Part shown: in pieces, positions 1 through 64,000 of the stretch
Layout: every line of letters starts with the position of its first letter
Numbering within the stretch: position 1 is the first letter of the stretch
NCBI GenBank assembly: GCA_021785195.1
Contig: JAJYGC010000005.1
Location: forward strand, 1 to 64,000
Length of the DNA stretch: 64,000 nucleotides
Direction: 5' to 3'
Origin: Nitrospirota bacterium
GTDB taxonomy: Bacteria; Nitrospirota; Leptospirillia; Leptospirillales; Leptospirillaceae
Program-made: the position numbers and the translations under genes
The notes under the pieces: model-generated
What the model saw: the letters and a program-made list of their open reading frames with translations, nothing else
Database searches by the model: none
Told to the model about the DNA's origin: nothing

Positions 1-101
1 ACCGGAGCGTTCGGGTAATCGTCCACCGTTTCCCCTCGTCTGACTGACATATCACCGTTCAAGTCCTCGAAGCCCCCTACCCTCCACGTTGGAGTCTTAT
101 T

Positions 102-644
102 CTAATTTGCATTCAAGATGATTTTTGTAATCCAATCCCAGGAGGTTAAGGAAAACACCTCTTTCGGATTCTGTTCGTACGACAGCAAGGCTTTCTCCAG
201 GCAATCTTCAAGGCCTGAAAGGTTCTCAAAAAGAAGATTGTGAAAATGCTTTTCCCGGAGTTCCTCCCAGAAGTGTTCCACCGGGTTGAGTTCCGGGGAA
301 TAGGATGGCAGGAACACCAGCCGTACGTTGTCCGGAACATGGAGTTGTCCGCTACGGTGCCAACCGGCTCCGTCCAGAACAAGAAGAATGTTTTCCTTCT
401 CATGGCGCTCTCCCAGTTCCTGCAAAAAGATCTCCATGCAGGCGCTGTCCACGTGAGGCAGGATCAAGGCATCCAGCGTTCCGTCATGCGGCGAAAGGGC
501 CACATAGGCATAGGTGAACTGCTGGACGATCTGGACCGCCACGAGGGGCCGTATGGGAAAGGGCGCCCAACAACGTCTGGGATCCCCGATGAGACCGAAC
601 CGGGCTTCGTCCTGAAACATCAGTCTTAAGGGCCGGTCGGTCAC
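102..644 (-). CDS. IS630 transposase C-terminal half (DDE catalytic domain)
   Basis: FQDEARFG ... LVLDGAGWHRS ... LPSYSPELNPVEHFWEELR DDE motifs. Confidence 0.9.
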   Translation of the reverse strand: MTDRPLRLMFQDEARFGLIGDPRRCWAPFPIRPLVAVQIVQQFTYAYVALSPHDGTLDALILPHVDSACMEIFLQELGERHEKENILLVLDGAGWHRSGQLHVPDNVRLVFLPSYSPELNPVEHFWEELREKHFHNLLFENLSGLEDCLEKALLSYEQNPKEVFSLTSWDWITKIILNAN

Positions 645-667
645 CGGAAACAGGGCTCTCTCGTGAA

Positions 668-1219
668 CTACGACTTCGGGGAGGCGTTTTTTTTAAAATC
701 TCCCTGAATCTCTGGATCTCCCTTGATGTGCCGCTTGTCCGGAGCGATCTTCCGCCATCCATGCCGGTGAAGCATCCGGTAGACGGTGGACGGAGGGACG
801 GGCCGTCCCAGTTTTTCCTCCAGGGCCCGATGGAGGGGCGGAACAACAAGAATGCCGCCTTTTTCGGCCTCATCAAGAAAGGGCGCAAGGAACGATGCCT
901 CTTCTTCCCGGCTCCAGTAAGCGTGACGGCGCCCTCCCCATTGTTCCCGGGAAAGGGAACTTCCCGACTGAAGTTGGATAAAGTCCCGCCGGAGTCGGCT
1001 GACCGTCGGAACGGATTGCCCCAAAGCCTGGGCTGTCTCCTTGAGCGACAGTCCCAATAGAGGAAGCAGCATCGATTGTGCCAATCGCATTTCGTACACC
1101 GTGTTGGCTTCGGCCAGTTTCGCCTGTGCCACGGAAAGCCATTCTGAACCGCTGGGTGTTCGACTCATACCAGAACCTCCTGATAGGAAGTGAGTTTCTG
1201 TCCTGGTATATATTATCAT
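668..1219 (-). CDS. IS630 transposase N-terminal half (helix-turn-helix)
   Basis: LSLKETAQALGQSVPTVSRLRRDF HTH region and ...VYRMLHRHGWRKIAPDKRHIKGDPEIQGDFKK winged-helix end typical of IS630/Tc1 group. Confidence 0.85.
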   Translation of the reverse strand: MIIYTRTETHFLSGGSGMSRTPSGSEWLSVAQAKLAEANTVYEMRLAQSMLLPLLGLSLKETAQALGQSVPTVSRLRRDFIQLQSGSSLSREQWGGRRHAYWSREEEASFLAPFLDEAEKGGILVVPPLHRALEEKLGRPVPPSTVYRMLHRHGWRKIAPDKRHIKGDPEIQGDFKKNASPKS

Positions 1220-1499
1220 CTTAAACGCAAAATAGAATTACAAATCACATTTGTTTTAGAGATCGGGTCTAGACCTGACCAGAACTGAATAGACGCTCTA
1301 TTCGGCAAAAAGGCTTTGGAAAACGGCCAGAACTTCTCTTGAAGCACTTTGATGTGTCATATGACTGTGCGGCATGATCTTTTTGCCATTCTGACGAAAG
1401 TGTAAAGGACTTCAGTGAGAAAAGGGCCGGATCTTTCTTCATGGATCGAGGATTCCGGCCTGATCGGCCGGTCTATCTGGTATGTGGCCCAACCTCTCT

Positions 1500-1908
1500 G
1501 ACGGATTTCTTTTTACCAGACTACCTGTATCGAATATTCCTTGAATGCCGGTCCAGGGTAGTCATGGAAAGACTGTCGATCCATCTTTGTGCGATCAGCC
1601 TTTGTGCGATCAGCATGCGGTCGAAGGGATCGCGATGGGGACCCAAAAGCCGACCGGCTTCCGGGGCATGATCACGCAATATCCCCATTCTTCCCAGTCC
1701 TGCAACTCTTTATTCACACAAACAGTCAAAGGTTCCAGGAGTGCATGTCCGCCCAGCCCCTGCACAATCCTGTTGGTCTCTTTTTCCAGGGGAACAAGAC
1801 GGGCATAGGGCGCCCTTCCTTTGGGCAAGACAACCCTTTCCCGTTGTGGGCTTTCTCCAGCAGCCAGGACAGGTGCTTTTTGGCTTCATGAACATTGACA
1901 AACATCAC
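1500..1908 (-). pseudogene. Decayed Phd/YefM-type antitoxin plus C-terminal remnant of a PIN (VapC-like) toxin
   Basis: VNVHEAKKHLSWLLEKAHNGK (frame 1), VLPKGRAPYARLVPLEKETN (shifted frame), then RDHAPEAGRLLGPHRDPFDRMLIAQRLIAQR (PIN C-terminus) in another frame; no intact ORF. Confidence 0.65.
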
Positions 1909-1932
1909 GCGGCACCCTTCTTTCTTCCATTG

Positions 1933-1958
1933 TAGGCTAAGTCATATGACTTAGCCTA
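1933..1958. promoter_or_regulatory. 26-bp perfect palindrome, candidate operator or integrase-associated site
   Basis: TAGGCTAAGTCATATGACTTAGCCTA, between the integrase 3' end and the antitoxin remnant start. Confidence 0.5.
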
Positions 1959-1984
1959 TCACAATGCATTCTGGGCATTCTGGG

Positions 1985-2905
1985 TCAGCAATCAAGAAGT
2001 CTGACCAGATCTTCGGCTCTCAAATGGGTATAACGATTGAGCATCTGAAGCGTTTTATGGCCGGTGATCGTGGCAACCTGCATCACGGTGAGTCCCTTCT
2101 CGAAAAGACGGCTTGTGGCTTCGTGTCGGAGATCGTGAAAACGGAGGCCTGAAAGCTCTGCCTTGCGGCAAGCTTGGGCAAAATTTCTTGAAACGACATC
2201 CGGATTGAAGGACCAGACCTTTCCGTTTTTCTCAAGGGGTTTATGGGATCTTTTCCCAAGAATGGAAGTGGCCTCCAGTGAGAGGGGAACTGCACGTCTT
2301 TTTCCATTTTTTGTTTCCGGAAGAAGGACCACCCTTTTCTCCAGATGGACATTCTCCCAGTCCATTGAAAGAATTTCTCCCCGGCGCATGGCCGTTTCGA
2401 TGGCAAACCGAACAATCTGGGCCATTTCGTCCGAACAGACGTTCAGGAGCTTTTCCAGTTCTCCAGGCTCCAGTCTTCTGTCGCGGCCTTCGGGAACCGG
2501 AGGCAAGCGGATGGACTTCACCGGGTTCTGGAGAGACTCCATTCCCCATTCAAGGCGGGCGATCTCGTAAAGGTGCGATAGGACTGCCAGATCGAGCCGG
2601 ACGGTATTGGAAGAGAGACCGGCCTTGATGCGGTCGTTCCTGAAGGTGGCGATATCCGAGCGCCGGATTGAGGCGAGGGAAAGGGAAGAGAGCGGGTGCG
2701 ATTTCCAGGCCCGGATCCGTTTTCGTTCCTGTCGATAACCCTTCTTGAGGGAGGATATTTCCTGTTCGTACCGGTCGAGTGCATCAGACAGGGAAAGAGG
2801 CGAGATTATATCTTTGGCATCAGATTCGGGAGGTGCGTTGTCCATCGTGATCCATTTCGAAGGGGATGGGGGTGCATTGGTCAATCCGGTCATTAACCCG
2901 GTCAT
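1985..2905 (-). CDS. Tyrosine recombinase / phage-type integrase
   Basis: Core-binding domain plus catalytic region ...AMRRGEIL...LRFHDLRHEATSRLFEKGL...VATITGHKTLQMLNRYTH with R..H-R-H..Y signature. Confidence 0.9.
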   Translation of the reverse strand: MTGLMTGLTNAPPSPSKWITMDNAPPESDAKDIISPLSLSDALDRYEQEISSLKKGYRQERKRIRAWKSHPLSSLSLASIRRSDIATFRNDRIKAGLSSNTVRLDLAVLSHLYEIARLEWGMESLQNPVKSIRLPPVPEGRDRRLEPGELEKLLNVCSDEMAQIVRFAIETAMRRGEILSMDWENVHLEKRVVLLPETKNGKRRAVPLSLEATSILGKRSHKPLEKNGKVWSFNPDVVSRNFAQACRKAELSGLRFHDLRHEATSRLFEKGLTVMQVATITGHKTLQMLNRYTHLRAEDLVRLLDC

Positions 2906-3327
2906 TCAATCTGGCTCGAAACTTTACCCGGAGCAGGTTTTCGGGGGATAGTCCCATTTTCGGGATCCAGAAATGGTTTCGGCATCATTTTTGGGTAATC
3001 GACTGGGGACAGTCGAACTCATGAAAAGGAGAAACAGATCCACTCACTGGATTGTTTTGGCCACTTCCTTCGCCTATGGAAAACAGGTAGAGACCCGGGA
3101 TGGGGTGGGGGAAAGTCCTCCAATCTAGGGTGTACCCAAGACAGGAAAGGATCGCAGGGTCCTTCGAAGCAGGTGCTAGATCTTGAGGGCGTGAGCGTTT
3201 TGGTTTTTGGCCGCCTGTCCGGGAATTCCGTTGTGTGTATGCGGCCGTCGGACCCCAGGAGGGAAACTTGGAATGGATGGTCCCCCCCAGCCCGCTGATC
3301 CGAACATTGGGCCGGAGAAAGGCGATG

Positions 3328-3528
3328 GAGCAAAAGGAACAGCGTAAAGAGGAAAAGGACGCCTCGAAAGAAAAGAGTCCTCCGGAAAAGGAGAAGGAGC
3401 AGGAACGCGCCCAGGAGAAGGATCTCTCCATGGGGCCGAGAGAACGTCAGCAGGAAAAGGAACGGGAGGAAAAGAAGGAGGTTCCCCGGCGAGAACGGGA
3501 AAGAGGCCGGGACGGGTTGGGGTATTAA
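3328..3528 (+). CDS. Small K/E/R-rich low-complexity protein
   Basis: MEQKEQRKEEKDASKEKSPPEKEKEQERAQEKD...; start uncertain (longer ORF from 3235). Confidence 0.35.
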   Translation, partial: EQKEQRKEEKDASKEKSPPEKEKEQERAQEKDLSMGPRERQQEKEREEKKEVPRRERERGRDGLGY

Positions 3529-3552
3529 TCAGGGACGACAAGGAGGAACAAA

Positions 3553-3735
3553 ATGATCGACACATCGATGTTGCTTCACATGATCTCCCCCCTGGACACC
3601 CTGGAGAAGCTTCTTCCGGGAGAGGAAGCCGGAGAATACGCGGTCAAGAAACGGGAATGGGAAGCCTTGAAAAAAGCCTGCTGGGCCGAACACTGGGCGA
3701 AGGAAAAGAGCCGGGACAGGGGCCTTGGATTTTGA
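3553..3735 (+). CDS. Small hypothetical protein
   Basis: ORF with upstream AAGGAGG-like SD (acaaggaggaacaaaatg). Confidence 0.45.
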   Translation: MIDTSMLLHMISPLDTLEKLLPGEEAGEYAVKKREWEALKKACWAEHWAKEKSRDRGLGF

Positions 3736-4002
3736 GTCATTAGCCGGAAAAGGACTAGATGCCTTCTTTTTGCCTCATGCAGGATGATGACTCAGGAATG
3801 ATGTTTTTTCTTTTGCTCCCATGACACATAAGCATACGCAAGGATGGAGAAAAGAAGAACAGATCCGGAGAAAATAAGGGATGGCCAGTCGAGTTTCATC
3901 AATCCTCCCTTTCTAAACAGGACATTTCTAAAATGCTAGGACAGATTGTAAGATATAACAAGATAATTTGGTAAGTCAGGGAAATGAATGGGAATGTTCA
4001 CA

Positions 4003-4040
4003 ACTTAACAACCGCAAGCTAAAGCAGGCGGTTGTTAAGT
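4003..4040. repeat. 13-bp perfect inverted repeat hairpin
   Basis: ACTTAACAACCGC (4003-4015) / GCGGTTGTTAAGT (4028-4040), 12-nt loop. Confidence 0.6.
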
Positions 4041-4409
4041 GAGTTTCATTAAGCGCGCCGTTTCTTTCGGAGTGACTCCTTTTGTCTTCAATGTAGCGAT
4101 GATTCTTTCCAATGTCCATTCTGATCTATCTGAAATTCCAAGAATTGAGTCTAGGGCAGGAATTGTCAGTCCTTCATCGGAGTGAATGCGCTCGATTAAC
4201 TGCGGGGTAAAGAGGTTTCCAGAAAGAAGAGGGGATTTCTTGGGGACTCGATCCCTCCGATAGAACCCCGGAGAAATTCCGGAGGGAAAGGGAACGAAAG
4301 GCTTCCGGCAAAAATCCACGTTTATTTGGTGGCTTGATTGAAAGAACGATTCTGATATCCGGGGAGATAATTGGAGCCAATACCCAAAGGATCCAGGAAA
4401 GACAATCAC
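4035..4409 (-). CDS. Hypothetical protein
   Basis: ORF only; weak. Confidence 0.25.
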   Translation of the reverse strand: MIVFPGSFGYWLQLSPRISESFFQSSHQINVDFCRKPFVPFPSGISPGFYRRDRVPKKSPLLSGNLFTPQLIERIHSDEGLTIPALDSILGISDRSEWTLERIIATLKTKGVTPKETARLMKLT

Positions 4410-4504
4410 GATAGAACCGGGAGTCGGGGTTTGAGTAAGAACTTCTGAATAGACCGGATAAACCTTGATTCCCCCAGGGTAGAGAAGAGGTCCTTGACTT
4501 CGAT

Positions 4505-4527
4505 AATAGATGTATATACATTTAAAA
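4505..4527. promoter_or_regulatory. Candidate MarR operator copy 1
   Basis: AATAGATGTATATACATTTAAAA with palindrome ATGTATATACAT (4510-4521); identical to 5056-5078; TTGACT at 4494-4499 as possible -35. Confidence 0.7.
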
Positions 4528-4528
4528 T

Positions 4529-4993
4529 ATGAAGACGAAGGTCACACCCGAATCTCCCGATTTCCTCCTCCCCTGCGCCTGCGCGAACATCCGGCGGGCG
4601 GCCCGGGTGGTGACCCGGCTCTACGACCAGGAGTTGTCCGGGTCGGGACTCGAAGCGACCCAGTTCACGATCGTCATGGCCCTGTCCCGGACGGGCGAGA
4701 TCTCCCAGGGGCACCTGGGGGCCTTCCTGGGGCTGGACGCGACGACCCTGTCCCGGTCCGTGAAACCGCTCCTTCGGGAGGGGTGGATACGCTCGAGGCC
4801 GGGCGACGACCGCCGAGAGAAGCTTTTGGATCTCACGGCCGAAGGGCTCCGGCAGTACAAGGCGCTCCTGCCGAAATGGGAACGGGCCCAGGAGCGTTTG
4901 AGGCACGCGTTGACGGCCGAGGGATGGGACCGGATGCAGCGCACGCTCGCCGACGTCTCGCTCGCCGCCGCCCTGTCCCAGAAGGCACGATAA
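4529..4993 (+). CDS. MarR-family transcriptional regulator
   Basis: GLEATQFTIVMALSRTGEISQGHLGAFLGLDATTLSRSVKPLLREGWIRSRPGDDRREKLLDLTAEGL. Confidence 0.9.
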   Translation: MKTKVTPESPDFLLPCACANIRRAARVVTRLYDQELSGSGLEATQFTIVMALSRTGEISQGHLGAFLGLDATTLSRSVKPLLREGWIRSRPGDDRREKLLDLTAEGLRQYKALLPKWERAQERLRHALTAEGWDRMQRTLADVSLAAALSQKAR

Positions 4994-5055
4994 GGCCCGA
5001 CGATCCGGCGAGGATCCGTCCACGAGGCCCGCGACCCAATACGATTCGGGTCGAA

Positions 5056-5078
5056 AATAGATGTATATACATTTAAAA
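5056..5078. promoter_or_regulatory. Candidate MarR operator copy 2
   Basis: AATAGATGTATATACATTTAAAA, identical 23-mer to copy 1, just before the SD of the next gene. Confidence 0.7.
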
Positions 5079-5088
5079 GGAGGTTCAC

Positions 5089-5424
5089 ATGCAGTATTTG
5101 GTCGACATGAAGCTCAGGGCCCCTTTGGGAAACCCGTCGCCCGCTGAGGGTGTCCGGTTCATCGAAGATATCATCTTTCCGACCCTCGAGCGCTGCCGCT
5201 CTCTCGCGTCCGAAGGGACGATCGTGGCGGGCGGACCCGCGATCGGAGCGATCCGCCTCGTATTCGTGGCGGAGGCCCAAAATGCGAAAGAGGTCGAAAG
5301 CGTGATCATGGGCCTTGCGATCTGGCCCATGGCGGAGACGGCCGTCGTGCCGCTCACGACCTTCGGGGATAGAAAGCAGGCGGTCGATGGACTTCGGAGC
5401 ACTCTCGAAAATCGGTTGTCGTAA
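5089..5424 (+). CDS. Small alpha/beta-barrel-type protein (muconolactone isomerase-like)
   Basis: MQYLVDMKLRAPLGNPSPAEG... fold-family resemblance; good SD (aaaaggaggttcacatg). Confidence 0.5.
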   Translation: MQYLVDMKLRAPLGNPSPAEGVRFIEDIIFPTLERCRSLASEGTIVAGGPAIGAIRLVFVAEAQNAKEVESVIMGLAIWPMAETAVVPLTTFGDRKQAVDGLRSTLENRLS

Positions 5425-5505
5425 CCCATAAACACGGAGCCCCCGTCGCTTGGAGATCTTTTGATCGCCGGCCGGGGGAAATTCCTTATTAAGGAGGGAA
5501 CAGCC

Positions 5506-5985
5506 ATGAATGCCGATAACAGCGCGCAACTGATCTTTTTCGGGAGCTTCGCATTCGCGTTCGTCTCATGGGGACTTGCGACCCAATCCGTTTGGAAGGA
5601 GCTTCGTCAAAGGTCGAGGGTCGACGCTCTCCGGCCCCTTCTGATCCTGCACAGCTTCCGGTTCGTGGGGCTGGCCTTTTTAATCCCCGGCGTCGTGTCG
5701 CCCGATCTTCCGGCAGCGTTCTCCCGGCCCACCGCCTACGGTGACCTAGTCGCCGCGATCCTCGCCCTGATCGCGCTGTATCTTTTGCCGGGAAAGGGGG
5801 GGATCGCCGCGGTCTGGCTGTTCAATCTCTGGGGCACGGCGGATCTTTTGAACGCCTTCTTCCAGGGGAACCGGGCCGGGCTCAAGGCGGGGGAATTGGG
5901 GGCGATGTATTTTATCCCGACTGTGCTTGTGCCTCTTGCGCTGATCACGCACGCAATGATCTTCCGGATTCTCGCGGAGCTGTGA
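5506..5985 (+). CDS. Multi-TM membrane protein
   Basis: Several hydrophobic segments; ATG at 5506 after AAGGAGGGAACAGCC. Confidence 0.7.
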   Translation: MNADNSAQLIFFGSFAFAFVSWGLATQSVWKELRQRSRVDALRPLLILHSFRFVGLAFLIPGVVSPDLPAAFSRPTAYGDLVAAILALIALYLLPGKGGIAAVWLFNLWGTADLLNAFFQGNRAGLKAGELGAMYFIPTVLVPLALITHAMIFRILAEL

Positions 5986-6011
5986 ATTCCAAAATTAAAT
6001 CCTGATTAGCG

Positions 6012-6308
6012 TTAATCTGCATCCTCCGCTCTGAGCCAGCGTTCGGAGCAAGGTCCGGTCGTCGCACAGGCCACGAGAAGGTGGACCGGGAGTTCGTTCA
6101 AGCGAAAACGGCGATTGAAGCGGTACGGGAATTCCGACAGGTAATGGCGCGCATATTTGGAGAAATCAAACGCATGATAGGTCCCGGTCAAAGCCGACTT
6201 CAGATTCCCCAGAATCGTGTTGACCCAGTGGAACTGGGGGAGATCCTTGGGTTTTCGGCCTCCCGTTTTTTCCGGGAAGAGCATAGCATTATTCTGTTCG
6301 GGCACCAC
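6012..6308 (-). pseudogene. IS1595-family transposase C-terminal fragment
   Basis: FHWVNTILGNLKSALTGTYHAFDFSKYARHYLSEFPYRFNRRF resembles the ISXO2-like DDE C-terminus; N-terminal catalytic part absent. Confidence 0.65.
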
Positions 6309-6366
6309 TAGGGCACCAAAACCATATTAAATTCAGGGGGTGTTTTTAATTTTTTGGCTCTGGTAT

Positions 6367-6453
6367 TGGTACTCGGGAGGGGAATCGAACCCCTATGGTG
6401 TCACCACCGGCGGATTTTGAGTCCGCTGCGTCTGCCTGTTCCGCCACCCGAGC
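6367..6453 (-). tRNA. tRNA-Leu (anticodon CAA)
   Basis: Reverse complement GCTCGGGTGGCGGAACAGGCAGACGCAGCGGACTCAAAATCCGC...GGGGTTCGATTCCCCTCCCGAGTACCA; long variable arm; CCA encoded. Confidence 0.93.
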
Positions 6454-6922
6454 ATGATTTGTGGGAGAAGTAATGCGTAGGGGGTGAATTCAAATCTGAA
6501 CTTAAGCACACGGAAGTCTAGCGCGAGAGGTTTGTTTTGGCAAGCAGGGCTTGCTTTTTTTTGAAGGAGAGAAATCCAGAAATGAATATTGGAAATGGTG
6601 CTTTTTTATGGCCGTGTTTTTTTTTGTTGACGAAGCTGTAATCACTATGTAAAATTCCGTCCATCCAATCCTGTGTGTACCGGTCTTATAGCGCGATTTC
6701 CGCCATTTTCCATGAAAATGTGATGGCAGGCGGTTTTTGCGAAGGGAAGGAGGTGACCCAGGAGCGATTGGGGTGGGTTTCTTAAATTCACTTCTTAGGA
6801 CTGCACTTTAATTTATGGTTTTCCGTTTTAAAAGGAACAAAAAAGGTTTTCGCTGTCGGCCTGCGTGTCAGGAACAGCGGCAAAAGGAATGGTCCTTCAT
6901 ACTTTGAGAAAGGGAACTTGCT

Positions 6923-8605
6923 ATGAGAAAAACTGTCATGCTTTTTCTCTCCTTCTTCGCCTTGGCGTCGGTGGCGATGTTTTTTGCCCCGAAGACCGCC
7001 AGCGCCTATCCGGGTTTTGCCCGGAAATACAATTTTCCCTGTTCCTTCTGCCACATCCAGTGGCCGAAGCTGGCTGACAACGGTAACTTCTTCAAGGATC
7101 GCGGATTCATGCTGTCCACCACCGGTAAGGCCAACGGTCTGGACATGATGTTCCAGGATCCGAAGAACCAGAACTACTTCCCGATCGGTTTTCACATGGA
7201 AATGGCTTATGAAGCCAGTACATTCAATGGAGTGGCTGGTGGCGGGACGCCTTCTACCCCTGGGAGTAATACTGCTTTGGCAGGAAATTGGGCTAACGGG
7301 GGGTTTGCATCGGGAGCCAACTCCAATACCATCTGGGACATTGAGTCCGGCGGACTCCTGAATCCCTGGATTTCGTTCTGGGTTCAGCCAGGAAATGGCG
7401 GAGGAACCGGTGGCTTTGGTATAGTCAAACTTTGGGTCCGGTTCAACGACCTGCTCAACACGACCTGGCTCAATATCTATGCTGGCGTGACCAGCCAGGA
7501 CGTTCCGTTCTCGAACCAGCGGGCGCTCAATATCGACAGCGGCGCGCCGTACACGATGTATGATTACCAGCCGGGCTATGCCGAGGTGGCCAACAATAAT
7601 AATCAGACGACAACAACGTTTGGTCCATTGTCCCAGCCAGCTTTTTATGATGCCGATTCGTTGCGGATGCTGAATGATCACACGGCGATCCGGTATTTTG
7701 GCTATCACATCAATGGCGGAGCGGCCTGTTCCACACAGAGCGCGTTTTCGATCGATCCCTGCGAAACCCGTGTCAGTGTCAGCTTCATTCCCAATGGTGG
7801 TCTTTATGGAGGAAATACTGGTGATTTCTCCACTGCGGGTGATGGAAATCTGGCAACAAACATAGGAACCGTAGGGGGCCCAGCTTACGCGCCCAGCAAC
7901 GGGTTCAGCTATTTCATCCACGCCACGCAGTCCTTTGGTGGTTGGGGTGCGACAAACGGCGAACGAATCGGGGCCTTCGCCTATGTCGGGGAATCCTCTT
8001 CAATCCCCACTGGGGTCGGAGCGGCTTCAGCCAATGCAGTGTATAATCGTCTTGGGTTCGACCTTGCCACCAACCCGATTCCTAATGGTGGCCTGAATAT
8101 CTTCGGGGCCTGGGAAATCGTCAATGACCCTGCCGGAGCCGTTGCGGCAAATCCGCTTTTAATGGGGAATGCTAGTTATGCCACGTCCGGTCTGGAATAC
8201 ATGACCTGGTTTGTGGAGGCCGACTGGCAGCCGACGTTCGGTGGTTTTTTTGCCGCCAGCGGGACCAATTCGAACATGCTTATTTTTACCTACAATCAGT
8301 TGAACATGATGTCCCAGCCCCAGTTCGCAAACGTGAATCAGCAGCTTCCGGGGAACTTCAACAACGTCCTGGAGTTTGACGTGACGGACCGTTACTGGCT
8401 GTGGGGTTCCGACCGGGCCGACATCTCCCTGTTCGCTTCATGGCAGTGGATGATGAACTTCGGGGTGGGATCCATTGCTACCACGAGCGGAACTGCTATG
8501 GAAGGATTCGGGTCTGGAACTTCTGTAACATCCCCATTCTCCAGCGGGAATTTCTACAATGTCGAAGCCAACAACTTCACCGTTGGGCTCGACTTCGCGT
8601 ACTAA
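6923..8605 (+). CDS. Cyt572-like outer-membrane c-type cytochrome (single CxxCH, beta-barrel)
   Basis: Signal peptide, then AYPGFARKYNFPCSFCHIQWPKLADNG and a ~500-aa Gly/Asn-rich, beta-strand-rich region ending in DFAY. Confidence 0.7.
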   Translation: MRKTVMLFLSFFALASVAMFFAPKTASAYPGFARKYNFPCSFCHIQWPKLADNGNFFKDRGFMLSTTGKANGLDMMFQDPKNQNYFPIGFHMEMAYEASTFNGVAGGGTPSTPGSNTALAGNWANGGFASGANSNTIWDIESGGLLNPWISFWVQPGNGGGTGGFGIVKLWVRFNDLLNTTWLNIYAGVTSQDVPFSNQRALNIDSGAPYTMYDYQPGYAEVANNNNQTTTTFGPLSQPAFYDADSLRMLNDHTAIRYFGYHINGGAACSTQSAFSIDPCETRVSVSFIPNGGLYGGNTGDFSTAGDGNLATNIGTVGGPAYAPSNGFSYFIHATQSFGGWGATNGERIGAFAYVGESSSIPTGVGAASANAVYNRLGFDLATNPIPNGGLNIFGAWEIVNDPAGAVAANPLLMGNASYATSGLEYMTWFVEADWQPTFGGFFAASGTNSNMLIFTYNQLNMMSQPQFANVNQQLPGNFNNVLEFDVTDRYWLWGSDRADISLFASWQWMMNFGVGSIATTSGTAMEGFGSGTSVTSPFSSGNFYNVEANNFTVGLDFAY

Positions 8606-8629
8606 AGTATAGTTGAACACGTTTTCACG

Positions 8630-8660
8630 GGGGGACGGTTTCGGCCGTCCCCCTTTTTTT
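8630..8660 (+). terminator. Rho-independent terminator
   Basis: GGGGGACGG-tttcgg-CCGTCCCCC followed by TTTTTTT. Confidence 0.92.
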
Positions 8661-8801
8661 GGGTTGTTTTGTGAATGGGCGTTGGGAGACATGTTTGGTT
8701 TTTAGATTTTTCAAAATTGACCAGACGACAAGAGTTTTTATAAGAGTATGGTGGTGCCGTTTGTGTGACGAATGAGTCTTTGAAATGGAAGGAGTGCGGG
8801 T

Positions 8802-9185
8802 GTGACGGGTATCGGAAAAGTCAGCAGAATTCAATTTTTGAGGTGGAGACTGGGAATTCTGGTTGCTCTTTTGATCGGGGTTCTTGATTTTTCGAATGGA
8901 TGGGCCCTGACCCCTGGAGATCCTGTCCATGGCAAGGAAATTTACCAGTCGTATTGCATCCAGTGCCACGGTGTGAAAGGAAATGGAAAGGGTTGGGCGG
9001 CACCGGCGATTATCGGGACCCCCGCGAACTTTTCGGATCCCAATTTCTGGAAGGGTAAAACCGACGCGTTTTTGATTCACGTGATTCGCCGGGGAAGAAA
9101 AGGAATGCCTCCATACTGGGATGTCATGAGCCGACAGGATATCCTGGATGTTTTCTCGTATGAAAAACTGTTCCGCAAACACTGA
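8802..9185 (+). CDS. Monoheme cytochrome c
   Basis: Signal/TM segment, YCIQCHGVKGNGKG heme motif, distal GMPPYW Met ligand. Confidence 0.9.
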   Translation: MTGIGKVSRIQFLRWRLGILVALLIGVLDFSNGWALTPGDPVHGKEIYQSYCIQCHGVKGNGKGWAAPAIIGTPANFSDPNFWKGKTDAFLIHVIRRGRKGMPPYWDVMSRQDILDVFSYEKLFRKH

Positions 9186-9633
9186 GTTTTTTCTCATCAA
9201 ATCAAGATGGTTCGGAGGGGGTAACAGGGATCCTCTTCCAGACGATCAGGATCCCCCTCTTCTGAGGATCCGGCCATCCTGATTCTTCTCTGATTTTGGT
9301 TGATATAAAACTTGTGCAATGTCCTGGATTGAAGTCAGGTCTTGCCCTTCTTCCATATTTGGTTATGCCGCACGCCATGAGTTTAAATGTTCGGAAGGTT
9401 CGGCCAGGTCGGGATTGCAGCCATCATTTTAGGGAAATCTGTGGATTGTCCCAGTCAATGGTTGCAACCCAATACCTTAAGGATATCGGAAAGAGTAACC
9501 GTCCAATCAGGTGAAGTGCCCTGGGCCCCCCTGCATCACCCCCTAACCGGGGACTCCCCCGTTACAACCCCATTCAGGAACACCAAATGGATGGGTGCTT
9601 TCCTGTCTCAGTGTTCCCTGTTGTCGAAGTCAA

Positions 9634-10398
9634 TTATTGCAAAAATCCGTTGATCCAGTCCTTCAGGATATTGCTGTTCAAATGCACCCCGGGAGTCAGC
9701 GGGAGGGTGACCGTCCTCTCGATCGGAGACGGTGTTTTTTGCGTGAAGTGGAGGACCAACTGGGCGTTCTTGAGGTTCATGTTTTCGGCCGGAAGGGGAA
9801 AAAAGAGAAATCCCCCCCTCAAGGATCCATTCTGGAGGGTGACGTTCTTGGTGAAGGCCTTGTAGTTCAGATCCCGGCCGAACGGGTCATTTTGGGGTGA
9901 AGGCTGGGAAAAGGGAGACGGAAGGACCCAGATGACGGAACCCAGTCCGAGCGTGGCGACGGTGAATAAAATGAGCCCCGTATAGTAAAGGGTTTCCTTG
10001 ACCAGAATATAGGGGTGTTTGGCTTGCCAGGAGATGTCGAAGACTTCATTGGGAACGATCGATGGATAATAATGGCCGTCGACGGACACATAGGCGGAGT
10101 CCACCAGAAAGTCCGCAGGATTTTTATCGGAGGAGAGCAGGGAAATTTGAAGGGCCAGGATATGCTTTCTCCAGAGCCCGTTATGTCCGAAGAGAGAATG
10201 GATCCGCTCGGGATTGTTGTAAGGATCGATCCCGACCTGGATGGCCATGTTGGGAAGACTGGATTTGGTGGGCAACTGGGACGGAAGGGAAACCGGAACC
10301 GGTTTGGCGGAGTAAAACGACGATGTACAGGAGGTCAGGGAAAAAACGCCTAGAACCGTCAGCAGAATGAAACGAAATGGACGAGAGTCAATTTTCAA
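9634..10398 (-). CDS. Lipoprotein of unknown function
   Basis: Lipobox FSLTSC after hydrophobic segment; TTG start proposed with GGAGGC upstream (ORF extends to 10581). Confidence 0.6.
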   Translation of the reverse strand: MKIDSRPFRFILLTVLGVFSLTSCTSSFYSAKPVPVSLPSQLPTKSSLPNMAIQVGIDPYNNPERIHSLFGHNGLWRKHILALQISLLSSDKNPADFLVDSAYVSVDGHYYPSIVPNEVFDISWQAKHPYILVKETLYYTGLILFTVATLGLGSVIWVLPSPFSQPSPQNDPFGRDLNYKAFTKNVTLQNGSLRGGFLFFPLPAENMNLKNAQLVLHFTQKTPSPIERTVTLPLTPGVHLNSNILKDWINGFLQ

Positions 10399-10633
10399 AT
10401 AGGGTGCCTCCCGAAAAATATGGCTGAAACAGGGGTGAGGGAAGTTGACCAAAGAATTGGCGGTGGTTGGCCAGTAATGATGGATAGAGAACCCAACATA
10501 GGGTAAAATGGCCAGAGCACCCGAATGGTCACCCCCAAGTGAAATGGCAGACGAACGCGAGCAATGGGTCCATTTTTTCATAGACAGGGTTTGGAGAACA
10601 AGGTCAAAAAATGAAACAGGAAAGCCGGAAGAA

Positions 10634-11212
10634 GTGAAAAAAGCCTTCGTAGTGCTGATGTTCTGGGTGATCGGAATATTTTTTTGTGCCGTGAGTCAAA
10701 AAGAGGCCTGGGCGATTGAGGAGCAGTTTTTCGGAGAAGCGGCTCCAACATTGGGGACAACCGGAACAGTGGATCGGGATTTGGGCACCGGGTACGGTTT
10801 TGGGTGGACGATTGGAGATTGGGTCCTGCCTGATTTCAAGCTGAGGGGGGGAGTCCAGTGGATCCTGTTCCCGGGGGCTTCGGTAAACAGCAATAGTTCC
10901 CTTGAGGCGATTCCGGTGACGTTTGGAATGGAATATGTACCCCCGGGTCTGGGTTCGGCACAGAAAAGATTCTATGGATACGGGGTCCTGGATGCGGGCA
11001 TTTTCCCGGCGATCCAGACCAATCAGACTTTTTCATCGGTGAACCCCTACATCGATTTCGGAATCGGGGGAAATCTTCCGGTATCGGGCGGCCTTGCTGT
11101 TTTTCTGGAAGTGAAATGCGCGCTGGTCATCAATACGTTCTACCGGTCTCTCCCCCAGACGAATGGCCAGACCTTTTTTTATATTCCGGTTCAGTTTGGA
11201 TTCCTGTTCTGA
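10634..11212 (+). CDS. Outer-membrane beta-barrel-like protein
   Basis: Signal peptide KKAFVVLMFWVIGIFFCAVSQKEAWA, C-terminal ...FFYIPVQFGFLF; GTG start proposed. Confidence 0.6.
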   Translation: MKKAFVVLMFWVIGIFFCAVSQKEAWAIEEQFFGEAAPTLGTTGTVDRDLGTGYGFGWTIGDWVLPDFKLRGGVQWILFPGASVNSNSSLEAIPVTFGMEYVPPGLGSAQKRFYGYGVLDAGIFPAIQTNQTFSSVNPYIDFGIGGNLPVSGGLAVFLEVKCALVINTFYRSLPQTNGQTFFYIPVQFGFLF

Positions 11213-11341
11213 CTGAACGGGCTCAAGGGTGGCAACCCCCGGGCCGAAACGGGGCGTCGGACGGAACCGGAATCGGTCACCTAATGGAGCATGATTGACT
11301 GAAAATGGCGATAATGCCCAACACTACAAACATCGGATGAG

Positions 11342-12037
11342 GTGGATGTGTCGGAAAATGGACTAAAAAATTATTCAATTTCCCGGATTGTTCCGTTTGA
11401 AGAGAATGTTCGGCTCTTCGAGATCGATTGTGGGGGAGACCCGTTTTTGTTCCATCAGGGACAGTTCATCTCCTTGCACGATGAAAACGGCAACTCGTCC
11501 TATTTCGCGGTGGCCTCTCCCCCCCTTCGAACGGACCGCTTCGAGATTCTGGTGAAGAACGCCAATCCCTTTACGGGGAATCTGTTCAAAAAGACGGTGG
11601 GGGATCCTGTCAGGGTCAAGGGCCCTCTCGGAAAAGGATTCCCGCTGGACCCTTATGTCGGGATGAACCTGTTGTTTGTGGGGGTCGGAACCGCGATCGC
11701 ACCGCTTCGTTCCACATTGCTGACCGCTCTGGAGCGCCGTTCGGATTTCAACCGGATCGAGGTGTATTTCGGGACGTTGACCCCGAATCACATCTACTTC
11801 GGGGAGGAGATGTCCAAATGGCACCAACAGGGGGCAACCGTCCATATTGCGGTGACCTTTCCCAATGAAACGTGGGACAGCCATTCGGGTTTTGTCCAGG
11901 AGATCCTGCGGAGCTCCTCGGATCCCCTTCACCAGACGGTGGTGTACCTGTGCGGGATGAAGGAAATGGTCGAGGACACGATCCAGGTTCTGAGGGGAAG
12001 GATGGTTCCTGAATCCCTGATCCTCCTGAATATCTGA
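11342..12037 (+). CDS. FAD/NAD(P)-binding ferredoxin-reductase-like oxidoreductase
   Basis: FAVASPP, LLFVGVGTAIAPLRSTL (NAD binding), VVYLCGMKEMVED. Confidence 0.85.
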   Translation: MDVSENGLKNYSISRIVPFEENVRLFEIDCGGDPFLFHQGQFISLHDENGNSSYFAVASPPLRTDRFEILVKNANPFTGNLFKKTVGDPVRVKGPLGKGFPLDPYVGMNLLFVGVGTAIAPLRSTLLTALERRSDFNRIEVYFGTLTPNHIYFGEEMSKWHQQGATVHIAVTFPNETWDSHSGFVQEILRSSSDPLHQTVVYLCGMKEMVEDTIQVLRGRMVPESLILLNI

Positions 12038-12348
12038 GGACAGGGATCGCCCGGCCGGAGGGCAAGGGGCTCGGCAGGAAGGGGGTTCGCATTGCGGAGT
12101 TGAAGACAAAAGAGGGCTGACCCCAGGGAAGGGGCGGAAGACAAATGGATCTTGCGATTTGAATTTTTTTCGGACTCTGCCTTGAACAATCGTTCATGGC
12201 GTTCCGCAATACCCTCAGGCATTCGTCTCACCGGGCTTTTCAGATCTTCATGCATGAACAATCGGAACCACCCGAAACGATCGGGCGCAAGATCACCTGA
12301 CGGGAAGGGTGATCGAAGCGGCCCGTTGGAAGAGGATTCCAGCGTGGG

Positions 12349-13272
12349 TCAGGAGAACACCCGGATGGGAAGCGCGACCTTTTTCTGAAAAAATTGTCGA
12401 AGACAATCCATGCCCTCAGGGGAGAGCGGAAGAACGGAGGGATCCGGGGTCTTTCGGGCGACGGTGTAGAGATGCCATTCCCGGATGGGGGCCCCTTGAT
12501 CGAGAAGGTTCCGGATGTGTTCCGCCATCTGGCTTCTCCATTCTCCCAGGGGATCGAACGGAGACCTCGGGTTCCGAATTTCGCACACCATGGTCTGGAT
12601 CGTCACCGGCAATTCCAGCAGCGTTTCGGTCACGGAAGACCAGTATCGGTCAAAGGGAATGGAACTCTGGTCAATTCGCCGGAAGCTTTCCGGGTCTGCG
12701 GCATCGATCTTGAACCAGACCTCGTCATTGTGGGAGGTGGGGGCTCCCCCGGGAAAGAAGCGCTTCCCAAGGGCCCGACGGGTCGAATGGCGAAAGAGTC
12801 CGGTTCCATTGGTGATCAGCCGGATCGGGATGCCGAGGAGATCCGTTTTGCGGGATCGGTGTTCCAGAAGGGCATCCAGAACCGGGAGAAATTCGGGAAC
12901 CATCGTGGGCTCCCCATCTCCGGAAAGGGCAATGTCGGCCATCTTCCTCAGATTCTCGGGAACTCCTTCGAAGGGAGCGCGGGAAAAGAGGGCGCCTGAG
13001 GAGATCTCTTCCGTGAGGTGGTTCAGTTCTTCCAGCAGGAGGGGAATGTCCGTGGGGCGATGGAGGGGATCGATGCCAACCATTCCGGAGGGGGTCCGAT
13101 CCACCTGACAGTAGACGCAATCGAAATTGCACCCCTTGTCCGGATTCAGGTTGATTCCGACCGAGATCCCCCCGGCGCGCCGGGAGAGGACCGGGTAAAC
13201 GTACCGGTTGTCCTGATAGGAACGGTCGTGGAGGGCGTAAAGTGTTTTCAGTGTCTCCAATGGGCGTTCCAA
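12349..13272 (-). CDS. Radical SAM protein
   Basis: NPDKGCNFDCVYCQVDR (CxxxCxxC), ALSGDGEPT. Confidence 0.85.
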   Translation of the reverse strand: MERPLETLKTLYALHDRSYQDNRYVYPVLSRRAGGISVGINLNPDKGCNFDCVYCQVDRTPSGMVGIDPLHRPTDIPLLLEELNHLTEEISSGALFSRAPFEGVPENLRKMADIALSGDGEPTMVPEFLPVLDALLEHRSRKTDLLGIPIRLITNGTGLFRHSTRRALGKRFFPGGAPTSHNDEVWFKIDAADPESFRRIDQSSIPFDRYWSSVTETLLELPVTIQTMVCEIRNPRSPFDPLGEWRSQMAEHIRNLLDQGAPIREWHLYTVARKTPDPSVLPLSPEGMDCLRQFFQKKVALPIRVFS

Positions 13273-14240
13273 TAAACGGAATTCCGGTAGGGAGATTCCG
13301 GTTGGGGGTCATGGAACGTAACGGGATAATCACTGTCTCCCATGATGGCGCGCAAGGGAAGGGGACCTTCGGGCACCCGTTTCCCGAACACATGGAACGC
13401 TCCGAACGCAATGGTTTCCATGTCCGGGGGACACGGTTCCGGAAAGAAGACCCCCGGTCCCGTAAAGCCTTCCGGGTGAAATCCCATGCCCCGGCCGCGA
13501 ATCAGTCCTTCAAGGGTCTGGTTGTCCTGGGCATCCCTACCCACGATGACCCAGGTCTCGCCAAACCGGAAGTGTCGACCGAACCGGATCAGGGGAGCGA
13601 CCTCCGATGGGCGTTCCTGGTCAATCCGGATGAAATCTCCCAGACGCTCCTTGAAGTTCGAGTCGGTGAGCAGGCACCCGCCGGCCGGACTGGGCGTGAA
13701 GGAGAAACCGAATTGTTTCGCCAGTTCGAGTTGGGGCTTTCTGGAACGGCCCGCCCAGCCAAAGAGACGGTTGCGGTCGACCCATCCTTCCTGTTCGGGA
13801 AAGGTTTCGGGAAGGAGCCGGGCGGAGAGGGGCCTTAAGATCTTCCCCTCCATGCCGGCTTCCCTGTCGATCAGAAACAGCGTTTCCTTTTTCTGGCTCA
13901 TCGGTCTTTGCCCGGCCACCTCACCGGTGACAAGAAAGGTGGCACCCACTTCATCCATGACCTCCTGCCCCAGCTGAAACATCAGGATCCGGCAATCGAT
14001 GCAGGGATTTGCCACAGAGCCGTATCCGAACTCAGGTTCCCTCAGGACATCGATGAAGCGATCCCCCTTGGGTTTCCGGATCAGGGGGATTCCCAGTTCC
14101 TGGGCCATCCGTTCGGGGTTGTTGTCGCAGCCGAACGGGCTTTCCAGATGAAGGGCGACCAGATCGACTCCCATATCCAAGACGATGCGTCCGGCCAAGG
14201 AAGAATCCAGACCCCCGGAGAGAAGAAGAAGTCCTTTCAT
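13248..14240 (-). CDS. PP-loop tRNA thiolation-type (ThiI/MnmA-like) protein with C-terminal extension
   Basis: LLLSGGLDSSLA PP-loop; PCIDCRILMF; FLVTGEVAGQRPMSQ; SPAGGCLLTD. Confidence 0.75.
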   Translation of the reverse strand: MKGLLLLSGGLDSSLAGRIVLDMGVDLVALHLESPFGCDNNPERMAQELGIPLIRKPKGDRFIDVLREPEFGYGSVANPCIDCRILMFQLGQEVMDEVGATFLVTGEVAGQRPMSQKKETLFLIDREAGMEGKILRPLSARLLPETFPEQEGWVDRNRLFGWAGRSRKPQLELAKQFGFSFTPSPAGGCLLTDSNFKERLGDFIRIDQERPSEVAPLIRFGRHFRFGETWVIVGRDAQDNQTLEGLIRGRGMGFHPEGFTGPGVFFPEPCPPDMETIAFGAFHVFGKRVPEGPLPLRAIMGDSDYPVTFHDPQPESPYRNSVYWNAHWRH

Positions 14241-14551
14241 TTGCCCTTTTCTTCCGTATCGGACACGGTCTCGTGGATTTCGAGGACATTGGGTCCGGAA
14301 AACATTTCCTTGGGAGGTCGGGGTCCTGAATGGGCTTCCTTGAAAGAATCGGACTTGGTCCAGGCCACGAATGCATCCATGGTTTCCCAGAACGTCATGA
14401 CAGAATAGTATTCGCTGTCGACCGGACGAAGAATCATGTTCCGGATGAATCCGGGGGAGTTTTCAACAAGGCCCTTCCGGTTTCTGAACCGTTCCTCGAA
14501 TTCTTTTTCAAAACCCGGAGCGACCCGGATGCGGTTTGCGACGACGACCAT
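14237..14551 (-). CDS. Antibiotic biosynthesis monooxygenase (ABM)/HmoA-like
   Basis: VVVANRIRVAPGFEKEFEERFRNRKGLVENSPGF...YYSVMTFWETMDAFVAWTKS. Confidence 0.8.
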   Translation of the reverse strand: MVVVANRIRVAPGFEKEFEERFRNRKGLVENSPGFIRNMILRPVDSEYYSVMTFWETMDAFVAWTKSDSFKEAHSGPRPPKEMFSGPNVLEIHETVSDTEEKGK

Positions 14552-14880
14552 ATTTTAATTCCTTTCCGGTTGATCAAACGATTGAGGTTTCGAAGGTCTG
14601 CGTGTTCCCGCGGGAAGAACCAGGAATGCCAAAAAACACTGAAGGCGGCCATGGATTGTTCCATGCCAGGGGCATTGAAGGGGGATCCTTCCGGCAAGCA
14701 CGTCTTTTCATTATAACTCTTCGATGCAAGCCGGGAAAGGAGGCATTGAATCTTGTGTGGTCACAAAATAGCATTGTCCCACTCCAGCAAGATATGGGAA
14801 TGTCCTCTTGGATCGGTCATGAAAGACTACGAAAGGAGAGCGGATGACAGACAGAAAGGACAGTCTTCCGGTATCTGCTG

Positions 14881-15714
14881 TCATCGACCCTCCCGGGAGC
14901 GTCCTGGAGGTGTCGGAAACGGGATGTAGCTGACGGAAGGAACCGTTTGCTTGGCCTGAGGGAAGAGCCTCATGAACAGATAGACATCCTCAGGAACATT
15001 TGTTGAAACGGGGAGGTTGAAGGTTTTCAGTTCTTCATAGGTCAGCGGATAGTCGTGGGTAAAATGGCCGCTTGCGAGAATGCTGGCGAGTTCGTTGGCT
15101 TTTTCCGGATCCATCCTTTTTTTGAGAAGGCGTTCGATCGAATGGGTCAGCTGCACGATGGCCTTTTCGGCGACATCCGCCAGGATGAGGGTTTTGTCGT
15201 CGATATCGTTGCGGTTCTTCTGTTCGATCACCCGCAGGATCGAGGCCGCGGGAAACTCTCCGATCTGGGGGTCGACCGGTCCAAGAACGGCATTTTCATC
15301 CATGACGATCTGGCTTGCCGACAGGGCGATCAGCGTTCCCCCCGACATGGCAAAATGGGGCACGAATACGGTGACCGGGGCCTTCCTGTTGGAAAGGGCG
15401 TGGGCGATCTGCGTCGACGCGAGGACAAGTCCTCCTGGGGTATGGAGAATCAGGTCTATGGGGGTATCCGGTTCAGTCATCTTGATGGCCCGAAGGATTT
15501 CTTCGGAGTCCTCGATGTTGATGTATCGGAGGACCGGAAATCCAAAGAAACTCATGGTTTCCTGACGATGGACCATGGCGATGACCTTGGTTCCCCTGGC
15601 CGTCTCGAGATTCCTGAGGGCCCTCTGCCGGGCCAGCTCAAGAAGTTTCCGGGAGAGGACCGGCTGCATCATGGTCAACAGGAAAAAAATCCAGATCAGA
15701 TTTCCGACACTCAT
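14881..15714 (-). CDS. Membrane-anchored ClpP-like serine protease (SDH_sah family)
   Basis: DLILHTPGGLVLAS...VPHFAMSGGTLIALSASQIVMDENAVLGPVDPQ. Confidence 0.85.
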   Translation of the reverse strand: MSVGNLIWIFFLLTMMQPVLSRKLLELARQRALRNLETARGTKVIAMVHRQETMSFFGFPVLRYINIEDSEEILRAIKMTEPDTPIDLILHTPGGLVLASTQIAHALSNRKAPVTVFVPHFAMSGGTLIALSASQIVMDENAVLGPVDPQIGEFPAASILRVIEQKNRNDIDDKTLILADVAEKAIVQLTHSIERLLKKRMDPEKANELASILASGHFTHDYPLTYEELKTFNLPVSTNVPEDVYLFMRLFPQAKQTVPSVSYIPFPTPPGRSREGR

Positions 15715-15844
15715 CTCCGTTTGGCCCTTTCGGCTGGTTCAAGCGGCAACAGTCCTCTTTACCCGCTTCGATTCATCAGGTAGGATTCAGACTATACCAG
15801 AATTTCGACTTGCCATTGGAACCCCTTTTCAGTCTGGAGCCGAC

Positions 15845-16570
15845 ATGCCGACCACTCAAAGTGACCACCACTCCCGGCCTCTTCTTCCGGAGTCCCGCAT
15901 CCGGACGTTCCTCTTCCGGCTCGTTCCCCTCCTGGTGGTTCTCCTGGGAGGATTCCAGGAGGCCCATGCCGACCAGCCGTTCAGTTGGCAGAGCGTGTCT
16001 TTTGACGGAGGACCTTCATTCCTTTTGGCCGGTTCGGTATCCGGAACCCTCAATGGTCAGTCGATTCCGAGCAGCAATCTCCTGAACCTCGAGAATACCG
16101 GGATGATGTTCCACGTCCGGTGGGGATCCTACGTCCTTCCCCACCTGGGACTCCGTTTCTCGGTCGGATACGAGACCTATGCCGGGAACCGGGGCTTCCC
16201 GGGCCTTTCGGCCATGCCCCTCACGGTGGGGGCGACCATACCCCTCTGGGATCCCAGAAGTGGGGAACGGAAAATCATTCCCTATTTCGCGACCGATCTG
16301 GGCCCATCGTTCAACAGCATTTCCACAAACTCAGGGAATGCCGGGACGGCTTCATTCAACGTCGATGCCGGGGGAGGGGTCCTGTACCGGATGACCGATC
16401 GGGTCTCGATTTATGGAGAGGCCGTTCTGGCTTATACGGACAGTCCCATTTCCACTAGGGGACTGTCTTCCAGCGCCTCCTTCCTCTCAAGCGGGCCTAT
16501 GTGGACGTTTCCTGTCGTATTCGGTGTCACGTATGAGTTCAGGACACCGGGGTCCCATCCCTCTTCCTAG
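15845..16570 (+). CDS. Outer-membrane beta-barrel protein
   Basis: Signal peptide ending QEAHA, beta-strand pattern, ends ...[13 protein letters not shown]. Confidence 0.65.
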
Positions 16571-17583
16571 GTCGACGGGTTCCCGGCCAATTCAAAATCA
16601 ATCCCCCAACCCGAAGAGGTCAGCTTTCGTCCCGAAGGGGTTCGGGCAAGGTACCCTTCCTTCAGAAGATAGGGTTCCACGACATCGATCAGGGTGTCCG
16701 GGTCCATCTGGAGGGTCGCCGCCATGGCCTCGATCCCGACAGGGCCCCCGTTGTATACGGTCCGAACCGTCTCGATGAACTTCCGGTCGATCCTGTTGAG
16801 CCCCCTGTCATCGATCCCTTCCAGCCGCAAGGCCTGACGGGCCAACTCCTGGGTGATCTCCCCATGGGCGTGCACCTGGACAAAATCCCGGACCCGTTTC
16901 AGCAGCCGGTTGGCGATTCTGGGCGTGCCCCTGGACCGCCTTCCGATCTCCAGCGAGCCCTCCTGGGTGAGGTCGACATCGAGCAGTCCCGCCGATCGGA
17001 GGAGGATCAGGGAAAGGTCCTCCGGGGTATAGAATTCCAGATCCCTTTGAATTCCAAACCGATCTCGCAGGGGGGCGGAAAGGAGCCCTGCCCTGGTTGT
17101 CGCTCCCACGAGGGTAAAAGGGGAGATCCTGTGCCGGAAGGTTCTCGCGGAGGATCCCCGGTCGAAAATGACATCGATGGAAAAGTCTTCCATGGCGGAA
17201 TAAAGGATTTCCTCGACAGGTCGGGGCAGACGGTGGATCTCGTCGATGAAGAGCAGTGTCCCGGGAGACACGCGTGTCAGAATGCCGACAAGGTCTCCCC
17301 CTTTTTCAAGGGCGGGTCCGGAAGATGAAAGAAAAGGGACGCCCAGCGCCCGGGCGATCAGCGATGCAAGGGTGGTCTTTCCCAGGCCGGGGGGGCCATG
17401 AAGCAGGACATGGTCCATGGCCTCCTGTCTCAGGAGCGCAGCTTGTATCGCAACCTTGAGACTCTCGATGACCTCCCCCTGGCCGACATACTGGTCAAAG
17501 GTCTGGGGCCTGAGCAGATTGGTGTCTGGCAATTCTTCCGGAAGGGGATCTCCGGACAGAAGATTCAATTCATTCGGGTCCAA
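16567..17583 (-). CDS. ruvB: Holliday junction helicase RuvB
   Basis: [53 protein letters not shown]. Confidence 0.97.
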
Positions 17584-18211
17584 CCCGGTAAACCTCCTGG
17601 AACAGATCTTCGGTTTTCGTCAATGCCGGATTTCTCCTGAGCGCTTCCATGACAAGCCGCTGGGCCTCTGCCGGAGGGTGGCCAAACTGGCGGATCAGGA
17701 CATCCTTGACGGTCTGTGCGATCGTTGTCGACGTGGCTGTCTCGTCGGGAGAAAGGGGGGTCGGATTCGTCTGGAGCGATGGCGGAAAAAGGTCTTCCAT
17801 CTTATCCAGGGATCCGCGCAATTCGGCCAGGATTTTTCGGGCCGTTTTTTCTCCGACCCCTTTGAGGGATTTCAGTCGGGCCGCGTCATTGTCCCTGATC
17901 AGCCCGAGAAACTCTCCAACGGGCAACGCCAAGAGGCGAAGGGCCGAAAGGGGACCCAGTCCCGGAACTTTCCTGAGCTGGTTGAAAAGGGTTTGTTCGT
18001 CGGGACCCAGAAAACCCACCAGAATGGGCGCTTCCAGGTGTTCATTCCAGAAATGCTGGATCCAGACGGTGATCTCCCCGGGGTCGGGCCGGCTACGAAG
18101 GATCTGGTGAGAATACGGGGACAGGTGAACCCTGTACCCGATATCCCGCACCCTCAGGATGACGGATTCCTCTTCCCAGTCATGGATGGTGCCCCAGAGC
18201 CTCGCGATCAT
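17570..18211 (-). CDS. ruvA: Holliday junction protein RuvA
   Basis: MIARLWGTI..., [29 protein letters not shown]. Confidence 0.92.
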
Positions 18212-18747
18212 TTGGGAACCATTCGGGAATATCCCAGAAATGCCAGCCCCAGGGCATCACCTTCGTGGGTGGATGCGACCCGGAGGGAAGGTCCCAGCCA
18301 GACGGACAGGGATCTCTGCACGGCTTCCTTGGAGGCGCCTCCGAACCCGGTAATCCGGTGTTTGAGCTCACGGGGGGGAATGGTCACCAGGGGGAGTCCG
18401 AAACGATCTGCCAGAAGGGCCACGATTCCCACGACCGGGCCCAGCATCAGTCCGGCATGGGGTGATGCTTTTCGGCTGAAATGGTCTTCCAGGGAAATTC
18501 CCGAACAGGAAAAACGTTCCAGGATCTGGAAGAGATGACCATGGATTTCCCCGATCCGTCTGGAGACCGGAAGGGACGAGGATGTGCGGATGGTGCCCTG
18601 TTGAAGGATTTTCAGCCGGTCGAGTGACGGTCCCCCCAGAACGGCAAATCCTGTGGCGGCCAACCCGGGATCCACCCCCAGCACGCAGGGCCAGGGGTGT
18701 TCGGGAGACTGGATTCCGGTGTGCTTGTCAGGGAGATAATGAGACAT
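18208..18747 (-). CDS. ruvC: Holliday junction resolvase RuvC
   Basis: LGVDPGLAATGFAVL, ISLEDHFSRKASPHAGLMLGPVVG; 4-nt overlap with ruvA. Confidence 0.92.
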   Translation of the reverse strand: MSHYLPDKHTGIQSPEHPWPCVLGVDPGLAATGFAVLGGPSLDRLKILQQGTIRTSSSLPVSRRIGEIHGHLFQILERFSCSGISLEDHFSRKASPHAGLMLGPVVGIVALLADRFGLPLVTIPPRELKHRITGFGGASKEAVQRSLSVWLGPSLRVASTHEGDALGLAFLGYSRMVPK

Positions 18748-20236
18748 AACTGTGTCGACCGTTGCGGACAATTGTCAGGAGGACGTTTTCCCTCTTGCCG
18801 ATGTGGCGGGCAGCATTGATGTACGAACGGACGTCCCGGACAGGATGACGGTCGATTTCTTCGATGATGTCACCCCTCTTGAGACCGCTTGCCTCCGCCT
18901 GGCTTCCAGGGGCGATCGCCTGGATGATGACCCCGGAAATGGAGTCCGGGATGTTCAACTGTCCCCTGATGCCATTATCCAGGTTGGTCACATCGATTCC
19001 GTTCAGGACATTGTCGAAATGGGTGTTGCCCGGAACCGGAGACTGTCCACCCATCATGGAAAGTTTTTCCGGAAGCTCACCGACCCTGACGGTCAGGGAT
19101 TTTCTGTCCCCGTTGCGGATGATGGAAAGTTCCGCATCGTTTCCCGGAAGGATCTGGGAAACCCTCAGACGAAGGTCGTTGGCATCCATGACATCCTGCC
19201 CATTCAAGCCGAGGATGACATCCCCCCGCTTCATTCCCGCCTTCGATGCGGGACTGTTGGGAAGAACATCACTGACGAGGACGCCCGTATGTCCTGGAAG
19301 ATGAAACTGCTTGGCAATGACGGGGGTGACATTCTGGATGGAGACCCCCAACCATCCCCGCACGACTTTGCCCTTGGTCATCAAGTCTTTCAGCTCGCGC
19401 TTGACCATGTCGACAGGAATGGCAAATCCGATGCCTTCGTACCCACCGTTCGTGGTGTAGATTGCGGTATTCATTCCGATGACCTCACCCTCGAGGTTGA
19501 CGAGGGGGCCCCCCGAGTTCCCGGGGTTGATGGCAGCATCGGTCTGAATGAAGTTTTCGTATTGCTCGATTCCCATGTTGCTGCGCTTCAGGGCGGAAAC
19601 GATCCCCATCGTGACCGACTGGGTCAGTCCAAACGGGGACCCCATTGCGAGTACGATGGTTCCGACAGACACCGAACGGGAGGATCCCCACTGAATGACC
19701 GGAAGGGAGTGTTTCGGGTGGATTTTGATGACGGCGACATCCGTCATGGGATCCTTCCCGATTACCGTGGCCCGGTAGCTGGACTTGTCGGAAAGCACGA
19801 CCGTCACCTTGGTGGCATGCTTGATGACATGGTAATTGGTCACGATGTAACCGTCACTGGAGATGATGAATCCGGATCCGAGACTCCGCTCGACGTGTTT
19901 CTGGGGGGCTTCGCCTCCTCCGTGGTTGAATGGGGCTCCAAAAAACTGCCGGAAGAACGGATCGTTGAAAATGGGATTCGGATGGGTGGTGATCAGCGAA
20001 GTCGTCGAAATGTTTACGACGGAGGGGATCACGGCATTGGAGACAGTGACGAATGCCTTCTGGAGGGCGAGACCGGGCTCGATGTCCTTCTGGGAGATGG
20101 AGGGAGGGTCCGATTTTCCGGGTTTGGCAATGGTATTGCCGATCCAGTTGAGGTGTGATGCGAGCGTGAGCCCGGCAATCAGTCCGGCCAGGCCGATGGC
20201 TCCCAGTGAAAGGACTTTGCGGATCGAACTTTTCAT
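18728..20236 (-). CDS. DegP/HtrA (Do) serine protease with PDZ domains
   Basis: GSGFIISSDGYIVTNYHVI, TDVAVIKI, TDAAINPGNSGGPLVN; two PDZ-like regions. Confidence 0.95.
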   Translation of the reverse strand: MKSSIRKVLSLGAIGLAGLIAGLTLASHLNWIGNTIAKPGKSDPPSISQKDIEPGLALQKAFVTVSNAVIPSVVNISTTSLITTHPNPIFNDPFFRQFFGAPFNHGGGEAPQKHVERSLGSGFIISSDGYIVTNYHVIKHATKVTVVLSDKSSYRATVIGKDPMTDVAVIKIHPKHSLPVIQWGSSRSVSVGTIVLAMGSPFGLTQSVTMGIVSALKRSNMGIEQYENFIQTDAAINPGNSGGPLVNLEGEVIGMNTAIYTTNGGYEGIGFAIPVDMVKRELKDLMTKGKVVRGWLGVSIQNVTPVIAKQFHLPGHTGVLVSDVLPNSPASKAGMKRGDVILGLNGQDVMDANDLRLRVSQILPGNDAELSIIRNGDRKSLTVRVGELPEKLSMMGGQSPVPGNTHFDNVLNGIDVTNLDNGIRGQLNIPDSISGVIIQAIAPGSQAEASGLKRGDIIEEIDRHPVRDVRSYINAARHIGKRENVLLTIVRNGRHSYVSLSP

Positions 20237-20308
20237 AAAAACCGATCTCCTTATTATATGCGGCAGGCTTGCTGAGCGTAGGTTGTTTGATTCCGTTTCC
20301 GAACGGAA

Positions 20309-20749
20309 TCAGGGCGAGCCGGAACGATCGAGCGTCCGTGTTACCACTTCCAGGATTTCCTGCTTTTTAAATGGTTTGGGAATAAGGTCCGCAGCCCCGG
20401 AGGAAAGGGCTTCCACCCAGAGATGTTCGTCGCCGAATGCAGTGAGCAGAATGACCGGAAGGTCAGGGTATAGGTCCTTGACGGATCTCAGGAGGTCCAT
20501 TCCTGTTTTTCCAGGCATTTTGAGGTCAGTGAGGATGAGGGAGATTCTGTCCGACGTCAAACGGTGAAGAGCCTCTTCATAGGACTGTGCGACAGACACA
20601 AGAAACCCGCCCCTTTTGAGGATTTCTTCCAGAAGGTCGAGTGCGACACCGTCGTCTTCGACAACAAGAACGCGCCTCTTTCCACCTCTCACGGCAGAAA
20701 AGGCCATATCTTTCAGGGCAACAGCCATAAAGGAACCTACCATAATCAT
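20309..20749 (-). CDS. Single-domain response regulator
   Basis: VLVVEDDGVALDLLEEI...LILTDLKMPGKTGMDLL...LLTAFG...PKPFKKQEIL. Confidence 0.92.
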   Translation of the reverse strand: MIMVGSFMAVALKDMAFSAVRGGKRRVLVVEDDGVALDLLEEILKRGGFLVSVAQSYEEALHRLTSDRISLILTDLKMPGKTGMDLLRSVKDLYPDLPVILLTAFGDEHLWVEALSSGAADLIPKPFKKQEILEVVTRTLDRSGSP

Positions 20750-20989
20750 AGATACTGTTCAAGAGAAACCGGAGCAGCCAGATTCAATCGGGATTCCGGT
20801 CGTTGCCCTTCCATTCCTGAGTGGTCAGGGAGGCCCTGGTACGGGATGAGACGTGGGCCAATCTCCAGTGGGGTCGACCGAGGTGGAGCGGTCCTGGAAA
20901 CGACGGTCAACATGGTTGCCATCAATTTGGACCAGACTTCGAAGATCGGCAGTCAGTGTTCGGGGAACGACAGGCCTTCGAGGTCCGGA

Positions 20990-22663
20990 CTATCTTTTTC
21001 TGGCAGTTCGTTCAGGACGAACTGGTTTTGCGACCGTTCTGGTCAACGGGATTCTGAGAATGAAATGTCCACCTGTTCCATTGCCCAAACGGACTTCCCC
21101 CCCAAGATCATCAATGATTTTACGGCATATCGCAAGTCCAAGACCTGTTCCGTGGGGTTTTGTGGTAAAAAACGGCTCAAAGATCTGTTCCCGGACATTC
21201 GCAGGGATTCCCGGACCGCTGTCCTGAATGTGCATGTCCAGAAAGTTTCCTTCTTCCTGAAGGCAATGGATGCTGATCTTTCCGCCCGGCCCGGTAGCAT
21301 CGAGCGCGTTTTCAAGGAAATTGATCAGAATGCTCTGGAGCCCTTCGAGATCGGTATCGATCTTCGGGCAAGGGTCCGGATAGACCGTGTCCACGGTAAT
21401 GCCGGACCGTTCGAGTCTCGGAGACATGAGCTGGAGCATGTCGGAGACCAGGTGGGAAACGGAAACGGGCTCGGAGCGGGTTCGTTCCCTTCGGCTCATC
21501 ATGAGAAGTTTACGGATGACATTGATCATCCGGTCGAGTTGGCCCTGCACGATTTTCAGATGCTGGGACACCGAGAGCGGCAGTGGGGTTTCTTCGAGCG
21601 CCAGCTCTATATGGCCGGAAATGGAGTGGAGCGGGTTGCCCAGTTCATGGGCGACGATGGCCAGACCTTCTCCGATGGCGGCCATCCGTTCCATTTCTGA
21701 AAGCTTTCTTTGCAGAAAAAACATTTCCCGACCCGCCAATTCAAGCGATTCGTTCTTGAGAAGCAACTCCTGTGTGGCCTCCCTGACCCGTTGGGTCAGG
21801 GAATTGTTCAGTTCCTTGACCTGGGTGAGAAGGAGTTCGTTTTCCCGGGTCCTGTCCGAAAGCATCCGGACCATCGTGTTGAACGATTGGGCAAGGTCGT
21901 CGACTTCCCTGGATCCTTTCAGGTGAAGGTCCACCTCAAGATTGCCCTCTCCAACCCGGGACATCGCCTCTGAAATCTGGTAAACCGGATTCAGGATCAG
22001 TCGTCGGATGACAAACGACAGGATGGCGGCCAAAAGGAGGAACCCCAGGAAGAGGAGGATGAGCGTCCGTTCGAGTTCCCTTCGGACCAGAATATTGGCT
22101 TCATAGAGTGAGATCCGGATCCCGACTGTCCCAAGCCGTTTGCTCTGGTGGTAAAACGGGACGACCACGTAAAGGGATTCTTTTCCGTTCTGGTGCTCCA
22201 GGATGCTGGACCATTTTGTCAGTCCGGAATGGACCGCCATATGGGTCTCCACCTCGTCCCGGGACAATGGGGAGCTTGTGCTGGTCACGAGCCGGGGCAG
22301 CCCTTCATGGCGGGTCATGAGGTCGATCCGGGTCACATTGTGCCGGATGGTCATGACAGCCCGCATTTCCCTCCTGAGTGAAGCGACTTCTTTGGCAAGG
22401 GCGTCAGGGGAGCGTTTCAGCTCCTCTTCGGATCCTCCCACAAAACGATCCGCTTCGTGGCGCATGTCCACCCCGAATGCGAACTCCTGCCCGAGGAGGC
22501 GACCTTCGTTCCGAAGTGTTCCGATCACGTTCTTCCTGACCAAGAGATTGTCCCAGACCGCGAAGGCTCCCATCAGGCAAACAATGAGGATCCCGACGAT
22601 CAGGACCATCAGGGCCTGGATGCGGATATGATTCTTCTCGAAGGGGTCATCTGAGGGTTTCAT
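20990..22663 (-). CDS. Sensor histidine kinase with HAMP
   Basis: IVAHELGNPLHSISGHIEL H-box, FLENALDATGPGG N-box, DSGPGIP, GTGLGLAICRKI; internal ATG start proposed at 22663. Confidence 0.92.
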   Translation of the reverse strand: MKPSDDPFEKNHIRIQALMVLIVGILIVCLMGAFAVWDNLLVRKNVIGTLRNEGRLLGQEFAFGVDMRHEADRFVGGSEEELKRSPDALAKEVASLRREMRAVMTIRHNVTRIDLMTRHEGLPRLVTSTSSPLSRDEVETHMAVHSGLTKWSSILEHQNGKESLYVVVPFYHQSKRLGTVGIRISLYEANILVRRELERTLILLFLGFLLLAAILSFVIRRLILNPVYQISEAMSRVGEGNLEVDLHLKGSREVDDLAQSFNTMVRMLSDRTRENELLLTQVKELNNSLTQRVREATQELLLKNESLELAGREMFFLQRKLSEMERMAAIGEGLAIVAHELGNPLHSISGHIELALEETPLPLSVSQHLKIVQGQLDRMINVIRKLLMMSRRERTRSEPVSVSHLVSDMLQLMSPRLERSGITVDTVYPDPCPKIDTDLEGLQSILINFLENALDATGPGGKISIHCLQEEGNFLDMHIQDSGPGIPANVREQIFEPFFTTKPHGTGLGLAICRKIIDDLGGEVRLGNGTGGHFILRIPLTRTVAKPVRPERTARKR

Positions 22664-22692
22664 GATGGGCAGAACCGGGAGGTTCAATGGGG

Positions 22693-23229
22693 TCACTCCA
22701 GGAAATTGGGCGATAACGGATTCGTTTTTTGATATTCGAGCCGATAGGAGGTGTAATTGGCCGCCGAACGCTTGAGCCACTCCCGTTCGTCCAAAGTTAG
22801 CTTCCTTTTGATGCGTGCCGGGCTGCCAAGCGCCAGGGTTCCTGGTTCGATCACTGTCTGTTCGGTCACAAGGGAGCCTGCACCGATGATGACGTCATCC
22901 CCGATGACGGAAGCGTCCATGATGATGGATCCCATCCCGACGAGGATTCTGTTTCCCAGCGTGCACCCGTGGAGGATCACTCTGTGGCCAACGGTGACAT
23001 CGTCTCCGATGACGAGGGGATGGGTTTGTCGGGTTACGTGACAAATGGTCAGGTCCTGAATGTTTGTCCGGTTTCCGATCCGGATCCAGTGGACGTCACC
23101 CCGAACGACGCTCTGGAACCAGATGCTTGATTCGGCCCCGATCGTCACGTCCCCGATGACCTCTGCGGAAGGGGCGATCCATGCGGTCGGGTCGATGGTG
23201 GGGTAGGTGTTTCGATAGGGAAGGATCAC
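22693..23229 (-). CDS. Gamma-carbonic-anhydrase-like hexapeptide-repeat protein
   Basis: VIGDVTIGAESSIWFQSVVRGDVHWIRIGNRTNIQDLTICHV; GTG start with AAGGAG. Confidence 0.9.
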   Translation of the reverse strand: MILPYRNTYPTIDPTAWIAPSAEVIGDVTIGAESSIWFQSVVRGDVHWIRIGNRTNIQDLTICHVTRQTHPLVIGDDVTVGHRVILHGCTLGNRILVGMGSIIMDASVIGDDVIIGAGSLVTEQTVIEPGTLALGSPARIKRKLTLDEREWLKRSAANYTSYRLEYQKTNPLSPNFLE

Positions 23230-23606
23230 TGAGGCTCCTTGTAATAATATGGGCAAGGAGATGCCAGTATGGGTTCCACGCCCGGCAGTCCTGTTTTTCC
23301 GGAAACCAAGGGAAAATCGGATTTCGGATGAAGGCCGCCGGGGACGGTGTTCCACCGGACAGCATTGGTTTCGACGGTCAGAACAACATTGCCCGGGATT
23401 TCCAACTGCTCCGTCCTGAGGGGTGCTGAGTCGATCAGAGTGGAGAAAGCCGTTGGGAAAAACCAATGTCCACATCATACTCTTTCCCCGGATCAAGGAA
23501 AAGGGCCATGTCCTGAGACGGTAGAGATCAATGGTAAATTAGGGAAGACGTTATACAAAATGATGAGTGAATCGCGAGATGTGTGGAAGAAGGCTTTAAG
23601 GGAAAA

Positions 23607-23653
23607 CGGGGTTCCCCGAGCAGAACCCTGCGGGATTGGTTCGGGGGACCCCG
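23607..23653. repeat. Long GC-rich hairpin upstream of DUF1778 antitoxin
   Basis: CGGGGTTCCCCGA / TCGGGGGACCCCG, 13 pairs with one wobble, plus inner GCAG/CTGC. Confidence 0.6.
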
Positions 23654-23751
23654 CACAATTTGAAGTCTCTATATGTACTGACATTGTACGCATGATACTT
23701 TTTCGAACAATTTATGGATTGTATGGATTATTGAACATAATGAGGTCGCCA

Positions 23752-24078
23752 ATGGCCAGTCAACCTAACACTAAAACAAAGCCCACCAAGCTCTTCGATG
23801 ATCGCCGAAAAGCCCTTCCAAAGGGGGAGCGTATCGATCTGCGGCTGTCGCTGGCCGCAAAAACGCTTTTGCAGAGCGCCGCATTTGAAAAGCATAAGAC
23901 CGTAAGCGAATTCGTACTCGAAAGAGGCCTGATGGCAGCTGCCGAAACCTTGGCCGATCGCCAGTTCTTCCTTGTGGATGAAAAACGATGGAAAGCGTTC
24001 CAGACGGCACTCGATGCTCCGACGAAATCAAAGCCCCGGCTGGAAGCGCTGCTTAAATCCCCCAGCGTTCTTGAGTGA
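23752..24078 (+). CDS. DUF1778 (TacA-type, RHH) antitoxin
   Basis: RIDLRLSLAAKTLLQSAAFEKHKTVSEFVLERGLMAAAETLADRQFFLVDEKRWKAFQTALD. Confidence 0.88.
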   Translation: MASQPNTKTKPTKLFDDRRKALPKGERIDLRLSLAAKTLLQSAAFEKHKTVSEFVLERGLMAAAETLADRQFFLVDEKRWKAFQTALDAPTKSKPRLEALLKSPSVLE

Positions 24079-24577
24079 GCGGGGTTGGAACGGTCGAGAA
24101 ACTCCGTGCAGACCACGACCTAGCGAGCTTCGACTGCGGGACGGAAGGGCTCGACAGATTCCTTAAGCGATATGCGCTAGCCAACCAACAAGCCAATAGT
24201 GCACAAACCTATGTTCTTTGCTGCGAATAGAAGGTTGTGGGGTACTACAGTCTGACTGTCGGCTCGGTGGAACATGAAGTGGCAGCGTCGCGGGGCAAAA
24301 AGGGGCTCCGCACCATCCGGTCCCGGTCATGATTCTGGCGCGTCTCGCGGTCGACAGGGTCTTTCAAGGGAAGGGGCTGGGGACGGCCCTTCTGAAAGAT
24401 GCCCTTCTGTGCATAACGGCAGCGGCGGAGATCGTCGGAATCCGCGCAGTGCTTGTCCACGCCAAGGACGACAGGGCGCAGGGGTTTTATGAACACTTCA
24501 ATTTTGATCCGAGTCCCACAGACCCGTACCATTTTATTTCTGATCATGGAGGATTTGCAGCGCCTCTTGCAGCGTGA
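24075..24577 (+). pseudogene. GNAT toxin (TacT-type), disrupted
   Basis: GTG start overlapping the antitoxin stop; in-frame TAG at 24228; frameshift near 24290-24330; GNAT motifs VGYYSLTVGSVEHE and MILARLAVDRVFQGKGLGTALLKDALL in two frames. Confidence 0.85.
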
Positions 24578-25757
24578 GGAAGGAGCCGGCCAGTAACCCG
24601 CCTGTTCCCTGTCGTATTTCCACTCCGACGCCTTTCCTTTTTGATTCGGTGGAAATACAGCCCCCGGAGGCTCGTCGTTGCTGAAAAGGGTTCCAAGGGA
24701 AATGGTTCAGGGATAAATGAGGGCCTCTCCTACTTCGAATCTTCGTCGATTCGTTCCGGCATTGCTTCCATGGCCAACCCATCATGAGTATCTCGCTGAA
24801 TCCAAGGTGGAGAAATGTTCCGGATGGATATCGCGCAAAATGCTGTCTTCCCGCCCATCCAAGACCTTTCGAGCCGCGCGAAGTGTGCGCTGCCTTTCCA
24901 GACTGGGTGGAAGGATATTCAAATCCTTGCTAACAGGATAGTGGGTGGATGGAAATCGGAATCGCGATGGCTGTCGTCTGCGGTGCCGCGGCCATCATTA
25001 TGAACTTGGCCCGGGTTGCGGGAAGATTTTTCTTTTTCACAACCGATCTCAAATCTGTCAACGACCCGTTGAAATACCAGGGTCTGTTGTTTCCTGCCAC
25101 AAATGCTTTTTCCGAAGAGGTCGTCCCGACCAGGTGTGATTGCTCCCCTGGTCAGCCCCTTCGAGAACGCCTTCATTTTTTTCATATCGGCCGCCCTTTT
25201 TGGCGCGCCAAATGATCGCGGTATGCCAAGCGGGATTATGGGCGTCCTCATGGCGGAGACCAACAAACCGGTCGGACGGACCTAAATGCCAGGACAGGAC
25301 AAATCTTGAGGAGGCTTTTCAGTCCTGCCGTTCCAATTCCAGTTGAACTGGCATCTCTTGGATTTTGTCGATAGGTATGGTGATGGGATGTTCACCAATT
25401 CCTTTTACGGTTCAGTGGCCTCCCGAATGTGCTGAGTAGAGTTCTCGATCCGGTTTTGTCATCGGGTTTCTGGCAATGAATCTTTCCATGTTTGGATTGA
25501 CACGGTTAAAACAGCATGGGATGAAGATTCAGTCCTTAGGTTCTTTAAGATTTCGAGTTTGAAGGAATGCTCCTGATCACCTGAGTGTTTGGAGACCCAC
25601 CAGTCTTCGCTCCATCCGCGATTCCAATGCCCGTGGATATTCCGGAGAACGTTGTGTGGAGTATGATGTTTTCGATGGGAAGACCGTTGTGCTAGGTCAT
25701 CCCGTTTTAGGGATGGGTGGGGGTGGTCTTGTTTTTCTGGGAGAGAAGGTACAATAG

Positions 25758-26447
25758 ATGGTAAATGGTGGTGTGTTGGCAGTGCTCTTTGATTTCAATG
25801 GTGTGATCATCGACGATGAGCGAGTTCATTTAGAGTTGTTTCAGGAGGTGCTGTCCCAACGAGGGGTTTTCCTGGACGAGGATCGATACTGGACAGAGTT
25901 CCTGGGCATGGATGATCGCGGATGTTTCCAGGGGGCATGGTCATTGTCGCGGGGGGAGCCCCCTGCGATTTCGTTGCTGGAGCAGCTGATCCGGGAAAAG
26001 GCTGAGCTTTACCGCCTCAGGCTGGAGAAAGGGCTCCCTCTCTATAAGGGCGCGGTCCCGTTGATTCGGGCATTATCAGAGAAACTTCCCCTCGGAATTG
26101 TTTCAGGGGCATTGAGGGGGGAGATTGAACGGACGCTTGAGCTGGCCCGGCTGTCTGACCTCTTCCGGTTCGTTGTCAGCGCCGAGGACACCGAACGGGG
26201 AAAGCCCGACCCCCAGGGATATTCCCTGGGGTTTTCCCATCTGAAGAACTCGGGTTTCCCAGGTCGTGAGTCCGATGTCCTGGTGATCGAAGATTCTGTC
26301 CAGGGGGTCGAAGCGGCAAAAAGTGCCGGGATGAAAGCCTTTGCCGTGGGTCACACTTATCCCGTTCCCGCACTTTTTCATGCAGACCGGGTTTTTGCGC
26401 ATATTGAGGACATTCGTCCTGAGGATGTCTTCAACTTCAGGTCTTGA
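25758..26447 (+). CDS. HAD-family hydrolase (beta-phosphoglucomutase-like)
   Basis: LFDFNGVIIDDE, GIVSGA, GKPDPQGY, VIEDSVQGVEAAKSAGM. Confidence 0.9.
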   Translation: MVNGGVLAVLFDFNGVIIDDERVHLELFQEVLSQRGVFLDEDRYWTEFLGMDDRGCFQGAWSLSRGEPPAISLLEQLIREKAELYRLRLEKGLPLYKGAVPLIRALSEKLPLGIVSGALRGEIERTLELARLSDLFRFVVSAEDTERGKPDPQGYSLGFSHLKNSGFPGRESDVLVIEDSVQGVEAAKSAGMKAFAVGHTYPVPALFHADRVFAHIEDIRPEDVFNFRS

Positions 26448-26665
26448 CAGGGTGTGTGACAGGGGTCACGCCCAAATTGGGACTCCGGTCATGGATGCTC
26501 CCGGTAGGAATAAGGGAGAATGCGATGATCCGAAGGTCCTTATCCGATTGTTTTGATGATCGGGCAAATTCAGGAGTGGGGCAGCTCTGAAATTGAGGGT
26601 GGGATTGATTTCAATCTTTTGTTGTCCATCGCCATTGAACGTTACACTAAATGTAAGGAGACAAA

Positions 26666-27334
26666 ATGCAGTCAGGTCGAAGGAGTTGTTCCAGAATCGC
26701 TTTGTGGACGCTCTCGTTATGTGCGGTGGTGTCCTTATCCCTTTTGTCGGTCGGGGAGTCCCGGGCGGATGACAGCCAGGTGGTTCCGGTGACCTCTGGA
26801 AGCAGCTCGGGAGGGGGTAGCGACAGTTCATCGGGAGGGGGTTCTGCAACCTATGCGGATATCCACCGCCTGGGCGCCGGATTATCATGGGCGCCTGTGG
26901 AGATTGTCCCGGGTGCGACAACGGAAACTTCGGTCGGTTATGTGGGGGTCCGTTACTGGTTCAACAGGACCTTTGGTCTGGATGGCGGATTGGGCTTCGG
27001 GTTTCCTGAAGTCAGTCCCAACACGGAATTCCTGACAACGCTCCATCTGGAGCCGATGGTCGCGCTGGTCGAAACCCACAGGACCATTTTGTACGGGGAT
27101 CTCGACTTGATGCCGGGGTTCATTTCAGGCAACGAGTCCTCCTTTGCGTTCCAGCTCTCGGCTGGACTGGGTGTGGAGCACGCCCTGGAGGATATGCCGA
27201 AACTGGCGCTCTACGGGCAATGGAATCCTGTGAGTCTTAATTTCTACGGGCCTCCCGGGAATACAACCCAAGTTGGGTTGGGATTTCTGGGAAGTGTGAT
27301 GAATGTCGATATCGGGTTCCGATACTACTTCTGA
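26666..27334 (+). CDS. Outer-membrane beta-barrel protein with Ser/Gly linker
   Basis: Signal peptide, GSSSGGGSDSSSGGGSA linker, C-terminal ...VDIGFRYYF. Confidence 0.7.
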   Translation: MQSGRRSCSRIALWTLSLCAVVSLSLLSVGESRADDSQVVPVTSGSSSGGGSDSSSGGGSATYADIHRLGAGLSWAPVEIVPGATTETSVGYVGVRYWFNRTFGLDGGLGFGFPEVSPNTEFLTTLHLEPMVALVETHRTILYGDLDLMPGFISGNESSFAFQLSAGLGVEHALEDMPKLALYGQWNPVSLNFYGPPGNTTQVGLGFLGSVMNVDIGFRYYF

Positions 27335-27733
27335 TCTCCCCATTCGGTCCTGTTCGTTGCCGGCCCAGTTTGCCCCGTGGCCGGAAACGAACGGACCACC
27401 AAAAAGGAATCCTTTCTGCTGCAATGGATCTTTGGATTCGTGACCTCCCGGTTCTCCGGCCGTTTCCGTATGGTTTTGGCCGGGAAAAGGGTTTGCGTTG
27501 ACTTTTTTCCCTTCAGTTCCTATAATCCGGGTCATTTACTCTCAATTCCTCAGTGCAAGGCCGACTGGCTTTCTCCGTAAGTTTGCAAGGGAAGCCCGAC
27601 GAACGGTCGGCGAGCCCCGGTTTTTTCCGAAGGCGCGCATTGCCGCTCTCATACCGGACCGCATATCATAATTGGTTTGATTGCTATAGAGAACGCCCGC
27701 TTTGCATTTAGGAAAGTTGGGCATGGGGGGTGT

Positions 27734-28789
27734 ATGAGATCAGTGTCTTCAGAGTCCAGTCACGATAGAAATCAATCTAGCCGTTCGTTTTTCCAGTCTC
27801 TCCTCGGGTTGTTTACCCTGATCCTGTTTGGCTCGGTTTCCCTGGTGGCAGGAACCCGGAACGCGTTTGCCGCACCTGGCGGGTGGAGTTTCGGGGATAC
27901 CCTGGGAGTCAGCATTCCGTTCAATGGGCTGTCTTTTGTGAATCCCTCCGAAGGATGGATCACCGGAGCGTCCGGAGTCATCGTTCATACGTCCGATGCC
28001 GGCAAGACCTGGGTCGCCCAGACATCCGGGACGACGCACTGGTTGCAATCCGTTTCGTTTGTGGATTCTTCCCATGGATGGATTGCCGGAAACAATGGAA
28101 CCATCCTGACCACCAGTGATGGGGGACAGACCTGGACGCCCCAGGACTCCGGGGTCAAGTTCGACCTGTACACGGTGACATTCCTGAATGCCCAGGAAGG
28201 TTGGGTGGGAGGGTTTGCCGGAACGCTGCTCCACACGACAAATGGAGGAGAAACCTGGATCAGGGTTTCAACGGATTCCGCCCAATGGATCATGAATATT
28301 TTCTTCCTGAAATCGAATGCCAAATATGGTTGGGCCGTTGGCCAGGACGGCCTGGTGCTGGCGACCAAGGATGGTGGGCAGACCTGGGAGAAAAAGAACA
28401 ACTCCATCGCGAAGGACCTCTACGGTGTGTTCTTTACCGATGCGAACAATGGGTGGGCTGTCGGTACACATGGAGTCATCCAGTTTACCGCCAATGGTGG
28501 TGACACCTGGACAATCCAGAACGGATTGGGCCGTGGTCTGATGGGACGGGGTGTTGAGGGAGACGAGCGGGAACTGAATGATCTGCACGCGGTTGCTTTC
28601 CTGGATGCCAAGACAGGGTATGCCGTTGGTGTGATGGGAATGGTCTTGAAAACGGTGGATGGTGGAAACCACTGGACCTTTGTCAAGTCGGGAACGGGTC
28701 TGGACCTTTACAATGTCGCGTTTCCTGTTCCGGATGCCGGATGGATTGTTGGCGTTGGGGGGATGATCCTTCACAAGGGTAAAAGCTGA
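27734..28789 (+). CDS. Ycf48/Hcf136-like beta-propeller (repeated TxDGGxTW)
   Basis: Repeated GWxxGxxGxxLxTxDGGxTW units; signal peptide. Confidence 0.85.
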   Translation: MRSVSSESSHDRNQSSRSFFQSLLGLFTLILFGSVSLVAGTRNAFAAPGGWSFGDTLGVSIPFNGLSFVNPSEGWITGASGVIVHTSDAGKTWVAQTSGTTHWLQSVSFVDSSHGWIAGNNGTILTTSDGGQTWTPQDSGVKFDLYTVTFLNAQEGWVGGFAGTLLHTTNGGETWIRVSTDSAQWIMNIFFLKSNAKYGWAVGQDGLVLATKDGGQTWEKKNNSIAKDLYGVFFTDANNGWAVGTHGVIQFTANGGDTWTIQNGLGRGLMGRGVEGDERELNDLHAVAFLDAKTGYAVGVMGMVLKTVDGGNHWTFVKSGTGLDLYNVAFPVPDAGWIVGVGGMILHKGKS

Positions 28790-28827
28790 TCTCCCCGTTT
28801 GACGGATATTGACGGATCGTTTTTGAG

Positions 28828-28861
28828 GGGCTGGCTCACCCGTGTGGGGGCCAGCCCTTTT
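28828..28861 (+). terminator. Rho-independent terminator
   Basis: GGGCTGGC...GCCAGCCC then TTTT. Confidence 0.85.
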
Positions 28862-28910
28862 CGTCTTGAACTCCTGTTTCCCCCTCTTTCATTTGTGTTA
28901 GGATGAAAAT

Positions 28911-29537
28911 ATGATCAACTTTATTCCATTGACTTTTTTTGGTTTGATTGCCGTCGTGGCGATCGCGTTTTTCATGCACGGGTTTCTGAATCGTCAGAAG
29001 ATCTTTGCATTTTTTAAAGAGTTTGCCCAAAAACTGAACGGGGAATCGAGTCGGGACCATGTGGCCGCCTATCCTTGGCTCAAGGGGACCTGGAACGGTC
29101 GATCGGTCAAGGTCTTCTTCCATACATCGGAGAACCATACGGTCAGTGTTCTCAATCTAGTGGCGGAACTGGAATTCAGAAGCCCTCTCCGTTTTGTCCT
29201 GTTGCAGAAGGATGGATTTAGGAAACCCAAACCGGAACAGCTCCAGAAGCTGGAGGAGGAAGTGGGTCCGGTCGTGGAGGTGGAAGGATTTCCCTTCGAT
29301 GTTCGCTCTCCGGACAGCGCTTCGCTTCCCTCCCTCCTGAACAAGGCAGAGTTCAGGCAGGCCCTCTCCGATTTTTCCTCATACAACCAGATTCTGTTCT
29401 GGGACGGAAGAGTGATGGCTTCCCGCCAGTTTGACGGGGTACCCGAAGTGACTCCTGAACGGTTGTCCCATCTGGTCGAAGCGTTGTCACGTCTCGTCCG
29501 TCCCTTGGAGGCGGAGGCGGTGGTTGGAGTCTCCTGA
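28911..29537 (+). CDS. Membrane-anchored protein of unknown function
   Basis: N-terminal TM segment, conserved-looking ORF preceding the DsrE-like genes. Confidence 0.6.
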   Translation: MINFIPLTFFGLIAVVAIAFFMHGFLNRQKIFAFFKEFAQKLNGESSRDHVAAYPWLKGTWNGRSVKVFFHTSENHTVSVLNLVAELEFRSPLRFVLLQKDGFRKPKPEQLQKLEEEVGPVVEVEGFPFDVRSPDSASLPSLLNKAEFRQALSDFSSYNQILFWDGRVMASRQFDGVPEVTPERLSHLVEALSRLVRPLEAEAVVGVS

Positions 29538-29874
29538 GAAGCATGTCGGCATCCTTCTCCTGAAGAGTCCGGAATGGTCGGCCTTTCATTCGGTCGTAGA
29601 ACTGTCAGTGGCTCTTCTCGAAGAGGGTGCCCGGCTGACCCTCTTCATCATGGACGATGCAGTCCTGGGCCTGTACCCCCGTTCTTCCAGGGATCCCCAG
29701 AGCTTTCCCCTTCACCCGGTCATCGAAAAAGGCGGGACTGTCCTTGTCTGTCAGTCCACGGCTGAAACGAGGGGAATGCATTCAGACCGGCTTCCCGATG
29801 GGGTCCGCTTCGAAACCCAGGTCCAACTCGGGAGGCTGGCCGAAGAGGTCGATCTTTTCCTCCCATTTGTATAG
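29524..29874 (+). CDS. DsrE/TusD-like protein
   Basis: ILLLKSPEWSAFHSVVELSVALLEEGARLTLFIMDDAVLGL ... GTVLVCQSTAETRGM (Cys-x3-A-x2-RG motif). Confidence 0.65.
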   Translation: MESPEKHVGILLLKSPEWSAFHSVVELSVALLEEGARLTLFIMDDAVLGLYPRSSRDPQSFPLHPVIEKGGTVLVCQSTAETRGMHSDRLPDGVRFETQVQLGRLAEEVDLFLPFV

Positions 29875-29908
29875 CCCAAGTTCATGACACGTCATGTAAG
29901 GAAGATCC

Positions 29909-30292
29909 ATGTCCCGTTCGAAACGCGTTCTGTTCCTGCTTGAAGAGTCTCCGGCAGCCCATATAAGATTCTTTGAGGGAATGCGGATGGCATTGGGTTT
30001 TTCCGTCTCCCACCCTGGGCTGGAGGTCCTTCTGACAGGGAAGGCGGTCCGGGCTGTATCGACCTTCCGTCCATCGGAGATCGGAATGCCCCTGGAGCTT
30101 CTGGAGTTTTTTCCGCTGTTCCAGGATCTTGAAATCAGGACTTATGTCGATCAAGATGCCCTGGAGAGGATGGGGCTTTCCAGGGACCTTCCCTCCGTGT
30201 TCCACCTGATTGACGCGAAGGCCATTTCCGAAAAGGTTTGCAATGCGGACATCGTGATCGGCTTCAGTGCCATGAGCCGGGAAGGGGCCTGA
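29909..30292 (+). CDS. DsrF/TusC-like protein
   Basis: VLFLLEESPAAHIRFFEGMRMALGFSVSHPGLEVLLTGKAVRAV ... ADIVIGF. Confidence 0.6.
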   Translation: MSRSKRVLFLLEESPAAHIRFFEGMRMALGFSVSHPGLEVLLTGKAVRAVSTFRPSEIGMPLELLEFFPLFQDLEIRTYVDQDALERMGLSRDLPSVFHLIDAKAISEKVCNADIVIGFSAMSREGA

Positions 30293-30561
30293 TGGAAACC
30301 CTTTTTCTTGTGGGCAGTTCCCCACCCCCAGACTGGATTGTTCGGGCCTGGTCCGAATCGCGGGAGAAATCAGCTCCGGGATCGGTTTCTGTTTTACTTT
30401 GGGGCGAAGGGGTCTACAATCCTTCCGACCGTTTCCCGGGGGCGCTCCTCCTCTTGAGGGATGCCTTGGGTCGCGGGGTTCCTCCCGGAGACCGGGCACT
30501 CAGCGACAGGGAGGCCGCCAGGTGGATTTTGGGAGCCAAAAAGGTTATTTCCTGTTCCTGA
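30292..30561 (+). CDS. DsrH/TusB-like protein
   Basis: METLFLVGSSP...SVSVLLWGEGVYNPSD ... KKVISCS with C-terminal Cys. Confidence 0.55.
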   Translation: METLFLVGSSPPPDWIVRAWSESREKSAPGSVSVLLWGEGVYNPSDRFPGALLLLRDALGRGVPPGDRALSDREAARWILGAKKVISCS

Positions 30562-30770
30562 CCCTTGGTTAAAACGTCAGATGGGCCAAAGGGGAGTCTG
30601 GGCCGAAGGCCTGTATCGAGGGTTGCATCAAAAAGGTCTCTCGGGTGGTCCAGGCGGGTTCAGGTATATCCGGGCCACCCCCATCGTTCAGCTTTAACCC
30701 CATTTGCCCCGACCGTTTTGGACAATATGAAAGATCCCGCGCCTTTTCGCGCGTTTTCTTGGCAGGATGA

Positions 30771-31583
30771 ATGAGCCCCACTGCTCCCTCAAAAATTCGA
30801 AAAATGCTAGGAGTCGGCGGGATCCTGTTTCTCCTGTTCCTTGTCGTTCTCTCAATCCTGCCTGAACGGCTGACCGGATTGGAGCCCGTCCGACAGGACA
30901 CCCACTTGGTCCTGGCTCCCCTTGGCACCCCAGGACATTTGCTGGGATGTGATTTTTTGGGCCGGGACAACCTCTCCCGTCTCATTTCAGGATCGGTGGT
31001 TTCCCTCTTGATCGGTGTTTCCGTGGGGATCTTCTCGACGGTGCTGGGGGCGTTCTGGGGGCTTTTGTCCGGATATGTCGGAGGTGTCTTTGATTCGGTC
31101 CTGATGCGGCTTCTTGAAGTCTGGTACGCTCTTCCGGAGCTTCTGATCGCAACGATTCTCATGCTGGTACTGGGGCATGGCATCCTGTCCGTGGTGGTGG
31201 CCCTGAGCATCGGTGGATGGATGGGAGTGGCCCGGGTGGTGAGAGCCGAAACGCTCAAAATCCGGGAACAGTCCTACCTCGAAGCCGCACGATCATTGGG
31301 GGCGACACCCCTGAGGCTTCTCCTGAAGCACTTTGTTCCCAATCTCATTCCGGTTCTTTTTGTGCTCCTCCTTTTCCGGATCCCCGGGGGCATTCTGGGG
31401 GAGTCGACCCTGAGTTTTCTGGGGTTGGGCCTTTCACCGCCCGCCTCTAGCTGGGGAACCCTGGTGAATGAAGGCTGGAAAGCGCTTCCCCTGACCCCCT
31501 GGATCCTTGCTTTTCCGGCATTGATGATCATCCTGGCCCTCCTGGCGTTCCAGTGGGCGGGAGAGGAGTCCGGTCTCCGTTGA
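30771..31583 (+). CDS. ABC transporter permease (DppC-like)
   Basis: HLLGCDFLGRDNLSRLISG, EAARSLGATPLRLLLKHFVPNLIPVL, LGLSPPASSWGTLVNEG. Confidence 0.92.
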   Translation: MSPTAPSKIRKMLGVGGILFLLFLVVLSILPERLTGLEPVRQDTHLVLAPLGTPGHLLGCDFLGRDNLSRLISGSVVSLLIGVSVGIFSTVLGAFWGLLSGYVGGVFDSVLMRLLEVWYALPELLIATILMLVLGHGILSVVVALSIGGWMGVARVVRAETLKIREQSYLEAARSLGATPLRLLLKHFVPNLIPVLFVLLLFRIPGGILGESTLSFLGLGLSPPASSWGTLVNEGWKALPLTPWILAFPALMIILALLAFQWAGEESGLR

Positions 31584-32491
31584 AAAGGATCCTCCGTCGC
31601 CTGCTGGCCTCCATCCTTCTGATATGGGCCGTTTTCACGCTGACGTTCTTCCTGTCCCGCATGGCCCCCGGGAGTCCGTTCCAGGGAGAGCGCAAACTTC
31701 CACCGGAAATCATGAGGACTCTCCTGTCCTATTACCACCTGGACAGGCCTCTCTCGGTCCAGTACTGGGAAGTCCTGAAGAAAACCGCGAGTGGTGACTG
31801 GGGGAGTTCCTTCAAGAGCCCTGGAGTTTCGGTCTCCGAGGTCATTGGACGCGCCCTTCCAGTTTCGATGGTTCTGGGGGGGACGGCCTTCCTGGAATCC
31901 TTGTGCCTGGCATTGGGTCTGGGGCTTTGGATGGCACGCGCACGCGAGCCTGTCGCAAATGCGCTTCGAATGGTGTCCTCCATCTGGGTGGCCTTGCCAT
32001 CATTCCTGCTGGCCGCCCTCCTGATCGAAGTCTTTTCCATAAAACTCGGACTTTTTCCCCCCGCACTATGGACCGGATGGTCGTCGGTCGTCCTCCCTTC
32101 TCTGGCGATGGCAATCGCTCCTGCCGGGTATCTGGCCAGGATTTTTGCCACAAGCCTGTCCGAAACCTTCCGGAGTCCATTCTTTCTGGCGGCCAGGGGA
32201 AGGGGCATCTCTCGCTGGAGGCTTCTCGCCGGGCATGGTGTCCTGCCCTCCCTCAATGCGGTGGTTTCGATCCTGGGTCCCCTTTCAGCCTCATTCCTGA
32301 CAGGTTCCTTCGTAGTGGAGTCTTTATTTGCGATTCCGGGGATCGGGCGGGTTTTCGTATTGTCCGTCATGAACAGGGATTACCCCCTGATCATGGGGAC
32401 AACACTGGTCTATACCGCATTCCTGGTGGGAATGACCCTGGTGGGGGATGCGATCGGGGAGTGGATCGATCCCCGGGTCCGTGCGTTATGA
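31580..32491 (+). CDS. ABC transporter permease (DppB-like)
   Basis: LSRMAPGSPF, YHLDRPLSVQYWEVL, FVVESLFAIPGIGRVFVLSVMNRDYPLIMG; start uncertain. Confidence 0.9.
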   Translation: MKRILRRLLASILLIWAVFTLTFFLSRMAPGSPFQGERKLPPEIMRTLLSYYHLDRPLSVQYWEVLKKTASGDWGSSFKSPGVSVSEVIGRALPVSMVLGGTAFLESLCLALGLGLWMARAREPVANALRMVSSIWVALPSFLLAALLIEVFSIKLGLFPPALWTGWSSVVLPSLAMAIAPAGYLARIFATSLSETFRSPFFLAARGRGISRWRLLAGHGVLPSLNAVVSILGPLSASFLTGSFVVESLFAIPGIGRVFVLSVMNRDYPLIMGTTLVYTAFLVGMTLVGDAIGEWIDPRVRAL

Positions 32492-32513
32492 GCCCATCAG
32501 GGGGACGTCACGT

Positions 32514-33632
32514 TCAGAATCTCATCTCTTCTCTGAACGGAATCCAGTCTGACGGGGATGTTTTTGCCAGCAGCCTGATCACCGAGGACGGAAAGTCCCG
32601 TTCGTGCAACTCCTGAATAAAGGTGTAGAACTGGTCCCTTGATCCTTCCGGAAATTGCTCGAAGAACTCCCGGATCTGGATTGCGGCCTGAAAGAGTCCC
32701 GGCGCAAGCGGGGAGTTCCATCGAGACTTCTGGCTTTTTCCTCCCGCGTCCTTTCCGTACCCAAACAGTTCCAGACCCCGCTGGAAAAGAAGTTTTCTCC
32801 TTCTGCTAGTGTATTCCGGAGGGTCTTCCACAGGCTGCTGCTGGTCCATTTTCGAAAACTTTGGCAGGTCCATTGCGTAAATCCAGAATGCCAAGGCGTC
32901 GCGGTCTTCGCTGTCGAGTTCCAGTTCGCCGGTAAGGCGTTCGATCTGGCTGGAAAGTTTGTTCATGAATCCGAAGGGTTCCTTGAGGGCCCGCTCGAAG
33001 ACTCTGGACAAAACCAGTATTTCGGTATCGGACAAGGTTGCGTAGAGACTGACCCACCGATAAATGGAAAACTGCTTGTTCAAAAGACCGTTGAGGGAGA
33101 TGAGGGGTTCTGAAAACATCATGGCTGCCCGAACGGCCATCTGGGATGTGGACACCAGGTCGCTGTCGGTATGGCCTCCGACTCCGATGGAGCTGACCCC
33201 CGCGTTGAGCCGGATGAAATGTCCGGCAGGAACCGGATCAGACGAAGCGGGTCCAGGTGTGTTCAGATAAATGTCGAGAAGTCGTCGCCCGAGGATCTCG
33301 GCTCCTTCTTCGGGAGTCTCCGGAAGGAGGAGGATCAATTGTCCCGCCCTCATGGGGAGGCTAAAATCGGTGTTTCTGAGATGGGGGTCGAAGAATCCCG
33401 AGAGGGAATCCGAGCCCTTGTAGGCCACCCTGTCGGAGGTGCCCTTCGGAAACGAGATTTCAAGGGTCAGGAGTGAAAGGGCGCGACCGTAGCGGAACGC
33501 CCGGAGGATTTCCCTTGAGACCTCATTGGAGCGATCCTGACTTTTTGACGATGGGGAGGGCAATGCGCTGGTCTGTTTTCTGGGCCGTCCCGGGGAGCGT
33601 CCCGGTGTTCCCGTTCGGTGTTGCTTAGGCAT
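32514..33632 (-). CDS. Protein with apparent degenerate GGDEF-like domain
   Basis: EILRAFRYGRALSLLTLEI...RNTDFSLPMRAGQLILLLPETPEEGAEILGRRL...LNAGVSSIG; no GG[DE]EF motif. Confidence 0.5.
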   Translation of the reverse strand: MPKQHRTGTPGRSPGRPRKQTSALPSPSSKSQDRSNEVSREILRAFRYGRALSLLTLEISFPKGTSDRVAYKGSDSLSGFFDPHLRNTDFSLPMRAGQLILLLPETPEEGAEILGRRLLDIYLNTPGPASSDPVPAGHFIRLNAGVSSIGVGGHTDSDLVSTSQMAVRAAMMFSEPLISLNGLLNKQFSIYRWVSLYATLSDTEILVLSRVFERALKEPFGFMNKLSSQIERLTGELELDSEDRDALAFWIYAMDLPKFSKMDQQQPVEDPPEYTSRRRKLLFQRGLELFGYGKDAGGKSQKSRWNSPLAPGLFQAAIQIREFFEQFPEGSRDQFYTFIQELHERDFPSSVIRLLAKTSPSDWIPFREEMRF

Positions 33633-33811
33633 GAACCCCCCTTGTGTTCACCCGGTGAATGGGATTTGATCCGGATTGGATCGTTATTCTTCGGCGATGA
33701 AGCCACTCTGGACATTATGGGATAGAATTTGATCTTTGAAAAGATAAAAAATCAATAAACAAAAACTGATGGAATGTGGACAGCTACTGACAGAACAGGC
33801 TAGGAGGACAT

Positions 33812-35014
33812 GTGAAAGATCCGAATGATCAGACAGAATATTCTTCAATGGAAACAGTGGCCATTCGGGGTGTCCATCTGCCGGATCCGTTTCGGGCATT
33901 GAATCCCCCTCTCTATCAGACTTCCACATTCACCTTTCCGGATATGGAATCGGTAGACCAGGTGCTGGGAGGGCATGAAAGCGGATATGTCTATTCCAGG
34001 GGAGGGAATCCCACTGTCTCCCGATTCGAAGGGGTGATCTCCCGGCTGGAAGGGGGAGAGGCTTCAAGGGCCTTCGCTTCCGGGATGGGAGCAATCTCCG
34101 CGACCCTGATCCATCTTGCCCGGGAGGGCCGGAAAATGTTCTTTCCGCGCTACATTTACAGCGGCACCCGGGCGTTCATCCACAAATTCCTGAATCAGTG
34201 GGGCGTTCCTGTCCACTGGTTCGATCCGAGGGAGACGGACTGGCTCGAGTCCCTGGTTTCCCGACTCTATCATGAGGCCGGATGCGTTTTCGTCGAATCC
34301 CCCTCCAATCCGACGATGGACATCCTGGATCTCGAACGGCTTTCCCGGGCCTGCCGTCAGGAAGGGGCGGTCCTTGTGGTGGACAACACCTTCGCAAGTC
34401 CCGCCCTTCAGACTCCCCTGTTGGCCGGTGCGGATCTGGTCATCCATAGTGCGACCAAGTATCTGGGAGGCCATGGGGACCTGCTGGGAGGCGTTGTGAC
34501 AGGGAAATCAGACTGGATCAAATCCCTGGCGATGGGGGAGGGCAGCTTCCTGGGGGCCACCCTGTCTCCCTTCAACGCCTGGCTTCTCCTGAGGGGAATC
34601 AAGACCCTTTTCCTGCGCATGGAAGCCCATTCCGAGAAGGCGATGGCGCTGTCCTCTTTCCTGTCGGGTCATCCGAAGGTGAATGCGGTCCATTATCCCG
34701 GGCTTCCTTCCCATCCCGGGCACGAAATGGCCCGTCGGCAGATGAAACGATTTGGGGGGATGCTGTCCTTTGATGTGGGCACCGCCTCACGGGCTCGCCT
34801 GTTGGCGGACCGTCTGAAATTGGTGAAGATCGGAGTCAGCCTTGGAGATCCCGAAAGCTTGATCGAACACCCGTTTTCGATGAGCCACCGATGGCTCGAT
34901 CCCAAGGAGCGAAGCGATGCGGGGATCACTCCGGGCCTCTTGAGGGTGTCGGTGGGACTGGAGGGTGCGGAAGATCTGATTCGGGATTTTGATCAGGCGC
35001 TTTCAGAACCATGA
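33812..35014 (+). CDS. Cys/Met metabolism PLP-dependent enzyme (gamma-lyase/synthase type)
   Basis: YSRGGNPTVSRFEG, FASGMGAISAT, VESPSNPTMDI, VVDNTFASP, HSATKYLGGHGDLLGG. Confidence 0.95.
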   Translation: MKDPNDQTEYSSMETVAIRGVHLPDPFRALNPPLYQTSTFTFPDMESVDQVLGGHESGYVYSRGGNPTVSRFEGVISRLEGGEASRAFASGMGAISATLIHLAREGRKMFFPRYIYSGTRAFIHKFLNQWGVPVHWFDPRETDWLESLVSRLYHEAGCVFVESPSNPTMDILDLERLSRACRQEGAVLVVDNTFASPALQTPLLAGADLVIHSATKYLGGHGDLLGGVVTGKSDWIKSLAMGEGSFLGATLSPFNAWLLLRGIKTLFLRMEAHSEKAMALSSFLSGHPKVNAVHYPGLPSHPGHEMARRQMKRFGGMLSFDVGTASRARLLADRLKLVKIGVSLGDPESLIEHPFSMSHRWLDPKERSDAGITPGLLRVSVGLEGAEDLIRDFDQALSEP

Positions 35015-35043
35015 TGCAGTAGTTGGAAGGGGGGAAGAATGTC

Positions 35044-35481
35044 CTAGTGGAGAAGGATTGGCCTTCCGGTGGCCCCCCATCCGAAGACCAGCCACTCTCC
35101 GGTCATGCCGGTCAAGAGAAGAATGGTGAGAAGAATGCCCGCCATTAAAAGGTGAATTCCCCGTTTTTCAAGACCCCAAAACCATCTTGCCTTGAGGATG
35201 AGGGCTCCCAGAAGTCCCACCGCCAGCAAGGCCAAGGCTTCATGGATAGCCCCGGGCCAGAATGGGTGCCCGCGAAACTCCCGGGTGTCATCCCATGCCA
35301 GTGCCAACCACCCGGTTGCGATTCCCAGGATTCCTGTGACCAGAACGCTTTCCGGTAAAAAAAAATGTTCGATCGGAGCGTCTGGCTGCCGAGTGGTGCG
35401 AAGCAAATCCCGGACAACCCAGAAAAGGCTCCATCCAAGGGCAAAATGAACCAGGATGGGATGAAGGTGTGCGACGTTCAT
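35044..35481 (-). CDS. DUF2231-like membrane protein
   Basis: HPILVHFALGWSLFW and multiple TMs. Confidence 0.7.
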   Translation of the reverse strand: MNVAHLHPILVHFALGWSLFWVVRDLLRTTRQPDAPIEHFFLPESVLVTGILGIATGWLALAWDDTREFRGHPFWPGAIHEALALLAVGLLGALILKARWFWGLEKRGIHLLMAGILLTILLLTGMTGEWLVFGWGATGRPILLH

Positions 35482-35929
35482 CTCTGGAATCTCAGATCCA
35501 TTGTGGACAAAATTGTTTGTGTTTTGACAATTGATATTCCTTTTTTGTAATCCGTATCGCCAAGAGAGGGGGGTTCTCTCTGGGGCATTCAGACCAGAAT
35601 GGCGTCATTTCGAAATTGGTGAACTCTGGCATCGAATTTGATTAAAGAACGGGGACCGACCGATATAAAACCGGAAGGTTCATGCTGGCTTCCCCACCGG
35701 AACAATGCTGTTCCGATCTCTCTCCGCCGAGAAAGCCCTGTTTTGTTTTCCTTACACCGCGCACTTTTTTTGGGCGATTCCCTGTTGTACCCGGTTGGAT
35801 AAGTCCCGGGGGTGTCCTGTGCCTTTAGTGGTCTGGCGCACTCCTGTCCGTACTGGTGCATCCGGAGGCGCGTTCCAGTGTGACGCAAATTGGGACTGTT
35901 CTCAACTTAACTGTATTGAAGGAGATATC

Positions 35930-37360
35930 ATGAGATCGAAACGAAGCCGAACATTGAAAACCTGGCTTGGAGTGTCGCTGGCGGTTGCCATGACCGGCGG
36001 CGTGCTCTTTGGGGAAACGGCAAATTCCGCGTGGGCGGATTCTGCCGCGTTGCCCGCTTCCTCGGGAAGTTCTTCTTCCGCACCAATGGTGACGCCTGGC
36101 CCGGTTCTGGCAGATTCCTCGACCCCCGCCACCGCCCCGGCCGCAACACCGGCACCGCCCGCCACGCCCACACCCCTGCCGGACCTGCTCATTCCCTCGG
36201 CCAACATTCATTTCAAGGGTTTCATTGATGGTTATGCCCAGTACAACCCGAATGCTGCCAGCTACACGAACTACCGGGCCTACGACTTCGGGGCCAATTC
36301 CTTCAATATCAACATGGCCCAGCTGAAATTCTGGAGGCCAGACGACGACGGCATCGGGTTTGTGCTCCGCACCGACTTTGGTCCCGGCGCCATGGCCAGC
36401 GGACAGAACTTTACTCCCGGATTCTTTGGGACATTCGGAAGCTCCGGTGGAACCACCCAAAGCATGCCATGGTCGTTGTTCTGGCTGGAAGAGGCTTATG
36501 TCAATCTGTGGATTCCCGATACGAACAAGGAACTGGAGATGTACGCCGGACAGTTCCAGACGCTGGCAAACTTCGAAGTGATCCAGCCGACCGGAAACTG
36601 GATGGCCTCCCTGGGATACACCTTCTTTCTCGGGGCCTATACCCACACCGGGGTGCGGTTCCATTACGCGCCGAACGCCAGCAACAACATTTACTTTGGC
36701 GTGAACAACGGATGGAACACGAGCTTCCAGAACGATCAGGGAAGCTATTTCCAGGACTTTGAACTGTCCTACGTGGGCAATCCCGTCTCCTGGCTTAACC
36801 TGAATTTTACGGGATTGTTTGGGCCCCAGTTCCGGAACACTTATCCGGGGTTTGGTCTCTATTCCAATCCGGCAGGTACCGGGTCCCCTTATGCGAACGG
36901 TGCGGATGCTGTTGGAAACGTTCCGACTTGGAGAAATTATGGAGCGTTTGTTGTCGAAATCGGTCCGATTGACCATCTCTGGTTCGTGACCGATGATTCC
37001 TATGGTTGGCAGGCACAAGGATCTGAAGTGAATGGGGCGTTATCCCCCAATGCCCCGGCAACCTGGTATTCCAATGAAAACTTTGTCCGCTACGACATTT
37101 CGACTACAATGGACGTGGTCACCCGGTACAAGGCCCACTATGACCTGAACGGATTCATGACCGGGACCGGCCTCCCGACAGCGATCAACGACGAATCGGT
37201 TGATCTTCATCGGAACCTCATGCCGAACATCATCAGCCGTATTGAATACCGGCACGACAATGCCAGCCAAGCCCTTTTCAATGGCCAGACACTCGGAACG
37301 GTGACGGGATCCCCCAATGATGACTCGTGCCCCAACGATTTTCAGCATGGACACATTTGA
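35930..37360 (+). CDS. Porin-like outer-membrane beta-barrel, C-terminus apparently frameshifted
   Basis: Signal peptide; IHFKGFIDGYAQYNPN... barrel; SD aaggagatatc; predicted last strand lies in another frame. Confidence 0.75.
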   Translation: MRSKRSRTLKTWLGVSLAVAMTGGVLFGETANSAWADSAALPASSGSSSSAPMVTPGPVLADSSTPATAPAATPAPPATPTPLPDLLIPSANIHFKGFIDGYAQYNPNAASYTNYRAYDFGANSFNINMAQLKFWRPDDDGIGFVLRTDFGPGAMASGQNFTPGFFGTFGSSGGTTQSMPWSLFWLEEAYVNLWIPDTNKELEMYAGQFQTLANFEVIQPTGNWMASLGYTFFLGAYTHTGVRFHYAPNASNNIYFGVNNGWNTSFQNDQGSYFQDFELSYVGNPVSWLNLNFTGLFGPQFRNTYPGFGLYSNPAGTGSPYANGADAVGNVPTWRNYGAFVVEIGPIDHLWFVTDDSYGWQAQGSEVNGALSPNAPATWYSNENFVRYDISTTMDVVTRYKAHYDLNGFMTGTGLPTAINDESVDLHRNLMPNIISRIEYRHDNASQALFNGQTLGTVTGSPNDDSCPNDFQHGHI

Positions 37361-37480
37361 ATTGGAATTGGCCGACATGTTCTGATCCGCAGGAAAGACC
37401 ACCCATTTAATTCTTCTCTTTGATCCCCCGGACCCGGCGGCAGAGAGTTCATATCCCAGGGGTCCAGGAAGGAGATTTCA

Positions 37481-37810
37481 TTGCTGGCATTTCGAATCGT
37501 CGGATTGATGCTGTTGGGAGGCCTTTGCGAAATCGGGGGAGGCTACCTGGTCTGGCGATGGATGAGGGAAGGAAGTTCCATCGGGGTGGGCGCGGCAGGA
37601 CTCGCCATTTTGGGGATTTACGGGATCGTCGTCACTTGGCAGCCCCTGCCCTTTGGCCGGGCCTATGCCGCCTACGGAGGGGTCTTCGTAATCCTCTCGA
37701 TCCTCTGGGCCCTGGCCCTCGACGGCTTCCGCCCGGATCGGTGGGATTGGGCCGGAGCCATGGTGATCCTTTTCGGAGTCGCCATCATGGTCTTCGGCCC
37801 CAGACAGTGA
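37481..37810 (+). CDS. YnfA/UPF0060-family membrane protein
   Basis: GLCEIGGGYLVW...GRAYAAYGGVFVILSILWAL. Confidence 0.9.
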   Translation: MLAFRIVGLMLLGGLCEIGGGYLVWRWMREGSSIGVGAAGLAILGIYGIVVTWQPLPFGRAYAAYGGVFVILSILWALALDGFRPDRWDWAGAMVILFGVAIMVFGPRQ

Positions 37811-38042
37811 CACCCAAACAACAGGGAAGACTTGTCCAAAACAAAGGATCTTCCCACAAAGGGAACCGCCTAACCGCTTGGGCTACCCACAGGTTCATCC
37901 CGTGAAGGCGACCTGACGCATCCGAACCTTTGTTTCAAACGTTCACCCACATGGAGAGGAAGGCCTGACGGAAACAGGCCAATCAAATACCGATTGCCAG
38001 AGATCCCTTCTGCGGATCCCTGTCCTGACTAAGGAGAGCCCA

Positions 38043-40010
38043 TTGGGCCTTTTCAAGATCTACCACGGAACACGAAAAACCATCACCCGTTTCCGGGAAT
38101 CGGTTCTTCAGCGTGTTGTCGGAATCGGGGCCCTCTTCTCTTCTGGTTACGGTGACGTCGGGTCCTCCATCTATTTTGCCCTGGGTGTGACCACTGTTTA
38201 TGCCGGCGGAGCATCCTTTCTGGCGATTTTCATTGCGGGTCTATTTTTCATCGCAACCGTTCTCTCCTACGCTGAGCTATCCGCCGCGATTCCGGAAGCC
38301 GGAGGATCCTCCCTTTTTTCCCAAAGGGCCTTTGGAGACGGCTGGGCCTTTTTTGCGGGATGGGCACTTCTGCTGGACTACGTGATTACGCTTGCGATCA
38401 GCGCATTTTCAGTGGGCCCTTATCTCGGCTACTTCTTTCCAGTCCTGAAATCGAGCGTCCAGGCCAATGTCACATTCACGGGCGGGCTGATCCTGTTATT
38501 GATGCTGCTGAATATCTTCGGTCTCAAGGAATCTTCCTGGCTCAGCCTTCTTCTGGCTGGATTCGATATTTTGACCCAGCTTTCCCTCATGCTCCTGGGG
38601 CTCTTCTTCCTGTTCAGCCTGCCCAAGATCATGCACCAGTTCTCACTAGGGACAAATCCGACCTGGCCTCATTTTTTATACGGGATTTCTGTGGCCATGG
38701 TGGCGTATATCGGGATTGAAGCGATCAGCCAGATGTCATCGGAAGCCAGAGACCCTTCCAAATCCGTACCCCGAGCGATGTTCCTGACCATGGGAACCAC
38801 CGTTTTTCTCTATTCCGGGATCAGTCTGGTTGCACTGTCCGCCATGGATCCCAAGCTTCTCTCTACCGTGTGGGTCAACGATCCGATTGCCGGAATCGCC
38901 CATTTCATCCCCCATCTCCATCACTATCTTGGCCCCTGGGTCGCCATACTGGGAGCAACAATCCTGACGGTTGCCGCCAATGCGGGGCTGATCGGGGTTT
39001 CCAGACTTTCCTATTCCATGTCCCACAACTTCCTGATCCACCCGATTTTCCGTCACACCACCCTGCGCTGGAAAACCCCCATCTACTCGATCCTGTTCTT
39101 CGGAACCATCGGGGCCGCCATCGTCGCTTTCTTCCCATATCTGGAAGTCCTCGCTGACCTCTACAATTATGGAGCGATGCTCTCCTTTCTGATGACACAC
39201 CTTGCACTCATCACCCTCAGAAACAAGGAGCCCGATCTTTCCCGTCCGTTCCGGGTTCCTCTTTCGATTCGAGTGCGGGGGTGGGAGATCCCTCTCCCGG
39301 CAGTATTTGGGCTCATCGGGACAGGAGGGGTCTTTATCATGGTCCTCTTGTTCCACAAATATGGGAGGGTATTCGGAACGATCTGGATGATTGCGGGAAT
39401 ATCCTATTACTATTTCTACCGGCAAAGCACCAGAATGCCCCTGATGGGCCGTGTCGCAGTGACAGAGATCCCTGAAAGCCCACTCGAGAAGCCTATCCGG
39501 CACCAAAACATCCTGATCGCAACCTCCCCTCATGCCCCTTCCCCCCTGCTGCGCGACATCGCCAAGATTGCCCGGGCAGACAAGGCCAGGATTACCGTGG
39601 TCACCGTCCTGGAAATCCCCCTGACCCTTCCATTGAATGCCTCACTCCCAGAAGAGGAAAACCGGGCCAAAAATACCCTGGAACTCTGTCAGGCGATCGG
39701 AGTGGAAGAGGATGTCCTGATCGACACAATCCTGGTCCGAAGCCGCTCCATCGGACACTCCCTGGTTCAATTCCATGCCCGTCTCAGGGCAGATACACTT
39801 GTATTCAATGACACAAACTCGGCCATTTCACGTTCCATCGAAACGGCTCTTATCCGCTCCGGTGCCCCTATCACCCTGTGGAAAATTCAGACAATCACCG
39901 CCAATCGTCCGGGACTTCACCCAAGACTCCATCCCCACCCCATTTTGGGATCCTCCCAGCCAGTGGACAGGCCGGGAGAGGATCCCAAGGATTCGGAACC
40001 TTCTTCATGA
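38043..40010 (+). CDS. APC-superfamily permease with C-terminal universal-stress-like domain
   Basis: APC TM region (GIGALFSSGYGDVGSSIYFALG...) plus C-terminal ~170 aa (NILIATSPHAPSPLLRDIAKIARADKARITVVTVLE...). Confidence 0.88.
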   Translation: MGLFKIYHGTRKTITRFRESVLQRVVGIGALFSSGYGDVGSSIYFALGVTTVYAGGASFLAIFIAGLFFIATVLSYAELSAAIPEAGGSSLFSQRAFGDGWAFFAGWALLLDYVITLAISAFSVGPYLGYFFPVLKSSVQANVTFTGGLILLLMLLNIFGLKESSWLSLLLAGFDILTQLSLMLLGLFFLFSLPKIMHQFSLGTNPTWPHFLYGISVAMVAYIGIEAISQMSSEARDPSKSVPRAMFLTMGTTVFLYSGISLVALSAMDPKLLSTVWVNDPIAGIAHFIPHLHHYLGPWVAILGATILTVAANAGLIGVSRLSYSMSHNFLIHPIFRHTTLRWKTPIYSILFFGTIGAAIVAFFPYLEVLADLYNYGAMLSFLMTHLALITLRNKEPDLSRPFRVPLSIRVRGWEIPLPAVFGLIGTGGVFIMVLLFHKYGRVFGTIWMIAGISYYYFYRQSTRMPLMGRVAVTEIPESPLEKPIRHQNILIATSPHAPSPLLRDIAKIARADKARITVVTVLEIPLTLPLNASLPEEENRAKNTLELCQAIGVEEDVLIDTILVRSRSIGHSLVQFHARLRADTLVFNDTNSAISRSIETALIRSGAPITLWKIQTITANRPGLHPRLHPHPILGSSQPVDRPGEDPKDSEPSS

Positions 40011-41608
40011 AGCCAGAACCCAGACGGCCTTCATCAGAAAAATCCCCGGACGCATCCGAAGTCATTTCATCCACGCTGCAAAGACCAATCCTGATCCTCG
40101 CCGGAATCCTCTTCCTGGGAATTTTTGCCATCGATGCGCTCACCCCCCAAAGTCTCGTGGTCTCGATCCTTCTGGATATCCCCATTGCCCTGACAGGACT
40201 GACTCTCCGGAAGAATGCCACGGTAGCCCTCGTCATCCTCGGACTGATCGCGAACACCGTGGCGGAAATCATCAATGCCCGCTCGGAAGGGACCGTCAAT
40301 ACCATTGCGGTGTTCAATCGTTCCTTTTCGGCAGTTTCTTTCTTTCTCGTGGGATACCTGACCATCCGGGTCCAGAGAAGCGCCCTGGAAACCGGCATGC
40401 TGCTTTCCGAACGGAACCGCGCGACCCGTGAACAGAAAATGAGGACTTTTTTCGGAGAAATCAGTTCTGAAACAGATCCGGACTCCCTTTTGGCAAGAAT
40501 CTCACAAGACTTTGTTGCCCTTTTTGACGCAAAGGGGGTCATTCTTGCCCCTTCAGGAAACGAACGATGGGAACTACCGATTCACAAGGCACCCACTTCC
40601 CTCTGGTTTTGGGATCAGGGAGACCCCCTGCCCGGGGGACTCTCCCTCTTTCTCGGACAACACGCTCCTGCCACCTGGATCTCCCAACTTAGCCTTTCCC
40701 CGTTGCTGGAGCACAACCATTCCTCCCGGGGAGCGGCAGGCCGATTGTCTCTTCCCGACCCGGAACATTCCGATGAAAAAGTGAGACATCTCCACCTGTT
40801 CATTCTGGATCCCGAAGAACCGGCAACCCTGTCAATTCTTAGGGAGATCCTTCCCATCCTTGAAGAAATACTTCATCGGGCCGGCCTTCTCCGCCACCTC
40901 AAGGAATACAATGAAATGCTCGAACGGCGGAACACGGTCATCCGGGATCTGGTCTACGGAGTGTCACACGATATTCGGACCCCTTTGATTGCCGGAATCA
41001 TGAACATGCGTCTGGGGCTTGAGGGGGCATGGGGAGAGATCTCTCCAGAGTTCTCCACCATCTTGGAACAGATTCTTCAGTCCAATGATTCCATCCTTGA
41101 CCTTTCCAACCGACTTCTACTTCTCTCCTCCTATGAGTTGGACGATCACCCAGCCAGCGTCGAACCCCTTCACCTCGATTTCATCATATCGGACATCATT
41201 CGGGAGCTGTCGCCCCTGACGAACAGCAAATCACTCAAAACAAACCTGACACTGCCATCCCTTCCCTTTGAAGGAGACCCGGTCGGACTGAGAAGACTTT
41301 TTCTGAACCTGATCGACAATGCCATCAAGTGGTCCCCCGCCGGCGGCACAATCGGAATACACGGTTCCCAGGATCTCCAGACAATCCGGATTACCATCAT
41401 TGATGACGGGCCGGGTGTCCCCGAGACACTCAGGTCCACCCTGTTCACCCGTTTCGGAGGCATGCACCCAGGCTCCGGATTCGGTCTCGGACTTTATATC
41501 GCCCAACAGATTGCACGGCGTCATGGAGGGAAAATACAATATGAACCCATCCCTTCCGGAAGCCGTTTTCAGGTGACACTGGGTGTTCAAAGGAGTATTT
41601 TGAAATGA
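40007..41608 (+). CDS. Membrane sensor histidine kinase
   Basis: LVYGVSHDIRTPLIAGIMN H-box, NLIDNAIKWSPAGG, DDGPGVP, GFGLGLYIAQQIA; ATGA overlap with the permease. Confidence 0.92.
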   Translation: MKPEPRRPSSEKSPDASEVISSTLQRPILILAGILFLGIFAIDALTPQSLVVSILLDIPIALTGLTLRKNATVALVILGLIANTVAEIINARSEGTVNTIAVFNRSFSAVSFFLVGYLTIRVQRSALETGMLLSERNRATREQKMRTFFGEISSETDPDSLLARISQDFVALFDAKGVILAPSGNERWELPIHKAPTSLWFWDQGDPLPGGLSLFLGQHAPATWISQLSLSPLLEHNHSSRGAAGRLSLPDPEHSDEKVRHLHLFILDPEEPATLSILREILPILEEILHRAGLLRHLKEYNEMLERRNTVIRDLVYGVSHDIRTPLIAGIMNMRLGLEGAWGEISPEFSTILEQILQSNDSILDLSNRLLLLSSYELDDHPASVEPLHLDFIISDIIRELSPLTNSKSLKTNLTLPSLPFEGDPVGLRRLFLNLIDNAIKWSPAGGTIGIHGSQDLQTIRITIIDDGPGVPETLRSTLFTRFGGMHPGSGFGLGLYIAQQIARRHGGKIQYEPIPSGSRFQVTLGVQRSILK

Positions 41609-42240
41609 TTCAAGTTTTTCTGGTCGAAGACCATGGACTGATGCGGGCGGGGCTGAAAAAATCGCTGGAGAAGGACGGAACCGTCCTGGTCTCTGGAGAA
41701 TCCTCCACCGGAGAGGAAGCCCTTCGCCTTCTCTCTGACCGGAAAATGATGGTCGACGTGGTCGTGATGGACATCGGCCTTCCTGGGATATCCGGGATCG
41801 AAGCCACACGAAGGCTGAAAGAGTGGTCCCCTGAGATCCACGTGATCATGTTTACGGTCCATCAGCTCGAAGAAGAGATTTTTTCAGCCTTTTCCTCCGG
41901 AGCTGATGGTTACTGCCTTAAGGATACATCCGTCCACAGTCTTCGTGTTGGAATAATGGCTGTTTCAATGGGGTCTCTCTACATCGATCCCAAAATTGCC
42001 CATCTCGCAGTCAAACGGATCCAGTCCTCGGGTTTTCCGGATCATGACAACCCGTTGACCCCCCGCGAAATGGAAGTTCTGAAACTTCTTTCGGAAGGAC
42101 TGACCAACAAGGAGATCGGCCAAAAGCTCCTGGTCAGTCTCAGTACGGTCAAGGCCCATATCCAGAGCATCCTCTCGAAGCTGTCTGCCACCACCCGGGC
42201 AGATGCGGCCGTCAAGGCGATGAAGAAAGGGTTGATATGA
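41605..42240 (+). CDS. NarL/LuxR-family response regulator
   Basis: VFLVEDHGLMRAGL...VVMDIGLPGISGIEATRRLKEW; LTPREMEVLKLLSEGLTNKEIGQKL; ATGA overlap with HK. Confidence 0.95.
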   Translation: MIQVFLVEDHGLMRAGLKKSLEKDGTVLVSGESSTGEEALRLLSDRKMMVDVVVMDIGLPGISGIEATRRLKEWSPEIHVIMFTVHQLEEEIFSAFSSGADGYCLKDTSVHSLRVGIMAVSMGSLYIDPKIAHLAVKRIQSSGFPDHDNPLTPREMEVLKLLSEGLTNKEIGQKLLVSLSTVKAHIQSILSKLSATTRADAAVKAMKKGLI

Positions 42241-42388
42241 CAAAGGAGGAACCTTAGCCAAACAGCGGCAATTCCCCATTATCGGATGAACACTCACACA
42301 TCGTTGACCCTGATCCCAAAGGCCCTGAATCTTGGACCAAGATACGTGCCCCTTGGGAGGCCGGGAACTCCCTTTCACAAGGATTGAC

Positions 42389-43726
42389 ATGAACCGATTT
42401 CCTGTTAGGCACAATCTGGACCACCGGCCGACTGACTCCGGACTGCGGCCCCCCAAATCACCCGGCCTGCTCGTCGACAATGACGGAGGCACGATTGTCA
42501 TTTCGAAGTTTTCCGGCTGGGGAAGTCTCCTGAACATCGCCCCCCTTCTTGAAGGGATCCGGAGAACCTCCCCCCACTCCCGGCTCGTCCTGATCACGGA
42601 CTCCCACAACGAGGAACTGGTCCGCCGGCTTCCCTGTCTGGACCAGTTCTTGTTCCTGCCCGAAACAGGGAGGAACAGTCCCATTCCGCTTGTACAGGCC
42701 GCCAGGCTTGCGCTTCGGATTCGCCGACTGAACCCATGGGCCTTTCTGGATCTCCAGTTGCAGACCCGAAAATCCCTGTCACTCAATCTGTCCCTTCTGA
42801 GCGGAGCCAGAGTCCGGATCGGATTTGTCGGAGGAAAGGACCCCCGCCGTCTTGCCAGGCTGACCCACCCCCTTTACTTCAATATGCACCAGGCCACGAA
42901 GTCGGTTTATGATCAGGCCTCCATCCTTCTGGGTATCGTTCCGGCACACTCCTCCCAATCCATTGTGATTGAGCGCCCTTCCGATGCACGGGATCTGGCC
43001 AGCCTCCTTCCGGAAGTTCTGGACACCTCCATTCCCCTGTGCATCATCAACCCCAATGCCTCGGAACGGGCGTACGAACGGCGTTGGCCGGTCGCCCAGT
43101 TTCAGGAGGCGATCAAAAGATTGCTGGCTGCCCATCATTCCCTGAGAATCGTGCTGGTCGGTTCACTGGATGAGCAGGAGTATGTCAGGGATCTCGAAAA
43201 CGGGATCTCCCCCAGCCACCGGCAAAGGGTCCACAATATGGCGGGCCGTCTTTCGTTCGGAGGCTTGGTGGCCCTCATTCGGAAGGGAAGCTGTTTTCTG
43301 ACCAATGACAGTGGCCCTCTTCATCTTGCCCTTTCAATTGGGACACCCACGGTCGGGCTCTTCGGTCCGACCCACCCAGGACTGATTCCTGCAAGAACAC
43401 CCTCTTCACGAACAATTTTTCTCTACGAACCCCACTACTGTAGCCCCTGTGTCCATCACATCGACCGGCCCCCCTGCGGAGGGGACAACATCTGCATGAA
43501 GCATATCTCAGTCGAATCCGTGGTAAGGGCCTGTGAAGCGTTTCTTCTCAAAAATCGGGGAACGTGGCTCCTCCCCCAAGAATGGAACGAATTGTCGGCA
43601 CCCGGGATTGAGGAACACCAGCATCTCCCGGTCGCCCTTTTCCGACCGCGGGAAGGCCATCAATCCCCGCTGACAGAACCTGATTCACCATCTCAGCCGC
43701 ACCGCTGGCTCAGAAAACAGGGGTGA
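42389..43726 (+). CDS. Glycosyltransferase family 9 (heptosyltransferase-like)
   Basis: TNDSGPLHLALSIGTPTVGLFGPTHPG...HYCSPCVH; start uncertain. Confidence 0.88.
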   Translation: MNRFPVRHNLDHRPTDSGLRPPKSPGLLVDNDGGTIVISKFSGWGSLLNIAPLLEGIRRTSPHSRLVLITDSHNEELVRRLPCLDQFLFLPETGRNSPIPLVQAARLALRIRRLNPWAFLDLQLQTRKSLSLNLSLLSGARVRIGFVGGKDPRRLARLTHPLYFNMHQATKSVYDQASILLGIVPAHSSQSIVIERPSDARDLASLLPEVLDTSIPLCIINPNASERAYERRWPVAQFQEAIKRLLAAHHSLRIVLVGSLDEQEYVRDLENGISPSHRQRVHNMAGRLSFGGLVALIRKGSCFLTNDSGPLHLALSIGTPTVGLFGPTHPGLIPARTPSSRTIFLYEPHYCSPCVHHIDRPPCGGDNICMKHISVESVVRACEAFLLKNRGTWLLPQEWNELSAPGIEEHQHLPVALFRPREGHQSPLTEPDSPSQPHRWLRKQG

Positions 43727-43728
43727 GG

Positions 43729-44964
43729 ATGAGCAATCGTCTCTCCAAAGTCATCTTTGTTCTGACCGCCAACAGGATCCTCCGGGGAATTATCCAGGGA
43801 TTCCTGATCGCTCGTTTTCTTCCGGACATCCACGATCTCGGCTGGTCCACCGTTGCGGCGGGGGGCATCCTGTCCGGGGGACTCCTGTTCGACTTCCTCC
43901 TGACCCTCGCCATCGGTCACCGCTCGGACCGTTCCGATCCGACCTCGATTCTGGTGATCGGTGAGACGTTGACACTGGCGTCGGGGACCCTGTTCCTCCT
44001 TTTCCCCTCCCCTTTATTCCTGGGCGCCGCCACATTTCTGGCAGGACTCGGACAGCGCTCCAACGGTTCGCCTGGTCCCTATGCCCCGGCGGAACAAACA
44101 CTGATGATCCAGAATGCACCGACCGCATTCCGATTCTCGCTATTTAGCAAGAACATGGCGATGGGACTTCTGGGAATGTCTCTGGGGGCGTTTCTGGCAG
44201 CGAACTCCCGGGTCACTGGCATCGACTCCCCCATGATCAACTTGAAAGTGGCCACCATCGCCCTCGTGATCATTTCCATCGCGAACATTATTCTCCTTCG
44301 GATTTCTTCTCGATACCGCACATTGTCACCCCCTCCGGAGACAAGCGCACGAAATGCCCCCCCTCCCCTGTCCGGGGTGGAAAAAAAACATCTCTCCCTG
44401 ATGGTTTTGGGCAACCTTTTCGCGGGCCTCGCCATCGGACTGACGGATCCCACCATTGCCTACTGGTTTCTGATCAGGTTTCATACAAGTCCAGACCATG
44501 TCTCTTTCCTTTTGGCGCTTTCCTATCTTGTATCCGCCCTGTTCTCCCTGCTCCTGACCTTTCAGAGTGATACCACCCGGCTGGTCCGGACGGCTTTCGC
44601 CATGCAATTTCTCGCACTCGTGAGCCTGTCATTCCTGACGGTCACATCGACCCTGTTTTTCGCATTCATGCTGTACACCCTTCGGCTGGCCTTTGTCAGA
44701 TCCCCCGGAGGGGTACGACAGGCCCTGGCCGGAGAAATTGTCCGGCAGGAGCACTCCGGTTGGGCGGCCAGCCTTCATTTGTCCTCCCTTCAGGCCGCCC
44801 AGATTGCCGGTCCCTTCATTGCAGGATTTTTCTGGAAAAGGCACTGGACAAATGCCCCGCTCGTATTGGCAACCCTCAGCACGGCAATCTCCCTTGCCCT
44901 GTTTTTGATCCTTTACAGGAATGCCCTTGGAACCGACCGGACGATGACACTGACCTCCCCATGA
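43729..44964 (+). CDS. MFS-type transporter
   Basis: 12-TM hydrophobic profile, HRSDRSDP loop. Confidence 0.8.
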   Translation: MSNRLSKVIFVLTANRILRGIIQGFLIARFLPDIHDLGWSTVAAGGILSGGLLFDFLLTLAIGHRSDRSDPTSILVIGETLTLASGTLFLLFPSPLFLGAATFLAGLGQRSNGSPGPYAPAEQTLMIQNAPTAFRFSLFSKNMAMGLLGMSLGAFLAANSRVTGIDSPMINLKVATIALVIISIANIILLRISSRYRTLSPPPETSARNAPPPLSGVEKKHLSLMVLGNLFAGLAIGLTDPTIAYWFLIRFHTSPDHVSFLLALSYLVSALFSLLLTFQSDTTRLVRTAFAMQFLALVSLSFLTVTSTLFFAFMLYTLRLAFVRSPGGVRQALAGEIVRQEHSGWAASLHLSSLQAAQIAGPFIAGFFWKRHWTNAPLVLATLSTAISLALFLILYRNALGTDRTMTLTSP

Positions 44965-45010
44965 TCTTTTTTCATCGGGAGAATGACCCTCAGACCAAGG
45001 AGAATTGAAA

Positions 45011-45301
45011 ATGCCCGTGAAAAAGCGTGACTTCGGAAGGATGTGGTGGCTTGCCCTTCTGTTCATCCTGTTTCTTCCGGGATGCAATCCCGGCGGGAGT
45101 CCGGGGGGACTCGCCTATGGACCGGCCTATATTCCACCCTGCACCTGCTGTTGCGGAGGAGAAGGGTATGTCTACAACAAGAGCAACGCCCCTGCGCCCA
45201 TCTCCGCAGCCATTCTGCACGATACATCAGGTCCCATGGCCAACGTCAGCGCCAACCATGGAAGCGTCAAGTCCCGGATGAAAAAAGGAGGACATAAATA
45301 A
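45011..45301 (+). CDS. Small Cys-rich lipoprotein
   Basis: LFLPGC lipobox; PPCTCCCGGEGY. Confidence 0.65.
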   Translation: MPVKKRDFGRMWWLALLFILFLPGCNPGGSPGGLAYGPAYIPPCTCCCGGEGYVYNKSNAPAPISAAILHDTSGPMANVSANHGSVKSRMKKGGHK

Positions 45302-45428
45302 CGTTATTCGTCTCCCACAATGGCCGATCCAACAACCGTCAAATGGTAATCCATCGGCTTGAAGGCCATTCATTTCAAGGAATGTTTCCGTCGGAACAAA
45401 CAACCACCCTCATTCGGAAGGACCAGAC

Positions 45429-45860
45429 ATGATCAGACAATCCCGTACCCTGGCAATGATTCTTTCATTCACCATAGTGTCTTTTTTTCTGGCCGGATGC
45501 ACTTCAACCGGCACTCTCGGAATTGTCTCCAACAGCGAGTCAGAAGCTGATCTTGGTCCTCATGATTCCCACACTTTTCACCGGGTTGGTTCTGAAATTT
45601 CCGGGACTGCCTGTCGACACTTCATCCTGGGGATTCTTCCACTGGGGAACTCCGATATCGAATCCGCCATGAGAAAAGCGCTGGAAAGCCACCCTGAACT
45701 GAAAGCCGACGGTCTTGTCCATGTCGCGACACAGTCGAGCCTTTATGGATTCTTTCCGCTTTACAACGTCTATACCGTCACCTGTACGACAGTCAAAGGG
45801 ATCCCAATCCGCTTCGACCATTCCCCGGGACCCTCCCGGAACCTCGGAAAAACTCACTGA
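45429..45860 (+). CDS. Small lipoprotein
   Basis: Signal with SFFLAGC lipobox. Confidence 0.65.
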   Translation: MIRQSRTLAMILSFTIVSFFLAGCTSTGTLGIVSNSESEADLGPHDSHTFHRVGSEISGTACRHFILGILPLGNSDIESAMRKALESHPELKADGLVHVATQSSLYGFFPLYNVYTVTCTTVKGIPIRFDHSPGPSRNLGKTH

Positions 45861-46014
45861 GTCCCTGTCCCAAAGCCGGGAAAATGGTAGAATCATAAGG
45901 GGGGTCTCGCGCGATGACGATGATCAGGACATGCCCTGTCAGCCCCGATAAGCAGAGAATGGACAAATCATCGTCAAAACGAAGGAATGAACGTTCAAGG
46001 GGTAAGGGAGCGGG

Positions 46015-47106
46015 ATGAATCACCAGCCACCAGAGGCTCCCAGAGGAAGGGGCGCCTCTGGCAATCCTGCAAACCGGTTTGAAAACACGCATCGGGAACC
46101 GTTCCAGGACGGATGGGAGAATCTGGCATTCAGGCCCGAAAGGGCCACCACCCTTTCCACGGATGCAAGCCGGACTGTCATCAGCCGGAATGACTCCCCG
46201 GATGTGGGCCCGGGACAGTCCATCAACCCCTACCGGGGGTGTGAACATGGGTGCGTGTATTGTTTTGCAAGACCGACCCACGCCTATCTCGGTCTCTCTC
46301 CAGGGCTTGACTTCGAAAGCCGTTTGTTTTACAAGCCAAACGCCCCCGAACTTCTGAAAAAGGAACTTTCGCATCCCAAATACCGTTGTGAACCCCTGGC
46401 GTTGGGAATCAATACGGACGCCTACCAGCCGATGGAATCCCAGACGGGTCTCACCCGACAGCTGCTGGAAGTCCTGGCGGCGTGCCACCATCCTGTCTCA
46501 CTCGTCACCAAATCCTCGTTGATCGAACGCGATATCGACATCCTATCCGTAATGGCCGCGAGAAATCTCATTCACGTCCGGATTTCGATTACCACACTGA
46601 GGACGGAGCTCAGCCACCATCTCGAACCCAGGGCGGCCATTCCCCCGCGTCGGCTCGAGACGATGCGGAACCTTGCAAAGGCAGGAATACCGGTTGGCGT
46701 TCTGGTGGCCCCGGTCATCCCCGTCCTGACCGAACCGGAACTCGAGGAGATCCTCTACGAATCCAGAGACAAGGGTGCCTGCGACGCAGGCTATGTCCTC
46801 CTGAGGCTTCCGCTTGAACTGAAAGAGCTTTTTGGGGATTGGCTCCAGCGCCATGCACCGCTGTCCGAAACCCACGTCCTGCACCAGATCAGGGCGTACC
46901 ATGGGGGTCAATTGTACGATTCCCGGTTCGGCGTCCGGATGAAAGGGTCCGGTCCTTTCGCCGCCCTTCTGGAGAAAAGGTTCCACCTGTCATTCAAGCG
47001 ACTGGGATTCGAAGGGATGCCTGCCCTGAGGACAGATCTCTTCAAACCACCTTCCCCCGGAAAGCGGTCACCACACTCCCTCTTTCCGGGATTCGACAGT
47101 CCCTGA
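46015..47106 (+). CDS. Radical SAM protein (SPL-like, PA0069/Rv2578c type)
   Basis: INPYRGCEHGCVYCFARPTHAYLG; GINTDAYQPME. Confidence 0.93.
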   Translation: MNHQPPEAPRGRGASGNPANRFENTHREPFQDGWENLAFRPERATTLSTDASRTVISRNDSPDVGPGQSINPYRGCEHGCVYCFARPTHAYLGLSPGLDFESRLFYKPNAPELLKKELSHPKYRCEPLALGINTDAYQPMESQTGLTRQLLEVLAACHHPVSLVTKSSLIERDIDILSVMAARNLIHVRISITTLRTELSHHLEPRAAIPPRRLETMRNLAKAGIPVGVLVAPVIPVLTEPELEEILYESRDKGACDAGYVLLRLPLELKELFGDWLQRHAPLSETHVLHQIRAYHGGQLYDSRFGVRMKGSGPFAALLEKRFHLSFKRLGFEGMPALRTDLFKPPSPGKRSPHSLFPGFDSP

Positions 47107-47127
47107 CCCGTTCCAGGACAAAAAACC

Positions 47128-48330
47128 TCAACGGGACTCCATGAAGGTCTTTACGGTAATCGGGAGATCAAGGGGAAAAGGGAGTTTTTTGGCCAGATGG
47201 GGAAGGACGACCTTTTCGGCATTGTCCATGGAGCAGTCTCTCAGAAGAATCAGCCCCATTCCTTTTTCCCAATCGAAAAACAACGGGTCGGACAGACGAA
47301 TGACCTTCTTGATCTGCACCACTGAAGACTCCGAAACTCCCCAGATGGGCAAAGTAACGATTTCCCCCGGATCCTCCGGAAAGAGGATTGAAGCGATCGG
47401 GAAAAGTCCTTCCATGGAGTAGCCCATTCCGGACCAATACCGTGAAAACCTGAATGGAGGGGAAGAAAAGTTCGATCGGGCCAATTCAATCGAGTGGCAG
47501 GAATACCGGTCCAGGAATTCCTGGAAATGGTGCAGCCCATAAGCTTCCAGGCTTCGGTACTGGATATCGACTCGAAGTACCGGAAAAACCCCCCCCAGAA
47601 ACATGCTCGTCCGGAGAAAAAGATCGTGCTTGTCCCGGTAGGCTTGCACTTTCAGGGAATGGGGAAGGATTTCTTCTTCCAGCACGCGCCTGTTCCATTT
47701 TCCTTTTTTCTGGTCATAGACAAGGTGCTGCATCACTTTCTTGTCGGGTGTCCCTATGACGGTTGAACGGTAGAGAACGATCCCATCGGCAATCTCTTCT
47801 GGAACCATCCGTAGGGCTTCTCCTGTCAGCCTCTCGAGTTCCTCTTCCATAAACCACGAAGAAAGGCCATCCCACAGTTCTTCCCAGCAAATCCTGCCGT
47901 AGGCGGAGAAAGTGGTCTCGATCTCCTTTTTGCTGCGTCCCGGAACAAAGACGACATGCATTCCCCATGGGGAGCGGCGCAACAGGATGCCGATATGGGA
48001 AAATTCGGAACCGCCCGGATGGGAGAAGTCAAAGCTTGCAAAGAGCGTTTCAGGACACATCAGCGCTTTTTCCTGAAACTCAAGATATCGTGGACGCTCG
48101 GATGGAAGGACCACGGAATTCAGGAACAGGATCAAATCCTGGTAGGTTTTGTCGTGGTTTGCATCAGGCCAGATCCGGGTCTGATAACGGGAATAGAGCT
48201 CGAGATTGCCATTGTTTCGGAAAATCCCTTGGTAAACACCCAATGCCTCGATCAAGTGGCTAAATGCGCTCTTGTCCGGAAGCGGAGGGCTGAACAGCAC
48301 ATCAGGAACATGGATTTTCCAAAAAAGCAT
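47128..48330 (-). CDS. Hypothetical protein
   Basis: 400-aa ORF, no recognised motif. Confidence 0.6.
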   Translation of the reverse strand: MLFWKIHVPDVLFSPPLPDKSAFSHLIEALGVYQGIFRNNGNLELYSRYQTRIWPDANHDKTYQDLILFLNSVVLPSERPRYLEFQEKALMCPETLFASFDFSHPGGSEFSHIGILLRRSPWGMHVVFVPGRSKKEIETTFSAYGRICWEELWDGLSSWFMEEELERLTGEALRMVPEEIADGIVLYRSTVIGTPDKKVMQHLVYDQKKGKWNRRVLEEEILPHSLKVQAYRDKHDLFLRTSMFLGGVFPVLRVDIQYRSLEAYGLHHFQEFLDRYSCHSIELARSNFSSPPFRFSRYWSGMGYSMEGLFPIASILFPEDPGEIVTLPIWGVSESSVVQIKKVIRLSDPLFFDWEKGMGLILLRDCSMDNAEKVVLPHLAKKLPFPLDLPITVKTFMESR

Positions 48331-48909
48331 TGAACCCCACCTTTCCGGATTCTCCCGTTTTCCTCAAAGCGAAAAACCCCAGGCCCAAACCAGTCACTCC
48401 GCGTGAAGTCACACTGAAGAATGGAGTTTTTCCTGAAACCACGCTTCATGACAGGGATTCTATTCTTTTTGAATACCTCCATCAATTCCTTTCGGATATT
48501 TCCGCAACACACCCTTCTTCAGAATTCCCAGGGCTCTTGAGCCCTCCCCTTTGGGTTCGTTCCCTTTTTGAGCAACCCGCCAACATTGCAACTCTGCCTG
48601 AAGGCCACACACCTCAGCAATAAGGATTGGAAGCATTCAAATCGGACAATGTCCCCAAAAAGACATTCCCGCCCAATGCTTGGACAAAGGTTCCGGTGAG
48701 GCTGACCTGAATCGGAAAGAGGATTCCCATTCTGGAAAAAGACGCACCAATCTCTGGAATGGAAAAAAGGGAGGAATTGGAATTTTTTCAAAAAGAATCC
48801 CCACCAGAACGTTGGGGAAAGAGGAAATTCTTTATAGGGGGAAAACCTTGGTAGGGAGGGGGAAATCTCTGCCCCCCTCCGTCCGAGGTGACAACAAGCA
48901 GAAACAGTT

Positions 48910-49401
48910 CTATCTGGCGTGTTCACGCCTGAGAGAACTAAAGACCCCATCGACAAACTTCAGGGCGGCATCTTTTTCGATCCACATCTCCTTGGGCTGC
49001 TCTTCCTGTCCTTTAAGCCTTTCCTCAAGGATGGTATCGATGACGTTCCTCATCTCCTCCACAATCTCCGCCCGAAGCACTTCGGAATTGACTTCTTCAT
49101 TGCCTTCCACCGCCCTGTAACCTGGTTGCATATCCATCAGCGCCCTGAACCCATGTTCCATGGCATTCAAGGTTGCAATCCAAAGTTCCCGAGGCATCAA
49201 TTCTTTGGTCAGTCCTTCATACTCCTTTTCAAGGCCAACCAGAAGATCCCTGAAATGGTCCTTCATCGTATGCACCCTGGAAGTTCGCGAGGCCTCATCC
49301 CACAACTCAGGAACCGGGTCAACCAAGGCCGTCATACCGAGGTGAAACGCTTTTTCAAGTATGTGTGTTCTGTTTTTTTGAAGAGTATCCATGGAAATCA
49401 C
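48910..49401 (-). CDS. Hypothetical alpha-helical protein
   Basis: 163-aa ORF with charged helical composition. Confidence 0.6.
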   Translation of the reverse strand: MISMDTLQKNRTHILEKAFHLGMTALVDPVPELWDEASRTSRVHTMKDHFRDLLVGLEKEYEGLTKELMPRELWIATLNAMEHGFRALMDMQPGYRAVEGNEEVNSEVLRAEIVEEMRNVIDTILEERLKGQEEQPKEMWIEKDAALKFVDGVFSSLRREHAR

Positions 49402-49786
49402 CCACCCTTTCCGATCCGAGCCGTTTAAAGAGAATCAGTTCCCATTTGAGGCTTTCAGATTCTGATCACTCTCTTTGGTAACGGGCGCTTTCGATTCGGA
49501 AAAACATGAAAACTTAAAGAGGAAGACACTTTGGAAAAATCATGGAAGGTAGGTTGGAAAGAAAAACATGCGCTTTTTATTTCGAACCTTTTCAACGCCC
49601 ATTCGCTACACTGAACCCAGTATATCACAAATACAGAATTTAATGAACCCTTTCAACAGGCAGAACCCCGGTCTCACAAGACTGTTCTGGTATTCGCTGG
49701 ATGAATTGGGACGGGAACAAAGCCGCTCCTGAAACAGTCTTTGGGGAAAATACCGGGTCTTAAAAGGTCAAGGATTCAAAGATGGG

Positions 49787-49862
49787 TGGTGGCGGCGGAG
49801 GGACTCGAACCCCCGACCGAGTGATTATGATTCACCTGCTCTACCGTCTGAGCTACGCCGCC
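49787..49862 (-). tRNA. tRNA with CAT anticodon (elongator Met, or Ile2)
   Basis: Reverse complement GGCGGCGTAGCTCAGACGGTAGAGCAGGTGAATCATAATCACTCGGTCGGGGGTTCGAGTCCCTCCGCCGCCACCA. Confidence 0.93.
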
Positions 49863-49970
49863 AAAAGGCATTCGATGATAGTACAGAGAATCCGTTCCCA
49901 AAATCAATATCTCACAGCCTCCCCAGCGGAGAGCCCATTTGAATAAATCGGGTTTCAGGGGTTACCACCG

Positions 49971-52900
49971 CTAGAGATGGTATTCCTTCAGGACCGATTC
50001 CCCCATTGAAGTTCGGGCAAGCTCAAGCATGTGGGCATTATGGGTAAAAAACAGCACCTGGTTCTCCTGTGCTATTAAGGAAAGGGTTTTGAAAGCCGAT
50101 TGCGCACGCCTATTGTCCATATTGAGAAGAAGATCGTCCGCAATAAACGGAATTGGTTCATGTGTCGCGTTATATTCCTGTACAACGGCGAGACGCAGGG
50201 ATAGATAAAGCGGGTCCACCGTACCATCGCTGAGGGCTGTCACGTCAAGGCTCCCCCTGGTTGGGTGCTCCGCAATCAGAACGGGTTCGTCTTTTTCTCC
50301 GACATCCGCCCGGAGCCCGCTATAGGCTCCATCTGTCAGCTCGGCAAACAAGCTTTTCGCCCGAAACAGGACAGGACCCTGGTTTCTTTCCCGATAAACT
50401 TCGACTGCCCGCCTCAAAAGAATTTCCTGGATCGCGAGATCCGAATATTCATGGACAAGATTCCCGATTTCTGCCTCCACAATGGCGGAATCCTGAAGAT
50501 AATCGGCAGCCTGGTCCTGTGACAGAAGCCGCTCGAACTCGATGGAGAGCGATGTCCACTTCGACACAATCTGTTCAATTTGTGTGTCTATCGTTCCCAG
50601 ACTGTCTTTCAGCAGGGATATATCCCCTTGCAGATGGTCTCCTTCCATCCCGTTGCATTCCCGAAAAAGTGTCTCCAGATCAAGACCTGACCCGTCCCTT
50701 AGTATGTGGAGTTCGAGCATTTGTCGATCACGAAGTGCCTGCGCCTTTGCGATGGACCTCTGTTCGATTTCTTCAAGCTTTGAGGGGTCCGGACAACGGG
50801 CTTGCTCTGCCAGTCTGGACAATGTGCTTTGGCTGCGCAGGATTTTTTCTGAGGCATCTTCCTCTTTTCGACATAAAACCTTTATCTGTTCCTGCAATTC
50901 ATCCAAAAGGGTCCGCCCGGACAAGGAGGCCTCAAGGTTCATTCTGAGCCGGCCCAACAGCTCGATCAGGTCAGAATCACAAGAATCGGGAACCAGAAAA
51001 TCCAGAGACCTGATGCTCTGTTCAAAACGTGCAAGGTCATCTTGCATCGTATCGATTCTGTGGGTCAGGTCCTCGATCTGACTTTTCAAGGCATTCAGGT
51101 TGTTCATGGTCTCGAGAATGACCGACACCGATTCGATACTGCGCTCCGGAGTCAGCCCAATCTCCTTGAGGGAGGCCCCCCAGTTTGACCTCCAAGAATC
51201 CAGACGGCTTTCAAGAGCCGACATTGCCTGTTCGGCCTGGTCCTTGTTTTTTCTCAGGGAGCGAATCATCCCATCAAGCCTTTCGTACCGGGCTTTCTCT
51301 TGTGCCGACTCCAGCAGGACCGCTCCCGCTTTATCCCGAAGACGGTCGGCATCCCCTTCGGCCGGTTCCTTGAGGAATCCTTTCAGGGCGTCGGCCAGCA
51401 TTGCACCCGTCGACCTCTCCTTTTCCTTTAGGAGAAGCAATTCCTGCCGCTCTTCCGCAACTTTCATGTCTTCTGCCAGTGCGTCTTCCCGGCGCTTCAA
51501 CCACCCGAGCATTTCGTTCGGGAGTGCCTTCAAGGAGAAATTCGCGGGCCAAAGCCCTTCCCATTCGAACAGAATTCCTGCTCGTCGGACCTTCAGTTTT
51601 TCCAGGTCGTCAGAAATCGCACTCTTTTTTTGATGAAGATCTTTCCGGCGGTGATCGAGCAGGGAAAGCTCTGTGGACTCTTTCGCATGATCCCGCAGGA
51701 GATCGGCGACTTGATCGGCTTGAATGATCTTTTTCTCGTAGACAGATGCGATCTGACCGTCGGGGGCAAATGACTTCGCGCGCTCGTCCAGACCAGACTG
51801 GCGATCGATAAAGATTCCTCGGATTACCGACCATCCCTCGGCCCTTTCCTGACGGACAAGATGCAGATCCGCTTCAGTGGGAAAGGAAGCGGTGAGCTTG
51901 AGTGCGGCAATTTTTTGCTCACAATCCGCAATTTCGTCACTAAGCCGACCCAATCTGGCGGAGAGTTCGGCACTCTTCGAATCAAGATCCTGCAACAAAT
52001 CCCTGAAACGTCCCACCGTCTCAACGGAGGGAATCACCATTTCCCGAAGAACAGAGGGCGACCCGCCCGGAATTCCAAGGCCTTTGATCGTTTCAGAAAG
52101 AACATTGTCCCTATGGGCCAGACTTCTGGTTCTTCTGGAGATTTCAGTGGAGATCTCTCCGAGCCTGTCCCAAGCCCCAATGGCCCGGGAGAGTTCCCCC
52201 GTATCCGGTGGAATGGGAGTGGCTGACAATTGCAGTTCCGATTCCTCCAGATCCCGGATGGCCCGTGAAAGATTTTCGAGAACGGTGTCCCGTTGAACCA
52301 TGAGCTTTCTCCCGACATCAGCCAGAACCGAAACTTCCTTGCGCTTCAGGGCTGAGGGCAGGAACCCGGACAGATTTTCCGGATTTCCCTCAAGGTCCGC
52401 TTCCTTCAACAAAATGCGGGCATTCCGGTAGAGTTCCTCTCTTTGGACTCCGCGTTTGGGCAGATCATTCCTTGTTTTTTCGATCACGGCCCGTTGTTCG
52501 GACAAGGATTCAATCTCTGTCCTATACTCAAGAAGGCGGTCATCAATCTTGATCCCCCTGATGGAGGATTCCAGTTCCTGAATTTTGGATCTTAAGGTAA
52601 TCCGGTCTGCCTCCGCCATCCTGAGATCCAATTGGGCCAGAATGCGTTGCTGTGTGACTTCGGGAGGAAGTATCGGCACATCATTCAAATCCTGAATCCT
52701 GATCGACAATGCCTCGTACTCGGCTTTCAACGGAAGGTTCTTGGAGATCCGTTCCATCTGACGGAGTCTGGCTTCCGAGGACTTCTTCTCCTCCCGCGAA
52801 CGACGAAGAGACTCCTCGATCTCTTCGATCTGCTTCTGGCATTTCCTATACTCGGCAGGGGATACCATACTGCGTCTGGACTCCCGACGAAGGTTCCCCA

Positions 52901-53462
52901 ATTTTCCGATCAGTAGGTTTAGTTTTGGCTTGGAGCCACCGGGAAGGAAAAGGTCGGAACGCTCTTTTTTTAATCCCTCCAGAATCGATTTCAGGCCGAC
53001 AATCCCCGATCCGGCTTCGACCAGACTGAAGCCGAGTGATCCTCCTTCAGTCAGAAGGGCTTTGGCATGCAGATGCAGACGGAGGTGATTGAGTGCAAAA
53101 ACCCTTTCGAACGTCTCCTGAGAAATCCCCCCCAGAAACCGATTGACGGCATTCTCATCCATCGGGGTACCATCCGGGCAGAAGAGTGGGTTCTTCCCCC
53201 GACGCTTTCGGGTGAAGGAAAGCCTCCTGCCATCCGCTGCCACAAGATCGATGCCAATGGAAATATCCTTCGCATCGTGCCTGAACCCGTCAACCACCTC
53301 ATGGGGATAACCGAACAATACGCTGGAGAGGGCTCTAAGCGTCGTACTTTTCCCGGCTTCATTATCACCGTAAATCAGGTGGAATCCTGGTGTGTGGCCA
53401 AAGTCGAAATGGTGCTCAGAAAAGTGGCCGTAGGCATGAAGATAAAGACCTTCGATCCGCAT
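49971..53462 (-). CDS. YhaN/SbcC-like AAA coiled-coil ATPase
   Basis: MRIEGLYLHAYGHF...LIYGDNEAGKSTTLRALSSVLFG; C-terminal ALSDGTVDPLYLSLRLA signature and FIADDLLLNMD Walker B; start reassigned to overlap the SbcD stop. Confidence 0.9.
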   Translation of the reverse strand: MRIEGLYLHAYGHFSEHHFDFGHTPGFHLIYGDNEAGKSTTLRALSSVLFGYPHEVVDGFRHDAKDISIGIDLVAADGRRLSFTRKRRGKNPLFCPDGTPMDENAVNRFLGGISQETFERVFALNHLRLHLHAKALLTEGGSLGFSLVEAGSGIVGLKSILEGLKKERSDLFLPGGSKPKLNLLIGKLGNLRRESRRSMVSPAEYRKCQKQIEEIEESLRRSREEKKSSEARLRQMERISKNLPLKAEYEALSIRIQDLNDVPILPPEVTQQRILAQLDLRMAEADRITLRSKIQELESSIRGIKIDDRLLEYRTEIESLSEQRAVIEKTRNDLPKRGVQREELYRNARILLKEADLEGNPENLSGFLPSALKRKEVSVLADVGRKLMVQRDTVLENLSRAIRDLEESELQLSATPIPPDTGELSRAIGAWDRLGEISTEISRRTRSLAHRDNVLSETIKGLGIPGGSPSVLREMVIPSVETVGRFRDLLQDLDSKSAELSARLGRLSDEIADCEQKIAALKLTASFPTEADLHLVRQERAEGWSVIRGIFIDRQSGLDERAKSFAPDGQIASVYEKKIIQADQVADLLRDHAKESTELSLLDHRRKDLHQKKSAISDDLEKLKVRRAGILFEWEGLWPANFSLKALPNEMLGWLKRREDALAEDMKVAEERQELLLLKEKERSTGAMLADALKGFLKEPAEGDADRLRDKAGAVLLESAQEKARYERLDGMIRSLRKNKDQAEQAMSALESRLDSWRSNWGASLKEIGLTPERSIESVSVILETMNNLNALKSQIEDLTHRIDTMQDDLARFEQSIRSLDFLVPDSCDSDLIELLGRLRMNLEASLSGRTLLDELQEQIKVLCRKEEDASEKILRSQSTLSRLAEQARCPDPSKLEEIEQRSIAKAQALRDRQMLELHILRDGSGLDLETLFRECNGMEGDHLQGDISLLKDSLGTIDTQIEQIVSKWTSLSIEFERLLSQDQAADYLQDSAIVEAEIGNLVHEYSDLAIQEILLRRAVEVYRERNQGPVLFRAKSLFAELTDGAYSGLRADVGEKDEPVLIAEHPTRGSLDVTALSDGTVDPLYLSLRLAVVQEYNATHEPIPFIADDLLLNMDNRRAQSAFKTLSLIAQENQVLFFTHNAHMLELARTSMGESVLKEYHL

Positions 53463-54727
53463 CAAGAATCCTTTTCGCCGGACAAACGCAAGAGCAGGCT
53501 CGGCTCCAGTCGGCCAAAGGTCTCCTTCACCCATTGAACCCCGTCTTGAGGGTCAATTCCAGCCAGTCCCTTAAGATCTTCCGGCAGCTTTCCGCGCAAG
53601 GGTTCGAGCTCAGCTTTCAGCAAAGCCAAAACCCCCTCATCCTCCTCGAGCAGCTCCCTCATGATCCGGAACAGCTCCCCCGCTGCCTCGCCCTGGTCTG
53701 ATTCGTTCTCCGCTTTCACAGCGGTGGTGTAGTCTTTGACTTTTTCTAGCCAGAGATCATCTCCTCCAATCTCTCCGGCAAGTTCGAGAATTCCCTGACG
53801 AAGTCGAAGAGGCCTATTTTCAATGGTATTGTGAAGCAAAGTCGGGCCGTTGAGGTTAACCCGGAAAGCACATGGTCTCCCGTCAGATTCCCTGAGGAGC
53901 TTGGTAAATTCGAATCGAATCTTGTCCATTAATCCGATTTCGCTGGAAACCCCCGCAAGATCGATCTGGATCTGAGACCAACGGATCACATCAAGGGGGA
54001 TTGATTCGACATGCAGCACCTGGGCATTTTCGACAGTGACAAGCACACACCCCTTGGGCCCGGTTTCCCGGGAGTGCCGTCCCTGCAAATTTCCCGGATA
54101 GACAACCCATGGGTCCCGGGAGAGGACCGAAGCTTTATGAACATGTCCGAGCGCCCAATAATCATATCCCCTTGTTGTCAGGTCCTCGATCTTGCAGGGT
54201 GAATAGACAGCATGATCCGGGCTCCCGGAGAGAGATGTGTGAAGGACACCGATATTGAAATACCCTGGAACGGGTGATGGGTAAGAGAGAGCAAGATTTT
54301 CCGTGACGGGCCCTGGTGAGAAACTTTGTCCATGAACGGCCACCTTGATGGGCAAATCGTCAAAGAGAATGGTTTCGGGATGCCGTTCGCTCAAAACCCT
54401 GGTATTGGAAGGAAGGTCGAGCGCACTGGTAATCTTGTTGTCCGCATCGTGATTTCCCTTTTTGATGATGACGCGAATCCCCTTGGCGTGAAGACGGGAA
54501 AGCTGTGTCCGGAAAAAGACAGCCACCTGCATGTTCGGATAGTCATGGTCATAAAGATCTCCCGCAAGAATCAAGAACGCCGCCTCTTGCTCAATGCAAA
54601 AATCGACCAGTCGTTCAAAGGCGTCACGGGTCGCTCGCCTTAAACGATCGATCTGGCTCCCTTCTTCAAAGGATAGTTCTCGAAGAGGGCTATCCAGATG
54701 AATATCGGCTGCGTGCACGAATTTCAA
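53462..54727 (-). CDS. YhaO/SbcD-like DNA repair exonuclease
   Basis: FVHAADIHLDSPL, ILAGDLYDHDYPN, IKKGNHDADN, ALGHVHKA metallophosphoesterase motifs. Confidence 0.93.
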   Translation of the reverse strand: MKFVHAADIHLDSPLRELSFEEGSQIDRLRRATRDAFERLVDFCIEQEAAFLILAGDLYDHDYPNMQVAVFFRTQLSRLHAKGIRVIIKKGNHDADNKITSALDLPSNTRVLSERHPETILFDDLPIKVAVHGQSFSPGPVTENLALSYPSPVPGYFNIGVLHTSLSGSPDHAVYSPCKIEDLTTRGYDYWALGHVHKASVLSRDPWVVYPGNLQGRHSRETGPKGCVLVTVENAQVLHVESIPLDVIRWSQIQIDLAGVSSEIGLMDKIRFEFTKLLRESDGRPCAFRVNLNGPTLLHNTIENRPLRLRQGILELAGEIGGDDLWLEKVKDYTTAVKAENESDQGEAAGELFRIMRELLEEDEGVLALLKAELEPLRGKLPEDLKGLAGIDPQDGVQWVKETFGRLEPSLLLRLSGEKDS

Positions 54728-55023
54728 GGGTTCCCCCCAATCAGATCAGCTCATTGATCTTGAATCATATTGATCCATATTTCAGATTTCAGACAAACCT
54801 AATTGCCAGAAATTCTATCAATTATGAAGTCAGGGAGCCAGAATCTCTGCGGGGTTCATCAAAAAGGAAACAATAGGGCCAAATCAGTATTGACTGGAGT
54901 GTCGGTCTTGACGGAGCCGGTTCATTTTTTCCCGGGCAAGGCGAAGCTTGGATTCTTCGCGGGCATGTCATTCAGTCAAGAAACTTGAAGAAAAGGTCAA
55001 TGCAATCCGAATGACCGAAAAGG

Positions 55024-55278
55024 CTATCTCGAAAGGGGGGGTTTTGAGGTCGTTTCTGACTTGGATTTGGGATCAACCTGAACAGAAGGGTCTTCTCCGT
55101 CTTCCCCTTTAAAGGATTTCCTGAAATTGGAGATGGCCTTTCCCATTCCGGAACCGATTTCCGGAAGTCTGCGTCCCCCAAACAATAGAAGGGCAATGCC
55201 AAGGATCACCAGTAAATGAACAGGCTCAAACAATCCGGAAAGCATTTTCACCTCCTGCTGGGGACTAGAAACATTCAT
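55024..55278 (-). CDS. tatA: TatA/E-type twin-arginine translocase subunit
   Basis: GLFEPVHLLVILGIALLLFGGRRLPEIGSGMGKAISNFRKSFKGE. Confidence 0.92.
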   Translation of the reverse strand: MNVSSPQQEVKMLSGLFEPVHLLVILGIALLLFGGRRLPEIGSGMGKAISNFRKSFKGEDGEDPSVQVDPKSKSETTSKPPLSR

Positions 55279-55332
55279 TCCAATGATGACGGTGATTCAT
55301 CATAACATGAAATCCCATTTTTAGGTCATGAC

Positions 55333-55363
55333 AAAAAAAGGGGGGATGCCAAAGCACCCCCCC
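55333..55363 (-). terminator. Rho-independent terminator of the ccoN-like gene
   Basis: Reverse strand GGGGGGGTGC-tttg-GCATCCCCCC then TTTTTTT. Confidence 0.9.
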
Positions 55364-55387
55364 TTCATGAAACAGTCTCTGAATCAA

Positions 55388-56788
55388 CTACCGTGCTGTT
55401 GCACCTTCCGTAACCGGAGAAGTGGAAACGGTCGACGGGGATGTAGCCGTTCGGTACGCATTGTAGAGGAATATCCACTGACCGGTAATGATCAGGAATC
55501 CGCCCCAGGAACGCGCAACCATGTACGGGTGCGTTGCCACCACGGAATCAATGTAGGGCACTTCATAGACCTTCGCGGCAGCCTGAATCAATCCCGCTGC
55601 AGTCAAGCTGGTCCAGAAGATCACAAACCCGATTGAAGTCAGCCAATAATGCCACAGCTCAAGAGTCGGGTTGAACTTCTTCCGGAGAAGACGTTCGATA
55701 CCATAGTAGGTACCGCCAATTTCGACGAAGGTAGAAAATCCGAGAATCCCAAGGTGAGCATGAGCCACTACCCAGTGGGTCCCGTGAATATACCAGTTGA
55801 TCGCACGGGTCTGCTGGAATCCACCCTGAAAGTTCAAGGGGATAGCAAACAAGGTTCCCGTAGCCACCCAACGAAGTGGGGGAACTTCAACAAACAGCCG
55901 CCATTTTCCATACATGGTCAGCAAGGCATTTGCCAAGAAGGCCATTGAAGGAACAAGAATCAACACCCCGGACACCGAAGCAAAGGACTTCAGCCACTCC
56001 GGAATCGGAGCTCCCATCAGGTGATGGGCACCTGGTGTGGAATAAAAGGCAAAATTCGACCAGAAATTCAGATGTGCAAGCTTATGGCTGTACAGCGGGT
56101 TCCCTGTCAACTTGGGAATCATGTAGTAGGCCACAGCCATCGACATTGGCGTAATCCAAAGACCAAACAGGTTATGTCCTGACCACCAGGTAAGGAGGGC
56201 CTCATTCAACCCGGTGACATGGAACACTTCCACCGACTGTGACAAGGAGAAGGTCGTCGGGAGATAAAGGAGGCACCCCATGAAGAACCAGAGTGTCGGG
56301 TAGATCCCTTTCACCTTCCGGTTCAGTACAGTCATGTAGAGATTGAGTGCGAGCGGAGCAAGAATGAATGACAGGACGTAAACGTCGATGGGCCAGATGA
56401 AATCGGAATACTCACGCCCGGACTCAAATCCCAGATCAAGAGACACATCGGCAACAAAACCGCCGAGGTTCCACATCCAAACATTAAAGAGACCAAGCTT
56501 TTCGCTCCAGAGCTTGGTTCCGCAGAGCAACGGGGTCATATAGAGAACCGCAGCTCCGAATGCCATTGAGATCCACATGAAAGCAACTGTCATCACATGC
56601 ACAGGGCGAATGTGGCCAAAGTTAAGGTACGGAGTTCCACTCAAAATGTCAGGATACGCGAGCTTTAGCGATGTCACGAATCCTAAAGTCGTTCCTATCG
56701 CCAACCACAGGATTGACGAAAAAAACATGGTTTTCGACGCAGTCCCATCAGGAACCGTCCGTTTCAACATAAGATACTCCCCTTTCAT
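55388..56788 (-). CDS. cbb3-type cytochrome c oxidase subunit I (CcoN-like)
   Basis: NFGHIRPVHVMTVAFMW, TWWSGHNLFGLWITPMSMAVAYYMIPK, GTHWVVAHAHLGILGF; TM-rich. Confidence 0.88.
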   Translation of the reverse strand: MKGEYLMLKRTVPDGTASKTMFFSSILWLAIGTTLGFVTSLKLAYPDILSGTPYLNFGHIRPVHVMTVAFMWISMAFGAAVLYMTPLLCGTKLWSEKLGLFNVWMWNLGGFVADVSLDLGFESGREYSDFIWPIDVYVLSFILAPLALNLYMTVLNRKVKGIYPTLWFFMGCLLYLPTTFSLSQSVEVFHVTGLNEALLTWWSGHNLFGLWITPMSMAVAYYMIPKLTGNPLYSHKLAHLNFWSNFAFYSTPGAHHLMGAPIPEWLKSFASVSGVLILVPSMAFLANALLTMYGKWRLFVEVPPLRWVATGTLFAIPLNFQGGFQQTRAINWYIHGTHWVVAHAHLGILGFSTFVEIGGTYYGIERLLRKKFNPTLELWHYWLTSIGFVIFWTSLTAAGLIQAAAKVYEVPYIDSVVATHPYMVARSWGGFLIITGQWIFLYNAYRTATSPSTVSTSPVTEGATAR

Positions 56789-57329
56789 TAACCTACCGGT
56801 GGTATCTCACCCACAGTTCCAAGCAGTCCCTCCAGGGGACTCCAGCTAAGTGCCCAGGAAGTGATTACTCAGAAAAAGGGGCTCCGTCATCCGAGCTCCA
56901 GCGGGAGAACCCCTCACCACCGAACTGGATGACATGCTTGCCCCGGACAGGATCTCCGGGACCAAACCAATATTGAAAGGTATCTATATACAATGCTTCA
57001 ACACTGTCAATACCATGCCCGAATGAAGAATGGTCACTGCCCATTCCTACCCGCATGCATGGCCGTTTTACTAATGGGGGATCCGACGGGGCAATGCTAT
57101 CAATTGGAAAATACCTTGTCAAGCGAAATCCCTTAATCATTTTTAGGTCCAAAAAACATCTTCGGGGAGGCTTGCTAAAGGATTGATGGCCCATGAATAA
57201 AATCTTCCGAGAGAATAATTGATTCCACGATCGGGAACGCCATGATTTTTATTGAGGACCCATCCGTTGTACTCTACACTTTAGTGAACATCCGGTCCCA
57301 TTCGATACAAACATCAAGGGAGCCTCATT

Positions 57330-58457
57330 TTGGCCAAAAGAGACCCGCATCGAAAAAGTCCCCAAAAAACGGCCCCCACCCCTCTGCACAATCTTTCACA
57401 GTCCTTTCAGTCCCATCAGCCAATTTCCGGTTATATGGACCAGAAAGATCTCCTGCAGACCTACCGCTCCTATTATCATCCCATCAGCAGCGCCAAGGGG
57501 GAGTCACTGGCGACGGAGGCCCTGAATCAAATGGGCAAAAGGGGGTTGACACCCTCGCATGTTTCCCAATCGATCAAGATTGTGGACTTTGGCTCCGGGA
57601 CAGGGGGATTTGTCGAGGGGTTCCTTCGAGGGATCTCCGCTTATTTTCCGGAATCTCCCCGGGAGATTTTTCTCTATGATCATTCCCACCACGCATTGAC
57701 CAGTGCCTCGGAAGCAGTCCGGAAAATTCTTCCGGAAACCAATCCCGTCCATTCCCGGGTGACTCGATTCCCAGGGCACCTCACCCTTCCTGATCCGATC
57801 GACTGGCTCCTTCAAGCCAACCTTCTCGCTGAAAATCTGGAGAAGTCTCCAGAAATGCTTCTCCTTCTGGAAGAAGCCTTCCTCCGCCTGAGTCCGGGAG
57901 GGGTCATGATTCTGGCGGAGCCGGCAGACCGGGTTTCATCGAGGAACCTCCTGAACATAAGGGATCTCCTTCTGGACCATTTGCAGGATCTGCACATTCT
58001 GGCACCATGCCCCAATTTTCGGGATGCCGCATGCCCTGCCCTTTTAAATGAGAAAGACTGGTGCCATGAAGATCGCCCCTTCCACTTTTCTCCAGAAGTG
58101 CACTCCATGGCATCATCTGTGGGACACATCAAGGATGCGCTGAAAATGTCGTATCTGATCGGAATTCGATCTCCCAATCGGCCCCTTTCACACTCATCGC
58201 AGGAACATTCGACATTAAGGCTCGTCTCCGAGTTGAAAAACGAACGTGGTTTGGGATGGGGAATCTTCTGCGATGGGGAAGAACGGAAAAAAGTCCGGAT
58301 TTTGACCCGACACAGGAACGAGGTGAATAAATCGTTCTGGTCTCTTCATCGGGGAGAGGAAATTCTCCAGCCCATCGCTGGACAGTTCATCGCCCGGACC
58401 GGCTTTCTTGATCTGCTTCCCGATGCTCCTGTGATCCGGTTGGGGGATTCCAGATAA
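57330..58457 (+). CDS. Rsm22-like SAM methyltransferase
   Basis: IKIVDFGSGTGGFVEGF; ILAPCPNFRDAACPALLNEKDWCHEDRPF; start uncertain. Confidence 0.75.
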   Translation: MAKRDPHRKSPQKTAPTPLHNLSQSFQSHQPISGYMDQKDLLQTYRSYYHPISSAKGESLATEALNQMGKRGLTPSHVSQSIKIVDFGSGTGGFVEGFLRGISAYFPESPREIFLYDHSHHALTSASEAVRKILPETNPVHSRVTRFPGHLTLPDPIDWLLQANLLAENLEKSPEMLLLLEEAFLRLSPGGVMILAEPADRVSSRNLLNIRDLLLDHLQDLHILAPCPNFRDAACPALLNEKDWCHEDRPFHFSPEVHSMASSVGHIKDALKMSYLIGIRSPNRPLSHSSQEHSTLRLVSELKNERGLGWGIFCDGEERKKVRILTRHRNEVNKSFWSLHRGEEILQPIAGQFIARTGFLDLLPDAPVIRLGDSR

Positions 58458-58499
58458 CATTCCCTATCAATTCCGCCTCTCACAAGTGAAGGATGACCG

Positions 58500-59282
58500 A
58501 TGGAACTTGTCGCACTTTTGGCTCCGCACACCCCGGATCTTTTGGGCTCCTACAATGCTGGCACAGATCGTCCTCTCCTGAACGCATACCGCGATTTTCA
58601 TTCATGGCTTACCAAGGATCACATTCCCCTCAGGGCGATCATCGCTTTCTCTCCCGGGTGGCAGACGCGGAACATTCTCCTGATCGACGAACGCCCGGAG
58701 CTCGAATCCTCCGTCGACTACTCGGGATTTGGAGTGGAACTCCGGTTTGATCCCCCCGGGGACCCAACCATGGCAGCACAAATCAAGGCTCGCCTCCGGA
58801 TGGCTGGGATTCCTGCCGGAATCGGCATCCATGGAATTGACCATGCGGTTTCTGTCCCCCTCTTTTTCCTGAACCCTGAGGGCAATGTTCCCGTGGTCCC
58901 CATTTCCCAGCCACTTAATCACACCCGGTATGCCCGGGTTCTGGGGGAAATACTGGGGAACCTCAGGACAGACGGGTACGGACGAATTCTTGTATTGATG
59001 TCAGGCGTACTCGCCCAAAACGAAAAAATGATGGCGAAGGGGATCCAGAATGATCAACTCGACCCCTATGCCGATCTTTTGATTCGGATATTGACCAAGG
59101 ACCCCGTCATCGATCCCCTCCTGGTTCCCAGGGAATGGATTGACCGTGCGGATCCTCCAGGACGGCTTCGAGAACTGCATCTTCTTTCAGGACTGGGGGT
59201 TTCTAGGGGACGGTTATGGGGATGGGAAAGAGCATTGGGCATCGCCCAGTTTCTGGTTGGTTTCGATCCGGTCGAAATTTGA
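58500..59282 (+). CDS. LigB/DODA-type extradiol dioxygenase family protein
   Basis: ALLAPHTPDLLGS, IAFSPGWQTR, AGIGIHGIDHAVSVPLFF. Confidence 0.65.
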   Translation: MELVALLAPHTPDLLGSYNAGTDRPLLNAYRDFHSWLTKDHIPLRAIIAFSPGWQTRNILLIDERPELESSVDYSGFGVELRFDPPGDPTMAAQIKARLRMAGIPAGIGIHGIDHAVSVPLFFLNPEGNVPVVPISQPLNHTRYARVLGEILGNLRTDGYGRILVLMSGVLAQNEKMMAKGIQNDQLDPYADLLIRILTKDPVIDPLLVPREWIDRADPPGRLRELHLLSGLGVSRGRLWGWERALGIAQFLVGFDPVEI

Positions 59283-59357
59283 GGAGGGTGTTTTCCGGGA
59301 AACTCGCTGCGAATTTTAAAAGAGTCAAATCAGTGGCGCAATGGGCCTTAGACCATT

Positions 59358-59675
59358 TCAAATCCTGGGGAAAAAGAAATAACTGTCTATGGCAGTGACC
59401 ACCAGGGCCCAGAACCAGGGGATTTGAGGGATGATTTTCCACCAGAAACCCGGTTCTATTCCGGGGACCGGTTCCGGACGGAGTTCCGAGAGGAGGACAC
59501 CAAACCCGATGGCACCCGCCAACGCCCCCCCGATCAAAAACCACGACAGCATGCCGACCCATCCCACCCCATTGAGCAATGAGTACCGGTTCATACTCAT
59601 GCCAAGCTGGATGGCCAGGAGTTCAATTCCAAGAAACAAAATCAGACGGGCATAGAAAAGTCGATGGCTTTCCAC
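59358..59675 (-). CDS. Small membrane protein
   Basis: Three hydrophobic segments; overlaps rlmN 3' end. Confidence 0.55.
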   Translation of the reverse strand: MESHRLFYARLILFLGIELLAIQLGMSMNRYSLLNGVGWVGMLSWFLIGGALAGAIGFGVLLSELRPEPVPGIEPGFWWKIIPQIPWFWALVVTAIDSYFFFPRI

Positions 59676-60781
59676 TCAGCGTTTTCCTCCGGATTTTGAT
59701 GACGGTTTTCCAGCGCCAGCTGGCCACAGGCTCCCATAATATCTTCTCCCCGAGTCTTTCGAAGCGTTGCCACAACCCCCCTTTCAAGCAAAACCGACTG
59801 AAAACGGAGAACATCTTCCGCCTGTGGGCGCCTGAACGGAGAGTCCCCGAAAGGGTTGAACGGGATCAGGTTGACCTTGCTCCTGAAAGGGGCCAGCAAT
59901 TTCGCCAGGGAACGCGCTTCCGACACTCCGTCGTTGACCCCCCCCAGAAGAACATACTCAAAGGTAATCCGCTGCCGGTTCCTCAGGGGGTAGGAACGAC
60001 AGGCCTCAAGAATGGCATTGATCGGATGATGGACGTTGATGGGCATGAGCTGCTCACGCAACGCATCAGTCGGTGCGGAAAGGGAAATTGCCAGATTCAC
60101 CGGAATTCCACATGTCCCCAACTCGCGAATCCTTCCTGCCAGACCCGATGTTGAAACGGTAATTCGACGGGGAGACAACCCGATTCCATCGGGTGCAGTC
60201 AGGGTACCCAATGCCTGGATCAGGGTATCGAGATTGGCAAGGGGCTCTCCCATTCCCATGAAGACGATATGGTTGATTCGGGAAAGCTCCGGAGTTTTCT
60301 GGGCTGTCGATGAAGCATCCCTGATCGGTTTCTGGGCAAGAACCTGGTTTGCCTTCATCACCTGTCCCAGAATCTCACCTACAGAAAGATTTCTGACGAG
60401 TCCCATTTCGGCGGTCCTGCAGAAGCGGCAACCGATTCCACAGCCCACCTGGGAAGAAACGCACAAAGTTGCCCTGTCTTCCCGAGGGATGATGACCGAT
60501 TCGATCCGGGCTCCATCGCTCAGGCGAAAAACAATCTTGCGGGTCCCATCCGAAGAAACACGCAGGGTATCCACGACGGGAAGGGGAAAACTCCAGGCGG
60601 CCGACCAGGTGGCCCGCAGATCCCCCGGCAAATTGGTCATCCGATCCCAGTCGAGCACATCCTTCTGAAAAACCCAATGGGCCAGCTGCCGGATCCGGAA
60701 TGGAGCAACCCTTTCTCCTTCCGAGAGGTAGTCCTGCCAATCCTTGTGAGGGATATCCAGAAGAGATTTGATTTTTTTCAT
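59642..60781 (-). CDS. rlmN: 23S rRNA (A2503-C2)-methyltransferase RlmN
   Basis: CVSSQVGCGIGCRFCRTAEMGLVRNLSVGEIL, HIVFMGMGEPLANLD, INLxxSLSAPTD. Confidence 0.95.
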   Translation of the reverse strand: MKKIKSLLDIPHKDWQDYLSEGERVAPFRIRQLAHWVFQKDVLDWDRMTNLPGDLRATWSAAWSFPLPVVDTLRVSSDGTRKIVFRLSDGARIESVIIPREDRATLCVSSQVGCGIGCRFCRTAEMGLVRNLSVGEILGQVMKANQVLAQKPIRDASSTAQKTPELSRINHIVFMGMGEPLANLDTLIQALGTLTAPDGIGLSPRRITVSTSGLAGRIRELGTCGIPVNLAISLSAPTDALREQLMPINVHHPINAILEACRSYPLRNRQRITFEYVLLGGVNDGVSEARSLAKLLAPFRSKVNLIPFNPFGDSPFRRPQAEDVLRFQSVLLERGVVATLRKTRGEDIMGACGQLALENRHQNPEENAEWKAIDFSMPV

Positions 60782-60782
60782 T

Positions 60783-61388
60783 TTACAGCCTCACCCCCGT
60801 GGCTCCAGAAACCCCATCCCCTCCCCATGGGACCGGAATTCTCGGACGGATGTAACGAAGCGTTATCCAGCTCGAAAAAAGGCCTATGATGGCTCCGCCC
60901 AATACATCCCCGGGAAAATGGGCCCCCACATAGATTCTGGAAAGACCGGTCAGACAGGCGATCAGGAAAAGCATCCACCGGATCCGGGGATACAGACCAC
61001 CAAAAAGCGCCGCCGTCGAAAAGACCGAAAAAGCATGTCCTGACGGGAAGGAAAGCGCATACAAATGTGGTCCCACAACATGAATATGCACATGATGAGA
61101 CTGAATCTCGGCGGAAAAATGCGAAAGGGGCCGAGGGCGGGCAACCCATACCTTGAGCGCGCGTTCGAACACAAGGCCGATCAACGAAGTCGCCACCCAA
61201 AGGGCAACATCCCTCCCTACCGTTTTTCTTGACAGCAAAACCATCAGGATCAGGCCCAGCGGATAAAGATAAAACCCGTTTCCGAGATTGGTCGCCGCGA
61301 CCATCACCGGGTCCAGTGCATGGGAGGCCAGATGGGTGTTCAGCCAGAGAAAAATGGCATCGTCGTCCTGGGCAAGTCTCTGAAACAA
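60783..61388 (-). CDS. PAP2-family phosphatase
   Basis: KVWVARPRPL, FPSGHAFSVF, LSRIYVGAHFPGDVLGG. Confidence 0.93.
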   Translation of the reverse strand: MFQRLAQDDDAIFLWLNTHLASHALDPVMVAATNLGNGFYLYPLGLILMVLLSRKTVGRDVALWVATSLIGLVFERALKVWVARPRPLSHFSAEIQSHHVHIHVVGPHLYALSFPSGHAFSVFSTAALFGGLYPRIRWMLFLIACLTGLSRIYVGAHFPGDVLGGAIIGLFSSWITLRYIRPRIPVPWGGDGVSGATGVRL

Positions 61389-61472
61389 TAGGTCATCCTT
61401 GAATGGATTGATGAAAAAAACCAGGGTTCTGAAAAACGAAAACGGTTCATTGACCCACCTAGGGTCACTCGA

Positions 61473-61766
61473 TCAGTCGCTCCGGTCTTTTCCCAGAAAT
61501 GCCTCAATCCTGTTCCGGACACTGGACTTTGGAAGCTCTCCCGGGAAGCTGACCTCCATCAACCCGCCAACCTCAACAAATCCGTGAAACTTGACAAGAT
61601 AATCAGCCACCTCAAGAATCTGGAGATGCCAAGCATCCGGGCTGGATCGCTGAAACCCCTCAAGAATGAAGTTGTAAAATTCATCCTCAGTCAAATACTC
61701 TGAATGGAGGAGGTAAATCCGGACAGGGTGGGTTTTATCCCGGGAGATCAGTTCGTAGATATGCAT
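61473..61766 (-). CDS. Hypothetical protein
   Basis: 97-aa ORF. Confidence 0.5.
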   Translation of the reverse strand: MHIYELISRDKTHPVRIYLLHSEYLTEDEFYNFILEGFQRSSPDAWHLQILEVADYLVKFHGFVEVGGLMEVSFPGELPKSSVRNRIEAFLGKDRSD

Positions 61767-62162
61767 CAGCTCCCTTTCACTCTGGTGGGCAACAATCCGG
61801 TGTTGTCACAGGGGTTCCACTCGTCAGGAACGGATTTGTCTGTCACATCCCCCAGACATCTTCCGTGATCGCAGTGTCTCCAGGCATCAATTCATCACTC
61901 TGGGTGTTGTCTTCCTGGATGACAATCCCGGATGGCTCGACAGGCTTTAGAGTAAGCAATTGGGGAAGACCCCCTTTCCCGGGCGGACACATCCGGTCAC
62001 CGGAAATGCAAAACATGAGTGCATGCTAAATTAAATTTCACCAATGTCAAGGGCGAATCTTTCATTTCCCGGCCATTTCAGGCCGGGGTTGCGACTTCCC
62101 CAAGGCCTAGGGACCGTATTATACCATGATGACAGTCCATCGTCTTTTCCAAATCAGGGGGT

Positions 62163-63107
62163 TTGATGGAGCATAACGAACCCGACAGAGAAGGAAACGG
62201 AAAATCCGGGGCAACCCGACTTCTGCTGTCCACGAAGTTTTTCATGATCTTGCTGGCAGTGCCCCTCCTTTTGATGGGAACCCACTACCTCAAGAGCCGT
62301 TTTCCTGGCAATCCCGAGTTGCTGACATTGATTCAGATCATCAGTGTCCTCCTTGTACTCTTTGGGCTTTATCGGACACTGGTCTCTGCCATTCTCCCCG
62401 CTTTTTCGGAGCGACTTGGAAACGAACGATTGCGCACAGCCCGATACTTTCTCGATTTTCTGTTCATTGTCATCATGATTTTGTCTGTGATGACCCTGCT
62501 GGGAAAGGGATTCAGCAACCTGGCCATTGGAGGAACCGTCCTCTCCGTGATTCTGGGAATCGCGGGACAGAACTCACTGACGAATTTCTTTTCCGGCTTC
62601 ATATTGGCCCTGGTCCAACCGTTCAAGGTCGGAGATCCAATCTCGCTCGTTACATGGCAATACCCCCGACTGGCAGCCACCTCTCCCCACGAAATCATGT
62701 CTCCCGAACACCGGGGCACGGTCGCATCCATCGGGATGATCTACACGTCCTTTGATGGGGAGGATGGACGGCGGTTCATGCTTCCCAATTCCATCCTCCT
62801 CCAGTCGATGATCCTGGAATACAAGCAGACACTGGGAATTCTTCAGGTCACAATCGAGCTTCCAGGGGACATCCCATTTCCCGCCATCGAAAATTCCATC
62901 CGGTTCGCAATGGAAAATGCCTATCACCTTTCCGGGGACGACCTCATCATCCGGGTGACCGGGATTGGCGTTTCCTCCATCGTGACCTCCATTCGTCTCC
63001 CGCCTGGAGACTACACTGAACCGGAAATCCGTGACAGGATCCTTCGGAGGATCATCGAACTGAGACAAGACAGCCTGCCCCCCTCCCTTCCGGCACCCAA
63101 TCCATGA
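62163..63107 (+). CDS. MscS-family mechanosensitive channel
   Basis: GTVLSVILGIAGQNSLTNFFSGFILALVQPFKVGDPISL; ATG possibly at 62166. Confidence 0.9.
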   Translation: MMEHNEPDREGNGKSGATRLLLSTKFFMILLAVPLLLMGTHYLKSRFPGNPELLTLIQIISVLLVLFGLYRTLVSAILPAFSERLGNERLRTARYFLDFLFIVIMILSVMTLLGKGFSNLAIGGTVLSVILGIAGQNSLTNFFSGFILALVQPFKVGDPISLVTWQYPRLAATSPHEIMSPEHRGTVASIGMIYTSFDGEDGRRFMLPNSILLQSMILEYKQTLGILQVTIELPGDIPFPAIENSIRFAMENAYHLSGDDLIIRVTGIGVSSIVTSIRLPPGDYTEPEIRDRILRRIIELRQDSLPPSLPAPNP

Positions 63108-63301
63108 TTTTTTCATTCATGTTCATTACAATCCCAGTTTCCAAGGTCCTTTTCCTGGATGGATCCCGATTTCAGGAGACCGGGGAGGACCCCGGTCGGG
63201 CCGCCTTATGTCCGGGGTTATCGGCTGCCCCATCGGTCCAGCGGAATTCTGTGTCCTGGCGATGATATCCATTCCCAATCAACCTTCCGGAGAACCACTC
63301 C

Positions 63302-64000
63302 TTGATTTCTGAGACACTCCACCCTCCCGGATTCATCAGGTTCTGCCTGACACTCCTCCTGGGCTTGGGGGTCAGCGGATGTTTCGGCTCCACGACCATC
63401 CCGTCCGTTCCCGCCTTCCTGATTGTCGTCAACAACGCTGTGACCGGTCTGGTCGAGTATCCCCTTCCCCTGGCAACTGGCTCCACCCCCCTGTTCTCCC
63501 TGGCCGCAGCCGGAACCTATGAAGGGGGAGTCACTGTTCAGAACGACCTTTTCATCTTTGGGAAAGACAGCGGCAATGTCCCGTCCCTTTGGCGCTATAC
63601 CCTCCCCTTGTCCAAATCCCCCTCTCCCATGCAACTCACCGGATTCCAGGGAACCCCCGTGGCGGCCTTGTCCCTGTCAGGCGGCCAATATGTCGTATTT
63701 CTGGAAAAAACCGGATCCAGCCAGGCATGCCTTGAGGGATTTACGGCAGGAGGATTGATCAGCACCGGTGCAAGCACCCTCCCTTCGCCCGTCCTGGCCT
63801 GCACGTCATCCACCTTTTCCCTCCCGGGAAGCTTTCAGGGAGGGACAATGCAGTTGTCGGGCAATGGGAGCACCCTTGTCATCGAGACGACCTACCAGAA
63901 CAGTGGAGTCAACCAGACAACAATGCAGGCATTCTCCACGGGGACCCTCATGAACAGCCCCTTCCCGCCTGCCACTGCAACCCATGCCCTTTCAGGCACC
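63302..64000 (+). CDS. Lipoprotein, truncated by window end
   Basis: Open frame to the window end, TTG start after CCGGAGAA; LLLGLGVSGC lipobox. Confidence 0.65.
   Translation, partial: MISETLHPPGFIRFCLTLLLGLGVSGCFGSTTIPSVPAFLIVVNNAVTGLVEYPLPLATGSTPLFSLAAAGTYEGGVTVQNDLFIFGKDSGNVPSLWRYTLPLSKSPSPMQLTGFQGTPVAALSLSGGQYVVFLEKTGSSQACLEGFTAGGLISTGASTLPSPVLACTSSTFSLPGSFQGGTMQLSGNGSTLVIETTYQNSGVNQTTMQAFSTGTLMNSPFPPATATHALSGT

Follow-up and report, generated by a model that had tools for sequence, protein, structure and literature searches.

Gene content and organization of the locus

The window, i.e. the whole stretch of 64,000 nucleotides that was analyzed, carries four tightly packed plus-strand genes within positions 28911-30561, designated A, E, F and H and taken from the listing of open reading frames (ORF):

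28911..29537, plus strand: A, 208 aa, N-terminal transmembrane (TM) segment at approximately residues 4-22, C-terminal domain predicted to be cytoplasmic
29524..29874, plus strand: E, 116 aa, TTG start, DsrE/TusD/YchN-like, candidate persulfide Cys76 in VCQSTAETRG
29909..30292, plus strand: F, 127 aa, DsrF/TusC-like
30292..30561, plus strand: H, 89 aa, DsrH/TusB-like, motif GEGV...D..GRG

The overlaps are 14 nt between A and E and 1 nt between F and H. The ORF listing opens H at the TTG at 30238; the conserved start is the ATG at 30292. The first-pass annotation of this DNA had described three consecutive genes resembling DsrE/TusD, DsrF/TusC and DsrH/TusB, preceded by an overlapping TM protein. 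The ORFs and the profile homology agree with the former description, and the overlap of A with E, together with a hydropathy of 2.5 over residues 4-22 of A and flanking charges that follow the positive-inside pattern, bears out the latter.

In whole-genome searches across the phylum, F and A are found in 19 of the 21 Leptospirillaceae genomes, and in all 19 the genes A, E, F and H occur together and in that order; the two genomes lacking F and A are 69-70% complete. The dN/dS values against the sister genome (G082) are 0.07 for A, 0.04 for E, 0.05 for F and 0.16 for H (range 0.044-0.161). Given this co-occurrence and these ratios, the four are real genes under purifying selection and not chance reading frames.

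In Leptospirillaceae the locus usually runs on into a pair of permease genes, and upstream it is bounded by a putative terminator:

28825..28862, plus strand: terminator-like hairpin 3' of a Ycf48-like gene (RNA fold -26.6 kcal/mol, z -3.0)
30771..31583, plus strand: OppC/DppC-type ABC permease (BPD_transp_1 7.7e-33; best NCBIfam match Opp4C, below cut-off)
31553..32491, plus strand: OppB/DppB-type ABC permease (BPD_transp_1 8.2e-25), overlapping the preceding permease gene

The spacing was surveyed over 23 loci; the window is one of them, and some genomes are represented by a second copy. The gaps range from -14 to +4 nt between A and E, from 11 to 56 nt between E and F and from -4 to +5 nt between F and H. 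The gap between H and the first permease gene is -4 to +17 nt in most loci, 32-95 nt in four loci with an uncertain start codon, and 209 nt in the window. The two permease genes overlap in all loci (-4 to -40 nt). Since this spacing is kept across the 23 loci, the conserved unit is A-dsrE-dsrF-dsrH-oppC-oppB. The 209-nt spacer of the window (30562-30770) corresponds to 17 nt in the sister genome and has no match in the other loci compared.

The hairpin is trailed by T's and separates A from the Ycf48-like gene, a beta-propeller gene at 27677-28789 that is conserved upstream of A. In the other loci displayed, hairpin-like sequences were read by eye at the corresponding position. A therefore probably opens a new transcription unit, and the Ycf48-like gene is unlikely to be a member of the operon, because the terminator-like hairpin lies between them.

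A substrate-binding partner for the permeases was also sought. The three SBP_bac_5 loci read (C3 of the window's own genome, G019 at 61 kb, and G044) have permeases of their own and were set aside; a second SBP locus in G019 is without permeases. In the literature searched, we found no report of an operon combining DsrEFH, a membrane protein and a permease pair, nor any Leptospirillum-specific study of the trio.

Identity of the E, F and H subunits

The Pfam DsrE family matches F above the curated cut-off (1.9e-5) and E just under it (1.5e-4). The best PDB match of E is YchN (1jx7, 3.2e-6). When compared by hhalign with alignments of the E. coli Tus subunit and its Nitrospirota relatives, in which the E. 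coli sequence is the first row, the members are few and each E-value is that of a single comparison, E matches TusD at 1.7e-23, F matches TusC at 6.1e-26 and H matches TusB at 4.1e-8 (probability 95), the weakest of the three. The cross-comparisons made give 4.7e-5 for H against F, 1.7e-8 for E against F and 0.018 for F against E; H against the unrelated A gives 0.25. The assignments look subunit-specific, since the matching subunit scores better than the other subunit in each comparison made. By profile comparison, all three proteins are homologues of Tus subunits.

The assignment of H rests on intermediates and on predicted structure, because a direct PDB profile search gave nothing; a direct Pfam search of H was likewise without match. 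The Leptospirillaceae H profile finds, in a small search space, a protein of G182 (4.6e-7), which scores above the Pfam DsrH cut-off, with 30.3 bits, and matches TIGR03011 at 4.7e-11. The AF2 model of H (pLDDT 93.5) has TusBCD chains as its top Foldseek matches, with probability 1.00 and an E-value of only 0.015. A shared pattern, [QG][DE]GV...D..[AG]RG, completes this evidence. None of the proteins reaches the TIGR03010-03012 equivalog cut-offs; only F gives a match, to TIGR03010, at 17.1 bits against the required 94.15 (NCBIfam). With three adjacent DsrE-, DsrF- and DsrH-type homologues, the trio is a divergent version of the DsrEFH/TusBCD kind, well conserved within the Leptospirillaceae.

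A single invariant cysteine

Among the 19 orthologous sets, Cys76 (77) of E is the only invariant cysteine of the module. This residue, already pointed out in the first-pass annotation, aligns with the TusD/YchN cysteine, so that a conserved active-site cysteine is found in the E/TusD subunit in 19/19 cases. A and F mostly have no cysteine at all, and the cysteine positions of H shift between orthologues. The C-terminal cysteine of H, which had also been noted, occurs in only three of the 19 and was rejected as a functional residue. Because none of the subunits conserves a further cysteine, the idea of a repurposed redox complex finds no support: a single invariant cysteine is consistent with a carrier of one persulfide and argues against a dithiol redox device. 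In the DsrEFH type II complexes, the equivalent single Cys67 both receives sulfur from TusA and donates sulfur to it (PMC13293266).

Candidate sulfur partners in the Leptospirillaceae genomes

TusA is encoded in 20 of the 21 genomes, in one to four copies. In the window's own genome tusA lies outside the window, on other contigs. TusA1 is located approximately 2.5 kb from mnmA in this genome and in four others (three genera in all), TusA2 lies beside a DrsE_2-family gene, and TusA3 heads a second dsrE-dsrF(-dsrH) set in the sister genome, G010, G019 and G044. The DsrC/TusE family is found in 0/21 genomes, with a positive E. coli control, and YeeE/Sulf_transp in 0/21. DsrA gives no match over the cut-off in the 21 genomes; the weak matches are mostly frames of approximately 550-580 aa that resemble the assimilatory reductase, and the same search is weakly positive in E. 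coli. There is no CCG protein of HdrB size, the CCG domains being placed in frames of approximately 840-1200 or 430-730 aa and in one short fragment, which argues, indirectly, against sHdr. The window's own genome is 64% complete, and four family genomes that are 95-99% complete agree on these absences. The earlier statement that no dsrAB or tusA/E is visible in this DNA is incomplete in that TusA is present in the genome, outside the window.

The MnmA of the window's genome contains CC, CxxC and C motifs (CC-CxxC-C) and by these motifs is of the C-type, which a review separates from the D-type of E. coli (PMC11784392). At L096:5366-9526, a C-type mnmA is grouped with an exonuclease-like gene, an RNase III-like gene, tusA and a convergent 2Fe-2S ferredoxin gene, and this group is kept in several genera.

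A TusBCD-type relay for tRNA 2-thiouridine, in which sulfur would move from IscS to TusA, EFH and MnmA without TusE, is suggested by the proximity of TusA1 to mnmA, by the retention of the trio across the family and by the resemblance of E, F and H to TusD, C and B. Yet the genomes hold no DsrC/TusE protein, the MnmA type differs from that of E. coli and mnmA is not among the genes linked to the trio, and we regard such a relay as rather unlikely. A module for dissimilatory sulfur oxidation, or for sulfane-sulfur detoxification in cells living on pyrite, appears improbable. The usual role of DsrEFH complexes is in sulfur oxidation (PMC13293266), and a sulfur compound could be taken up through the permease pair, but the only DsrA matches are sub-threshold and look assimilatory, and DsrC, YeeE and HdrB-length CCG proteins are missing, also from the near-complete genomes. 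The combination of DsrA with DsrC that marks Dsr sulfur oxidation was detected in none of the 21 genomes, with DsrA judged at its cut-off.

Second sets of DsrE-like genes

In Leptospirillaceae there is also a second TusA-DsrE-DsrF(-DsrH-like) set, distinct from the first and marked by the motif SCAYGAQ (L152:6394-7600, L150:18376-19900, L168:724-2176, L169:6359-7495); none was found in the incomplete genome that contains the window. A related second set in another Nitrospirota family (L173:7214-11113) is found close to a ThiS - PALP (cysteine synthase-like) - ThiF group, which suggests an assimilatory sulfur-carrier link. A further cluster of DsrE-like, TusA-like and DrsE_2 genes is present in some family genomes only (L148:5250-7063, L149:7255-8816).

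Comparison with known systems

In other Nitrospirota, an E-F pair or the trio adjoins tusA (G011, G001, G020, G118 and G049), and in G049 the trio is directly beside tusA and also dsrE2. The Leptospirillaceae E groups with the E of G049 with a support of 0.86, in trees of short proteins whose deep branches are poorly supported (one E tree row, II_Lep_g5, consists of one residue and is to be disregarded).

The DsrEFH type II complexes occur in cable bacteria, Desulfobacterota and Nitrospirota, with subtype 1 mostly in Nitrospirota, and their genes adjoin tusA and yeeE, mostly together with reductive dsrAB (PMC13293266). The Leptospirillaceae trio shares with them the three-gene E-F-H set, the one conserved cysteine in E and the low identity to the canonical type. 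On the other hand, it has no adjacent tusA, yeeE or dsrAB, tusA being on other contigs in the window's own genome, and YeeE, DsrC and an above-cut-off DsrA are absent. Compared with the published description, the trio is probably related to type II.

The E. coli TusBCD complex resembles the trio in the homology of TusD, TusC and TusB to E, F and H, in gene order and in the active cysteine of TusD, which aligns with Cys76. It differs from the trio, which has low identity to it, no TusE, another MnmA type and scores below TIGR03010/03011/03012. YchN (PDB 1jx7) carries LCKTCTDGRG where E carries VCQSTAETRG; however, E. coli ychN has no F or H neighbour, whereas the Leptospirillaceae E is one of three adjacent subunits.

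Protein A and the membrane

Sequence searches of Pfam, NCBIfam and the PDB gave no credible match that would assign A to a known domain. With its AF2 model (pLDDT 84), Foldseek returns the mycobacterial TtfA (PDB 6t84) at an E-value of 1.1e-4, the next match being at 0.3. The likeness lies in the predicted fold (TM-score 0.52-0.59), the N-terminal TM segment and a body of approximately 200 aa. The identity, however, is only 11%, and the role of TtfA, which works with MmpL3 in mycolate transport (PMC6593404), is not expected for A. The TtfA complex of mycobacteria also includes a beta-propeller protein (PMC6593404), a parallel to the Ycf48-like gene that is perhaps a coincidence.

Elsewhere in the Nitrospirota, the 3.5-kb loci examined around relatives of A contain no E, F or H gene. 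In G130 the relative adjoins the genes of an NAD(P)H-hydrate enzyme (nnrD/E) and of TsaE (tsaE), and a similar housekeeping arrangement, around mutS, is seen in G118 and G182. A is thus an older Nitrospirota protein that was recruited, or merely placed, beside dsrEFH, and with no DsrE genes near its relatives it may be a passenger. The label of membrane partner given to A in the first-pass annotation is backed by conserved, translationally coupled synteny and undercut by these relatives; the membrane tethering that we infer is weakened by their housekeeping context. A membrane-tethered DsrEFH seems doubtful. In this reading the TtfA-fold A would dock the complex at an OppBC-type transporter, and a thiol or sulfane compound brought in from outside would provide the sulfur that is loaded as a persulfide on Cys76 and passed to TusA, in place of the YeeE-TusA-DsrEFH route that other bacteria use. 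A repurposed complex without sulfur chemistry, i.e. a membrane scaffold or sensor using the DsrE fold, is hardly credible: the operon partners are unusual and the subunits diverge from the TIGR equivalogs, but Cys76 and its motif stay invariant while every other cysteine drifts.

Proposed function and significance

The trio is best read, with reasonable though not high confidence, as a DsrEFH-type persulfide carrier with a single cysteine and a link to TusA, rewired in the Leptospirillaceae. E/F/H homology, the conserved active-site cysteine and the presence of TusA in the genome support the divergent sulfur-relay module proposed earlier. The three subunits would form a cytoplasmic DsrEFH/TusBCD-like complex, probably (EFH)2, with F and H as structural subunits without a conserved thiol. 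Sulfane sulfur would be carried as a persulfide on Cys76 of E and exchanged with TusA. In the Leptospirillaceae its genes no longer lie beside tusA and dsrE2, as those of its closest relative do. Because a TM-anchored protein and an OppBC-type permease pair are encoded in the same operon, the complex would probably work near the inner membrane and there pass on or buffer sulfur that moves between a TusA and an acceptor in biosynthesis. Dsr, sHdr or TusE would not be the recipients of its sulfur. Among the observations that count against this carrier, TusA is not encoded in the trio operon, and the TIGR cut-offs for TusB, TusC and TusD are not reached.

The DsrEFH genes serve as markers of sulfur oxidation. 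A conserved set in iron oxidizers shows that this marker can mislead, since none of the Dsr, sHdr and TusE acceptors tested was detected in these organisms. The question of which molecule receives sulfur from this Leptospirillaceae complex is thereby made testable.
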